From Lentisphaera araneosa HTCC2155 (GTDB lineage: Bacteria; Verrucomicrobiota; Lentisphaeria; Lentisphaerales; Lentisphaeraceae), in contig NZ_ABCK01000037.1 of assembly GCF_000170755.1 (NCBI RefSeq), positions 1 through 40,229 of the forward strand: a DNA stretch of 40,229 nt, in the 5' to 3' direction. Shown piece by piece: positions 1 through 40,229 of the stretch. Position numbers and translations under genes: made by a program. The stretch's first letter is position 1, and each line of letters starts with the position of its first letter. The notes beneath the pieces are model-generated. The model did not search any database, was not told where the DNA came from, and saw only the letters and a list, made by a program, of their open reading frames with translations.

Positions 1-1062
1 CCGAGGCTTAGCTGCTTTTTCATAGCCCTTAAATCTAAGCTGAGGCACCTGCCCATTGATGAGTAATTTTAGATCCTTTTTATAAGGAAACAAATGCTCT
101 CCCAACAACTTTGCCGTTTGCTGACCACGAGCATAAATATTGGGTCCGATATCTAAGGATTTGCCCTGCCAAATAGCATTAATTGATGCTGTCTTAGGAT
201 CAATCGCATAAGAAATCTGATCCTTATGATTCACGACGATGGCCCCCGCAGGAAGCTCCGCAATACGCTTGCGACTTATAAGGTAGGAATCATTGGCTTT
301 AACGATCAGGGAACTCGTCTTGGATTTTTGATAGGACTGCGCTGCAAGGGGGATATGCGTCTTGCCATAGAGATCTAAAAGCAAAGTTCCATCTCTGAAA
401 TCTTTGATGTAAAAAACCTCCAGATGATGATTCCCTGCAGTCAACTCCACTGCACCTTGAAAGCGCCCTCCTTTCATTAGCGACAAATCAACTTTTTTCC
501 CATCCACAAAGAGTTCAAAGCCCCTCTTCTGACGGATAACTCCGCGCACCTGATAATTACCCACCAAATCTTTGGGGATGAGAAGCTCCCCTTCAAACTT
601 CATGGCAAATTGATCCACTTCCGGTAGAGTCAAGCTAATGGTGGGTGGAAGAGATTGTCCTTGCTTATCAGCTCTTTTTCCCTTCCAGTCGATACCTGAA
701 TCCATGGTCACATTATGGTAAATCTTATACTCCATAGAGCGTACTCCCTCCTGGCGGGAAAGAACATAATTTGCGAGATCCGCAATTTGCTGCTCATTGT
801 ACAGCGCTCCGAAAGCCACCATGCCTTTTTCTGGAAAGCCCTTTTTTATCGAAGATATTATTTGTTCTCTACTAGCTCCATGAAGCCATTCAAAATCTTT
901 GAGGTTCGGCCCCGCAGCACCTTCTAGCTTCTTGCCATGACAAGCAAAACACACTGTGTCGTATAAGGCTTTGCCTCGAGTTATAGATTCTCCACCATGA
1001 AGCCCTATTGCTAGTGCTATAACAATGATAAAGAACGACTGTTTCTTCATAGAGATATTCAT
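1..1062 (-). CDS. c-type cytochrome with PA14-like region, partial (3' end beyond window)
   Basis: The reverse strand is open from an ATG at 1062 to the window edge: 354 residues without a stop, so the C-terminus is missing. It starts with a hydrophobic signal peptide (about residues 8-24). A class I cytochrome c domain follows, with heme motif CFACH (Cys38, Cys41, His42) and a likely axial Met81 in a KGMVAFG context. Residues from about 110 onward look like the beta-rich PA14/ligand-binding region that often follows cytochromes in PVC bacteria ('FELFVDGKKVD', 'GNHHLEVFYIKDF'). It should be an exported electron-transfer or sugar-oxidising component. A second in-frame ATG at 1050 is an alternative start. 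It lies downstream of, and on the same strand as, the DUF1552 gene, but 149 nt of hairpin-bearing sequence separates them, so it may be transcribed independently. Confidence 0.8.
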   Translation of the reverse strand, partial: MNISMKKQSFFIIVIALAIGLHGGESITRGKALYDTVCFACHGKKLEGAAGPNLKDFEWLHGASREQIISSIKKGFPEKGMVAFGALYNEQQIADLANYVLSRQEGVRSMEYKIYHNVTMDSGIDWKGKRADKQGQSLPPTISLTLPEVDQFAMKFEGELLIPKDLVGNYQVRGVIRQKRGFELFVDGKKVDLSLMKGGRFQGAVELTAGNHHLEVFYIKDFRDGTLLLDLYGKTHIPLAAQSYQKSKTSSLIVKANDSYLISRKRIAELPAGAIVVNHKDQISYAIDPKTASINAIWQGKSLDIGPNIYARGQQTAKLLGEHLFPYKKDLKLLINGQVPQLRFKGYEKAAKPR

Positions 1063-1140
1063 AAAGTCCTAAGTTTTCTTATAGAAGTTATGAAAATTTA
1101 AAACCTTAACATGGCTGGGACAATTACATTAGTAGAATTT

Positions 1141-1171
1141 GCATACTTGATATGCCAAGCTGGTGCTTGGC
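1141..1171. repeat. two adjacent palindromes (REP-like hairpin pair)
   Basis: Two abutting perfect hairpins lie in the gap between the DUF1552 gene and the cytochrome gene. One has arms GCATA/TATGC around a 5-nt loop (1141-1155). The other has 7-bp arms GCCAAGC/GCTTGGC around a TGGT loop (1154-1171). They share two bases. No T-run follows on either strand, so a simple Rho-independent terminator is unlikely. A REP-like dispersed palindrome or an mRNA-processing hairpin fits better. Copy number elsewhere in the genome cannot be seen from here. Confidence 0.55.
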
Positions 1172-1211
1172 GATCCCACAGAAATATTACCGAAGAGGCC
1201 TTACAACTTTT

Positions 1212-2483
1212 TTATGCCAGGAAACAGCTTTCTGTACCAGTGCTATTTCCGAATTTTTTGACATCAATTCCCATTCCCCGGAGTGTACTTAGCCATACAT
1301 TAGAGAGAGGAGTGATTTTGTTTTCAGGAAGGCAATAATGACCGCGCTTCATTCGTCTAAAAGCACCGCCAGCCATAATGTACGGGAAATGTCGAACAGA
1401 ATGTCCTGTGCTCAAATTCGTACCGTAGACGATGAGTGAATTATCAAAGAGGCTACGATCATTGGAATCTTTTATTTCTTTGAATTTTGTCAGCGCGTAA
1501 CTGAGTAAATCCATATTCACTTTGTCTCGTTGAATTGATTTTGCTGTGAGCTCTTGTGAAGCATTATAGTGACTGATCTGGTGAATGTGATTGTCGATCT
1601 CTAAACTATTTAAAACCGCTTGGTTCGGCAGAGTAAAAGAGGCTACGTTGGTTTGACCAGTTTGGAACGCGAGCGCAATCATATCGTAAACTATTTTGAT
1701 ATCTTTGATACCATCCATTTTACCATTTTTGTTGGAATCTTCTTCAAATAAATTACTACTGTACTCAAAGGGTGCCTTAGGTTTGGCAATATCAATCCAC
1801 TGAATTTCCTTGGCAATTTCTTGCTCAATTTGACGAATAGCGGTAAAATATTCCTCTAACTTATCCTTGTCGGATTTAGCAATCTGCTTTGAAAATGAGT
1901 GCGTATTGATTTTAATGGCGTCAAGCACACTACGCTTCTCTTTTATGCGTTGCATGACCTGAGCTTTACTCTCATTCCCGCCGAATAATTTATGATATAA
2001 ATCCGACGACTTTTTAATCCCAGGAATTGGGTCGCCTGTAAAAGCCCAAGACAAGCCATAGCGCCCATGACCATCCTGATAAAGCCCGGAATTGACTACT
2101 AAGTTACTATATCGAGCGTTTCTGCTTAAATAAGTTCCAGCAAGGACATCGCAGGAAACCGATCCTCCAGCTCTCAGAAAGCCGTCACTGCCAGCGTGAG
2201 TACCATTCCAGCCAATATTATTTAATTTACCCACCATACATATATCATTAATGTGTGGTGTGAGTGGCATCATACTCGGAGTTAATCCATTCTCGGCAAA
2301 GCTACCCTCTTGTTCAGGATAGAAATCTTTATTGGTAAAACCATAACCTTGGCCGATAAAAAGCATTTTTTTTGATGAATCAACTTTTCCTTTTGTGACC
2401 GCCTCAAGGCTTGGCAATGCTAAACATGCTGTTGAGGAAAGGATAAAAGATCGACGTGATAAATTTGATTTAAGTACACTCAT
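1212..2483 (-). CDS. DUF1552 family protein, Tat-exported
   Basis: 423 residues. The N-terminus has a twin-arginine signal (S9-R10-R11-S12-F13 followed by a hydrophobic stretch), the usual start of DUF1552 proteins in planctomycetes and Lentisphaerae. The body has family-like segments: 'GVKSF'-type targets are absent, but the GTHAGSDGFLRAG region, the long helical 'DKLEEYFTAIRQIEQ' segment and a C-terminal 'SLIVYGTNLSTGHSVRHFPYIMAGG' block are typical. The biochemical function of DUF1552 is unknown. It is almost always paired with DUF1592/1588/1585 cytochrome proteins, as here: only 8 nt separate it from the upstream FHA-cytochrome gene. The ribosome-binding AGG overlaps that gene's TAG stop, which suggests translational coupling. 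The family call is confident; the role is inferred to be an exported partner of the cytochrome protein. Confidence 0.85.
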   Translation of the reverse strand: MSVLKSNLSRRSFILSSTACLALPSLEAVTKGKVDSSKKMLFIGQGYGFTNKDFYPEQEGSFAENGLTPSMMPLTPHINDICMVGKLNNIGWNGTHAGSDGFLRAGGSVSCDVLAGTYLSRNARYSNLVVNSGLYQDGHGRYGLSWAFTGDPIPGIKKSSDLYHKLFGGNESKAQVMQRIKEKRSVLDAIKINTHSFSKQIAKSDKDKLEEYFTAIRQIEQEIAKEIQWIDIAKPKAPFEYSSNLFEEDSNKNGKMDGIKDIKIVYDMIALAFQTGQTNVASFTLPNQAVLNSLEIDNHIHQISHYNASQELTAKSIQRDKVNMDLLSYALTKFKEIKDSNDRSLFDNSLIVYGTNLSTGHSVRHFPYIMAGGAFRRMKRGHYCLPENKITPLSNVWLSTLRGMGIDVKKFGNSTGTESCFLA

Positions 2484-2491
2484 ATATTTAC

Positions 2492-5400
2492 CTACTTTGT
2501 TCTAAAAATTTTGGAATTAATAACTTCAGCAATCATAGCTTTCATGGGATAATTTTTACGCTTCAAACGGCTGAGGATCATATTGATTTCTCGTTGATCT
2601 ATAAACTCAATTCTTCTACCGATTCCATAGGAAAGCATGTTCTCGAATATCGAGCGCGCAAGATGGTCTTTTTCTTTTAACAAAGCCTGTTTAAAACCTT
2701 TTAGATCTTCAAAAGACGAACGATCATTTATGTAACCCTCTTCAATGAGTTCAGCCGTTTTTACAACTTTCAATTTGCGCCCAGATTTTTGCAAAATTTT
2801 AACTTCATCTCGATGTTTAGCTAGGTAATCAAAACTTTCTAAACCATAACCAAGGGGGTCTATCTTTTCATGACAGGATTTACATTGGGCCACCTCCTTA
2901 TGCATATCTACGAGTTCGCGCACAGTTCGTGGCGTACCATCATCTTTTGTGTCTAACTGCGGGACATTTGGCGGAGGTGGTGGTGCGGGATCGTGGAGAA
3001 ACTTACTTCTAATCACTGTACCCCGTATAGTGGGGGATGTTCTAGGCCCTGAAGTCCCCATCATGAGGAATGCGGCTTGTGTTAAGATTCCACCTCGCTC
3101 ACTACCTTGGGGTAATTCAACGGGTGTAAAACCTTGAAAGCTACCCGCTATTCCGTAGTAATCGGCCATCGTCTGGTCGACGACAGCATATTTTGAATCA
3201 ATTAAGTTATCGACTGCTAAATTTTTATTGATTAAAAAATTGAAAAACTTAAGGGGCTCTTCACGAACTGATTCACTAAACTGACCTTTGAGTTCATTGG
3301 GCATAGCGACTATATCCAAGCGATCGAGTTCTAGCCATTGCTTAAAGAAATCATTCATTGCTAATTCACTTTTAGGAGAAGCTAACATTCGCTCCACTTC
3401 TTTACTAAGACCCAAATTCGAGCGTAAGCCACCTGATTTCGCCGTTTTCAACAGTTCTTTATCTGCAGGCGCACCCCATAAGAAATAAGACATACGAGTC
3501 GCAAGCTCTTCTTGACTGAGGGGCTTTCTTTGCCCCATGTTGTATTCCTTTATATACAAAAATGAAGGAGAGGTCAAAATGCTTGCTAATGGTGGCACAA
3601 TTGCCTCCTTAAAGGACTTACCATTTTCTATATGATTTTCATAAACTTCCATCAAAGAATTCAAAAATGGCGATTCAACTTCCACACCTCTAAAAGCAAG
3701 GCTAGCAAAATCTTTTAAAGCGTCTTTCACATCTCCAGATGAAACTGAACGCGCATGAACGAATTCTCCAAAACTCTCTTCAAAAGGCGAATCTTCCGTT
3801 TCGAGAGGCTTCAATTCAATATAGTCTACGTAGCCCCCCTTTGGAGTATCCATTCTAAAGCCAATTTTATCTTGGAGTAAGCTAGCCGTAAATTCAAAAG
3901 AAGTTTTAAGTCTTTCTTCACCAGTATTAAAATGAACATCAGCTACATAATTATTGTGAATACCGCTTTCAAATTTAAGCGGAATCGATTGCTCTATATT
4001 CCCAAATGAATAAATATTAATTCTATACCTGTAACCTGGCGTTACGCCAGTCTGAAAGAGTACTCTACCACTCGCTGCATGCTTGTGATTATCATCTAAA
4101 ATATAATAGATATCCCGTGGTACGGTGATACGCCCAACTTTTCCGGGGAAGATCTTCATAGTTCTCTTTTTAATTTCTGCATGAGTCATGCCGCGGTAAT
4201 CTTCGATATCCACACCCTTGCTCTTGACACGATTGGCTAAACTATTATTGAGCACCTCTGGATCCACTCGTTGAACTTTATCATAACGGCCCTTCCGTTC
4301 CAAACCTTTGATTGCGTATTTCGCAACTTCTAAACCCGCATTGTAGTACATAAAGTAATGATTAGAAGTGAAAAACTGTTCCTTACCTATTGTGTCTAAA
4401 CCCTCAGGAATATCAGTTGGCAGAGCAGCTGTATCTAAGTCCGCATGAAAAAGATTCTGTATGCTTCCACTATATTCGCGACGGTTAAGGTGACGCATAG
4501 TTATAACCCCACCAGTTGCTGAAAGTTTTTCACGAGCGACCTGCAATCGATCCGTGATAAGCCCAATAACTTCACTCAATTCTTGTTCATTGGCTTGCTT
4601 GACATCTTCAGGCGGCATCTCTCCAGTATTGAGAACATCGAGAATATCCTGCCAGTGATAAATTGAATCATGTGTCGAAAGGGCAAAATCTACGTGATCA
4701 AAACGGAAGTCTCCCTTTTGTTTTTTATCATCGTGACACCTAAAGCAGTACTTCTTAGAAAAATTGTAAATGGCATCTTTTTGCAGCACTGAGAGAGGAA
4801 GGCGTTGATGCGACACATTAATTACTTTTGCGCTCTTCGCAACTCCAGTATCGCTTGATGACAATTCAATATCCAACTCGTCAACTTGAGGCGCATAAGA
4901 CACTAATTCAGGACTTTTAATGACTTCTGGGCTCACTGAAGATAGTTCTTGTTTTTGCTCCATTTCAACTTTTTCAGTTACTTCTTTTTCAAGCTTATTT
5001 GAAGGAGTATTTGATACTACTACTGACGGGATTTTCGACTCATCAATTTCGCTCGAAAGAGCGACACGTTCATCCTGCTGCCCGCTGAAACTTTTAACTC
5101 CCTCTGAAATGGCTGGCCCATAAAAATACCCTATGACGACAAAAGTCCCTAATAAAGTAAGATTGCGTATACTTTTATTACGTTTTTGTTTTTTTCTCTT
5201 TTCTCTAAGTCTACTTCTAATTTCAGCAGCCTTACCATCTGTTTTTTCTCTGGCTTTCTTTCCAAATTGAGGCGTAGTCGCTTTTCTTTCTCCCTCCGCT
5301 TCTTGTGCGCCAATCACAAGTGTATTGAGTGAGACGACCTTTTGAAATTCCGCTAGATCTTTAACTAGCTCTTTTTCAGAGTTTGTGTTCTGAAAAAGTA

Positions 5401-5743
5401 AGTCTTCCAAAGCGGGCTCTTGATAGACAATTTTTTTCGCAGTATCTAACTCAACTTTAAACTCAATGCTGTGAGCTAATTTAACGACATCCCCACTCTT
5501 TAAATTCGCCTGACCATCTACCTTAGCTCCATTGACTTGCACTCCATTAGTGCTGCCCTCATCCTCAATGACCCAGTGGCCATCAATATCTAAAATAAGC
5601 GCATGCTTTCCGGAGATACCCGGAACATCCAAGCGAATCACATTGCCTTTATCACTACCAAGTGTAATTCGCGCTTCCTCACTTTCGCAAACCTGACCTT
5701 TCAGCCCTTCATTTAAAAATGTTATTTTCAACTTTTGCCTCAC
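2492..5743 (-). CDS. FHA domain + planctomycete-type cytochrome (DUF1587/1592/1588/1585) membrane protein
   Basis: 1083 residues. Residues about 1-100 form an FHA phosphothreonine-binding domain: the SGKH segment (S-x-x-H) and EDEGSTNGVQVNG are visible. A basic, charged linker leads to one transmembrane helix at about 194-210. The rest is the planctomycete cytochrome arrangement: CFRCH heme motif (about residue 330) with KGDFRFD, a DUF1587 block starting 'MRHLNRREYSG', the DUF1592 region, a DUF1588 block with GPRTSPTIRG, a second CKSCH motif followed by EKIDPLGYGLE, and a C-terminal DUF1585. Topology predicts FHA in the cytosol and cytochrome outside. The start is GTG at 5743 (an in-frame TGA lies just upstream). 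A TTG at 5731, 6 nt after an AGG, would give a more typical FHA N-terminus (MKITFLNEG) and may be the true start. First gene of an operon with DUF1552. Confidence 0.85.
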   Translation of the reverse strand: MRQKLKITFLNEGLKGQVCESEEARITLGSDKGNVIRLDVPGISGKHALILDIDGHWVIEDEGSTNGVQVNGAKVDGQANLKSGDVVKLAHSIEFKVELDTAKKIVYQEPALEDLLFQNTNSEKELVKDLAEFQKVVSLNTLVIGAQEAEGERKATTPQFGKKAREKTDGKAAEIRSRLREKRKKQKRNKSIRNLTLLGTFVVIGYFYGPAISEGVKSFSGQQDERVALSSEIDESKIPSVVVSNTPSNKLEKEVTEKVEMEQKQELSSVSPEVIKSPELVSYAPQVDELDIELSSSDTGVAKSAKVINVSHQRLPLSVLQKDAIYNFSKKYCFRCHDDKKQKGDFRFDHVDFALSTHDSIYHWQDILDVLNTGEMPPEDVKQANEQELSEVIGLITDRLQVAREKLSATGGVITMRHLNRREYSGSIQNLFHADLDTAALPTDIPEGLDTIGKEQFFTSNHYFMYYNAGLEVAKYAIKGLERKGRYDKVQRVDPEVLNNSLANRVKSKGVDIEDYRGMTHAEIKKRTMKIFPGKVGRITVPRDIYYILDDNHKHAASGRVLFQTGVTPGYRYRINIYSFGNIEQSIPLKFESGIHNNYVADVHFNTGEERLKTSFEFTASLLQDKIGFRMDTPKGGYVDYIELKPLETEDSPFEESFGEFVHARSVSSGDVKDALKDFASLAFRGVEVESPFLNSLMEVYENHIENGKSFKEAIVPPLASILTSPSFLYIKEYNMGQRKPLSQEELATRMSYFLWGAPADKELLKTAKSGGLRSNLGLSKEVERMLASPKSELAMNDFFKQWLELDRLDIVAMPNELKGQFSESVREEPLKFFNFLINKNLAVDNLIDSKYAVVDQTMADYYGIAGSFQGFTPVELPQGSERGGILTQAAFLMMGTSGPRTSPTIRGTVIRSKFLHDPAPPPPPNVPQLDTKDDGTPRTVRELVDMHKEVAQCKSCHEKIDPLGYGLESFDYLAKHRDEVKILQKSGRKLKVVKTAELIEEGYINDRSSFEDLKGFKQALLKEKDHLARSIFENMLSYGIGRRIEFIDQREINMILSRLKRKNYPMKAMIAEVINSKIFRTK

Positions 5744-5776
5744 CAGAATTCATTTAGAGCCACCTGCGGCCATTTT

Positions 5777-5806
5777 CATATAGGATAGAAGTCAAAACTC
5801 AGTCAA
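5777..5806 (-). promoter_or_regulatory. candidate sigma-70 promoter for the FHA-cytochrome operon
   Basis: On the minus strand, TTGACT (5806-5801) is followed after 18 nt by TATATG (5782-5777), giving a leader of roughly 30 nt before the GTG at 5743. The -35 lies in a small tandem repeat, with TTTGACT occurring again 11 nt downstream. Prediction by eye only. Confidence 0.4.
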
Positions 5807-6008
5807 ACTTTAACAGTAAAAATCAAATGAAATGATTTTTATTTGTATTAAAGAAGTCTTCATTCGCTTAGTTTAACACTGAATAGAATATGATTTGGCT
5901 GAAACTTAACCTCTCTCTGTTATGATTAAGAAGCTTTTCGTCATTATATAAAAAGATCTTAACAAAGTCCCTCTTTTTAGAGCTAAAACATAAGCATAAG
6001 GCCCCTTG

Positions 6009-7427
6009 ATGAAGTATTTCATATTCTTTGCCTCATTTATTACTATCCATATACAAAGCGCCACAGAGAAACCTAACTTTCTTTTCATCTTAATTGATGA
6101 TCTAGGTAGACAAGACCTCAACTGTTATGGAAGTAAATTTTACGAAACGCCTCACATTAATCAATTGGCTGAAGAAGGCACCCTCTTTACTGATGCTTAT
6201 TCGGCCAGCCCCGTATGTTCCCCTACACGTGCAAGTATTCAAACAGGTAAATATCCCTCGCGTATCAATTTCACACGTGCCACTCCAACACATAATTTGC
6301 CCTACGAAGAAACAACTCTTGCCGAAGCTCTCCAAGCATTTGGATATAAAACCGCCCATATGGGCAAATGGCATATGCGTCTTTACAAAGAAAAAGGTCA
6401 TAAGCACTTACCTACTGAACATGGTTTTGATATCAATATTGGCGGTCATTCAGCGGGTCAACCCGCTTCATTTTTCTACCCATACAAAGCCAAACATGAT
6501 AAGTATAGAAAAAATGATGTTCCTCACATGGAAGATGGCAAAAAAGGAGATTACCTCACCGATGCCCTCACTGATAAAGCTATCAATTTTATGAAGGATA
6601 ATCAAGATCAACCTTTCTACCTCAACCTATGTTACTACACCGTTCATACGCCAGTGACAGGCAAAAAAGATAAAGTTAAGAAGTATGAAGAAAAACTCAA
6701 AAAGATCAGTGCTAATCAGCAATCTAGCTCAACTCAAGACTATGTAACCTTTGCAAGAGATAAACAAGACAACGCCGAATATGCCGCCATGGTGGAAAGC
6801 ATGGATGAAAATATAGGACGCCTTAATAAATTTCTAAAACAATCTGGACTCGATAAAAATACCGTTGTGATTTTCACTTCAGATAATGGTGGCTTATCAA
6901 CGAACAAAAATCCAAAGGCTGGTCCCACATCGAGCTTTCCTCTTCGCGGTGGGAAAGCCTGGGTCTATGAAGGAGGAATTAGGGTTCCACTTATTATCAA
7001 ATGGCCTGAATCGACTCAAGCTGGATCAGAAATCTCCAGCCCAGTTATAAGTACTGATTTTTACCCTACAATATTATCAATGGCAGACCTAGCACTCAAA
7101 CCCAAACAACACCTAGATGGTCTTGATTTAACAGCCCTACTTAAAGCTGAAACTCAAAACCTGAATCGAGAAGAGCTACACTTTCATTTCCCACATGATC
7201 ATAATGTCAATGGTATGGGCGCCTCTTCTGCAGTTCGTGTAGGTCACTACAAACTCGTAGAACGTTTTTCAAATGGAAAACTCGAACTCTTTAACCTCAA
7301 AAATGATCCCGGCGAAACAAATAACCTCTCAGCTGAGTACCCTGAACTCACCAAAGAACTTCATAAGAAGATGCAAAAATGGAGGATAGAAACACAATCG
7401 ATGATTGCCAAAAGCAAAGAAAACTAA
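6009..7427 (+). CDS. secreted arylsulfatase-family enzyme (formylglycine-dependent, type I)
   Basis: 472 residues from ATG 6009. A TTG at 6006 is in frame, but AAGG at 5998-6001 is better spaced from the ATG. A short signal peptide ends near residue 18 (MKYFIFFASFITIHIQSA). The sulfatase fold is clear: metal ligands in LIDDLG (D30, D31), the C70-S-P-T-R74 signature whose Cys is converted to formylglycine, MGKWH (about 118-122), and TSDNGG (about 290-295) for the calcium site. Family members cleave sulfate esters, in marine PVC bacteria usually from algal polysaccharides; the substrate cannot be read here. It needs a formylglycine-generating enzyme. The FGE-fold protein at 23437 lacks one of the two catalytic cysteines, so the maturase is probably elsewhere. 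The gene is a single unit, divergent from the FHA-cytochrome operon. Confidence 0.92.
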   Translation: MKYFIFFASFITIHIQSATEKPNFLFILIDDLGRQDLNCYGSKFYETPHINQLAEEGTLFTDAYSASPVCSPTRASIQTGKYPSRINFTRATPTHNLPYEETTLAEALQAFGYKTAHMGKWHMRLYKEKGHKHLPTEHGFDINIGGHSAGQPASFFYPYKAKHDKYRKNDVPHMEDGKKGDYLTDALTDKAINFMKDNQDQPFYLNLCYYTVHTPVTGKKDKVKKYEEKLKKISANQQSSSTQDYVTFARDKQDNAEYAAMVESMDENIGRLNKFLKQSGLDKNTVVIFTSDNGGLSTNKNPKAGPTSSFPLRGGKAWVYEGGIRVPLIIKWPESTQAGSEISSPVISTDFYPTILSMADLALKPKQHLDGLDLTALLKAETQNLNREELHFHFPHDHNVNGMGASSAVRVGHYKLVERFSNGKLELFNLKNDPGETNNLSAEYPELTKELHKKMQKWRIETQSMIAKSKEN

Positions 7428-7526
7428 AGCAAGGGTAGCCCAATAATAAGCAAGCGAAAAACTATATCGTCTCATAAATATAAGGGGGCTAAAACAAGTA
7501 GTTGGTCAAATCCCTGTAGATCAATA

Positions 7527-7568
7527 CATATTTTAAAAGCTCGTGCACTTACCTCACTTTAAAATATG
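7527..7568. repeat. AT-rich inverted repeat between convergent genes
   Basis: An 11-bp perfect inverted repeat (CATATTTTAAA at 7527-7537, TTTAAAATATG at 7558-7568) with a 20-nt loop lies in the 214-nt gap between the converging sulfatase and comM genes. It is not GC-rich and lacks a clean T-run, so it is a weak bidirectional terminator candidate at best. The rest of this gap shows nothing else recognisable. Confidence 0.35.
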
Positions 7569-7641
7569 AAACTTACAGATCGTTATAAGTATACTTCATT
7601 AGTTATTTCATTATACCTTCACTAAAAGTATAATATTCCTA

Positions 7642-9183
7642 CTACCACAGCTTGCGGTCGAGGGTGCGGTACTGGATTGCTTCGGCAATGTGTTGGGCTT
7701 GGATAGTTTCGCTAGCTTCCAGGTCGGCGATGGTTCGCGAGACTCGCAAAATACGGTCGTAGGCACGCGCTGAAAGGTCGAGACTATTGATCGCTTGTTC
7801 TAACAAGGCTCGGCTTCCTGAATCCAGTTCGCAGAGTTCTTGAAGTTCTTTAGCATTGAGGCTTGCATTTGTGCGGCTCTCGCCAAAGCGTTGGTACTGC
7901 AGTGCCCTCGCCTTTTCAACGCGCTCTCGGATAGATTCCGAGCTCTCGCCATTGGCTTTATTCATCAATTCCTGCTGACTCAGCGGGTTCACTTCCAAAT
8001 GTAAATCAATACGATCCAAGAGCGGTCCCGAGATCTTATTTCGGTACCTTTGTATCTGCGTGGAGGTGCACCGGCACTCGTGGCTATGACTTCCAAAAAA
8101 GCCACAAGGGCATGGATTCATAGCAGCAAGTAAGGTGAAATCAGCGGGAAAACGACAGGAACCACTCGCTCGAGAGATCTCCACATCACCCGATTCCATG
8201 GGCTGACGAAGTACTTCTAGGGTGCTGCGTTTGTACTCGGGTAACTCATCTAAGAAAAGTACACCATGATGGGCTAAACTGACTTCTCCCGGCCGTGGAT
8301 TAGATGAACCTCCCAGTAGCCCAGGTTCTGAAATGGTATGATGCGGTGAGCGGTAAGGTCTTTCGGTTATTAAGGCCTGCCCTGCTTCGAGAGTACCAGC
8401 AATTGAGTGAATTTGTGTAACTTTCAATGCTTCTTCCAAACTTAGTTTGGGTAGTATGGTCGAAAAAGAACGTGCCATGAGAGTTTTACCACAACCTGGG
8501 GGACCTATCATAATAAGATTATGGCTACCACATGCGGCAATTTCAAGACCACGTCGTAGAGCCGCTTGTCCTTTGATATGTGCAAAATCCACTGCCGAAC
8601 GATGCACACGATGATTAAACAAGGACTCTAAATCAGTATGTGCAGGTAGAAGATTGATTTCGCCCAAGAGGTTTTTGTAGACTTCGAGTAAATTATTAAC
8701 GGGAATCACTTTCACTCCCTCGGCAATCGCTGCTTCTTGAGCATTATCGCGTGCAATATAAATTTCTTTGTATCCGAGTTCTCGTGCGTAAAGCGCCATG
8801 GCAAGGGCTCCTTTTACAGAGCGTATTTGTCCATCTAAACCCAACTCACCAATAAAAACTGTTTGCTGTAATCGCCCACTAGAAAGTGCTTCATCACAGC
8901 TTGCAATAAGCGCTATGGCAATTGGCAGATCTAAAGCTGATCCTGATTTTTTAATCCCTGCAGGTGCTAAGGAAATGGTCGTCGACCCCATGGGGAAATG
9001 AAAGCCGGAAGCATTGATAGCCGAACGCACACGTTCACGACTTTCGCGTACAGTTGTATCTGGTACTCCCACAATAGTGAGAAAATTATCACTTCCTGCC
9101 GCGTCGTTTGTACTGACTTCGACTTCAACTAAAAAGGGTTCAATGCCATTTAAGGCGATTGACCAAGCTTTGGCTAATTTCAT
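7642..9183 (-). CDS. comM: ComM/YifB family Mg-chelatase-like AAA+ ATPase
   Basis: 513 residues, normal full length. An N-terminal Lon-protease-like fold domain ('VEVEVSTNDAAGSDNFLTIVGVPDTTVRESRERV') precedes an AAA+ module with Walker A GPPGCGKT, Walker B VLFLDELPE and the family block NPCPCGFFGSH...CRC, ending with the C-terminal Mg-chelatase-like helical domain. ComM is a hexameric helicase that promotes branch migration during integration of transformed single-stranded DNA; in non-competent bacteria its role is less clear. The start has a good AGGAG 6 nt upstream. It is the last gene of the sigma-proC-ROK-pseudokinase-UDG operon, 62 nt after the UDG-like gene, and shares a DNA-maintenance theme with that neighbour. 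Confidence 0.93.
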   Translation of the reverse strand: MKLAKAWSIALNGIEPFLVEVEVSTNDAAGSDNFLTIVGVPDTTVRESRERVRSAINASGFHFPMGSTTISLAPAGIKKSGSALDLPIAIALIASCDEALSSGRLQQTVFIGELGLDGQIRSVKGALAMALYARELGYKEIYIARDNAQEAAIAEGVKVIPVNNLLEVYKNLLGEINLLPAHTDLESLFNHRVHRSAVDFAHIKGQAALRRGLEIAACGSHNLIMIGPPGCGKTLMARSFSTILPKLSLEEALKVTQIHSIAGTLEAGQALITERPYRSPHHTISEPGLLGGSSNPRPGEVSLAHHGVLFLDELPEYKRSTLEVLRQPMESGDVEISRASGSCRFPADFTLLAAMNPCPCGFFGSHSHECRCTSTQIQRYRNKISGPLLDRIDLHLEVNPLSQQELMNKANGESSESIRERVEKARALQYQRFGESRTNASLNAKELQELCELDSGSRALLEQAINSLDLSARAYDRILRVSRTIADLEASETIQAQHIAEAIQYRTLDRKLW

Positions 9184-9245
9184 TCCATACTCCTCTGAAC
9201 TAATATAGAAGAATATAGCTTATCAAAGTGAGTAATTACTAGTTT

Positions 9246-10115
9246 TTAAGTGAGTTCTTTCATGACTAATTGCAGATCCGACCAAGCTTCTTTCTTTTTA
9301 ACTTTACCATACACATTTTCTGAGCGCATCAAAAATGCGGGTGAATAACTAGGCATAATTTTGACTCCATCCCAATTGATCCATTTCCCACGGCACTGAT
9401 TAATACTCTCGTACTCAGAAATAGCTCTAATGATACTTGGGCTACAAACAACACAGGCTTGGGGTTTAATCAGCTTCATTTGCTGTAAAATAGCCGCAGA
9501 TTGCTCTTTTAATTCACTTGAGCGTGGGCATCGGTGGATATTGGCAATGTAAACATCTTTCATATCGAGTTTCATCGCCGATAAAATTTTCTTAAAAAAG
9601 TCACCTGTGGGTCCTGCAAAAGGGTCTTGTAAATCACCCTTGATTAAGGAAGCATCTAAGACAAACATGACTTTAGCTTGATTAGTTTCCGCAGGATCAT
9701 TAAAGGACAAGAGGCATTTTTTACAAGATAAAGCTTTTGAACGTAAGTCATCAAGGGGAAGGGAACTGAGATCTATTTTCTCTTCAATTGCTACTTCGAC
9801 TTGTGTTTCTTCAGCTTCTTTGTTAATGCCCAATTTTCTAATAGGCACCTCATTAGGAGCTTTTAATTCAAGTTTCTCCTGTAAGACAGGTGGTACACTA
9901 TGTGTTTTTACATTGGTCTTTGCTTTTACTTCTGCAGTAGCTTCCTCACATGGAAGCTCTTCATCTGATAATTTTTCGCAGTTGGGGAAAGTGAGTGGTA
10001 CTTCTGCTTGAAAATAAAAGAAATCGTTGAGTTGCTCATGAGATAAGTCAAAGTTTTTATCACCTGAACGACTTTCATTTTTCAGGGCTTCTTCAAGTGC
10101 TTCGATGATTTTCAT
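9246..10115 (-). CDS. uracil-DNA glycosylase-fold protein (family 4/5-like), degenerate motifs
   Basis: 289 residues from the ATG at 10115, chosen because GGAG sits 5 nt upstream and the frame overlaps the pseudokinase stop by 23 nt; longer upstream starts lie deep in that gene. Residues about 1-125 are a charged, poorly conserved linker. The C-terminal half aligns with Fe-S UDGs: C131-KK-C134, DPFAGPTGDFF, VYIANIHRC (C196) and YSPAFLMR, ending in a WSDLQ helix. Several key features are altered. The GEAPG motif reads VLDAS. The HPS His is Ser (YSP). The fourth cluster Cys is not in its usual place, though C221 and C224 lie nearby in QACVVC. It may be a DNA-repair glycosylase with a modified site or a catalytically dead relative. 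Family confident, activity uncertain. Confidence 0.75.
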   Translation of the reverse strand: MKIIEALEEALKNESRSGDKNFDLSHEQLNDFFYFQAEVPLTFPNCEKLSDEELPCEEATAEVKAKTNVKTHSVPPVLQEKLELKAPNEVPIRKLGINKEAEETQVEVAIEEKIDLSSLPLDDLRSKALSCKKCLLSFNDPAETNQAKVMFVLDASLIKGDLQDPFAGPTGDFFKKILSAMKLDMKDVYIANIHRCPRSSELKEQSAAILQQMKLIKPQACVVCSPSIIRAISEYESINQCRGKWINWDGVKIMPSYSPAFLMRSENVYGKVKKKEAWSDLQLVMKELT

Positions 10116-11370
10116 AGCACTCCATGAGCCGTGATAGACTTTCTCTATCATCGTCATTTTTATCTTTTTTGTTACCCATAAAATAAGCCATAAGGAGAAC
10201 AACTATGACTATTAAAACGATAAACACTGTTGCCAAAGGAAAGCATTTTGGCTCGACATCATCATCTTCAGTAAAATCACTTATTTGTTCTTGATTCAAT
10301 TCTTCTTGGTCTTCTTCAAGTGGAGTGACTGAACTGGGAGGGTGTAAGTTGCGTTCCGAAGCAAGTAAACTCAAATCAATTTCTGCTGTTTTTTTCGGCA
10401 CCAAAGTATCGCTTGGACTCGGTGCAAATTCTTTCAAAATTTCTTTACTCGGATTGAGGTCGACGCGCTCTAGATCGCTAATCAAATCATCGATTTGAGG
10501 GCGATGCTCAGGATGTTTTTCAAGCATAGAGAGGATTAAGCGATCGAGGCTTTCTGGAATTCTATTATTAAAACTTCTGAGGGACTCTGGTTTTAAATTC
10601 TTATGAGCTTCCAATTGAGCATTGGCACTCTCCTCTTTATAAAATGGTGGGTGTGATGCAAAGAGTTCGTAAATAACACAGCCCAGTGAATAAAGGTCGG
10701 ATTTAGCCGACACTTTGCGCTCTGTAATAACTTCTGGTGCGACGTACTGAGTATTATTAACCGGATTAAAGCCCAGATCTTTTTTAGAAAGTTCAAAAGC
10801 TGCTGGCCAGGACATTTCTACATCATAGAAAGCAACTTGATCTTGTACATAGGAAATTGTACTGGGTTTAATATTTGAGGCAATCAAATCGTTCTTCGCA
10901 AGATCATCATAGGCTCTGAGGAGTTGAAGACTGATGCCTAGGCATTGATCCAAAGTTAGTGACTGCTTTTGCCTGTGCCCCTTGAGGCTCGTTTTCATGA
11001 ATTCATACTCGACACAAAATTGATCCTCATATTCAAATGAATTTTGGATTTTAACTAAATGGTCGGATGAAAGCGAAGTTTGTTTTTGGACGCTCAACTT
11101 TAAGGCTTGTTGGGCATGAAGTGAGTCACTTATTAAGTTGTTAAAAACTCGCAAACGACAGAGTTTCCCCTCTTTATTTAGAGCATTATAAGTATCTGAA
11201 AATTCATCGTTAGCTTTGATGACTTGCAGTATATATGTGCTAAAAGCTTTGGGGACAGTAAAGGTGTAATGACACGAAGAGCAGGATTGTTTAGTTAGAG
11301 CTTTGTTGTAATCGAAAAACATCCTGGTTTCACAAGATGGACACGCGGCTTTAATCTGCTCTGTACTCAT
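10093..11370 (-). CDS. zinc-ribbon Ser/Thr pseudokinase with C-terminal membrane anchor
   Basis: 425 residues. A CPSC...CSSC zinc ribbon (C10, C13, C30, C33) opens the protein. A Hanks-type kinase fold follows (about 45-300), recognised by YVAPEV (APE), KSDLYSLGCVIYELF and the C-lobe HPEHRP. Catalytic residues are lost: no glycine-rich loop is visible, the beta3 Lys region reads LCRLRVF, the HRDLKPxN loop reads ASNIKPST, and DFG reads DVE. It therefore looks like a pseudokinase acting as a scaffold or allosteric regulator. An acidic linker leads to a single transmembrane segment (about 383-405) and a short charged tail. The start has AGGA about 7 nt upstream. It lies 12 nt after the ROK gene and overlaps the UDG-like gene by 23 nt, so the two are likely translationally coupled. 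Confidence 0.82.
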   Translation of the reverse strand: MSTEQIKAACPSCETRMFFDYNKALTKQSCSSCHYTFTVPKAFSTYILQVIKANDEFSDTYNALNKEGKLCRLRVFNNLISDSLHAQQALKLSVQKQTSLSSDHLVKIQNSFEYEDQFCVEYEFMKTSLKGHRQKQSLTLDQCLGISLQLLRAYDDLAKNDLIASNIKPSTISYVQDQVAFYDVEMSWPAAFELSKKDLGFNPVNNTQYVAPEVITERKVSAKSDLYSLGCVIYELFASHPPFYKEESANAQLEAHKNLKPESLRSFNNRIPESLDRLILSMLEKHPEHRPQIDDLISDLERVDLNPSKEILKEFAPSPSDTLVPKKTAEIDLSLLASERNLHPPSSVTPLEEDQEELNQEQISDFTEDDDVEPKCFPLATVFIVLIVIVVLLMAYFMGNKKDKNDDDRESLSRLMECYENHRST

Positions 11371-11382
11371 AGACTTCCTTTA

Positions 11383-12390
11383 TTAAATTAATGCTAGTAA
11401 CGCTGCTCCTAAAACACCTGCTGAATCACCGAGTTGGTGACAGTAGACTTTGGGTCTTGCTACAGGACTATATGTATGGCGTCGCAACTCTTCTTCAAGA
11501 TCTTCGTAAACAACACTCTGTAAAGATACACCACCACCTAAGACAAAATAGTCGGGGTCTAGGATATTTGTTAAATTACCTAAATATTTTGCCAAACGTT
11601 TTTTGTATTGTTTAATAATGGCTTGTGCCATGGGCTCTTGTTGTTCAGCCATTTCGAAAATTTTACGCGCATCAGGTCTTTCAGCAATTTGCGAATACAT
11701 CCTAGATGAATAAGCCGCTTCAATAGCCGTTCCCGATAAGTATTGCTCTGCACAGCCCTCTAAACCACAGTGACAAGGTAAGCCACCGTCGAGTTCTATG
11801 GACATGTGACCCACTTCAAATGCTGAACCAGAAGCACCGGTAATAAGCTGACCATTAATAACACAACCGCCACCTAAGCCAGTTCCGAGAATAAGGCCGA
11901 GACCATTTTGTTTTTTCACGGGCTTTCCAGCTTCTTTAGCATAAGTTATACCTGCACCAGCGAGAACTTCTGCAAGAGCAAAGCAATTTGCATCGTTACT
12001 CACTTCAACTGGAATAGGCAGTTTGAGAAGGATCTGAAGATCATTCTCTAAATTTTTATCAAGGAAAATACGCGTATTACCGTTGGACATGGCTTTTTTC
12101 TTCGGATCAACCGAACCTGGTAAGCCAATGCCAATACCTTTGATTTCGTCTAAGCCAATCGTGAGTTCTTTAGATAGGTCTTTAATGAGGTTAGATATAT
12201 TTTCAATGACAATCTGGTAACCCCGACTTCTCTCGGTGGGGATACGACGTGAGCCTCTATTTCGTAAGAATAGAATCTCGCCGCCTACCTGAATTTCTTG
12301 CCAGTGATCGCTATCTTGTGTTTCTTTTACGACTTCAAAAAAAGCGGCTTCAACTTTTGTTCCGCCAATATCTAATCCACAAATAATCAT
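11383..12390 (-). CDS. ROK family sugar kinase (glucokinase-like)
   Basis: 335 residues, usual ROK length. The N-terminal ATP-binding motif is CGLDIGGTK, a second phosphate segment is GLGLILGTGLGGG, and the ROK zinc signature CHCGLEGCAEQYLSG lies in the middle. A glucokinase or N-acetylhexosamine kinase role in the cytosol is expected; specificity cannot be assigned. No DNA-binding HTH precedes the kinase domain, so it is an enzyme-type rather than a NagC/XylR-type repressor. It is the third gene of the operon, 36 nt after proC. Confidence 0.9.
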   Translation of the reverse strand: MIICGLDIGGTKVEAAFFEVVKETQDSDHWQEIQVGGEILFLRNRGSRRIPTERSRGYQIVIENISNLIKDLSKELTIGLDEIKGIGIGLPGSVDPKKKAMSNGNTRIFLDKNLENDLQILLKLPIPVEVSNDANCFALAEVLAGAGITYAKEAGKPVKKQNGLGLILGTGLGGGCVINGQLITGASGSAFEVGHMSIELDGGLPCHCGLEGCAEQYLSGTAIEAAYSSRMYSQIAERPDARKIFEMAEQQEPMAQAIIKQYKKRLAKYLGNLTNILDPDYFVLGGGVSLQSVVYEDLEEELRRHTYSPVARPKVYCHQLGDSAGVLGAALLALI

Positions 12391-12426
12391 GTTTAACTCT
12401 ACCCTAAATTGATACTCTAAAAAATT

Positions 12427-13227
12427 TTACTTTTCACCGCGACTTAATTCATCGCCTCTATCTTTTGCTGCTTGAAAGCCTTGGTGAAGTACTTCTCTTA
12501 AATTGTTTTGCTTGAAGTTTTCTAAGGCCGCATAAGTTGTACCGTTAGGCGAAGTCACTGCATTGCGTAATTCCTCGGGAGTTCCCAACTTATCGCTCAA
12601 CATCTGTGCTGAACCCAAAAATGTTTGTATGCTAAATGCTAAGGCCACTTCATCTGAGAGACCATTAGCTTTTGCGGATTGCGCCAAGGCATCGATCATT
12701 TCAAAAACATAGGCGGGACCGCTACCACTTAAAGCCGTGATTGTATTGATGTCATCTTCAGCTACTTTCGCCAAAATACCTGAGCATTCGAAGTACTGAG
12801 TCAACAAGGCAAGGTCACTTTCACCGACACCGCTTGCAGAACAATAGGCCACAGCTCCTTTTGATACACAGAGAGGCGTATTTGGCATCGTTCTTGTGAC
12901 TTTATCAGTCCCCAACCATTGCTCTAAGTTATCGAGTGTAATACCGGCGCAAATTGATACAAAGTATTGATCTTTGACCATAGGCTGCAAAGAACGACAA
13001 ATTTGTTCTGCTACTTGAGGTTTGAAGGCGAGAACGACCATGCGCGAATTCATTGCTTCGGCGTTATCATCACTTACGGGTATATTGGTCAGATCACGAA
13101 AGTCGAAGCGACTCTGATCCGGTGCTGTCCCAATAATTTCTTCGCTCGTTAATACACCGTTGAGGCATATACCTTTCGCAATAGCACTGGCCATCTTGCC
13201 AGTACCAATAAATGATAACTCTTTCAT
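12427..13227 (-). CDS. proC: pyrroline-5-carboxylate reductase
   Basis: 266 residues, standard length. It reduces 1-pyrroline-5-carboxylate to proline with NAD(P)H. The N-terminal Rossmann motif is FIGTGKMASAIAKG, the cofactor/substrate region VLAFKPQVAEQI is clear, and the C-terminal dimerisation/active-site block ALSGSGPAYVFEMIDAL...SPNGTTYAAL is typical of ProC. It starts 9 nt after the sigma-factor stop, so co-transcription is expected. A proline biosynthesis gene tied to a sigma factor could reflect osmotic or stress control, but that is inference. Confidence 0.93.
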   Translation of the reverse strand: MKELSFIGTGKMASAIAKGICLNGVLTSEEIIGTAPDQSRFDFRDLTNIPVSDDNAEAMNSRMVVLAFKPQVAEQICRSLQPMVKDQYFVSICAGITLDNLEQWLGTDKVTRTMPNTPLCVSKGAVAYCSASGVGESDLALLTQYFECSGILAKVAEDDINTITALSGSGPAYVFEMIDALAQSAKANGLSDEVALAFSIQTFLGSAQMLSDKLGTPEELRNAVTSPNGTTYAALENFKQNNLREVLHQGFQAAKDRGDELSRGEK

Positions 13228-13236
13228 AGACTCTAC

Positions 13237-14061
13237 TTAGTTAAGCAGACTTTCACGCTGCATTCTTTCTCTTAGCTTCTTCAAAGCTTGGTTTTGAATC
13301 TGACGAACACGCTCACGCGTTCTGCCAATCGCTTGACTTACTTCTTCTAAGGTCTTAGGACGACCCGATAGTAAGCCAAAACGCAATTCCAAAACGAGTT
13401 TTTCACGGTCAGTCAAATAGACTATGAATTTCATCATTGAATTGATCGATTCCGCTTCACCGATGATATCGGATGCTGTTTGAGAGGCTTTGTCAGCTAC
13501 AATATCTTGAATCTCACCATCTTCACCATCTTGCAGTTTTGCTTGAAGTGAAATAGTGGAACCGCCGACTGTGCTAAGTCCAGAAACTGTTCTTTTTGAA
13601 AATTCTAGGTATGTCGCAATCTCTTGATCAGTAGGCTCACGCATGAGCTTTTCTTTTAATTCAATGCGAGCATTTCGAATCTTGTTTATTTTCCCTGCCG
13701 ACTGGACAGGAATACGAATTGTACGGCTCTGATTAGCCAAACCACGGCGCATGGATTGTTTGATCCACCACGCTGCATAAGAAGAGAACTTTGCACCTTT
13801 AGCGGGGTCGAATTTTTCAACCGCACGCATCAATCCAATATTACCTTCTGAAATAAGGTCAGATAAGGGCAAGCCGAGTCCTTTGAAATCATGTGCAATC
13901 TTTACAACAAGACGAAGGTTGGATACGATTAGCTTTTCACGAGCTTTATCACTACCTAACTTAATGTCAGCAGCTAAATCGACCTCTTCTTCTTTTGTTA
14001 CTAGTGAATAATCACTAATATTGTGCATATAATTACGAATGGCGTCGCTTTTTGAATCCAT
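13237..14061 (-). CDS. RNA polymerase sigma-70 family factor (group 2, RpoD/RpoS-like)
   Basis: 274 residues from ATG 14061; a TTG at 14067 is in frame but is too close to the GGGA that would serve as ribosome-binding site. Region 1.2 (DAIRNYMHNISDYSLVT), region 2 with the core-binding and -10 recognition helices (NLRLVVKIAHDF...FSSYAAWWIKQSMRRGLANQSRTIRIP), region 3 (EPTDQEIATYL) and region 4 with the -35 helix-turn-helix (LEEVSQAIGRTRERVRQIQ) are all present. Region 1.1 is absent, and the length matches group 2 alternative sigma factors rather than a full primary RpoD. No anti-sigma gene is adjacent. It heads the minus-strand operon running to comM. Confidence 0.9.
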   Translation of the reverse strand: MDSKSDAIRNYMHNISDYSLVTKEEEVDLAADIKLGSDKAREKLIVSNLRLVVKIAHDFKGLGLPLSDLISEGNIGLMRAVEKFDPAKGAKFSSYAAWWIKQSMRRGLANQSRTIRIPVQSAGKINKIRNARIELKEKLMREPTDQEIATYLEFSKRTVSGLSTVGGSTISLQAKLQDGEDGEIQDIVADKASQTASDIIGEAESINSMMKFIVYLTDREKLVLELRFGLLSGRPKTLEEVSQAIGRTRERVRQIQNQALKKLRERMQRESLLN

Positions 14062-14112
14062 CTGCAATTTCCCGGATACTTAAATTTGTTAATGTTTACT
14101 TATAAAATAAAA

Positions 14113-14156
14113 TAGCATATTTCTCCCCCACATTCTGTGTGGAAATAAGCGTGCTA
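14113..14156 (-). promoter_or_regulatory. structured leader hairpin of the sigma-factor operon
   Basis: The ~105-nt leader between the predicted promoter and the sigma-factor start can fold into a nested hairpin. The pairs are TAGCA/TGCTA (14113-14117 with 14152-14156), then ATTT/AAAT (14119-14122 with 14143-14146), then CCACA/TGTGG around a TTCTG loop (14128-14142). There is no U-run directly after it, so post-transcriptional control fits better than simple termination. Folded by eye. Confidence 0.35.
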
Positions 14157-14174
14157 TAGTAACGGATGTTCAAT

Positions 14175-14203
14175 ATAATACAAGCCTGATTTTTAGAAAA
14201 CAA
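14175..14203 (-). promoter_or_regulatory. candidate sigma-70 promoter for the sigma-factor/proC/comM operon
   Basis: On the minus strand TTGTTT (14203-14198) is separated by exactly 17 nt from TATTAT (14180-14175). It lies between the stop of the 150-residue gene (14227) and the sigma-factor start, so the sigma operon need not depend on read-through. The -10 and spacing resemble those proposed for thrS, and the -35 resembles that proposed for fadD. Confidence 0.4.
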
Positions 14204-14226
14204 GCCCCTACTTAAACTAAGTAAGA

Positions 14227-14679
14227 TTATAAGTCTCTATTCTCCATCAAAGACCAGTGAAATTGCTCTGACGCGTGCTGATTGATACTTGATAGCTGAG
14301 TAAAGAGCTCCTTGGTTTTTGCCAACTCCGCAATTTTCGAATAAGACTCATATCGCAATTCAAATACCTTAGAAATTTTATGTACCACTTTCTCGAAGTC
14401 AGAACTCTTCATATTATTGGGTAGATCTTCCAATAAGTCGAGAGGCTTACCCATATCTGGGGTATTTTGAAACCAAGAATTCAGCACCACTTTAGGCGAT
14501 GATTCTATGAAGCATTTCAAATAATTCGCAATATGCTTTTGTTGTCTTGCGCAAAAATGACTTATTGATTGTGTTTTAGGTTTTGTAAAAACATCCTCTA
14601 ACTCTTCCATGATATCAGACATTTCGAGGTGGTCTCGGCGACATTGCCGAATAATTTCTTTAGTTTGTGCAAAAGACAT
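14227..14679 (-). CDS. hypothetical protein, helical, possibly ferritin-like
   Basis: 150 residues with a good AGGAG 6 nt before the ATG, so very likely a real gene. I do not recognise the family with confidence. The sequence is almost all helix-forming and rich in charged residues. The C-terminal segment 'YESYSKIAELAKTKELFTQLSSINQHASEQF' has the rhythm of a ferritin/rubrerythrin-type helical hairpin, but a full set of metal ligands (ExxH pairs) is not visible. No signal peptide or membrane helix, so cytosolic. It is divergent from glutamate dehydrogenase and precedes the sigma-factor operon on the same strand with its own spacing. Function unknown. Confidence 0.65.
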   Translation of the reverse strand: MSFAQTKEIIRQCRRDHLEMSDIMEELEDVFTKPKTQSISHFCARQQKHIANYLKCFIESSPKVVLNSWFQNTPDMGKPLDLLEDLPNNMKSSDFEKVVHKISKVFELRYESYSKIAELAKTKELFTQLSSINQHASEQFHWSLMENRDL

Positions 14680-14720
14680 AATTAACTCCTTGATTGGGTT
14701 TCACTATAGCTAATTTATGA

Positions 14721-14794
14721 CACAAATGCAGAAAAATGAAATCATTTTTTAACTTATCTCACTCTTTGCTATTCCTTTGGGCTCACAAATGCAG
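14721..14794. repeat. 11-bp direct repeat in the gdh upstream region
   Basis: CACAAATGCAG occurs at 14721-14731 and again at 14784-14794 (63 bp start to start, about six helical turns), each followed by a similar A-rich stretch. Both lie in the 143-nt divergent region between the hypothetical gene and gdh, so they could be a pair of regulator sites. No regulator is identified. Confidence 0.35.
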
Positions 14795-14822
14795 TAAAAT
14801 AAAATAAACAAGGGAGTCTTTC

Positions 14823-16076
14823 ATGGACAAATTATTTAAAAATGTCGTCAATATTTTTAACCAAGCTTGTAAAAAAGCTGATATTAGCAAAACCATACAC
14901 ACAATCTTAAAACAACCCAAGAACGAAATCATCGTCAACTTCCCCGTGAGAATGGATTCTGGCGAAATGAAACTCTTCAAAGGTTATCGCATACAGCACA
15001 ATAATATACTCGGCCCCTATAAAGGCGGCTTTCGCTACCATCCTCAAGTCAACTTAGATGAAGTTAAGGGCCTCGCCATGCTCATGACCCTCAAATGTTC
15101 TTTAGCAGGCCTCCCCTTCGGTGGTGCAAAAGGTGGCGTAAAGTTCAATCCAAAAGACTTTTCTATTAGTGAGATTGAAAAAATTACTCGTCGTTTTGTT
15201 CATGCACTTGGAGATAATATCGGACCTAATTTTGACATCCCCGCTCCTGATATGGGCACTGGCGCTCAAACAATGAATTGGATGATGGACACTTACCTCA
15301 ATACATCAGGCTCACTTGACCGCCAATGCTTAAAGGGTGTCGTCACCGGTAAATCTGTGAAAGTTGGCGGAACGAAAGGACGCGCACAAGCCACAGGCTA
15401 TGGCGTCGTCATGTGCATCGAAGAATGGGCCAAACAACACAATTATAAAATCAGTGATAAAACTTTCATTATCCAAGGCTTTGGTAATGTCGGATCCTGG
15501 GCCGCAAAGCGCCTAGATTCTCTTGGAGCGAAAGTTGTTGCCGTGAACGACTGCGCCGGCACCCTTTATATGAAGGAAGGAGTTCCAGTGCGCCAACTCA
15601 CAGAATACATTGCCGAAAACGGTAGTATTGCAGGCTTCATGGGACAAGAACTCCTAAGCCGCGAGGAGTTCTTCTCTATGAAAGCTGACGTGATGATTCC
15701 CGCCGCACTCGAAAACCAAATCGGTGAAAAAGAAGCTCATGCAGCTCAGGTCGAGCTCATTGCGGAAGGCGCAAATGGCCCTATCACTAACAGAGCTGAT
15801 GAAATTCTCGCCGAAAAAGACATTCAAGTTATTCCAGATGTTTTAGCGAACTCTGGCGGCGTAATTGTCTCTTATTTTGAATGGCTCCAGAACCGCTCTA
15901 ACGATTACTGGCACGAACATCACGTCTTAGAGAAGCTCCAAGACAAAATCATTAAAGCCTATCATATTGTCCACGATCTAAGCATAGAGCTTGATGTAAG
16001 CAAACGCGAAGCAGCCTATATAAGAGCATTGAAAAATATTGATGAAGTCTACAATGAGCGCGGTATATTCCCTTAA
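14823..16076 (+). CDS. gdhA: Glu/Leu/Phe/Val-family glutamate dehydrogenase
   Basis: 417 residues, the size of hexameric short-type glutamate dehydrogenases (GudB/RocG/GdhA class). It interconverts glutamate with 2-oxoglutarate and ammonia in the cytosol. The substrate-binding/catalytic segment GPYKGGFRYHP...LAGLPFGGAKGGV contains the expected lysines, the PAPDMGTG motif follows, and the nucleotide-binding domain shows GFGNVGSWAAKRL. VSYFEWLQN near the C-terminus is typical. The acidic residue that favours NAD over NADP is not judged here. AAGGGAG precedes the ATG at good spacing. Codon use is C-rich, suggesting high expression. The stop abuts the stop of the convergent bioF gene with no spacer. 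Confidence 0.92.
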   Translation: MDKLFKNVVNIFNQACKKADISKTIHTILKQPKNEIIVNFPVRMDSGEMKLFKGYRIQHNNILGPYKGGFRYHPQVNLDEVKGLAMLMTLKCSLAGLPFGGAKGGVKFNPKDFSISEIEKITRRFVHALGDNIGPNFDIPAPDMGTGAQTMNWMMDTYLNTSGSLDRQCLKGVVTGKSVKVGGTKGRAQATGYGVVMCIEEWAKQHNYKISDKTFIIQGFGNVGSWAAKRLDSLGAKVVAVNDCAGTLYMKEGVPVRQLTEYIAENGSIAGFMGQELLSREEFFSMKADVMIPAALENQIGEKEAHAAQVELIAEGANGPITNRADEILAEKDIQVIPDVLANSGGVIVSYFEWLQNRSNDYWHEHHVLEKLQDKIIKAYHIVHDLSIELDVSKREAAYIRALKNIDEVYNERGIFP

Positions 16077-17234
16077 TTAAAAATGCGCTAACAGGTCTTC
16101 TATCTGCCTATATGTATGAAGACTTGAAAGAGTTAAACGTAAACGCGAACTCCCTTTAGGAACAGTTGGTGGCCTAATAGCCGGTATCAAAAAACCTTTT
16201 TCGAAGAGCTCTTTAGATTTATTTAAGGCCCCCTCTTCTGAGCCTATGAGTACGGCAATAATCGGTCCCTCTCCTTCAATTAATTGATAACTTTTTTGCT
16301 TTAAAGATTCGCGAAGGTACTTACACTTTTCCAATAAAGATCTTCGCTTAGCTTCATATTCCTCGCTTGCCATTAACTCAAGTGATTTTAAATTTGCCGC
16401 AATAACTCCAGGAGGCAAAGCCGTGGAAAAGATATAGGATCGACAGGTATTTAAAAAATAATCTTTCAAAGCCTTACTTATACAAGCATAAGCACCAAAA
16501 CTCCCAAAAGCTTTAGAAAAAGTTCCGAGCAGCAAATCCACATCCTTTGCCCACCTACCCGTGGGACCACAACCATCTTCTCCGTAGACGCCAGCACCAT
16601 GTGCGTCATCTAAATATAAAAATGCCTCATACTTTTTTGACAAGGACACCAAATCCGCAATAGGTGCCTCATCACCATCCATACTAAATACGGTTTCCGA
16701 AATAATAATTTTGTGCTCTACATCTTGGTAGCGTTCAAGGAGCTTTCCTAAAGAACTGATATCATTATGATGAAAACGCTGAAACTTGGCTCCCGACAAA
16801 CGAATGCCATCAATGATTGAAGCGTGAACCAACTTATCAGCAAAAATCATGGTGTTTTTATCCGCCAAAGCCTGAATCAAACCGACATTTGCCTGAAAGC
16901 CACTATTAAAAACGATACTTTCATCCGCCCCTTTCCATTGAGCCACAGCTTTTTCTAGGTCATCATGCAAAGGCATTGTACCACAAACTAAACGCGAGGC
17001 AATTGATGAAACACCTAAACTTTGAGTCGCATGACTAGATGCTTCGACAACACGTTTATCTAAGTGCATACCTAAATAACTATTTGAAGAAAAGTTGATT
17101 AGGGTTTTGTTTTCAAAGCTGTACTCCACCCCCTGTGAATACTCATAAACCTTAGCTTGCCTAAACAAGTCTTTTTGCTTTACCTCTTGTATAAAGTCCT
17201 CATACTTCTGCTCATCATACATCCTTAAAAGCAT
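16077..17234 (-). CDS. bioF: 8-amino-7-oxononanoate synthase family PLP enzyme
   Basis: 385 residues. This alpha-oxoamine synthase condenses an acyl thioester with an amino acid (for BioF, pimeloyl-ACP/CoA with alanine). Visible are SSNSYLGMH, the Cys/His region FADKLVHASIIDG, the cofactor aspartate in YLDDAHGAG, the PLP lysine in GTFSKAFGSFG, and RPPTVPKGSSRLRLTLSSLHT, which favours BioF over serine palmitoyltransferase. The first 20 nt overlap the end of the kinase/cNMP gene. Both candidate starts (17234 and 17222) have weak ribosome-binding sites, so coupling to the kinase is likely. No other biotin genes lie nearby. A related enzyme (Kbl-like or lipid-directed) is the main alternative, and the OleC-like ligase two genes upstream could in principle supply an activated acyl group. 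Confidence 0.85.
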   Translation of the reverse strand: MLLRMYDEQKYEDFIQEVKQKDLFRQAKVYEYSQGVEYSFENKTLINFSSNSYLGMHLDKRVVEASSHATQSLGVSSIASRLVCGTMPLHDDLEKAVAQWKGADESIVFNSGFQANVGLIQALADKNTMIFADKLVHASIIDGIRLSGAKFQRFHHNDISSLGKLLERYQDVEHKIIISETVFSMDGDEAPIADLVSLSKKYEAFLYLDDAHGAGVYGEDGCGPTGRWAKDVDLLLGTFSKAFGSFGAYACISKALKDYFLNTCRSYIFSTALPPGVIAANLKSLELMASEEYEAKRRSLLEKCKYLRESLKQKSYQLIEGEGPIIAVLIGSEEGALNKSKELFEKGFLIPAIRPPTVPKGSSRLRLTLSSLHTYRQIEDLLAHF

Positions 17235-19110
17235 CCAATATTTTTGGAGGTGTACTTGGATTAAAAGCTTTTGTTCTATGCTTTTTCCCTTGAGCGCTTT
17301 GCAGTGACTCTGAGTAGAGTGAATAATTCTTCAATTCTTGTAGCTTTTTCCCAAAGTGAATTCGGAAATCTTTGAGCTCATGTCCATTAAGCTCCTCCTT
17401 TATACGCTGTAATTTACCAAAGGGTGGAATTACTTCATTGGGCCACAAACGCAAATTTCGATGAACCAAACTTTTCCCATCCGTATAAGTCCGATTTATA
17501 TTTAAAGAACTAATTATAGTCGTTGAGGTACGAGCCAAACTTGGAGCATTCTTCGTATAATCGACAAAATCGCAAAAGAGCGTCCAACTAGTAATTGAAA
17601 GACGTGTAGCATTATTATCTTGCGCTAAACCCATCTCAACTAAGCCAGCTAAAACAGGACGAATCCTCGTTTTCGGAATTTTTAAATTATTTGCCACTTC
17701 GCTCATCAACTCCTGTAAAGGCATACTGATATTCCCATCCGTATCTAAGCTGCCATAAACTGCCATTAACAAACGAACCTGCATAATAACTTCAAAGGTA
17801 CAATCAGCTACAATCATGGGATGAGCCACATCATCCATTTGCCTAAGGCGCTTAAAAAGCGAACTCATCATTCCTTGAAACCAAGGTGGGAGTTTTTCCA
17901 CTTGACGATGAAGACAATCATTAGAAATCTTAATGCACTTAGTTTTCATGGTCGCACTCACTGTTGCAGAGCGAGTTTTCTCTGTAATCAAGGCCATTTC
18001 ACCAAAAACATCGCCTGGCCCTAAGTGCGTCAGAATATGTTTTTTACCATTAATTCTTTTGTAGACTTCAACCTCACCTTCCACAATTAAAAAAGCGTCA
18101 TTACCCAAATCACCATGTTTAAGGATGATTTGCCCCTTTTTGAAATCAATTTTAGTTGAAATAATTTGACCAGACAGAAAACCATCAATAGCATTAGACA
18201 ACTCTTCGACTGTTTGAAACCTATCTTCCTGCTTTGACGCCATGGCTTTTTCAATAATATCGCATAATTCAACAGGGATTTGTTTCTGCAAAGAAAAATC
18301 GGCTACAGGTTTTACTTTATTGAGCTCTGACCTCTCGATTGTATCAGTTAAACTGGATCCTTTAAAGGGCTGGCGATGAGTGAACAAATGATAGAGTGTC
18401 GCCCCAAGTAAAAAGATATCTGACAGCTCATCCACATCATCAATATCACCGCGAGCTTGCTCTGGCGACATATAACCCGGACTTCCCTTAATAATACCAT
18501 CCATTGTCAAAGATGTATTTGTTGGATGATAAGGAGTCTCACCGTCTTCTTCATCGTACTCGCGATCTTCGTCTCCAAGATACTTCGCGAGCCCCCAGTC
18601 CATCAATAGCACCTCACCAAAGGAGCCTACCATGATATTTTCAGGCTTTATATCGCGGTGAACAACGCCATTGAAATGGGCGAAAGAGACTGCATCACAA
18701 ACCTTTCGAAAAATAGTCAAAAGAGTAAACTGACTGTAAAAGCTTAAAAACTCTTCTTCTCCACTAGAAAGAAGCTTTATAACATCGGATAAAGAATCAC
18801 CTTGGACGTATTTCATTGTGAAGAAAACTTTACCTTCCCCATCCACCCCCAAACTATGCACTGGCACTATATTTGGGTGCTCGAGTCTACCCGTAATCCT
18901 CGCCTCTTCAACAAACTGCAGGATGCGTTCATCATCCTTTGCAATTTTGTCGAGCATGACTTTATAGGCTATATCACGATTCAAAGGGATGTCGTATTTA
19001 CGATGAACTTCACCCATTCCACCAACTTCTAAGAGTCCCCTGTCTTCTAGGTCCTTCCCCTTCTTTAAAGCCTGAATTTGCTTGACTAAATCTTTAGCTT
19101 CATGTTCCAT
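17215..19110 (-). CDS. Ser/Thr protein kinase with cyclic-nucleotide-binding domain
   Basis: 631 residues. The kinase domain (about 24-312) keeps its catalytic residues: glycine loop GGMGEVH, Lys50 in AYKVM, HRDIKPEN (His151-Asn158), D171 in a DWG variant of DFG, and GYMSPEQ. Residues about 320-425 form a cNMP-binding/CRP-like domain (GDLGNDAFLIVEGEVEVY...GPGDVFGEMALITEKTRSATV), with the FGEMAL...TRSATV phosphate-binding cassette present. The C-terminal ~200 residues include a winged-helix-like segment (LMSEVANNLKIPKTRIRPVLAGLVEMGL). No transmembrane helix is seen, so it is probably cytosolic. This is a single-chain analogue of cyclic-nucleotide-gated kinase control. It overlaps bioF by 20 nt and follows the LolA-like gene after 90 nt. 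Confidence 0.9.
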   Translation of the reverse strand: MEHEAKDLVKQIQALKKGKDLEDRGLLEVGGMGEVHRKYDIPLNRDIAYKVMLDKIAKDDERILQFVEEARITGRLEHPNIVPVHSLGVDGEGKVFFTMKYVQGDSLSDVIKLLSSGEEEFLSFYSQFTLLTIFRKVCDAVSFAHFNGVVHRDIKPENIMVGSFGEVLLMDWGLAKYLGDEDREYDEEDGETPYHPTNTSLTMDGIIKGSPGYMSPEQARGDIDDVDELSDIFLLGATLYHLFTHRQPFKGSSLTDTIERSELNKVKPVADFSLQKQIPVELCDIIEKAMASKQEDRFQTVEELSNAIDGFLSGQIISTKIDFKKGQIILKHGDLGNDAFLIVEGEVEVYKRINGKKHILTHLGPGDVFGEMALITEKTRSATVSATMKTKCIKISNDCLHRQVEKLPPWFQGMMSSLFKRLRQMDDVAHPMIVADCTFEVIMQVRLLMAVYGSLDTDGNISMPLQELMSEVANNLKIPKTRIRPVLAGLVEMGLAQDNNATRLSITSWTLFCDFVDYTKNAPSLARTSTTIISSLNINRTYTDGKSLVHRNLRLWPNEVIPPFGKLQRIKEELNGHELKDFRIHFGKKLQELKNYSLYSESLQSAQGKKHRTKAFNPSTPPKILDAFKDV

Positions 19111-19139
19111 TTGAAAACTACACCTATACCAAAATTAAT

Positions 19140-19158
19140 CGTAGATTTGCACTCTACG
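19140..19158 (-). terminator. possible terminator between the LolA-like and kinase genes
   Basis: CGTAGA/TCTACG form a 6-bp stem around a 7-nt loop. On the minus strand the stem is followed by ATTAATTTTGG, only moderately T-rich. It may be a weak terminator or an attenuator within the cluster rather than a strong stop. Confidence 0.3.
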
Positions 19159-19200
19159 TCATTAAAAATAGCAATAAAAGTTTATTTGAACTTAAAGTTC

Positions 19201-19914
19201 TTAAAAATTGAATAATTTTTGAGGAAACTTTAAACCATAATCGCCTTCATGCTCATTAAACTTAATCTGCATGTCGCCATAAGCATTTTTTAAATAGGCT
19301 TCTTTGGGCATAGAACGATTATTCTTTTTGGTAAAACCCTCGAATTGCAACAATCGATCAGGTTTATCAAAATCTAAACTCCCAGTCTTCCACATCACCT
19401 TCACTGGGCCTAAATATTTCTCCGAAATCCATACTTTAGCGTATTCATTCTCATCTGGATCTGCGAGAAGAAATACACGGCATTTAATTCTCGCTAGGCC
19501 CAAATGCTCAACATCATATTCTTTCATCAAGTCCCAGTACATAAAAGATAAACTAAAATCACCGGGGCGTAACTGTAATTTATCGTACAATTCCTTGTTT
19601 TTTGATTCAAGTTCTTTAGTCGAGTGGGCCTCACCAAAACTATAGGCGACCTTCATCACACTCTCTTCTAGCTTGGTCTTCACAACTAAGCTATCTTTAC
19701 GCATGAGGGCAGTTAAAATAAAGGGGTAACGAGCTCTCTCCCCTTCTTTAGGTCGAGTATTGATATTGCCTTTCATTTTAAGCCACGATTCTCCAATTAA
19801 AGCTTTTCTTGCCAAGGCCACAAAACTCTCTGTGCTCATTTTTGATCGATCTTCTTGAGCCACGGCGCTTAGTGACATCACAAAACACAACAAACTAAAT
19901 ACTGTAATCTTCAT
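19201..19914 (-). CDS. exported LolA-like outer-membrane lipoprotein-sorting protein
   Basis: 237 residues from the ATG at 19914, which has AGGA at proper spacing and a clean signal peptide (MKITVFSLLCFVMSLSAVAQ). Upstream in-frame codons would run into the ligase gene. The mature part is beta-rich and matches the general pattern of the LolA/COG2834 superfamily: 'LKMKGNINTRPKEGERARYPFILTALMRKDSLVVKTK', then 'RPGDFSLSFMYWDLMKEYDVEHLGLARIKCRVFLL', 'YAKVWISEKYLGPVKVMW'. Such periplasmic half-barrels bind hydrophobic ligands or lipids. It starts 11 nt after the OleC-like ligase, which suggests a shared lipid-related job. Superfamily call moderate; exact function unknown. Confidence 0.7.
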   Translation of the reverse strand: MKITVFSLLCFVMSLSAVAQEDRSKMSTESFVALARKALIGESWLKMKGNINTRPKEGERARYPFILTALMRKDSLVVKTKLEESVMKVAYSFGEAHSTKELESKNKELYDKLQLRPGDFSLSFMYWDLMKEYDVEHLGLARIKCRVFLLADPDENEYAKVWISEKYLGPVKVMWKTGSLDFDKPDRLLQFEGFTKKNNRSMPKEAYLKNAYGDMQIKFNEHEGDYGLKFPQKLFNF

Positions 19915-19925
19915 CCTAAATCCTC

Positions 19926-21575
19926 TTAAATCTCTTTTTGGGCCCATTCACGCAATAGGTCACGTTTAATTTTTGCATTGTGACGAACATCCACGGGGAA
20001 ATCTGCCTTAAATAAAAACTTATCTATCTTCAAATTAGGTAACTTTTGCTTTAATAAATCGACAAATTCCTGAATAGCAACTTTCTGACGATCTTGACTC
20101 TCGAGTAATTTTTCGCAATTAGGTTCAACAATCAAAGCCGCTTCTTTCTCATTAAGGGGAACCAAGGCACTGCGCTTAACATTTTTATGTAAATTGAGCA
20201 CATTCTCAATCTTATCCGTACAGAGCAATTCTTGTTCTATCTCAACGCGTTCATTCTTACGTCCACAAAACCATAAGTAACCCTGTTCGTCGAAATAGCC
20301 TAAATCCCCCATCCTATGCCAGATCTTATCCCCATCATAAATTTTTGATTTCTTTGTCCCTTTAGAGTTATTGTAATACTCATGAGTCGTAATCGGCCCT
20401 GAGTTGACAATTTCCCCCACTTCACCAGGCTTCAAGACAATATCATTCGACCACTCTTCTACGGCATCATCACTTATTTTAATAATTTTTACATCATATT
20501 CACCTGACATGGGTTTCCCCACACAAGTCCCGTCGCCCGCTTCCGAGCGTTCCGCACTAAAACTCAAGACTTCTGAGCCCTTCATACTCGTCAGGGGCAA
20601 TGATTCCGTGGCACCATAAGGAACATAAATTTCAGCACCCTCTTTCAAAATATTATTTAAATAGCGTCGATGTAAGTCTGGCTCAACGGAACATCCCGCC
20701 ATCACTAAACAACGAACTGAATTTAATTTGTGATTATTCTCCTCACAATAATCGGCCATCACTTTCCAAAAGGCTGGTGACCCAAATGAGAAACTCACAT
20801 CCTGCTCTTCCATGATTTGCAAAATCTTCTCAGGGTCGGCTGCCGCGGGTTTAGAAGTATCCATATCGGGGATCACCGTGGGCATCCCCATACAAACTGC
20901 GAACAGTGCAAACAGAGGGAAGACACTCATATCCATATCTGTCGTTGCCACTTCATACTGCTCTTTAATGATATCCAACTGGAAATTAAAGATCTTACAA
21001 GTGTAAACTACCCCTTTAGCGGGACCTGTACTTCCACTCGTAAAAAGCAAAGCAGCTACATCACTCTGTTCCATTTGGCAGGCGGGATAAAACTTCTCTT
21101 GAAAGCTAACTGACTTTAAGTTCTTAACCCCAATAATAGGACAGAAACCGAGGCTCCACTTAATCTTAACACCCTCGAAAGCTTTACAATTAAAAAGCTT
21201 AAACACAAACACTGCTGGCAAGCCCACAATCGCTTCGGCTTTGGCCTGCTCAACACAATTAAGCAAATGCTTTGGTCCCATTCCCGGATCAATAAAAACC
21301 GGTACAGCCCCCACTTTAAACAAGGCAAAAGTCAGCGCACACAAATCGGCTCCCGGTTTTACACCCAAGAGCACTCGACTGCCTTTCGTAATCCCCGATT
21401 CAGCGAAAGCTCGCGCATATTTAGAGCTCAACTCTTCTAACTGCAAAAACGTCAGGTGCTTATAAATTCCCCCTCCCGAGTTTTCATCACGTTTATGAAG
21501 TTCGATGACCGCACGCTTGTGTGCTTGCTGATCAACTTGTTCTTCTAAACGGCAAGCTATATTGGCATTGCTCAT
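19926..21575 (-). CDS. OleC-like acyl-AMP ligase (ANL superfamily)
   Basis: 549 residues. It has the ANL adenylation signatures LLFTSGSTGPAKGVVYT (P-loop), YGATESLPL, and a C-terminal hinge/lid with HRMGDLGYFDEQGYLWFCGRKNERV and the late lysine in HNAKIKRDLL. The N-terminal stretch TFALFKVGAVPVFIDPGMGPKHLLNCV closely resembles OleC, the beta-lactone synthetase of olefin biosynthesis, and related planctomycete 'peptide synthase' annotations. No OleA, OleB or OleD gene is beside it, so beta-lactone or olefin formation is unproven and a fatty-acyl ligase role is equally possible. The start has a weak ribosome-binding site and lies 11 nt after the PRPP-synthetase-like gene. Confidence 0.8.
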   Translation of the reverse strand: MSNANIACRLEEQVDQQAHKRAVIELHKRDENSGGGIYKHLTFLQLEELSSKYARAFAESGITKGSRVLLGVKPGADLCALTFALFKVGAVPVFIDPGMGPKHLLNCVEQAKAEAIVGLPAVFVFKLFNCKAFEGVKIKWSLGFCPIIGVKNLKSVSFQEKFYPACQMEQSDVAALLFTSGSTGPAKGVVYTCKIFNFQLDIIKEQYEVATTDMDMSVFPLFALFAVCMGMPTVIPDMDTSKPAAADPEKILQIMEEQDVSFSFGSPAFWKVMADYCEENNHKLNSVRCLVMAGCSVEPDLHRRYLNNILKEGAEIYVPYGATESLPLTSMKGSEVLSFSAERSEAGDGTCVGKPMSGEYDVKIIKISDDAVEEWSNDIVLKPGEVGEIVNSGPITTHEYYNNSKGTKKSKIYDGDKIWHRMGDLGYFDEQGYLWFCGRKNERVEIEQELLCTDKIENVLNLHKNVKRSALVPLNEKEAALIVEPNCEKLLESQDRQKVAIQEFVDLLKQKLPNLKIDKFLFKADFPVDVRHNAKIKRDLLREWAQKEI

Positions 21576-21586
21576 AAAAAAAATTC

Positions 21587-22759
21587 TTATTTATTCCCAA
21601 AGGCAGAAGAAATATGCTGTTTCCAACGTGGGTTTTTCGAACTGATATCTACGCTATAAAGCTCACCCGGCGAAGAGGCAATTTCTTTACCAGTCACAAT
21701 CTTATTGAGTTTATTCGCAATCCAGTTTTCCAGTTTCAAGACTGTAATTTTCTTACGCAAACGACCTTGTTGGTCGCGGTTTAAAATGGCTGGAATTGTA
21801 TTGGTTGTCACAATTTCATCAATTGAATGATCAGCTAATTTCTCACGGCTCTCCGCAGATGAATGGAAGTGAGTTACACAGAAGATGATTCTTCTTGGCT
21901 TATATTGCTTGAGAATACGACAACATTTCACAATTGTTGTACCCGTTCTTACCATATCATCAAAGACAATAACATCTTTACCCTCAATGTCTTCCATACC
22001 AATATCTGAATCTTCACTTGGCTCCATTTCAATGGCACGTTCGCCCGAACGAACTTTATCCATTTTCAAGATCGGCGGATTGAGGTGTGACATCTCATCT
22101 TTAATCATTTGAACAAAAGGTACCGCTCCTTTATCCGGCGCACAAAGGATCGTTTTTCCTGGGTCAACAATACCTGAACTCGCTAAGTAATGCGAGAATA
22201 TATCGCAAGGTACATAGTTATGAAAATAACCATTCAGCTCTTTTTGGAACAAGTTTTGAGTTGAGAACGAGTGATTGTGAATCGTGAAAGCCTGATCCAC
22301 ACCCGCTAAAGATAAAAGCTGTGCATAGAGCAAAGCTGTAAAGGGTTGACCATCGAATTTTTTTCTTATTTCAGCGCTACGTTCTTCATTAAAAAACGAA
22401 TGTTCGTGCCTAGGCCCACGATCCTGACAAGAGTAAAACAAATCAGGTTCCATCAAAATCACTTGTTCAGCACCATTGTCTTTTGCGGCTCTCGCAATGA
22501 CGAGGTTTCTCATTGAGAGCGAATTTCTTGAGAAAGTTAAAGATTGAGTCGAGACAATAACAACCGTCTTCCCCTTTAGGTAATAGCCAATATCTTCAAA
22601 GGCCGTCTCATCATTGATGAAACGAGGACAGAATTCAGTATTCTGAAAATCTTTTAGTGCTATAACATCCGAAATATCAACTACTTGACCACAAAAGTGA
22701 GCCACATCAATTGCGAAAGGGTTGTCAGAAGTGTTACCGATGATAATCGTGTTTTTCAT
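21587..22759 (-). CDS. prs: ribose-phosphate pyrophosphokinase (PRPP synthetase) family, long variant
   Basis: 390 residues, against about 315 for typical bacterial Prs. It would make PRPP from ribose-5-phosphate and ATP. Family landmarks are shifted but visible: LFYSCQDRGPRHEHS in place of the usual YARQDRK flexible loop, with about 20 extra residues before GQPFTALLYAQLL; FTIHNHS in place of DLHAxQ; CAPDKGA for SPDxGG; and the PRPP loop VIVFDDMVRTGTTIVKC. The fold is clear, but the altered loop, an extra C-terminus (about 345-390) and the TGTT loop suggest a divergent clade or a paralogue with another pyrophosphate or sugar substrate. It is the first gene of a minus-strand cluster with the OleC-like ligase. 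Confidence 0.78.
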   Translation of the reverse strand: MKNTIIIGNTSDNPFAIDVAHFCGQVVDISDVIALKDFQNTEFCPRFINDETAFEDIGYYLKGKTVVIVSTQSLTFSRNSLSMRNLVIARAAKDNGAEQVILMEPDLFYSCQDRGPRHEHSFFNEERSAEIRKKFDGQPFTALLYAQLLSLAGVDQAFTIHNHSFSTQNLFQKELNGYFHNYVPCDIFSHYLASSGIVDPGKTILCAPDKGAVPFVQMIKDEMSHLNPPILKMDKVRSGERAIEMEPSEDSDIGMEDIEGKDVIVFDDMVRTGTTIVKCCRILKQYKPRRIIFCVTHFHSSAESREKLADHSIDEIVTTNTIPAILNRDQQGRLRKKITVLKLENWIANKLNKIVTGKEIASSPGELYSVDISSKNPRWKQHISSAFGNK

Positions 22760-22928
22760 GATTTGTAGGCCTTGTTTAATAGATAATAAAATCCCGAAAA
22801 ACTAAAGGTATATGAACTCTTTTCAAGACAGGCTTTTTTAAAGTCCTCTCTTTTTTAAATCTTTCGGTGGACAAAAAAAGCAACATTTAGTCGAGTTTTG
22901 AACTTAAACCTCTGTAGACATCACCAAC

Positions 22929-22958
22929 TTGGGTGATAGATTAGCCCCCAATTATTAA
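22929..22958 (+). promoter_or_regulatory. candidate promoter for the EIIA/FGE-fold/xer operon
   Basis: TTGGGT (22929-22934), 18-nt spacer, TATTAA (22953-22958). It would give a leader of only about 15 nt, consistent with the lack of a visible Shine-Dalgarno before the GTG start at 22981. The rest of 22760-22980 shows no gene or clear hairpin. Confidence 0.3.
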
Positions 22959-22980
22959 TCGTATTGAGTTTTGATATTTA

Positions 22981-23430
22981 GTGAATCTAATCAATTACAT
23001 AGATCGCCAACGCGTCATTTTCCTAGAAGCGAATGAAATCAATTCAGCTCTCGAAGAAATGGTCGAGGCCTCTCGCGAAAAAGTCAATAACTCCGATAAC
23101 TTCCTCCAAGCACTGATCAATAGAGAAGAACTCATGAGCACGGGTTTCGGCTTCGGAATTGCCTACCCACATGCCAAAACACCCGATATCGACGAGTTTT
23201 TTATCACAATTGGCATAAGTAAGGCCGGTATTGACTGGAAATCATTTGACCAAAAAGATGCTCAGCTTATCTTTATGATAGGCGGTCCTGATGGTCAACA
23301 AGATATTTACTTAAAACTCTTGGCTGGTTTATCAAGCTTTCTAAAAAATAGTCAACTTCATGATCAACTCACAAATTTTTGTGAAGATATTGACTCATTT
23401 TACCAATTTATAGTTAAAAATCTCAACTAG
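22981..23430 (+). CDS. PTS EIIA type-2 domain protein (PtsN/FruA-like)
   Basis: 149 residues, a lone EIIA domain. The phospho-accepting histidine is H64 in GFGFGIAYPHAKTP, and the later FMIGGPDGQQDIYLKLLAGLSSFLKN segment is typical of the fructose/nitrogen EIIA family. The GTG start is fixed by an in-frame TGA three codons upstream. No ribosome-binding site is evident. With no EIIB, EIIC or HPr gene nearby, it is more likely a regulatory (PtsN-type) protein than part of a transporter, as in many PVC bacteria. The next gene starts 6 nt after its stop. Confidence 0.85.
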   Translation: MNLINYIDRQRVIFLEANEINSALEEMVEASREKVNNSDNFLQALINREELMSTGFGFGIAYPHAKTPDIDEFFITIGISKAGIDWKSFDQKDAQLIFMIGGPDGQQDIYLKLLAGLSSFLKNSQLHDQLTNFCEDIDSFYQFIVKNLN

Positions 23431-23436
23431 TAAAAC

Positions 23437-25032
23437 ATGAATCAAAAACGTCCTCCTAGCGCCAAAAAATTTATCCGCAAGCAAAAATCTGCTGACCCGG
23501 GTGAAGCCAAACGCGGCTTAAAAGTTAAAAAAAGTGGCAACCAATCTTCATCGGTTCGAGACACCAAAACGGGTGGACTCAAAATCAAAGGTGCCTCAAA
23601 CAAGACTGGTTCACTCAAAATCAAAAAAGCTGGCCAGGATTCACAAATACCCGGAAGCCAAACGGGTGGACTTAAAATTAAGAGTGCCTCAAATCAAACC
23701 GGTTCACTCAAAATCAAAAAACCTGGTCAAGATTCTCAAATACCTGGAACAAAGACAACCGGCCTCAAAATCAAAAGCGCCTCAAATCAAACCAACGCGA
23801 CTGGCTTATCCATTAAAAAAGGTAAGACAGCCTCTCACATCTTAAGACGTAAAAATAGCGGCAACGAAACCGCGACTCCAGATGGCTTAAACGTCAAACG
23901 CCCAGGTGGTAAAACGCAAGGTGTCGGCCTCAAAGTTTCTGGACGCAAAGCCAAAGATCAAATTAATAAAATCCAAGCGAACGTCCTGAATAATAACGCT
24001 GCCAACGACGCCCCCCCTGAAAATTTCAAGCTTAAATCCTCAGGCAACAACACACTTAACGAACAAGCTTTCCACGCACATACACCGAGCAACGGTCTAT
24101 TTGGCAATATCAAAGCTGCCGTTAAAAAAGAGGAAACTCCCGCAAAACCATTAAAGAAAGCCGCTCCAGTTCTCGACCCACTGCTTTCAAGTCCTGATAC
24201 GCTGACCGAAGCGAATACCGACGCTCCGCCTCCGCCTCCGCCTTTAGCTCCTGCAGTTGTTCCAGAAGCTAGCCCAGAACCAGTGGCCGCTCCTGTAGCA
24301 CCTCCTGTGGCACCAAGCTCTACGGGTGATAACGAATATGCAGATACCCAAGGCATTCCATTTTGTCTCATTCCTGCAGGAAACTATGTCGTTGGTACTG
24401 ATAACCGCCCTCATGAAGTCACTATCCCCTTTGGCATTAGCAAATTCCAAATCACCAAAGATCAATTCTTTCATTACCTCAATGAAACGGGCCAAAGCCT
24501 ACCAGAAGAGGAAGTCGAAAAGATCAACACTGTTGCGCCTTACGCAACATGCCCCATCGTCAACATCAGTTGGAACGACGCCAAAAACTACTGCCGCTGG
24601 CTTCGTAAAGTCACTGGCGAGTACTACAACCTCCCCACTTCATACGAATGGGAAGCTGCGGCTCGTGGCACTTACGGTCTTCACTACCCTTGGGGCGAGC
24701 AATCTCCCACAATAGAAGTCGCTCTATTCAACGATGGTGTCAATGAACCTCTTTCTTGTTCTTCAGTAGATTACTATGCCAATAACTGCAGCCCTTACGG
24801 CGTTGTGGGCATGGTCGGCAACGCAATGGAATGGACCAACGACTCATTTGACGACGAGCGCGATCCACACATTCTAAAAGGCGGTTCTTGGAGATCTCCC
24901 ATCGATTTCTGTAACACTCACTCAAGTGTGGTTTCTTACCCACCAAGCCGTAGAGAAGATTACTTCGGCTTCCGCGTCATCCACGTTCCTGCTGAGTACT
25001 TTAAAGATTACTATATTGCCAATATGACCTAA
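23437..25032 (+). CDS. FGE/SUMF1-fold protein with N-terminal repeats and Pro-rich linker
   Basis: 531 residues. Residues 45-128 hold tandem repeats rich in Lys, Ser, Gly and Thr (separate entry). Residues about 255-297 are a Pro/Ala-rich linker. The C-terminal ~210 residues form an FGE-sulfatase (SUMF1) domain: IPFCLIPAGNYVVGTD, CPIVNISWNDAKNYCRWL, LPTSYEWEAAARG, GMVGNAMEWTND, LKGGSWRS and YFGFRVI. Of the two catalytic cysteines of formylglycine-generating enzyme, the second is present (C492) but the first is Ser487 (GGSWRS where FGE has GGSxxC). Formylglycine synthesis is therefore unlikely; a binding or other enzymatic role of the fold is more probable. No signal peptide is seen. It is coupled to the upstream EIIA gene (6-nt gap) and the downstream recombinase (3-nt gap). 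Confidence 0.82.
   Translation: MNQKRPPSAKKFIRKQKSADPGEAKRGLKVKKSGNQSSSVRDTKTGGLKIKGASNKTGSLKIKKAGQDSQIPGSQTGGLKIKSASNQTGSLKIKKPGQDSQIPGTKTTGLKIKSASNQTNATGLSIKKGKTASHILRRKNSGNETATPDGLNVKRPGGKTQGVGLKVSGRKAKDQINKIQANVLNNNAANDAPPENFKLKSSGNNTLNEQAFHAHTPSNGLFGNIKAAVKKEETPAKPLKKAAPVLDPLLSSPDTLTEANTDAPPPPPPLAPAVVPEASPEPVAAPVAPPVAPSSTGDNEYADTQGIPFCLIPAGNYVVGTDNRPHEVTIPFGISKFQITKDQFFHYLNETGQSLPEEEVEKINTVAPYATCPIVNISWNDAKNYCRWLRKVTGEYYNLPTSYEWEAAARGTYGLHYPWGEQSPTIEVALFNDGVNEPLSCSSVDYYANNCSPYGVVGMVGNAMEWTNDSFDDERDPHILKGGSWRSPIDFCNTHSSVVSYPPSRREDYFGFRVIHVPAEYFKDYYIANMT
23569..23820 (+). repeat. in-gene 93-bp tandem repeat (31-residue units)
   Basis: Two full units (23569-23661 and 23662-23754) and a partial third encode TGGLKIKxASNxTGSLKIKK followed by xGQDSQIPGxx. 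Each unit itself contains two 'GxLKIK' half-repeats. The nucleotide sequence is repeated closely enough to have arisen by recent slippage or duplication. The peptide is basic and predicted disordered. Confidence 0.85.
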
Positions 25033-25035
25033 ATC

Positions 25036-25992
25036 ATGGATTTGCCATTCAAAGACAACGCACTGTTGGCATTCTTTAAATACTTAAAAACCGAAAAGAA
25101 CTTTTCCCTCCACACTCAAAAAGCCTATTTTTTTGATATCGTAGAATTCATCACTCAAACTTGGGGTGATGAAGCTATTGAAGCTCAGTCTTTGGCCTGG
25201 AAGCAAATCGATAAAAACGCCGCTAAGGGCTACATCTTTTCTCTACAAGAAAGCAAAATCTCGAAAAATACCTTGCTCCGAAAGTGCTCCTCCCTGCGGA
25301 GCCTCTATAATTTTTTTCAAAGAGAAGAACTCCAAAGCACCAACCCCTTTCAAGATATTAAAGCCGCAAAGAAAGATAAAAGCCTGCCGCTCATTTTATC
25401 GCGAGAAGACATCTCCACCCTACTCAGCTCCCCCGCCCCTTACTGGGCTCAAAAAAAAGGCAAGAACAACGACTTCATGGCCAGTCGCGATGCAGCCATC
25501 CTCGAGATTATATATAGTGGGGGTCTGCGTATCCAAGAGGCCCTCGATATCAACTTCGATCAAATCAACCTCGAGGAATCAACTCTCAAGATCTTTGGTA
25601 AAGGAAAAAAACAACGCACCGCTTATTTGGGCAATCCCGCCAAACAAGCCCTCGAACAATACTTTGCTTGCAGAAAAAATGCCGAACTCAATTGGACCTC
25701 AGCCAATGACCCCGTTTTCATCAACCTCAAAGATCTCAAACGCTTGAGTGCGCGCTCCATCCAGCGAAACCTCAAAGCTTACCTGCAATCCTGTCAACTG
25801 CCTCCAGACATCACACCGCACAAACTTAGGCACTCCTTTGCCACACACTTGCTCGATGCTGGAGCGGATTTGAGATCAGTACAAGAACTCCTCGGTCACG
25901 AAAATCTCTCCACCACCCAAATCTACACACACATCTCTACTGACCGCTTATTACAAGCTTACGACCAAGCCCACCCCCACGCTCAATCTTAA
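25036..25992 (+). CDS. xerC: XerC/XerD-type tyrosine recombinase
   Basis: 318 residues, slightly longer than typical XerC/D (~300). An N-terminal SAM-like core-binding domain (FFKYLKTEKNFSLHTQKAYFFDIVEF) precedes the catalytic domain with Arg in SGGLRIQEAL, Lys in FGKGKKQRTAYLG, HKLRHSFATHLLDAGADL, His in LLGHENLSTTQ, and the nucleophile Tyr in IYTHIS. Its expected job is resolving chromosome dimers at dif. XerC and XerD cannot be separated without a second copy. It starts 3 nt after the FGE-fold gene. Its end overlaps the convergent thiE gene by 4 nt. Confidence 0.88.
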   Translation: MDLPFKDNALLAFFKYLKTEKNFSLHTQKAYFFDIVEFITQTWGDEAIEAQSLAWKQIDKNAAKGYIFSLQESKISKNTLLRKCSSLRSLYNFFQREELQSTNPFQDIKAAKKDKSLPLILSREDISTLLSSPAPYWAQKKGKNNDFMASRDAAILEIIYSGGLRIQEALDINFDQINLEESTLKIFGKGKKQRTAYLGNPAKQALEQYFACRKNAELNWTSANDPVFINLKDLKRLSARSIQRNLKAYLQSCQLPPDITPHKLRHSFATHLLDAGADLRSVQELLGHENLSTTQIYTHISTDRLLQAYDQAHPHAQS

Positions 25993-26624
25993 CAAACTCC
26001 GCAATAAACCTTCACATCGGGATTTTTGTAGAGCTCGGAGCATAAGGCCACGTGCTTGACGTCAATCTTTTTGAGCTCACTTAAATTCTCTTTATTGATC
26101 CCACCAATGGGATAAACTTTCTCAGCGGGAATGAGCTTAAAAACTTCTTCGATAAACTCGGGGCCTTTCGCTTTCAGCCCTTGCTTTGTCGTCGTTTGAA
26201 AAACAGTGCCTACACCCACGTAATCCACAATGCCTTGCGCTAACAAACCTTGAGCTTCCTGAGCTTCTTCAAGCGAGCGCACGGTAAGGCCAATAATCGC
26301 CTTTTCGCCCAAATTCTTTCGAGCTTCGATGACTGAGTCATCACTCTGCCCCAAATGAACCCCTTCCATGGCGAATTCCGCACACAAATCTACGTAATCA
26401 TTCATAATCACATGGCAAGCTGGATTCGCTTCTTTGATCAAATCATAATACTTCTTTACTTGCTTTTTAAGCTCCAAATCCACCAAGCTTTTGACGCGAA
26501 TCTGAATGAGTTTCAAGTCTTGGGCCAAGCTCTTTAAAAGACTTGCTTTGGGGTCCAAAGATTGCGCCACGTCATAATCGTAAATCCAATAAGGCTCAAC
26601 TGCTTCCAAAAGGGCTTGATTCAT
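25989..26624 (-). CDS. thiE: thiamine-phosphate synthase
   Basis: 211 residues, usual ThiE length. It joins HMP-pyrophosphate and thiazole phosphate to give thiamine phosphate. Family segments are the LIQIRVKSL strand (QLR-x-K variant), HVIMNDYVDLCAEFAMEGVHLGQSD, GLTVRSLEEAQEA, DYVGVGTVFQTTTK and YPIGGINKENL. Two usual residues differ slightly (QIR for QLR, TTTK for TxTK), so function is likely but not certain. It stands alone, with no other thi gene and no TPP-riboswitch-like motif in the 108 nt upstream. Confidence 0.88.
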   Translation of the reverse strand: MNQALLEAVEPYWIYDYDVAQSLDPKASLLKSLAQDLKLIQIRVKSLVDLELKKQVKKYYDLIKEANPACHVIMNDYVDLCAEFAMEGVHLGQSDDSVIEARKNLGEKAIIGLTVRSLEEAQEAQGLLAQGIVDYVGVGTVFQTTTKQGLKAKGPEFIEEVFKLIPAEKVYPIGGINKENLSELKKIDVKHVALCSELYKNPDVKVYCGVC

Positions 26625-26659
26625 AGTTTACTTAATTCCTCGAAAATATTTTTTCATAC

Positions 26660-26688
26660 TTGCCCCAAATGCATAAAGGCATTATTAT
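26660..26688 (+). promoter_or_regulatory. candidate sigma-70 promoter for thrS
   Basis: TTGCCC (26660-26665), 17-nt spacer, TATTAT (26683-26688). The spacer holds a small AATGC/GCATT hairpin (26668-26683). Leader length to the ATG would be about 38 nt, including a long T-run (26696-26704). No T-box is recognisable in this short leader. Confidence 0.4.
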
Positions 26689-26732
26689 GAGCAAATTTTT
26701 TTTTAATCTAAAGCTTTCTGGAAATATTACTC

Positions 26733-28544
26733 ATGGACGAAAATTCAAATCTCTATAAAATTCGCCACTCCATGGCTCACGTACTCGCTCAAGCAGTACA
26801 AGAAGTCTACCCCAAAGTCAAACTCGGTTTTGGTCCTCCCATTGAAACGGGCTTTTATTACGATTTCGATTTCAGCGAAGAAGAGTTTGCCGAAAACAAA
26901 CTCAAAGAAATTGAAAAGCGCATGAAAAAAATCATTGGTCGCAAGCAAGAATTCCACTACAGCGAAACTGATATCGAAGGCGCCGTAGCCAAACTCGAGG
27001 ATCTCGGTGAAGGCGAATACAAAATCGAAAACGTTCGCAATCTCCATTCTCGTGGCGTTGAGAAATTTTCTTTCTACGAAAACGGTAATTTTGCCGACCT
27101 CTGTGAAGGCCCTCACGTGGAAACCACTGGCGACCTCCCTGCCAAAGCTTTTAAACTCGACCGCGTTGCTGGTGCCTACTGGCTCGGTAGCGAAAAAAAT
27201 AAGCAGCTCACACGTATTTACGCTCTCTGCTTCGAGACTCCAGAGGAACTTCAGTCTTTCCTCGAAAGACGTCGCATTGCCGAGCAATTCGATCACAAAA
27301 AACTTGGTAAAGAACTCGATATCTTCCACTTCGATGAAAAAGTCGGTAAAGGTCTAGCTCTATGGATGCCCAACGGTACAATCATTCGCGACGAAATCGA
27401 AAAATACGCCCGCGAAATGGAAATGAAGTATGGTTACCAACGAGTATCCACTCCGCATATTGCTAGTGAAAAACTTTTCCAGACTTCAGGGCACCTTCCT
27501 TACTACGCAGATTCCATGTTCCCCCCAATGGAGCTCAACGAAGGCGATGACGCTGAAAACAGTGAAAAATATTACCTCAAGGCCATGAACTGCCCTTATC
27601 ATCACCTTATTTACTCAGCACGCCCTCGTTCATACAAAGAACTGCCTTATCGTCTCTGTGAATACGGCACTTGTTACCGCTATGAAAAATCTGGTGAACT
27701 TTCAGGTCTACTTCGCGTACGTTGCATGACTATGAACGATGCTCACGTCTACCTAACTGAAGATCAATTTGAAGAAGAATTCAGAAGCATGGTTAAAATG
27801 TATATGGAATTCTACGAAACCTTCAAATTCTCCGATTATAGTTTCCGCCTCTCAGTGCGTGACGATTCAGATAAATTTGTCGGCGATCCTGCTGTGTGGG
27901 ACCAAGCCGAAGCTCTTCTTGCCAAAGTCATGGACGAGCTTGGCCTCGAATACTTTGTCGGCGAAGGCGAAGCCGCTTTCTACGGTCCAAAAATCGATGT
28001 TCAGTTTAAGAACCTCATGGGACGTGAAGAAACTCTTTCTACAATTCAGGTCGACTTCCAGTCAGCTTGTAAAGAGAAATTTGCTCTTAAATATGTTGAT
28101 AGTGATAATACAGAAAAAGAGCCTATCATCATTCACCGCGCACCACTTTCTACCCATGAGCGTTTTATCTCTTTCATTATGGAATACTATGGCGGCGCTT
28201 TCCCTGCATGGTGCGCACCCGTTCAAGTATGTATCCTTCCAGTTCAGGATTCCTGTATGGAATTTACAAACTCCATAGCTAATGAGCTAACTAGAGATCT
28301 ATACCGTGTTGAAATCGATGACAGTAACAACACTTTCAACAAGAAAATCCGTACCAATACTAAGCGTAAAATCCCCATTCTCTTAATTATTGGCGAGCAA
28401 GAAGTTGCCGACAATACCGTGACCGTACGTCGTTATGGTTCACGCGATCAAATCACCGTCTCACGTGATGAATTTGTCGCAATTTTCAAAGCTGAAGTAA
28501 AAGAAAGGAAAATGTTGCGTGAGCCCATGGGTTCCATCATCTAA
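26733..28544 (+). CDS. thrS: threonyl-tRNA synthetase lacking the TGS domain
   Basis: 603 residues; canonical bacterial ThrRS is about 640. It starts directly at the tRNA-SAD editing domain (HSMAHVLAQAVQEVYP, with HxxxH and the later Cys in LCEGPHV), so the N-terminal TGS domain of ~60 residues is missing. Class II motifs are present: motif 1 near MPNGTIIRDEIEKYAREME, motif 2 RLCEYGTCYRYEKSGELSGLLRVR, motif 3 APLSTHERFISFIMEYYGGAFP, followed by the anticodon-binding domain (LPVQDSCMEFTNSIANEL...TNTKRKIPILLIIGEQE). It charges tRNA-Thr and proofreads Ser-tRNA. TGS-less ThrRS occurs in other bacteria. No ribosome-binding site is obvious. C-rich codons suggest strong expression. Confidence 0.95.
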   Translation: MDENSNLYKIRHSMAHVLAQAVQEVYPKVKLGFGPPIETGFYYDFDFSEEEFAENKLKEIEKRMKKIIGRKQEFHYSETDIEGAVAKLEDLGEGEYKIENVRNLHSRGVEKFSFYENGNFADLCEGPHVETTGDLPAKAFKLDRVAGAYWLGSEKNKQLTRIYALCFETPEELQSFLERRRIAEQFDHKKLGKELDIFHFDEKVGKGLALWMPNGTIIRDEIEKYAREMEMKYGYQRVSTPHIASEKLFQTSGHLPYYADSMFPPMELNEGDDAENSEKYYLKAMNCPYHHLIYSARPRSYKELPYRLCEYGTCYRYEKSGELSGLLRVRCMTMNDAHVYLTEDQFEEEFRSMVKMYMEFYETFKFSDYSFRLSVRDDSDKFVGDPAVWDQAEALLAKVMDELGLEYFVGEGEAAFYGPKIDVQFKNLMGREETLSTIQVDFQSACKEKFALKYVDSDNTEKEPIIIHRAPLSTHERFISFIMEYYGGAFPAWCAPVQVCILPVQDSCMEFTNSIANELTRDLYRVEIDDSNNTFNKKIRTNTKRKIPILLIIGEQEVADNTVTVRRYGSRDQITVSRDEFVAIFKAEVKERKMLREPMGSII

Positions 28545-28565
28545 AAAAACTTTTTCTGCCCTTCC

Positions 28566-28598
28566 AAGCCACTTTGATAAATCAAAGTGGCTTTTTTT
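28566..28598 (+). terminator. Rho-independent terminator of thrS
   Basis: A 13-bp perfect stem (28566-28578 with 28581-28593; core AGCCACTTTGAT) with a minimal loop ends in seven Ts (28592-28598), 21 nt after the thrS stop. This is the clearest terminator in the window. Because the stem starts with AA on the left arm, it could also act weakly in reverse. Confidence 0.92.
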
Positions 28599-28639
28599 AT
28601 GCCTCAAATGAACATTTAATTTTTTCCTTTAGTAAAAAT

Positions 28640-28668
28640 TTGTTTTTTGATCCTCGCCGAATTATGTT
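28640..28668 (+). promoter_or_regulatory. candidate sigma-70 promoter of the beta-oxidation operon
   Basis: TTGTTT (28640-28645), 17-nt spacer, TATGTT (28663-28668), between the thrS terminator and the ATG at 28707. The -35 and spacing are the same as those predicted for the sigma-factor operon. Leader about 32 nt. Confidence 0.4.
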
Positions 28669-28706
28669 TTCACAGAGAGTCAATCCCACAAAATAAGGCA
28701 CTAATC

Positions 28707-30446
28707 ATGAATACGGCAAAAGATATTATAGACACTTCTGTATCTACGGTTTCAGAACTCTTAGAGCTAGGAATGAAAAATTCGCCTACGACTGCCTTAC
28801 TCAACGATTGGACTGGCAAATCTTGGAAAACTCTAAGCTACTATGAATTCTACGAAACAGTTCACAAAATTGCCTACTCCATGCAATCACTTAAATTAGA
28901 ACCTCAAGCGAAAATCGCCGTCTTCCTCAGCAACAATTCTCGTTTTTGCCTCTACGATGTGGCTATCTCACTCGCGGGCTTCGTTTCAGTCCCACTTCAC
29001 CTCACCTTTAATGACCAATCCATCTCTTATGTTTTGCAACACAGCGATGCCAGCCTCTGCATCGTCAATGGCAAAGAACAGTACAATCGCCTCAAAGCAC
29101 TCCAACCCGAAATGAGATTCATCCTCAGCGACGAAGAAGTTCCCGGTGAACTCTATGGCCCGCAGCTCATTGCCAATGCTCAAGAAACTCAGCTCCCCGA
29201 ATCTACAGGCGAATCCCCCCTCACGATTATTTATACTTCTGGAACCACGGGCCAACCCAAAGGCGTATTGCTTGAGCATAAAAACCTCATCACCCTGAAC
29301 TCCATCATTGTTGCAGATTTAGATGACTGCATCAAAAAACACGATCGCGAAATCAGCTTCCTCCCCTTGAGCCATATTTTTGCGAAATCCGCAATCTACC
29401 GTTGGCTCTATCACGGCACCAGTGTCTACTTCACGAATCCCGACCAAATCATGATGCATATTGCCATGGTCAAACCACAAACTTTCTCCACTGTCCCTCA
29501 CCTCTTAGAAAAAATCTATTTGCACATCGCCAATGGTGCGGAAAACAACCCCCAAGTGGATCCCGAAATTTATAACAAGGCTTTTGAATTTGCCCATGTT
29601 TACGATGCCAGCAATCCCGAACACCAAGTCATGCACCAAGCCTTCTCCCCCATCTACCAAGCTTGGCAGAATATCTTTGGCGGCGAACTCACCTTCATCT
29701 GCAGTGGCGGTGCTCACCTTCGCACCGAGCTCTGTCGCTTCTTAAATAATGCCGGCATCCCCATCCTCGAGGGCTACGGCATGACCGAAGCTCCCGTTAT
29801 ATCAGTCAATCCCTTCAGAGCGCCCAAACCAGGCACGGCCGGACGCGCTTTCAGTGAAACCAATATCAAGATTGCCGAAGATGGCGAGATCCTAGTGAGT
29901 GGTCCACAAATCATGGAAACCTATTATAAAGATGCCGAAGCCACAGACGACGTCCTCAAAGATGGCTGGCTCCACACCGGCGACATCGGTTACCTCGATG
30001 ACGAGGGCTACCTCTTCATCACCGATCGCAAGAAAAACATTTTCAAAATGTCTACGGGAAAATTTGTCATTCCCACGCCTCTGGAAACCGCTCTCAAAGC
30101 CGACCCTTTTATTGCCCATGCCCTGGTCATTGGCGAAGACAAGCGTTTCTGTTCGGCACTCATCTTCCCAGAGATCACCCTACTTCCGCGCTTTGCCAAA
30201 AAACTGCAACACGACACCATCGATGTTCACGCCATCTGCCAAAGCCCTCAGCTCACAGCTTATTATCAGCAGCGCATTGACCAAGCCAACGAGCAATTGC
30301 CCAAGTGGTCACAAATCAAAAAATTCAAAATCATTCACGAAGAGCTCAGCCCCCTCAATGGCTTGCTCACTGCAACGCTCAAAGTGAAACGCAAAGCCGT
30401 CAAAATCAATTACGATCACATCATTCAAGAAATCTACCAAAAATAA
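28707..30446 (+). CDS. fadD: long-chain fatty-acid-CoA ligase (AMP-forming)
   Basis: 579 residues from ATG 28707; AAGG lies 9 nt upstream, and a TTG start at 28647 would overlap the predicted promoter. It activates fatty acids to acyl-CoA. ANL motifs: TIIYTSGTTGQPKGVLLEH, LEGYGMTEAPVISVN, and GWLHTGDIGYLDDEGYLFITDRKKNIFKMSTGKFV, with the C-terminal lid lysine region TATLKVKRKAV. The pattern GKFVxPxPLE is that of the eukaryote-type ACSL/FadD15 (COG1022) branch rather than E. coli FadD. It is the first gene of an operon holding all core beta-oxidation enzymes, with 11 nt to the next gene. Confidence 0.9.
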   Translation: MNTAKDIIDTSVSTVSELLELGMKNSPTTALLNDWTGKSWKTLSYYEFYETVHKIAYSMQSLKLEPQAKIAVFLSNNSRFCLYDVAISLAGFVSVPLHLTFNDQSISYVLQHSDASLCIVNGKEQYNRLKALQPEMRFILSDEEVPGELYGPQLIANAQETQLPESTGESPLTIIYTSGTTGQPKGVLLEHKNLITLNSIIVADLDDCIKKHDREISFLPLSHIFAKSAIYRWLYHGTSVYFTNPDQIMMHIAMVKPQTFSTVPHLLEKIYLHIANGAENNPQVDPEIYNKAFEFAHVYDASNPEHQVMHQAFSPIYQAWQNIFGGELTFICSGGAHLRTELCRFLNNAGIPILEGYGMTEAPVISVNPFRAPKPGTAGRAFSETNIKIAEDGEILVSGPQIMETYYKDAEATDDVLKDGWLHTGDIGYLDDEGYLFITDRKKNIFKMSTGKFVIPTPLETALKADPFIAHALVIGEDKRFCSALIFPEITLLPRFAKKLQHDTIDVHAICQSPQLTAYYQQRIDQANEQLPKWSQIKKFKIIHEELSPLNGLLTATLKVKRKAVKINYDHIIQEIYQK

Positions 30447-30457
30447 GGAGACGCCAC

Positions 30458-32746
30458 ATGAGTAAAATTAAGCACATAGCCGTATTAGGCTCTGGTGTTA
30501 TGGGTTCTCAAATTGCGGCGCACTTCGCAAATTGTGGTTTTTCAGTTGCCCTCCTCGATCTCACCAGCGCGGGCCCCAAACCCTCTGCTATCAGTGAAGG
30601 CGCTGTCAAAAAATTACTTAAGATCAACCCATCCCCACTCTATAGTCCAAGCGTTATCGAAAATATCTTCCCCGGCAATTTTGACGATCACCTCGAGCAC
30701 CTCGACGAAGCTGACCTCATCATAGAAGCGGTTATCGAAGATCTCGCCATCAAACAAAATCTTTGGAGTCAAATCTGTAAATACGTCAAAGCAGATGCCA
30801 TCCTCGCCACCAACACCAGCGGACTACCCCTCAAAGACATCACAAAAAATCTCTCAAACAAATCACTCAAGCGTTTCCTCGGCGTGCATTTCTTTAATCC
30901 CCCACGCTACCAGAAACTGCTCGAACTCATCCCGGGCCCAAAAACCCAAGATGGCTTGCTCGAAGAATTTGCCGAGTTCGCACGCCTGCACCTCGGCAAG
31001 GGCATTGTCGTCGCCAAAGACACGCCGAATTTCATTGGCAACCGCATTGGTTGCTACGCCATGCAAAAATCCATGATCCCCCTATTTGAAGATGGCTTCA
31101 CTATCGAAGAAATTGATCTCCTCACTGGTCCGCTCATGGGACGGCCAAAATCCGCTACCTTTAGAACCCTCGACCTCATTGGCGTCGATACCATTCTCTA
31201 TGTCACCAGCAATCTCCATAGCGCCATCAAAAAAGATGAATGCCGCAATGAATTTATCATGCCCACCGAAATTAAAAAAATGGTCAAGCAGGGGCAATTG
31301 GGCGCCAAAACCAAAAAGGGCTTCTACTCGAAAGTCGATGGCGAGATCCGCTCCATCAACTTCGGTGATTACTCCTACCAAAGTCCCAAAGAAATCAGCC
31401 TCGAAAATATCCATGCCTACAAAAAGATCCCCGATTTGGGCAAACGCTTGCGCGCCCTCTACGATGATCCCGGTCGCGTCGGAGATTTCTACCGCAAGTT
31501 CTTATTAGCCCTCATGTCTTATTCCGCGCGACGCATCCCCGAGATCTGTCACAATCACCAAGACATTGATAAAGCCATGAAATGGGGCTGGGCTTGGCAA
31601 ATGGGACCTTTTGAAATCTGGCAGGCCATCGGCTTCAAAAAAATCCTCAATGATCTCAAGGGATCGGTTTACACCCTTCCCGAATGGATTACTCGAATTG
31701 ATCCTGAAGTGGGTTTCACTAAATCCAAATCTCCTTTCGCTGATCAATTCACTATCAAAGAAAAACGCATGCGTCTTATCAAAGATTACAAAGACGCACG
31801 CTTACTCAACTGGAAACAAGGCATCTGCGTCTTTGAATTCACTGGCAAGGCCAATACCATTAGCTCACGCGTCCTCGATGGCATTATCGATGCGGTCAAA
31901 CTCGTGGAAGACAAAGAGGAATTTAAAGGCATCCTCATTGCCAATGATTCTAGCATGTTCTCCGCCGGTGCCAACCTCGCAGAAATGGCTGGCCACGTCC
32001 AAAACCGCGACTTCGCCCCCATCAATGAGGTGGTCAATAAATTCCAGCAAATGAGTCAAGTGGTGCACTACGCTTCCAAGCCAGTCATCCCCGTCGTCCA
32101 AGGACGGGCCCTCGGTGGCGCTTGCGAAATCATCATGGCTGCCCCCCATGCGGTTGTCGCCCAAGAATCCTACATGGGCTTAGTGGAGCTCGGCGTTGGC
32201 CTCATCCCTGCGGGTGGCGGTACCATGCGTATGGCCAAGCTCGCCGCCACCATGGCTGGCGAACAAAAAGCCTTCTTGGTTGAACCCTTCTTACGGCAAA
32301 ATTGGCTCACCATTGCCATGGCAAAAGTCAGTGCCTCAGGATTAGACGCCCAAAGCAAGCGTTACCTCAACCCCAATGCCACTCTCGTCACCAATGCTGA
32401 AAGGCGTTTGCACGTGGCGGCACAATTACTCTTGCAATTGAGTGAACTGCCTTATAGCTCACCGCGCCCCTCCAAGTTCTTAGCACTCGGCGCCAATGCC
32501 GCCAGTACTTTCAAGGCGGGGGCTTATAATATGCTGCAGAGTCAGTTCATCAGTAAATACGATTATTTCCTCGCCTGTAAACTCGCCCATATCATCTGCG
32601 GGGGAAACCTCACCCGCGCCTCGATGGTTGACGAGCAATACATCCTCGACTTAGAACGCGAAGTCTTCCTCTCACTCCTAGGAGAAGCCAAAACCCTGGC
32701 TCGAATAGAGAGTATCTTAAAATTCAACCGCCCACTGCGAAACTAA
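30458..32746 (+). CDS. fadN: 3-hydroxyacyl-CoA dehydrogenase / enoyl-CoA hydratase fusion (FadN-type)
   Basis: 762 residues. The start is ATG 30458 with AAGGAG 7 nt upstream; an open frame extends further left only as a shadow inside fadD. The N-terminal half is the NAD-dependent 3-hydroxyacyl-CoA dehydrogenase: Rossmann GSGVMGS (11-17), FFNPP, DTPNFIGNRIG. The C-terminal half (about 440-650) is an enoyl-CoA hydratase/crotonase fold: FSAGANLAEM and the oxyanion hole GRALGGACEIIMAAPHAV, then ELGVGLIPAGGGTMRMA. This order (dehydrogenase first, hydratase second) is that of FadN, the reverse of E. coli FadB. It carries out the second and third steps of beta-oxidation. Gap to fadA is 10 nt. Confidence 0.92.
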   Translation: MSKIKHIAVLGSGVMGSQIAAHFANCGFSVALLDLTSAGPKPSAISEGAVKKLLKINPSPLYSPSVIENIFPGNFDDHLEHLDEADLIIEAVIEDLAIKQNLWSQICKYVKADAILATNTSGLPLKDITKNLSNKSLKRFLGVHFFNPPRYQKLLELIPGPKTQDGLLEEFAEFARLHLGKGIVVAKDTPNFIGNRIGCYAMQKSMIPLFEDGFTIEEIDLLTGPLMGRPKSATFRTLDLIGVDTILYVTSNLHSAIKKDECRNEFIMPTEIKKMVKQGQLGAKTKKGFYSKVDGEIRSINFGDYSYQSPKEISLENIHAYKKIPDLGKRLRALYDDPGRVGDFYRKFLLALMSYSARRIPEICHNHQDIDKAMKWGWAWQMGPFEIWQAIGFKKILNDLKGSVYTLPEWITRIDPEVGFTKSKSPFADQFTIKEKRMRLIKDYKDARLLNWKQGICVFEFTGKANTISSRVLDGIIDAVKLVEDKEEFKGILIANDSSMFSAGANLAEMAGHVQNRDFAPINEVVNKFQQMSQVVHYASKPVIPVVQGRALGGACEIIMAAPHAVVAQESYMGLVELGVGLIPAGGGTMRMAKLAATMAGEQKAFLVEPFLRQNWLTIAMAKVSASGLDAQSKRYLNPNATLVTNAERRLHVAAQLLLQLSELPYSSPRPSKFLALGANAASTFKAGAYNMLQSQFISKYDYFLACKLAHIICGGNLTRASMVDEQYILDLEREVFLSLLGEAKTLARIESILKFNRPLRN

Positions 32747-32756
32747 GGAGCCCATC

Positions 32757-33938
32757 ATGAATAATGTCTACATAGTCAGCTCAGTTAGAACTCCCGTGGG
32801 TAAAGCCAATCGTGGGAGCCTCGCCCACGTCCCTCCTGTAGATTACGCGACCGCCGCCTTCAAAGGCGCTGTGAATAAAGTCGATAATCTCCATCTCGAG
32901 GACATCGAGGATCTCATGCTTGGCTCCGCAACTCCTGAAGCTGAACAAGGAATGAACATGGCCATGCAAGTCGGTCAAGCGGCGGGCCTTGGCAACAAAA
33001 TCACCGGCGTCACCATCAACCGCTTTTGTGCCTCGGGCTTGCAATCCATTGCCATGGCCCACCAAGCCATTGCCTGTGGTCACGCCAGCGTCTTAGCAGC
33101 CGGTGGCTGTGAATCCATGAGCCTACTCACTCTCGGTGGCAATAATTTCGTCGCCAACCCAAAACTCAATGATATCTTCCCCGATGCCTACCTGAATATG
33201 GGCAATACTGCCGAAGCGGTCGCCAAGCAATATAATGTTTCGCGGACGAGCATGGATAAATTCTCACTGCGCTCACACGAGAACGCCCTCAAGGCTATTG
33301 AGCAAGGTTATTTTAAAGAGGAAATCATTCCCCTCGATCTCGAAGTCAATCATTATAAAGACGGCAACCTGCACACACGCAAATTCCGCTTTAGCATTGA
33401 CGAAGGTCCCCGCGCTGGTTCCTCCATCGAGAGCTTGGCTAAGCTGCCTGCCGTTTTCCGTGCAGGTGGTTCCGTCACGGCGGCGAGCTCTTCGCAAATG
33501 TCCGATGGCGCCGCCTTCTCAGTCTTGGTCAATGAGCAAACCCTCCAGGAACGCAATCTCACTCCACGAGCCAAACTCATTGGCTTTGCCGTGGCCCCCG
33601 TAACCGCACGCCTCATGGGCATGGGTCCTGTGGCTGCCATTCCCAAAGTTCTCAAGCAAACTGGCTTATCCCTCAAAGATATTGAGCTCATTGAACTCAA
33701 CGAAGCCTTTGCCTCACAATCCATTGCCGTGATCAACGAACTCGGCTTAAATCCCGACATCGTCAATGTCAATGGCGGCGCCATTGCCCTCGGTCACCCC
33801 CTCGGTTGCACCGGAGCCAAACTCACTGCCACCCTGCTCCACGAAATGGAACGACGTTCACTTCGCTACGGCATGGTCACCATGTGCGTTGGTGGTGGCA
33901 TGGGCGCAGCAGGAATTTTTGAAAACCTAAGAATATAA
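32757..33938 (+). CDS. fadA: acetyl-CoA acyltransferase (3-ketoacyl-CoA thiolase)
   Basis: 393 residues, standard thiolase length. It cleaves 3-ketoacyl-CoA to acetyl-CoA and a shortened acyl-CoA. The nucleophilic Cys91 sits in NRFCASGLQSIAMA; the catalytic His lies in GGAIALGHPLGCTGAKL, and the second Cys in MCVGGGMGAAGIFE. Substrate loop and NEAFASQSIAV are typical. Strong AAGGAG before the ATG. Third gene of the operon; fadE follows after 166 nt of unusual structured, GC-richer sequence. Confidence 0.95.
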   Translation: MNNVYIVSSVRTPVGKANRGSLAHVPPVDYATAAFKGAVNKVDNLHLEDIEDLMLGSATPEAEQGMNMAMQVGQAAGLGNKITGVTINRFCASGLQSIAMAHQAIACGHASVLAAGGCESMSLLTLGGNNFVANPKLNDIFPDAYLNMGNTAEAVAKQYNVSRTSMDKFSLRSHENALKAIEQGYFKEEIIPLDLEVNHYKDGNLHTRKFRFSIDEGPRAGSSIESLAKLPAVFRAGGSVTAASSSQMSDGAAFSVLVNEQTLQERNLTPRAKLIGFAVAPVTARLMGMGPVAAIPKVLKQTGLSLKDIELIELNEAFASQSIAVINELGLNPDIVNVNGGAIALGHPLGCTGAKLTATLLHEMERRSLRYGMVTMCVGGGMGAAGIFENLRI

Positions 33939-33990
33939 GGAAACACCCAACAAACAGGAAAGAGACTTAAAACATACGATTATCCAAACT

Positions 33991-34051
33991 GTGCCGAATA
34001 AGCCAGCCGAAGGAACCTAAGCGTCAGCGCAACCTAAGCTCGGAACGGCGC
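33991..34051. repeat. structured GC-rich intergenic element
   Basis: Within the fadA-fadE gap, outer arms GTGCCG/CGGCGC (33991-33996 with 34046-34051, one G-U pair) enclose inner arms CCGA/TCGG (34007-34010 with 34040-34043). A 9-bp direct repeat AACCTAAGC (34014-34022 and 34031-34039) sits in the loop. No peptide frame or known RNA family is recognised. It may be a small mobile or dispersed element, or an mRNA structure setting fadE expression. Confidence 0.4.
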
Positions 34052-34104
34052 ATAAATGGTGAATCGTCAATCAACTCTTTCAATACAAACACAAGGAAAA
34101 TAAA

Positions 34105-36531
34105 ATGAACTACCTAGCCAACACACCGCTCTACATATCAATCCCCATTTTCGTGATTGTTCTTTTGGTCTTGGCATATAGGAACCTGCCGGGATTTCTT
34201 TGGGCGATTGCCTCGCTCATCTTTGTGGCTGGCTATAGTTCGAGCTTTGTGCCTCCCCTCATTGTGCTTGCGGTCTTCGCAATTTTCATTGTCCCCCCCA
34301 TACGCTGTGCACTCATTTCCAAACCCGTCATGACTTTCCTCGGAAAGATCGGCCTCTTGCCCGCTATTTCACAAACCGAACGCGAAGCCATTGATGCCGG
34401 CACGGTTTGGGTCGAAAAAGAATTCTTTTCTGGTTCTCCCGACTTCAAACGCATCCTCTCTCAGCCCTACCCCTCACTCACCGCCGAGGAACAAGCCTTC
34501 ATGGATGGCCCCGTGGAAGAACTCTGCAAAATGGTCAGTGATTATGATGTCGCTTGCCGTGGTGACCTCACCCCCGAGACTTGGGAATTCATCAAAAAAT
34601 CCGGCTTCCTCTCGATGATCATCCCCAAGGAATATGGCGGTCTCGCTTTTTCCGGACTTGCCGTCAGCTCCGTTTGCTCGAAACTCGCCTCTCATTGTGG
34701 TCCCCTGAGTATTACTGTCATGGTGCCCAACTCCCTGGGCCCAGGTGAATTGCTCTCCCATTTCGGCACCCAAGAACAAAAAGATCATTACTTACCACGC
34801 TTAGCCGATGGTCGCGAGATCCCCTGCTTTGGCCTGACCGAGCCCATGGCAGGTTCCGATGCCGGATCCATTTCCTCCCATGCCGAAGTCTTTAAAAAAG
34901 AAGATGGCGAACTCTATCTGCGCTTTAACTTCAAAAAGCGTTACATCACCCTCGCTGCAGTCTCCACCGTCATTGGCCTTGCCTTTAAATTGCGGGACCC
35001 GCAAAACTTCTTGGGCAAAGGTGAAGAACTCGGCATTACTTGTGCCCTCATTCCCAGTGATGCCCCCGGCATTCACCTCGGTCGTCGTCACGATCCCCTC
35101 GGCTCCTCTTTCTATAACTGCCCCATCAATGGCGAGAATGTGGAACTCCCCCTCGAAAAACACGTCATTGGTGGCCACAGTGGCGTTGGCATTGGCTGGC
35201 GCATGCTCATGAACTGCCTCTCCGCTGGACGCGCTGTCACCCTGCCTGCTACCTCGACTGGTACCAGCAAGATGTGCAACCGTGCCGTGGGTGCCTATGC
35301 TAAAGTCCGCAAGCAATTTGGGCTCTCCATTGGGCAATTCGAAGGCATCCAAGAAGCCATGTGCGAAGTCGGTGGCTACAACTACATGCTCGAAGCCGCC
35401 CGCATCTACACTTGCGGTGGAGTCGATAGCGGCGAAAAACCCTCCGTGGTTTCCGCCCTCGCTAAATATCACTTCACCGAGACCGTGCGCACCTCCATTA
35501 ATCACGCCATGGATATCAGTGGCGGCTCAGGTATTTCTCGAGGCCCCAAAAATATCTTTGCCAACGCCTACACTTCCACTCCCATTGCCATAACCGTGGA
35601 AGGCGCCAATATCCTCACCCGCACCATGATTATTTTTGGTCAAGGACTGATTCGCTGTCACCCCACTGCCATGGATGAAGTCAACGCCATCGAGAGTGGC
35701 GATGCCGCCGCTTTTGATAAAGCCCTTTGGTCACACATTTCCTTTGTGGTTTCTAACGTCACCCGTGCCAAGTTGCTCACTTTGACCCGCGGTTGGCTTA
35801 GCCCCGTGCCCTCTGGCCCCTTCAGCAAATACTTGCGTCGCATCAATTGGGCTTCCTCACTCTTTGCGGTCTTCGCAGATATGGCCATGGGTTCTTATGG
35901 CGGCAACTTAAAACGCGCCGAACGCATCACTGGCCGTTTTGGTGATATGCTCTCCTGGATGTACTTCGCCTGCACAGTGATCAAACGCTATGAACATGAA
36001 GGTTGCAAAAAAGAAGATCTCCCCCATGCCACTTGGGCCCTAGATCGCTGCATGGAAAATATCTCCACTGCCTTTGATGGCATCTTGCAAAATATTGAGC
36101 TCCCCCTCCTCAGTCCCATCCTCAAATATATCCATCGCCCCTTCTTCCGCTTCAATAGCTTTGGTTCGGGACCCGATGATAAAACTGGCCAAAAGATTGC
36201 CCTCGCGATGATGACTCCCGGTGAGCAACGCGATCGCTTCTCCTATGGCATGTATATCCCCAGTTCGGAACGCGAGGGCCTCGGTAAACTCGAAGAAGCC
36301 TTCGTCGACTTAGTCAAATCCGAGGAACTCTTCGATAAAATCAAGAAGTCCGGCGTCAAAGCCAAGCATCCCAGTGCAATGATCAAGGAAGGCTTTGCTA
36401 ATAGCTCCATCACTGCTGAGCAAGTCGATTTCCTCAAGCAAACTGTAGAGAAATGCGAAGCCGCCATCCAAGTCGACGAATTCGAACTCGACGACTACCT
36501 CCACACCCGCAGCCCCACCGCACTCACTTAA
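34105..36531 (+). CDS. fadE: FadE-type acyl-CoA dehydrogenase, long membrane-anchored form
   Basis: 808 residues; E. coli FadE is 814. Two N-terminal hydrophobic segments (about 10-65) anchor it. The acyl-CoA dehydrogenase core follows, with PKEYGGLAFSGLAVSSVCSKLASHCG, the FAD/substrate motif CFGLTEPMAGSDAGS, RHDPLGSSFYNCPI, RKQFGLSIGQFEGIQEAM and DISGGSGISRGPKNIFANAYTSTPIAITVEGANILTRTMI, where the TVEGAN glutamate is the probable catalytic base. The FadE-specific C-terminal domain (about 540-808) is complete. It makes the first double bond in beta-oxidation and passes electrons to ETF. AAGGA is about 8 nt before the ATG. Last gene of the fad operon. Confidence 0.93.
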   Translation: MNYLANTPLYISIPIFVIVLLVLAYRNLPGFLWAIASLIFVAGYSSSFVPPLIVLAVFAIFIVPPIRCALISKPVMTFLGKIGLLPAISQTEREAIDAGTVWVEKEFFSGSPDFKRILSQPYPSLTAEEQAFMDGPVEELCKMVSDYDVACRGDLTPETWEFIKKSGFLSMIIPKEYGGLAFSGLAVSSVCSKLASHCGPLSITVMVPNSLGPGELLSHFGTQEQKDHYLPRLADGREIPCFGLTEPMAGSDAGSISSHAEVFKKEDGELYLRFNFKKRYITLAAVSTVIGLAFKLRDPQNFLGKGEELGITCALIPSDAPGIHLGRRHDPLGSSFYNCPINGENVELPLEKHVIGGHSGVGIGWRMLMNCLSAGRAVTLPATSTGTSKMCNRAVGAYAKVRKQFGLSIGQFEGIQEAMCEVGGYNYMLEAARIYTCGGVDSGEKPSVVSALAKYHFTETVRTSINHAMDISGGSGISRGPKNIFANAYTSTPIAITVEGANILTRTMIIFGQGLIRCHPTAMDEVNAIESGDAAAFDKALWSHISFVVSNVTRAKLLTLTRGWLSPVPSGPFSKYLRRINWASSLFAVFADMAMGSYGGNLKRAERITGRFGDMLSWMYFACTVIKRYEHEGCKKEDLPHATWALDRCMENISTAFDGILQNIELPLLSPILKYIHRPFFRFNSFGSGPDDKTGQKIALAMMTPGEQRDRFSYGMYIPSSEREGLGKLEEAFVDLVKSEELFDKIKKSGVKAKHPSAMIKEGFANSSITAEQVDFLKQTVEKCEAAIQVDEFELDDYLHTRSPTALT

Positions 36532-36569
36532 TCTTTTCGAGATTATTGGGCGTAGCCTACCGCCGGGTC

Positions 36570-36738
36570 AAGGGGTGGCAACTCCTTGCGGGGTGCTCGA
36601 GGGGCGGAGCTCCCTCGCATTCTATCACAAGACCGGCCTGCGGCCTGAAAGACCGCTACGCTAAAAGAAAAAGATCTCTCATTTATTCGCTTGCAGATCG
36701 TTCGCAAGCTCACTGCAGATCGGGCTTCGCCCTGCAGT
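36570..36738. repeat. cluster of five short hairpins (REP-like)
   Basis: Between fadE and the IS nest are: 36570-36587 (AAGGGGT/ACTCCTT, GGCA loop, one G-U), 36598-36617 (CGAGGG/CCCTCG), 36635-36645 (GGCC/GGCC), 36689-36709 (GCTTGC/GCAAGC) and 36712-36738 (ACTGCA/TGCAGT with inner GGGC/GCCC). The last two share the motif TGCAGATCG. The region is GC-rich compared with its flanks. The first hairpins may also end fad transcription, but none has a T-run. Confidence 0.6.
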
Positions 36739-36792
36739 CATCAGTCAAAAACGCTGGGCTTTTCTGAGTGCACTTGCAAGTAGAATACGAGA

Positions 36793-37811
36793 TTAATTAA
36801 CGAATTTCTGAAACCATGCAGGTCGTCTTTGCGCCAATACTTCTAGATAGGTCTTTTCATTATATGGAGTTCTCGTTTTCCAGCAGCGATACATGATACG
36901 AATCCATTTGTAGGCCAAAGCTCTAAGTATAGTGAAATGAGGTATGTTAAGAGCTTTCTTATGATAATAAAATTCATGTACCCATATTGACGATCTTATG
37001 GAATTATTTGCGAACTCCACAAAACTAAGTGGAGTGAACCTATCACATGAAAAACGTCTTCGGACAATATTCATTTTTCCACTCTGAATTGTCACAGGAG
37101 CTATTTCACTAATTTTAAGGACCTCATTTACAGACTTAAATTTATCTCGATCGCCCCCAAAGAAAGCCATAAGACGTGGGCCGATACTAGGGTCTGCTCC
37201 TGGGAAAGATTGAAACATTTCATAGTCCTCATTACTGCGATAAGCTTGCTCAATTTTTTCGTCATAAGCTTTAATGACCTTATTTAAACTCCTGATTTTG
37301 TGGCAGAATTGTTGTATCTCAAATATGTAGTAATCCAACTCATCTTCATCATTAACAACAATTATGGAGGAGCGTAATATTTGAACTCTCTCTTTTGTTT
37401 TACTATGCTTGGTACTGCGTTTGTTAAAGAATTTGGTAATGCCGATTTGATGAGCATTAATGACATCCTGCGGGCTTGGATATTTATCTAAAAAGTCTAG
37501 AAACATATCTGCATATAAATGATTGCCCACGACTTTGAGGGCGTTTGGGTAATAAATCTTCAATAACGCAGTTAATTGATTAGTTAAACGAGTTCTATCA
37601 CCTACTAAATCACGCCTTTTTATATTAAGTCGCTTCAGTTTCCCCTTTGAAAAAGATGAGTCTACTTTTTGAACTTTATCAGGATGTTTTAAATACAGTT
37701 CAAGTAATGATTTAGTATCTGCTCGGTCACTTTTAGCACCACTCAAATGAAATGTTTTAGCAAACTTTGAAGCAGTCGTAGGATGAACCACATAGATATC
37801 AAACTCCGTGA
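36793..37811 (-). pseudogene. IS110-family transposase, C-terminal part (interrupted)
   Basis: 332 residues can be translated from a GTG at 37791, and the frame continues four codons further (FDIY) to the target duplication. It contains VVHPTTASKFAKTFHLSGAKSDRADT, giving the third and fourth acidic residues (SDRAD) of the DEDD RuvC-like site, a long helical middle region, and the IS116/IS110/IS902 C-terminal domain with FPGADPSIGPRLMAFFG and the serine-bearing IAPVTIQSG. IS110 enzymes recombine DNA with an RNA guide. The N-terminal D and E residues lie in the fragment at 39206-39454, so this piece alone cannot be active. Confidence 0.88.
37804..37811. repeat. target-site duplication, left copy (CTCCGTGA)
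   Basis: An 8-bp direct repeat identical to 39206-39213, immediately outside the inverted ends of the IS256-family element. 8-9 bp is the usual duplication of this family. Confidence 0.85.
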
Positions 37812-37838
37812 GATAGAGTCCCGTTGTTTCTGTAAATT
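37812..37838. repeat. IS256-family terminal inverted repeat, left
   Basis: 27-bp end matching the reverse complement of 39179-39205 at 21 of 27 positions; the inner 12 bp (37827-37838, TTTCTGTAAATT) match perfectly, as does the block AGTCCC apart from its neighbours. Confidence 0.8.
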
Positions 37839-37856
37839 GGTGTTGACCAATTTTAG

Positions 37857-39023
37857 TTAAACAGATAGATAAACTCTTTTTGTAGCTATCCAGGTTTCAT
37901 CTAATTCCATAAGAATAGCGGATGCTAATCTAAGAAGTGAAGCTTCATTTGGGAATATAGATACGGTTCTAGTTCGCCTGAGAATTTCTCGATTCTGTCT
38001 TTCAACCATATTGGTCGTTCTCAGTTTTGTCCAACAAGAACGCTCGAGATCGAATACAGAAAAGCCTTCAGGAAGTGCAGATTCCATCCATTCAGATAAA
38101 TGTGAAGCCTTTTCTTCATACTTTAAGCAAGTAAGCTTTAAAAGCCTTTCAGCCTCAAGCTTTGAAGGTGCATTAAAGATATCTCTAATATCTTGAGCTA
38201 CTTCTGAGCGCATAGCTTTCTTAGGGACATAAGCACCAGCATTTTGCTGTAAGTGAAATTGACATCTCTGCCATGGGATAGAACCAAATACAGTCTTTAA
38301 CGCTGCTTTTAGGCCCGAATGACTATCACTGGTAATCATCTTGAGGCCATGGAGTCCTCGAGCATTCAATGACAGAAAAAAGTTCCTCCAATGAACTTCC
38401 GCTTCACTTAAAGAAACACTTGTTCCGAGGACTGAACGTTTTCCTGATTCATCTATTCCATAGGCAATAAGTAAAGCACAATCTCGAACAGTCTTATCTA
38501 CTCTAACCTTCTCGTATCTCGCATCCACCAAAAGATAAGAATATTTACCTAAAGGACGGTTGCGCCACTTTTCTAAACTCTCATCTAGCTCAGTTACCAC
38601 ACGGGATACCTGTGATTTACTTACAGATAGACCACATATTTTCTCTAAAAGTTTAGTCACCTTTCTAGTCGATGTCCCCTGAATATAACTCTCTGCCATA
38701 GCTGTCATTAAAGCTCGTTCACTTCGCAAGCCTTTCTCCAAAGAACTTGGATAAAAATCAATTTCACCTCTGACTTGAGGGATATTAAGCTTCATTGCTC
38801 CAAGTCGAGTGTTTACAGTTTTATTTTTATAGCCATTAGCATAACCCAAGCGACTTTCATTACGTTCATATGGATCAGCTTCAAGAGAATTACTTCTCTC
38901 CACTTTCATCGCTTCATTTAATAAAACTCTCATCGCTTCAAGCATTCCGCTTTCGCCGTTTTCTGTAACTTGTTGGATCATTTCTAATAAGACGCTACTG
39001 TTTTCTTGTGTAGAGTGGTGCAT
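37857..39023 (-). CDS. IS256-family (Mutator-like) DDE transposase
   Basis: 388 residues from ATG 39023, which has AAGGA 6 nt upstream; an upstream in-frame start at 39059 lacks one. The N-terminal DNA-binding part includes LGYANGYKNKTVNTRLGAMKLNIPQVRG, the Mutator-type block preceding the catalytic domain. Catalytic residues are recognisable as Asp in YLLVDARYEKVR, Asp in MITSDSHSGLKAAL with the QRCQFHLQQN block, and Glu in RTTNMVERQNREILRRT. Length is normal and no frameshift is seen. It mediates cut-and-paste or circle-type transposition of its own element. Confidence 0.93.
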   Translation of the reverse strand: MHHSTQENSSVLLEMIQQVTENGESGMLEAMRVLLNEAMKVERSNSLEADPYERNESRLGYANGYKNKTVNTRLGAMKLNIPQVRGEIDFYPSSLEKGLRSERALMTAMAESYIQGTSTRKVTKLLEKICGLSVSKSQVSRVVTELDESLEKWRNRPLGKYSYLLVDARYEKVRVDKTVRDCALLIAYGIDESGKRSVLGTSVSLSEAEVHWRNFFLSLNARGLHGLKMITSDSHSGLKAALKTVFGSIPWQRCQFHLQQNAGAYVPKKAMRSEVAQDIRDIFNAPSKLEAERLLKLTCLKYEEKASHLSEWMESALPEGFSVFDLERSCWTKLRTTNMVERQNREILRRTRTVSIFPNEASLLRLASAILMELDETWIATKRVYLSV

Positions 39024-39178
39024 AATAATTCCTTGTGGGTTGTTTTGGTACAACACCACTCTGCATCTTCTTTACCCCGAGTTACAAACAACTTCCTCAA
39101 TTTCGCTCCGACGAGAAAGTTCCCATTCTCGCGAAGTCTCGGAAGCTATTCATAACTCTTAAAGTAGAGCAATAGCAG

Positions 39179-39205
39179 AATTTACAGAAAATTTGGGACA
39201 CTACC
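39179..39205. repeat. IS256-family terminal inverted repeat, right
   Basis: Right-hand 27-bp end, partner of 37812-37838; outer tip reads GGTAGTGTCCC from the outside inward. Confidence 0.8.
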
Positions 39206-39213
39206 CTCCGTGA
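39206..39213. repeat. target-site duplication, right copy (CTCCGTGA)
   Basis: Second copy of the 8-bp repeat at 37804-37811. Read on the minus strand it is TCACGGAG, encoding part of 'FTE' at the end of the N-terminal IS110 fragment. Confidence 0.85.
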
Positions 39214-39454
39214 ATGATATTAATAAATTCATCAGTGCAGATTGGCAGCTCTCGATGACAATGGCAATGGAACCATTAACAGTTTCAAGTATGAGTGTAT
39301 CAAAGAAGTTTTTGAGAGTAAGTAAATCACTACTGATAACTTTACATTCTTCTTCACAATCCTTAAGAATTCGTAGGTCATGCTTTTGATCCGCCCAGTC
39401 GATCGCAATAATAACTTGATATTCAGATGGATTTTTAGTTCTTGTATTATACAT
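39206..39454 (-). pseudogene. IS110-family transposase, N-terminal part (interrupted)
   Basis: 83 codons from ATG 39454, with an ideal AGGAG 5 nt upstream. It contains the first two acidic residues of the DEDD site, Asp in IIAIDWADQKHD and Glu in IAIVIESCQSAL, and ends ...NLLISFTE at the target duplication. The frame then runs into the IS256 end and stops at 39182. Joining codon 83 to 37803 gives ...ISFTE-FDIYVVHP..., an uninterrupted 419-residue IS110 transposase. The insertion is therefore the only visible lesion. Confidence 0.88.
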
Positions 39455-39479
39455 TTTTACTCCTAGGGAATATATAGAT

Positions 39480-39600
39480 TTAAAAAACAGCATGCGAAAT
39501 TCCTATAGCATTCGTGCCTGAAGCTTTCTGAGTATTCGTCCCGCTGGTAAACATTCCCGGTCGAAATGCCCAGAAAGTCTTTAAAAGACAGGAGCCCCGA
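39480..39600 (-). ncRNA. candidate IS110 guide (bridge) RNA region
   Basis: The 5' non-coding segment of the IS110 gene (minus strand) folds well by eye. GTCTTTTAAAGAC makes a small hairpin (39589-39577). A 7-bp stem CTTTCTG/CAGAAAG (39571-39577 with 39524-39530) closes a 40-nt loop holding its own CATTTC/GGAATG hairpin (39568-39552). A bulged hairpin with CGAA/TTCG and GCA/TGC arms follows (39517-39490). Two stem-closed internal loops upstream of the recombinase are the layout of IS110 bridge RNAs (IS621 type). Boundaries and loop specificity are not determined; the assignment is inference. Confidence 0.4.
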
Positions 39601-39749
39601 TTCGTACCGAGAATGGTTAAATTTATATGTTCCTTTTTTAATTCTAAAATTTCTCCCCCAGACCCCCTCATTATATTTATCTAGGGCTCACTGATTAAGA
39701 TATAAATAACTTATATACAATGAGATAAGTGTAATTCATGGGTTCTTTC

Positions 39750-40229
39750 TCACTTTGAGGGGATGAGGTTTGGTATCCCAGTTAAATTTCCTTTAGTGAA
39801 ATAGAGCATCATTTTTAGATATTCTTTAGATCTAAACCCTCTGGCCCGTCTTTTAACTGCTGAGAAAACGGAATTAATTCCTTCCAATACAGCATTACTT
39901 GTTCCGTGCCTCCATCGAGCAATAATTCCATCAAAATGTTTTGTAAGAGATTCGGCAAATTTCTTTAGAGGGTTTAAAAAGTATTTCCACATTTCTTTTT
40001 CAGCTTCATTATGAACCCAAGATATCCATGCTTTTAACCCTAACAAAGCTTTGATTTCGGACTTCGTTTTAAAAATATCTTGGAGACTTAAGCGCATTTG
40101 GTATGCCATGGCTGTTGCAGTGTTCAGCTCTTTTAATTTTCTATAGTTTGCTGATCTTTTCCTTGAGTTTGTCTCTGTTCTTTGAATAAACGAGGCTTTT
40201 TAGAGGTTCGAATATCACCTTTTGTACGG
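39750..40229 (-). pseudogene. ISL3-family transposase, C-terminal remnant with frameshift
   Basis: The 119 residues encoded from 40109 to 39750 match the C-terminus of ISL3 (IS204/IS1001/IS1165) transposases: NTATAMAYQMRLSLQDIF, then the late Glu motif RHGTSNAVLEGINSVFSAVKRRARGFRSKEYL. Upstream of about 40140 the homologous reading continues in another frame (RLFKEQRQTQGKDQQTIEN, then a stop). Adding one base in the A/T-run 40131-40141 would join the two as ...TIENLKELNTATAM... The gene is therefore frameshifted as well as cut by the window edge. GGGTTCTTTCTCAC at 39740-39753 resembles an ISL3 terminal end (GGxTCTTC type), placing the element's border near 39740. Confidence 0.78.

Follow-up and report, generated by a model that had tools for sequence, protein, structure and literature searches.

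A gene on the reverse strand of a contig of Lentisphaera araneosa HTCC2155 joins an FHA domain, a predicted membrane helix and a two-haem PSCyt/DUF1592 cytochrome module in one chain, and this architecture is real and conserved, being restricted within our sample to the family Lentisphaeraceae. The explanation that we prefer, with a probability of roughly 55%, is that the gene encodes a membrane-anchored periplasmic redox or degradation protein whose FHA domain serves as a phosphate-independent docking head. The window referred to below is the whole 40,229-nucleotide stretch analysed, which is contig 37 of a 6,023,180-base assembly of 81 contigs. Both the architecture and the swapping of heads among cytochrome bodies are new; no paper in the literature searched pairs "FHA domain" with DUF1592.

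Architecture of the fusion gene

The region 2492..5743 (-) is one unbroken open reading frame, opening at a GTG at 5743 and giving 1083 residues in frame translation. Translation probably begins at the TTG at 5731, which is preferred because it is aligned with the starts of the orthologues and has an AGG six bases upstream; the gene would then span 2492..5731 (-) and encode 1079 residues. The FHA domain (residues 26-89, 5477..5668 (-), Pfam E 1.2e-13) scored 51.7 bits against PF00498, above the curated cut-off of 20.7. It is followed by a strongly basic juxtamembrane linker (residues ~160-194, 5162..5266 (-)), which reads as a positive-inside signal, and by a predicted transmembrane helix (residues ~195-213, 5105..5161 (-)), indicated by hydropathy and by a helix at residues 168-208 in a structure model. 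These two elements and the FHA domain stand where the family usually, although not definingly, has a signal peptide.

The body keeps all the domains of its family in the family order. Pfam profiles recognised, all on the reverse strand, the PSCyt1 haem domain (residues 333-380, 4604..4747, with a CxxCH motif at 4733-4747), PSD3/DUF1587 (residues 417-478, 4310..4495), PSD5/DUF1595 (residues 672-733, 3545..3730), PSD4/DUF1592 (residues 742-865, 3149..3520), PSCyt3/DUF1588 (residues 883-979, 2807..3097, with the second CxxCH at 2870-2884) and PSD2/DUF1585 (residues 1009-1080, 2504..2719). A further segment lies between PSD3 and PSD5 (residues ~485-649, 3797..4291 (-)). Across 50 relatives, the two CxxCH motifs (residues 333-337 and 954-958) vary hardly or not at all.

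Distribution of the fusion

Six copies of the FHA-cytochrome fusion were found in four Lentisphaeraceae genomes: the window copy, two copies in tandem in G001 (G001a and G001b), one in G004, and one whole copy plus a contig-end fragment in G005. G001 and G002 belong to the genus of the window, and G005 to the same family. Each whole copy has an adjoining DUF1552 gene. No match to the fusion was obtained in G002 and G003. A search with the FHA profile, covering 388 genomes from the phylum and 294 from Planctomycetota, listed no long fusion beyond Lentisphaeraceae, these listings being bounded by E-value such that a very divergent fusion could escape; the long Planctomycetota FHA frames that were fetched and read had no PSCyt/PSD profile match. 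N-termini were also read for the 70 best relatives of the body; these likewise carry no FHA domain, and nearly all of them start with a signal-peptide-like segment, unlike the fusion with its FHA domain, basic linker and helix.

These results bear on several claims of a first-pass annotation of this DNA. Its description of an FHA domain, a single membrane helix and a two-haem cytochrome in one chain was borne out by the single open reading frame, the Pfam matches and the six homologous copies, as was the DUF1552 partner that it named (Pfam E 1.2e-47). The 70 relatives also agree with its statement that most family members carry a signal peptide instead of FHA. The search for this domain order across PVC genomes that it had suggested yielded the six copies in Lentisphaeraceae and none in the other genomes sampled. 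It had further cautioned that a frame error might have fused two genes; such an error, or an assembly chimera, would fit two unrelated halves within a single frame. However, an identical domain order and reading frame in six copies from four genomes rules this out, and we regard such an artefact as having a negligible probability.

The phosphate site of the FHA head

The canonical FHA motif is GR...SxxH...NG, and the version in the window protein is GS...SGKH...STNG. In the alignment, Ser30 (5654..5656 (-)) stands where the GR motif has its phosphate-binding Arg; SxxH is retained as SGKH (residues 44-47, 5603..5614 (-)), and the Asn is retained within STNG (residues 64-67, 5543..5554 (-)). The Arg position is taken by Ser in five of the six fused heads and by Cys in the remaining one, and Arg is kept in all 58 compared FHA domains that are not fused to a cytochrome (64 FHA domains from fetched loci, a sample collected by querying with the fused heads and including six mutually related heads, so that these are not 64 independent events). 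In addition, the SxxH Ser is followed by Gly, Ala or Ser in the six fused heads and never by a basic residue. The GR site aligned without gaps, in profile alignments, to EmbR, Rv1747 and FhaB, all of which show GR; 1uht likewise has GR, with a one-residue shift beyond the site, and GSD stands at this site in the chlamydial protein CdsD (3gqs), an SctD protein of type III secretion.

The SxxH Ser and His and the NG Asn (S44, H47 and N66) are invariant among the fused heads. Altogether, 19 of about 100 columns are invariant in the six heads, including SxxH, STNG and a Trp, which suggests that the FHA domain is under purifying selection and has been kept rather than left to decay.

Previous studies offer several points of comparison. 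In Agrobacterium Fha, R30 and S46 correspond to conserved phosphothreonine-binding residues, and the single substitution R30A merely reduced secretion (PMC3953482). The FHA domain of PrgH is considered unlikely to bind phosphothreonine, and the phosphothreonine motif of YscD is not conserved (PMC3635987). The afadin FHA domain, which lacks the two positive residues, binds its partner in a phospho-independent manner (PMC9355967). As judged from the aligned residues, the head of the fusion is probably phosphate-independent; phosphothreonine reading appears possible but disfavoured, and a phosphopeptide might still be bound weakly through the Ser and Asn that remain.

The first-pass annotation had assigned a phosphothreonine-reading role to this domain, to be abandoned for an FHA domain lacking its binding residues in a structural model. 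What was found comes close to that: the Arg is lost, but this was seen by alignment, since the FHA part of the whole-protein AF2 model is mostly below pLDDT 50 and high confidence is confined to residues ~650-1083. Thus, its overall interpretation holds for the layout, on the sequence and the six copies, while the phosphothreonine step is poorly supported. The lost Arg is a warning against deducing phosphothreonine signalling from an FHA label alone. A zinc-ribbon-like, FHA and GAF protein of the same genome (L226:5760-6959 on contig C5) also has a weak FHA domain without the GR Arg (GA), so that the Arg is also missing outside the cytochrome fusions.

FHA-TM-PEGA relatives

The nearest other FHA domains are the heads of FHA-TM-PEGA proteins of Lentisphaeraceae, which group with the fused heads in the tree (support 94/81) and keep the GR Arg in five of five cases. 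The six fused heads are not a single clade in the best tree, yet such a clade was not rejected (p-AU 0.43). In the genome of the window, G001 and G002, the FHA-PEGA gene abuts PSCyt2/PSD1 and DUF1501 genes and lies near a Ser/Thr kinase gene. The set of kinase, DUF1501, PSCyt2/PSD1 and Arg-bearing FHA-TM-PEGA genes is located at L226:7408-13124 (contig C5 of the window's own genome), L227:7683-13606 and L228:4649-10350, and its last three genes overlap, abut or lie close together. The G004 and G005 counterparts stand beside PSCyt2/PSD1 and DUF1501, with no kinase in the fetched stretch.

The FHA-TM-PEGA proteins therefore resemble the fusion in their FHA domain and in being tied to a PSCyt gene set, and those of G004 and G005 also have a similar membrane motif. 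They differ from it in keeping the Arg, in being encoded by a separate gene and in bearing PEGA domains outside the membrane in place of haem domains. Should a PSCyt complex in these bacteria be gated by phosphorylation, their gene set is a better candidate for it than the window fusion.

Separate histories of heads and bodies

A quick tree was built from bodies trimmed immediately ahead of the first haem motif, in which the G005 body sits on a long branch. The fused heads fall on three body lineages, one with the window, G001b and G004 copies, one with G001a and one with G005, and the starred branches of this tree force at least three head changes. Moreover, over 845 residues G001a shares 81% identity with L197, a protein of the window's own genome that is lipoprotein-like and has no FHA domain; the match starts at the membrane segment, and no FHA remnant was found upstream of L197. 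The window and G001a proteins are 47% identical in their heads versus 34% in their bodies, and another comparison across body lineages gave 40% versus 27%, whereas the window and G004 proteins, which share a body lineage, are 37% identical in their heads and 53% in their bodies. These opposite contrasts indicate that heads and bodies have separate histories, through either head transfer or loss and replacement.

The genome of the window encodes 38 PSCyt3 proteins, whose N-termini were classed by eye and hydropathy. According to this classification, 23 starts are signal-peptide-like, five consist of a zinc ribbon and a helix, six of a coil-like segment and a helix, and there are single cases of a lipoprotein-like start (L197), a short N-in anchor and an FHA domain, with one start (L206) ambiguous. 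In L042, L211, L212, L214 and L218, a zinc ribbon, a basic linker and a helix replace the signal peptide; in L044 (four tandem copies), L045 and L046, a charged, coil-like cytoplasmic segment of 120-245 residues precedes the helix. The six proteins with coil-like heads form one clade (100*), and the body clade of the window protein is sister to three zinc-ribbon proteins (100*). The heads of Lentisphaeraceae are thus exchangeable among PSCyt bodies. Cytoplasmic heads occur in the PSCyt2 group as well, as seen in a G005 protein (L079:816-4769) with a zinc-ribbon-like N-terminus, a helix and PSCyt1-PSCyt2-PSD1, which is followed by DUF1501.

The DUF1552 partner and the body

The gene 8 bp downstream of the fusion, at 1212..2483 (-), encodes the DUF1552 (HXXSHH) protein, and DUF1552 adjoins nearly all of the DUF1592 relatives that were read. 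An invariant RR close to the N-terminus of this protein fits export by a Tat-like signal, and the protein also has His and Asp residues that are invariant among relatives. Its structure model (pLDDT 87.5) predicts an alkaline-phosphatase superfamily fold, matching NPP/PafA with a Z of about 16 and an rmsd of 3.4-4.0 over 230-270 residues. A sulfatase gene (6006..7427 (+), Pfam) lies divergently upstream of the fusion, paralleling a report on freshwater Verrucomicrobia, in which PSCyt genes have sulfatases nearby and two unknown families adjacent, the functions being stated as unknown (PMC5615132).

A fold search with the body model, which is confident only at residues ~650-1083, returned no hit at E <= 0.001, and all Z values were below 5. 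The segment at residues ~485-649, partly of low confidence, showed a weak beta-sandwich likeness to galectin and carbohydrate-binding modules (best Z 4.6).

Comparison with known systems

The body matches the PSCyt/PSD proteins of Planctomycetes and Verrucomicrobia (the DUF1592/1588/1585 group) in its domain order, its two CxxCH motifs and its adjacent DUF1552 gene. For the head, one parallel is the SctD group of type III secretion (PrgH, YscD and CdsD), which also combines an N-terminal cytoplasmic FHA domain with a degenerate phosphothreonine site, one helix and an extracytoplasmic domain; CdsD likewise has GSD instead of GRD. Against PF16697 (Yop-YscD_cpl), the window head scored 26.7 bits, below the cut-off of 33.2, and the other four full-length fusions scored above it. 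The extracytoplasmic domain of SctD, however, forms rings, and that of the fusion is a cytochrome body: no ring-building periplasmic Pfam domain was detected in the window protein, whose outer part is PSCyt/PSD, and no type III gene occurs among the identified genes of the window. EmbR, FhaB, GarA and the type VI secretion Fha proteins, which bind phosphothreonine canonically, belong to the same domain family and have SxxH and the Asn in common with the fusion heads; unlike them, the fusion head lacks the phosphate-contacting Arg and is joined to a membrane cytochrome.

Proposed role and alternative explanations

Taken together, we propose that the fusion is a bitopic inner-membrane protein, with a periplasmic two-haem PSCyt/DUF1592 body that would work with the DUF1552 protein, probably in oxidising or breaking down products of sulfated polysaccharides, as the neighbouring genes suggest. 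The helix has a modest Kyte-Doolittle value of 1.51, and the strongly basic stretch before it predicts an N-in topology. The cytoplasmic FHA domain may act as a docking or scaffold head comparable to those of SctD proteins; it is related to the head of the FHA-TM-PEGA family and has been joined to several cytochrome bodies, replacing a signal peptide or lipid anchor.

Phospho-gating, as first suggested, would have a Ser/Thr kinase make a phosphothreonine mark that the FHA head reads, thereby recruiting or switching the periplasmic complex. It draws on the FHA profile match with intact SxxH and STNG, on the kinase-containing FHA-PEGA set of three Lentisphaera genomes, and on a Ser/Thr kinase in the window (17215-19110 (-)) that has the active-site motif HRDIKPEN and is fused to a cyclic-nucleotide-binding domain. 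However, nothing links this kinase to the fusion gene, which has no adjoining kinase; with Ser or Cys at the Arg position and no basic residue after the SxxH Ser, we consider such gating improbable. Another possibility is that the helix is a signal sequence that gets cut, which would free the FHA head and leave the cytochrome as a lipoprotein or a soluble protein. In four of the six fused heads, the helix does contain a lipobox-like Cys (LVGC, LLGC and LAAC; L077, L078 and L080), and the G001a body matches the lipoprotein-like L197 from that point onward. But this position is Tyr in the window protein and Lys in G005, the residues after the Cys are hydrophobic, unlike those of typical lipoproteins, and a leader of 130-200 residues would be unusual, which makes cleavage a poor prospect, slightly more so even than gating.

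The head might also be a mere anchor that holds the cytochrome in the inner membrane without any partner, like the short N-in anchor of the paralogue L205, with the type of domain being of no consequence. That related bodies bear zinc ribbons, coil-like segments or a lipoprotein-like signal would suit this idea; the 19 invariant FHA positions in six divergent copies would not, because a bare anchor needs none, and we hold it to be rather unlikely. The docking-head explanation can also be extended, tentatively and with considerably less confidence, to the PSCyt sets of Lentisphaeraceae in general: these may be envelope-spanning platforms, in which exchangeable heads (FHA, zinc ribbon or coil-like) each couple a periplasmic redox or degradation body to a different cytoplasmic partner. 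The fused FHA would then be an SctD-like counterpart, independent of phosphate, of the FHA-PEGA subunit that accompanies a kinase in the PSCyt2/DUF1501 set.

The PSCyt/PSD group has expanded strongly in PVC bacteria, with one subfamily alone reaching the above 38 copies in this genome. A cytoplasmic head offers a handle on what these proteins couple to and is usable as bait for a cytoplasmic partner, and the pair G001a and L197, with and without the head, provides a natural comparison of the head's role. Elsewhere in the window, the gene at 10093-11370 (-) encodes a probable pseudokinase, with a zinc-ribbon-like start, a kinase-like domain without the HRD motif and a C-terminal helix, and it overlaps the reading frame of a family-4-like uracil-DNA glycosylase (9246-10202).
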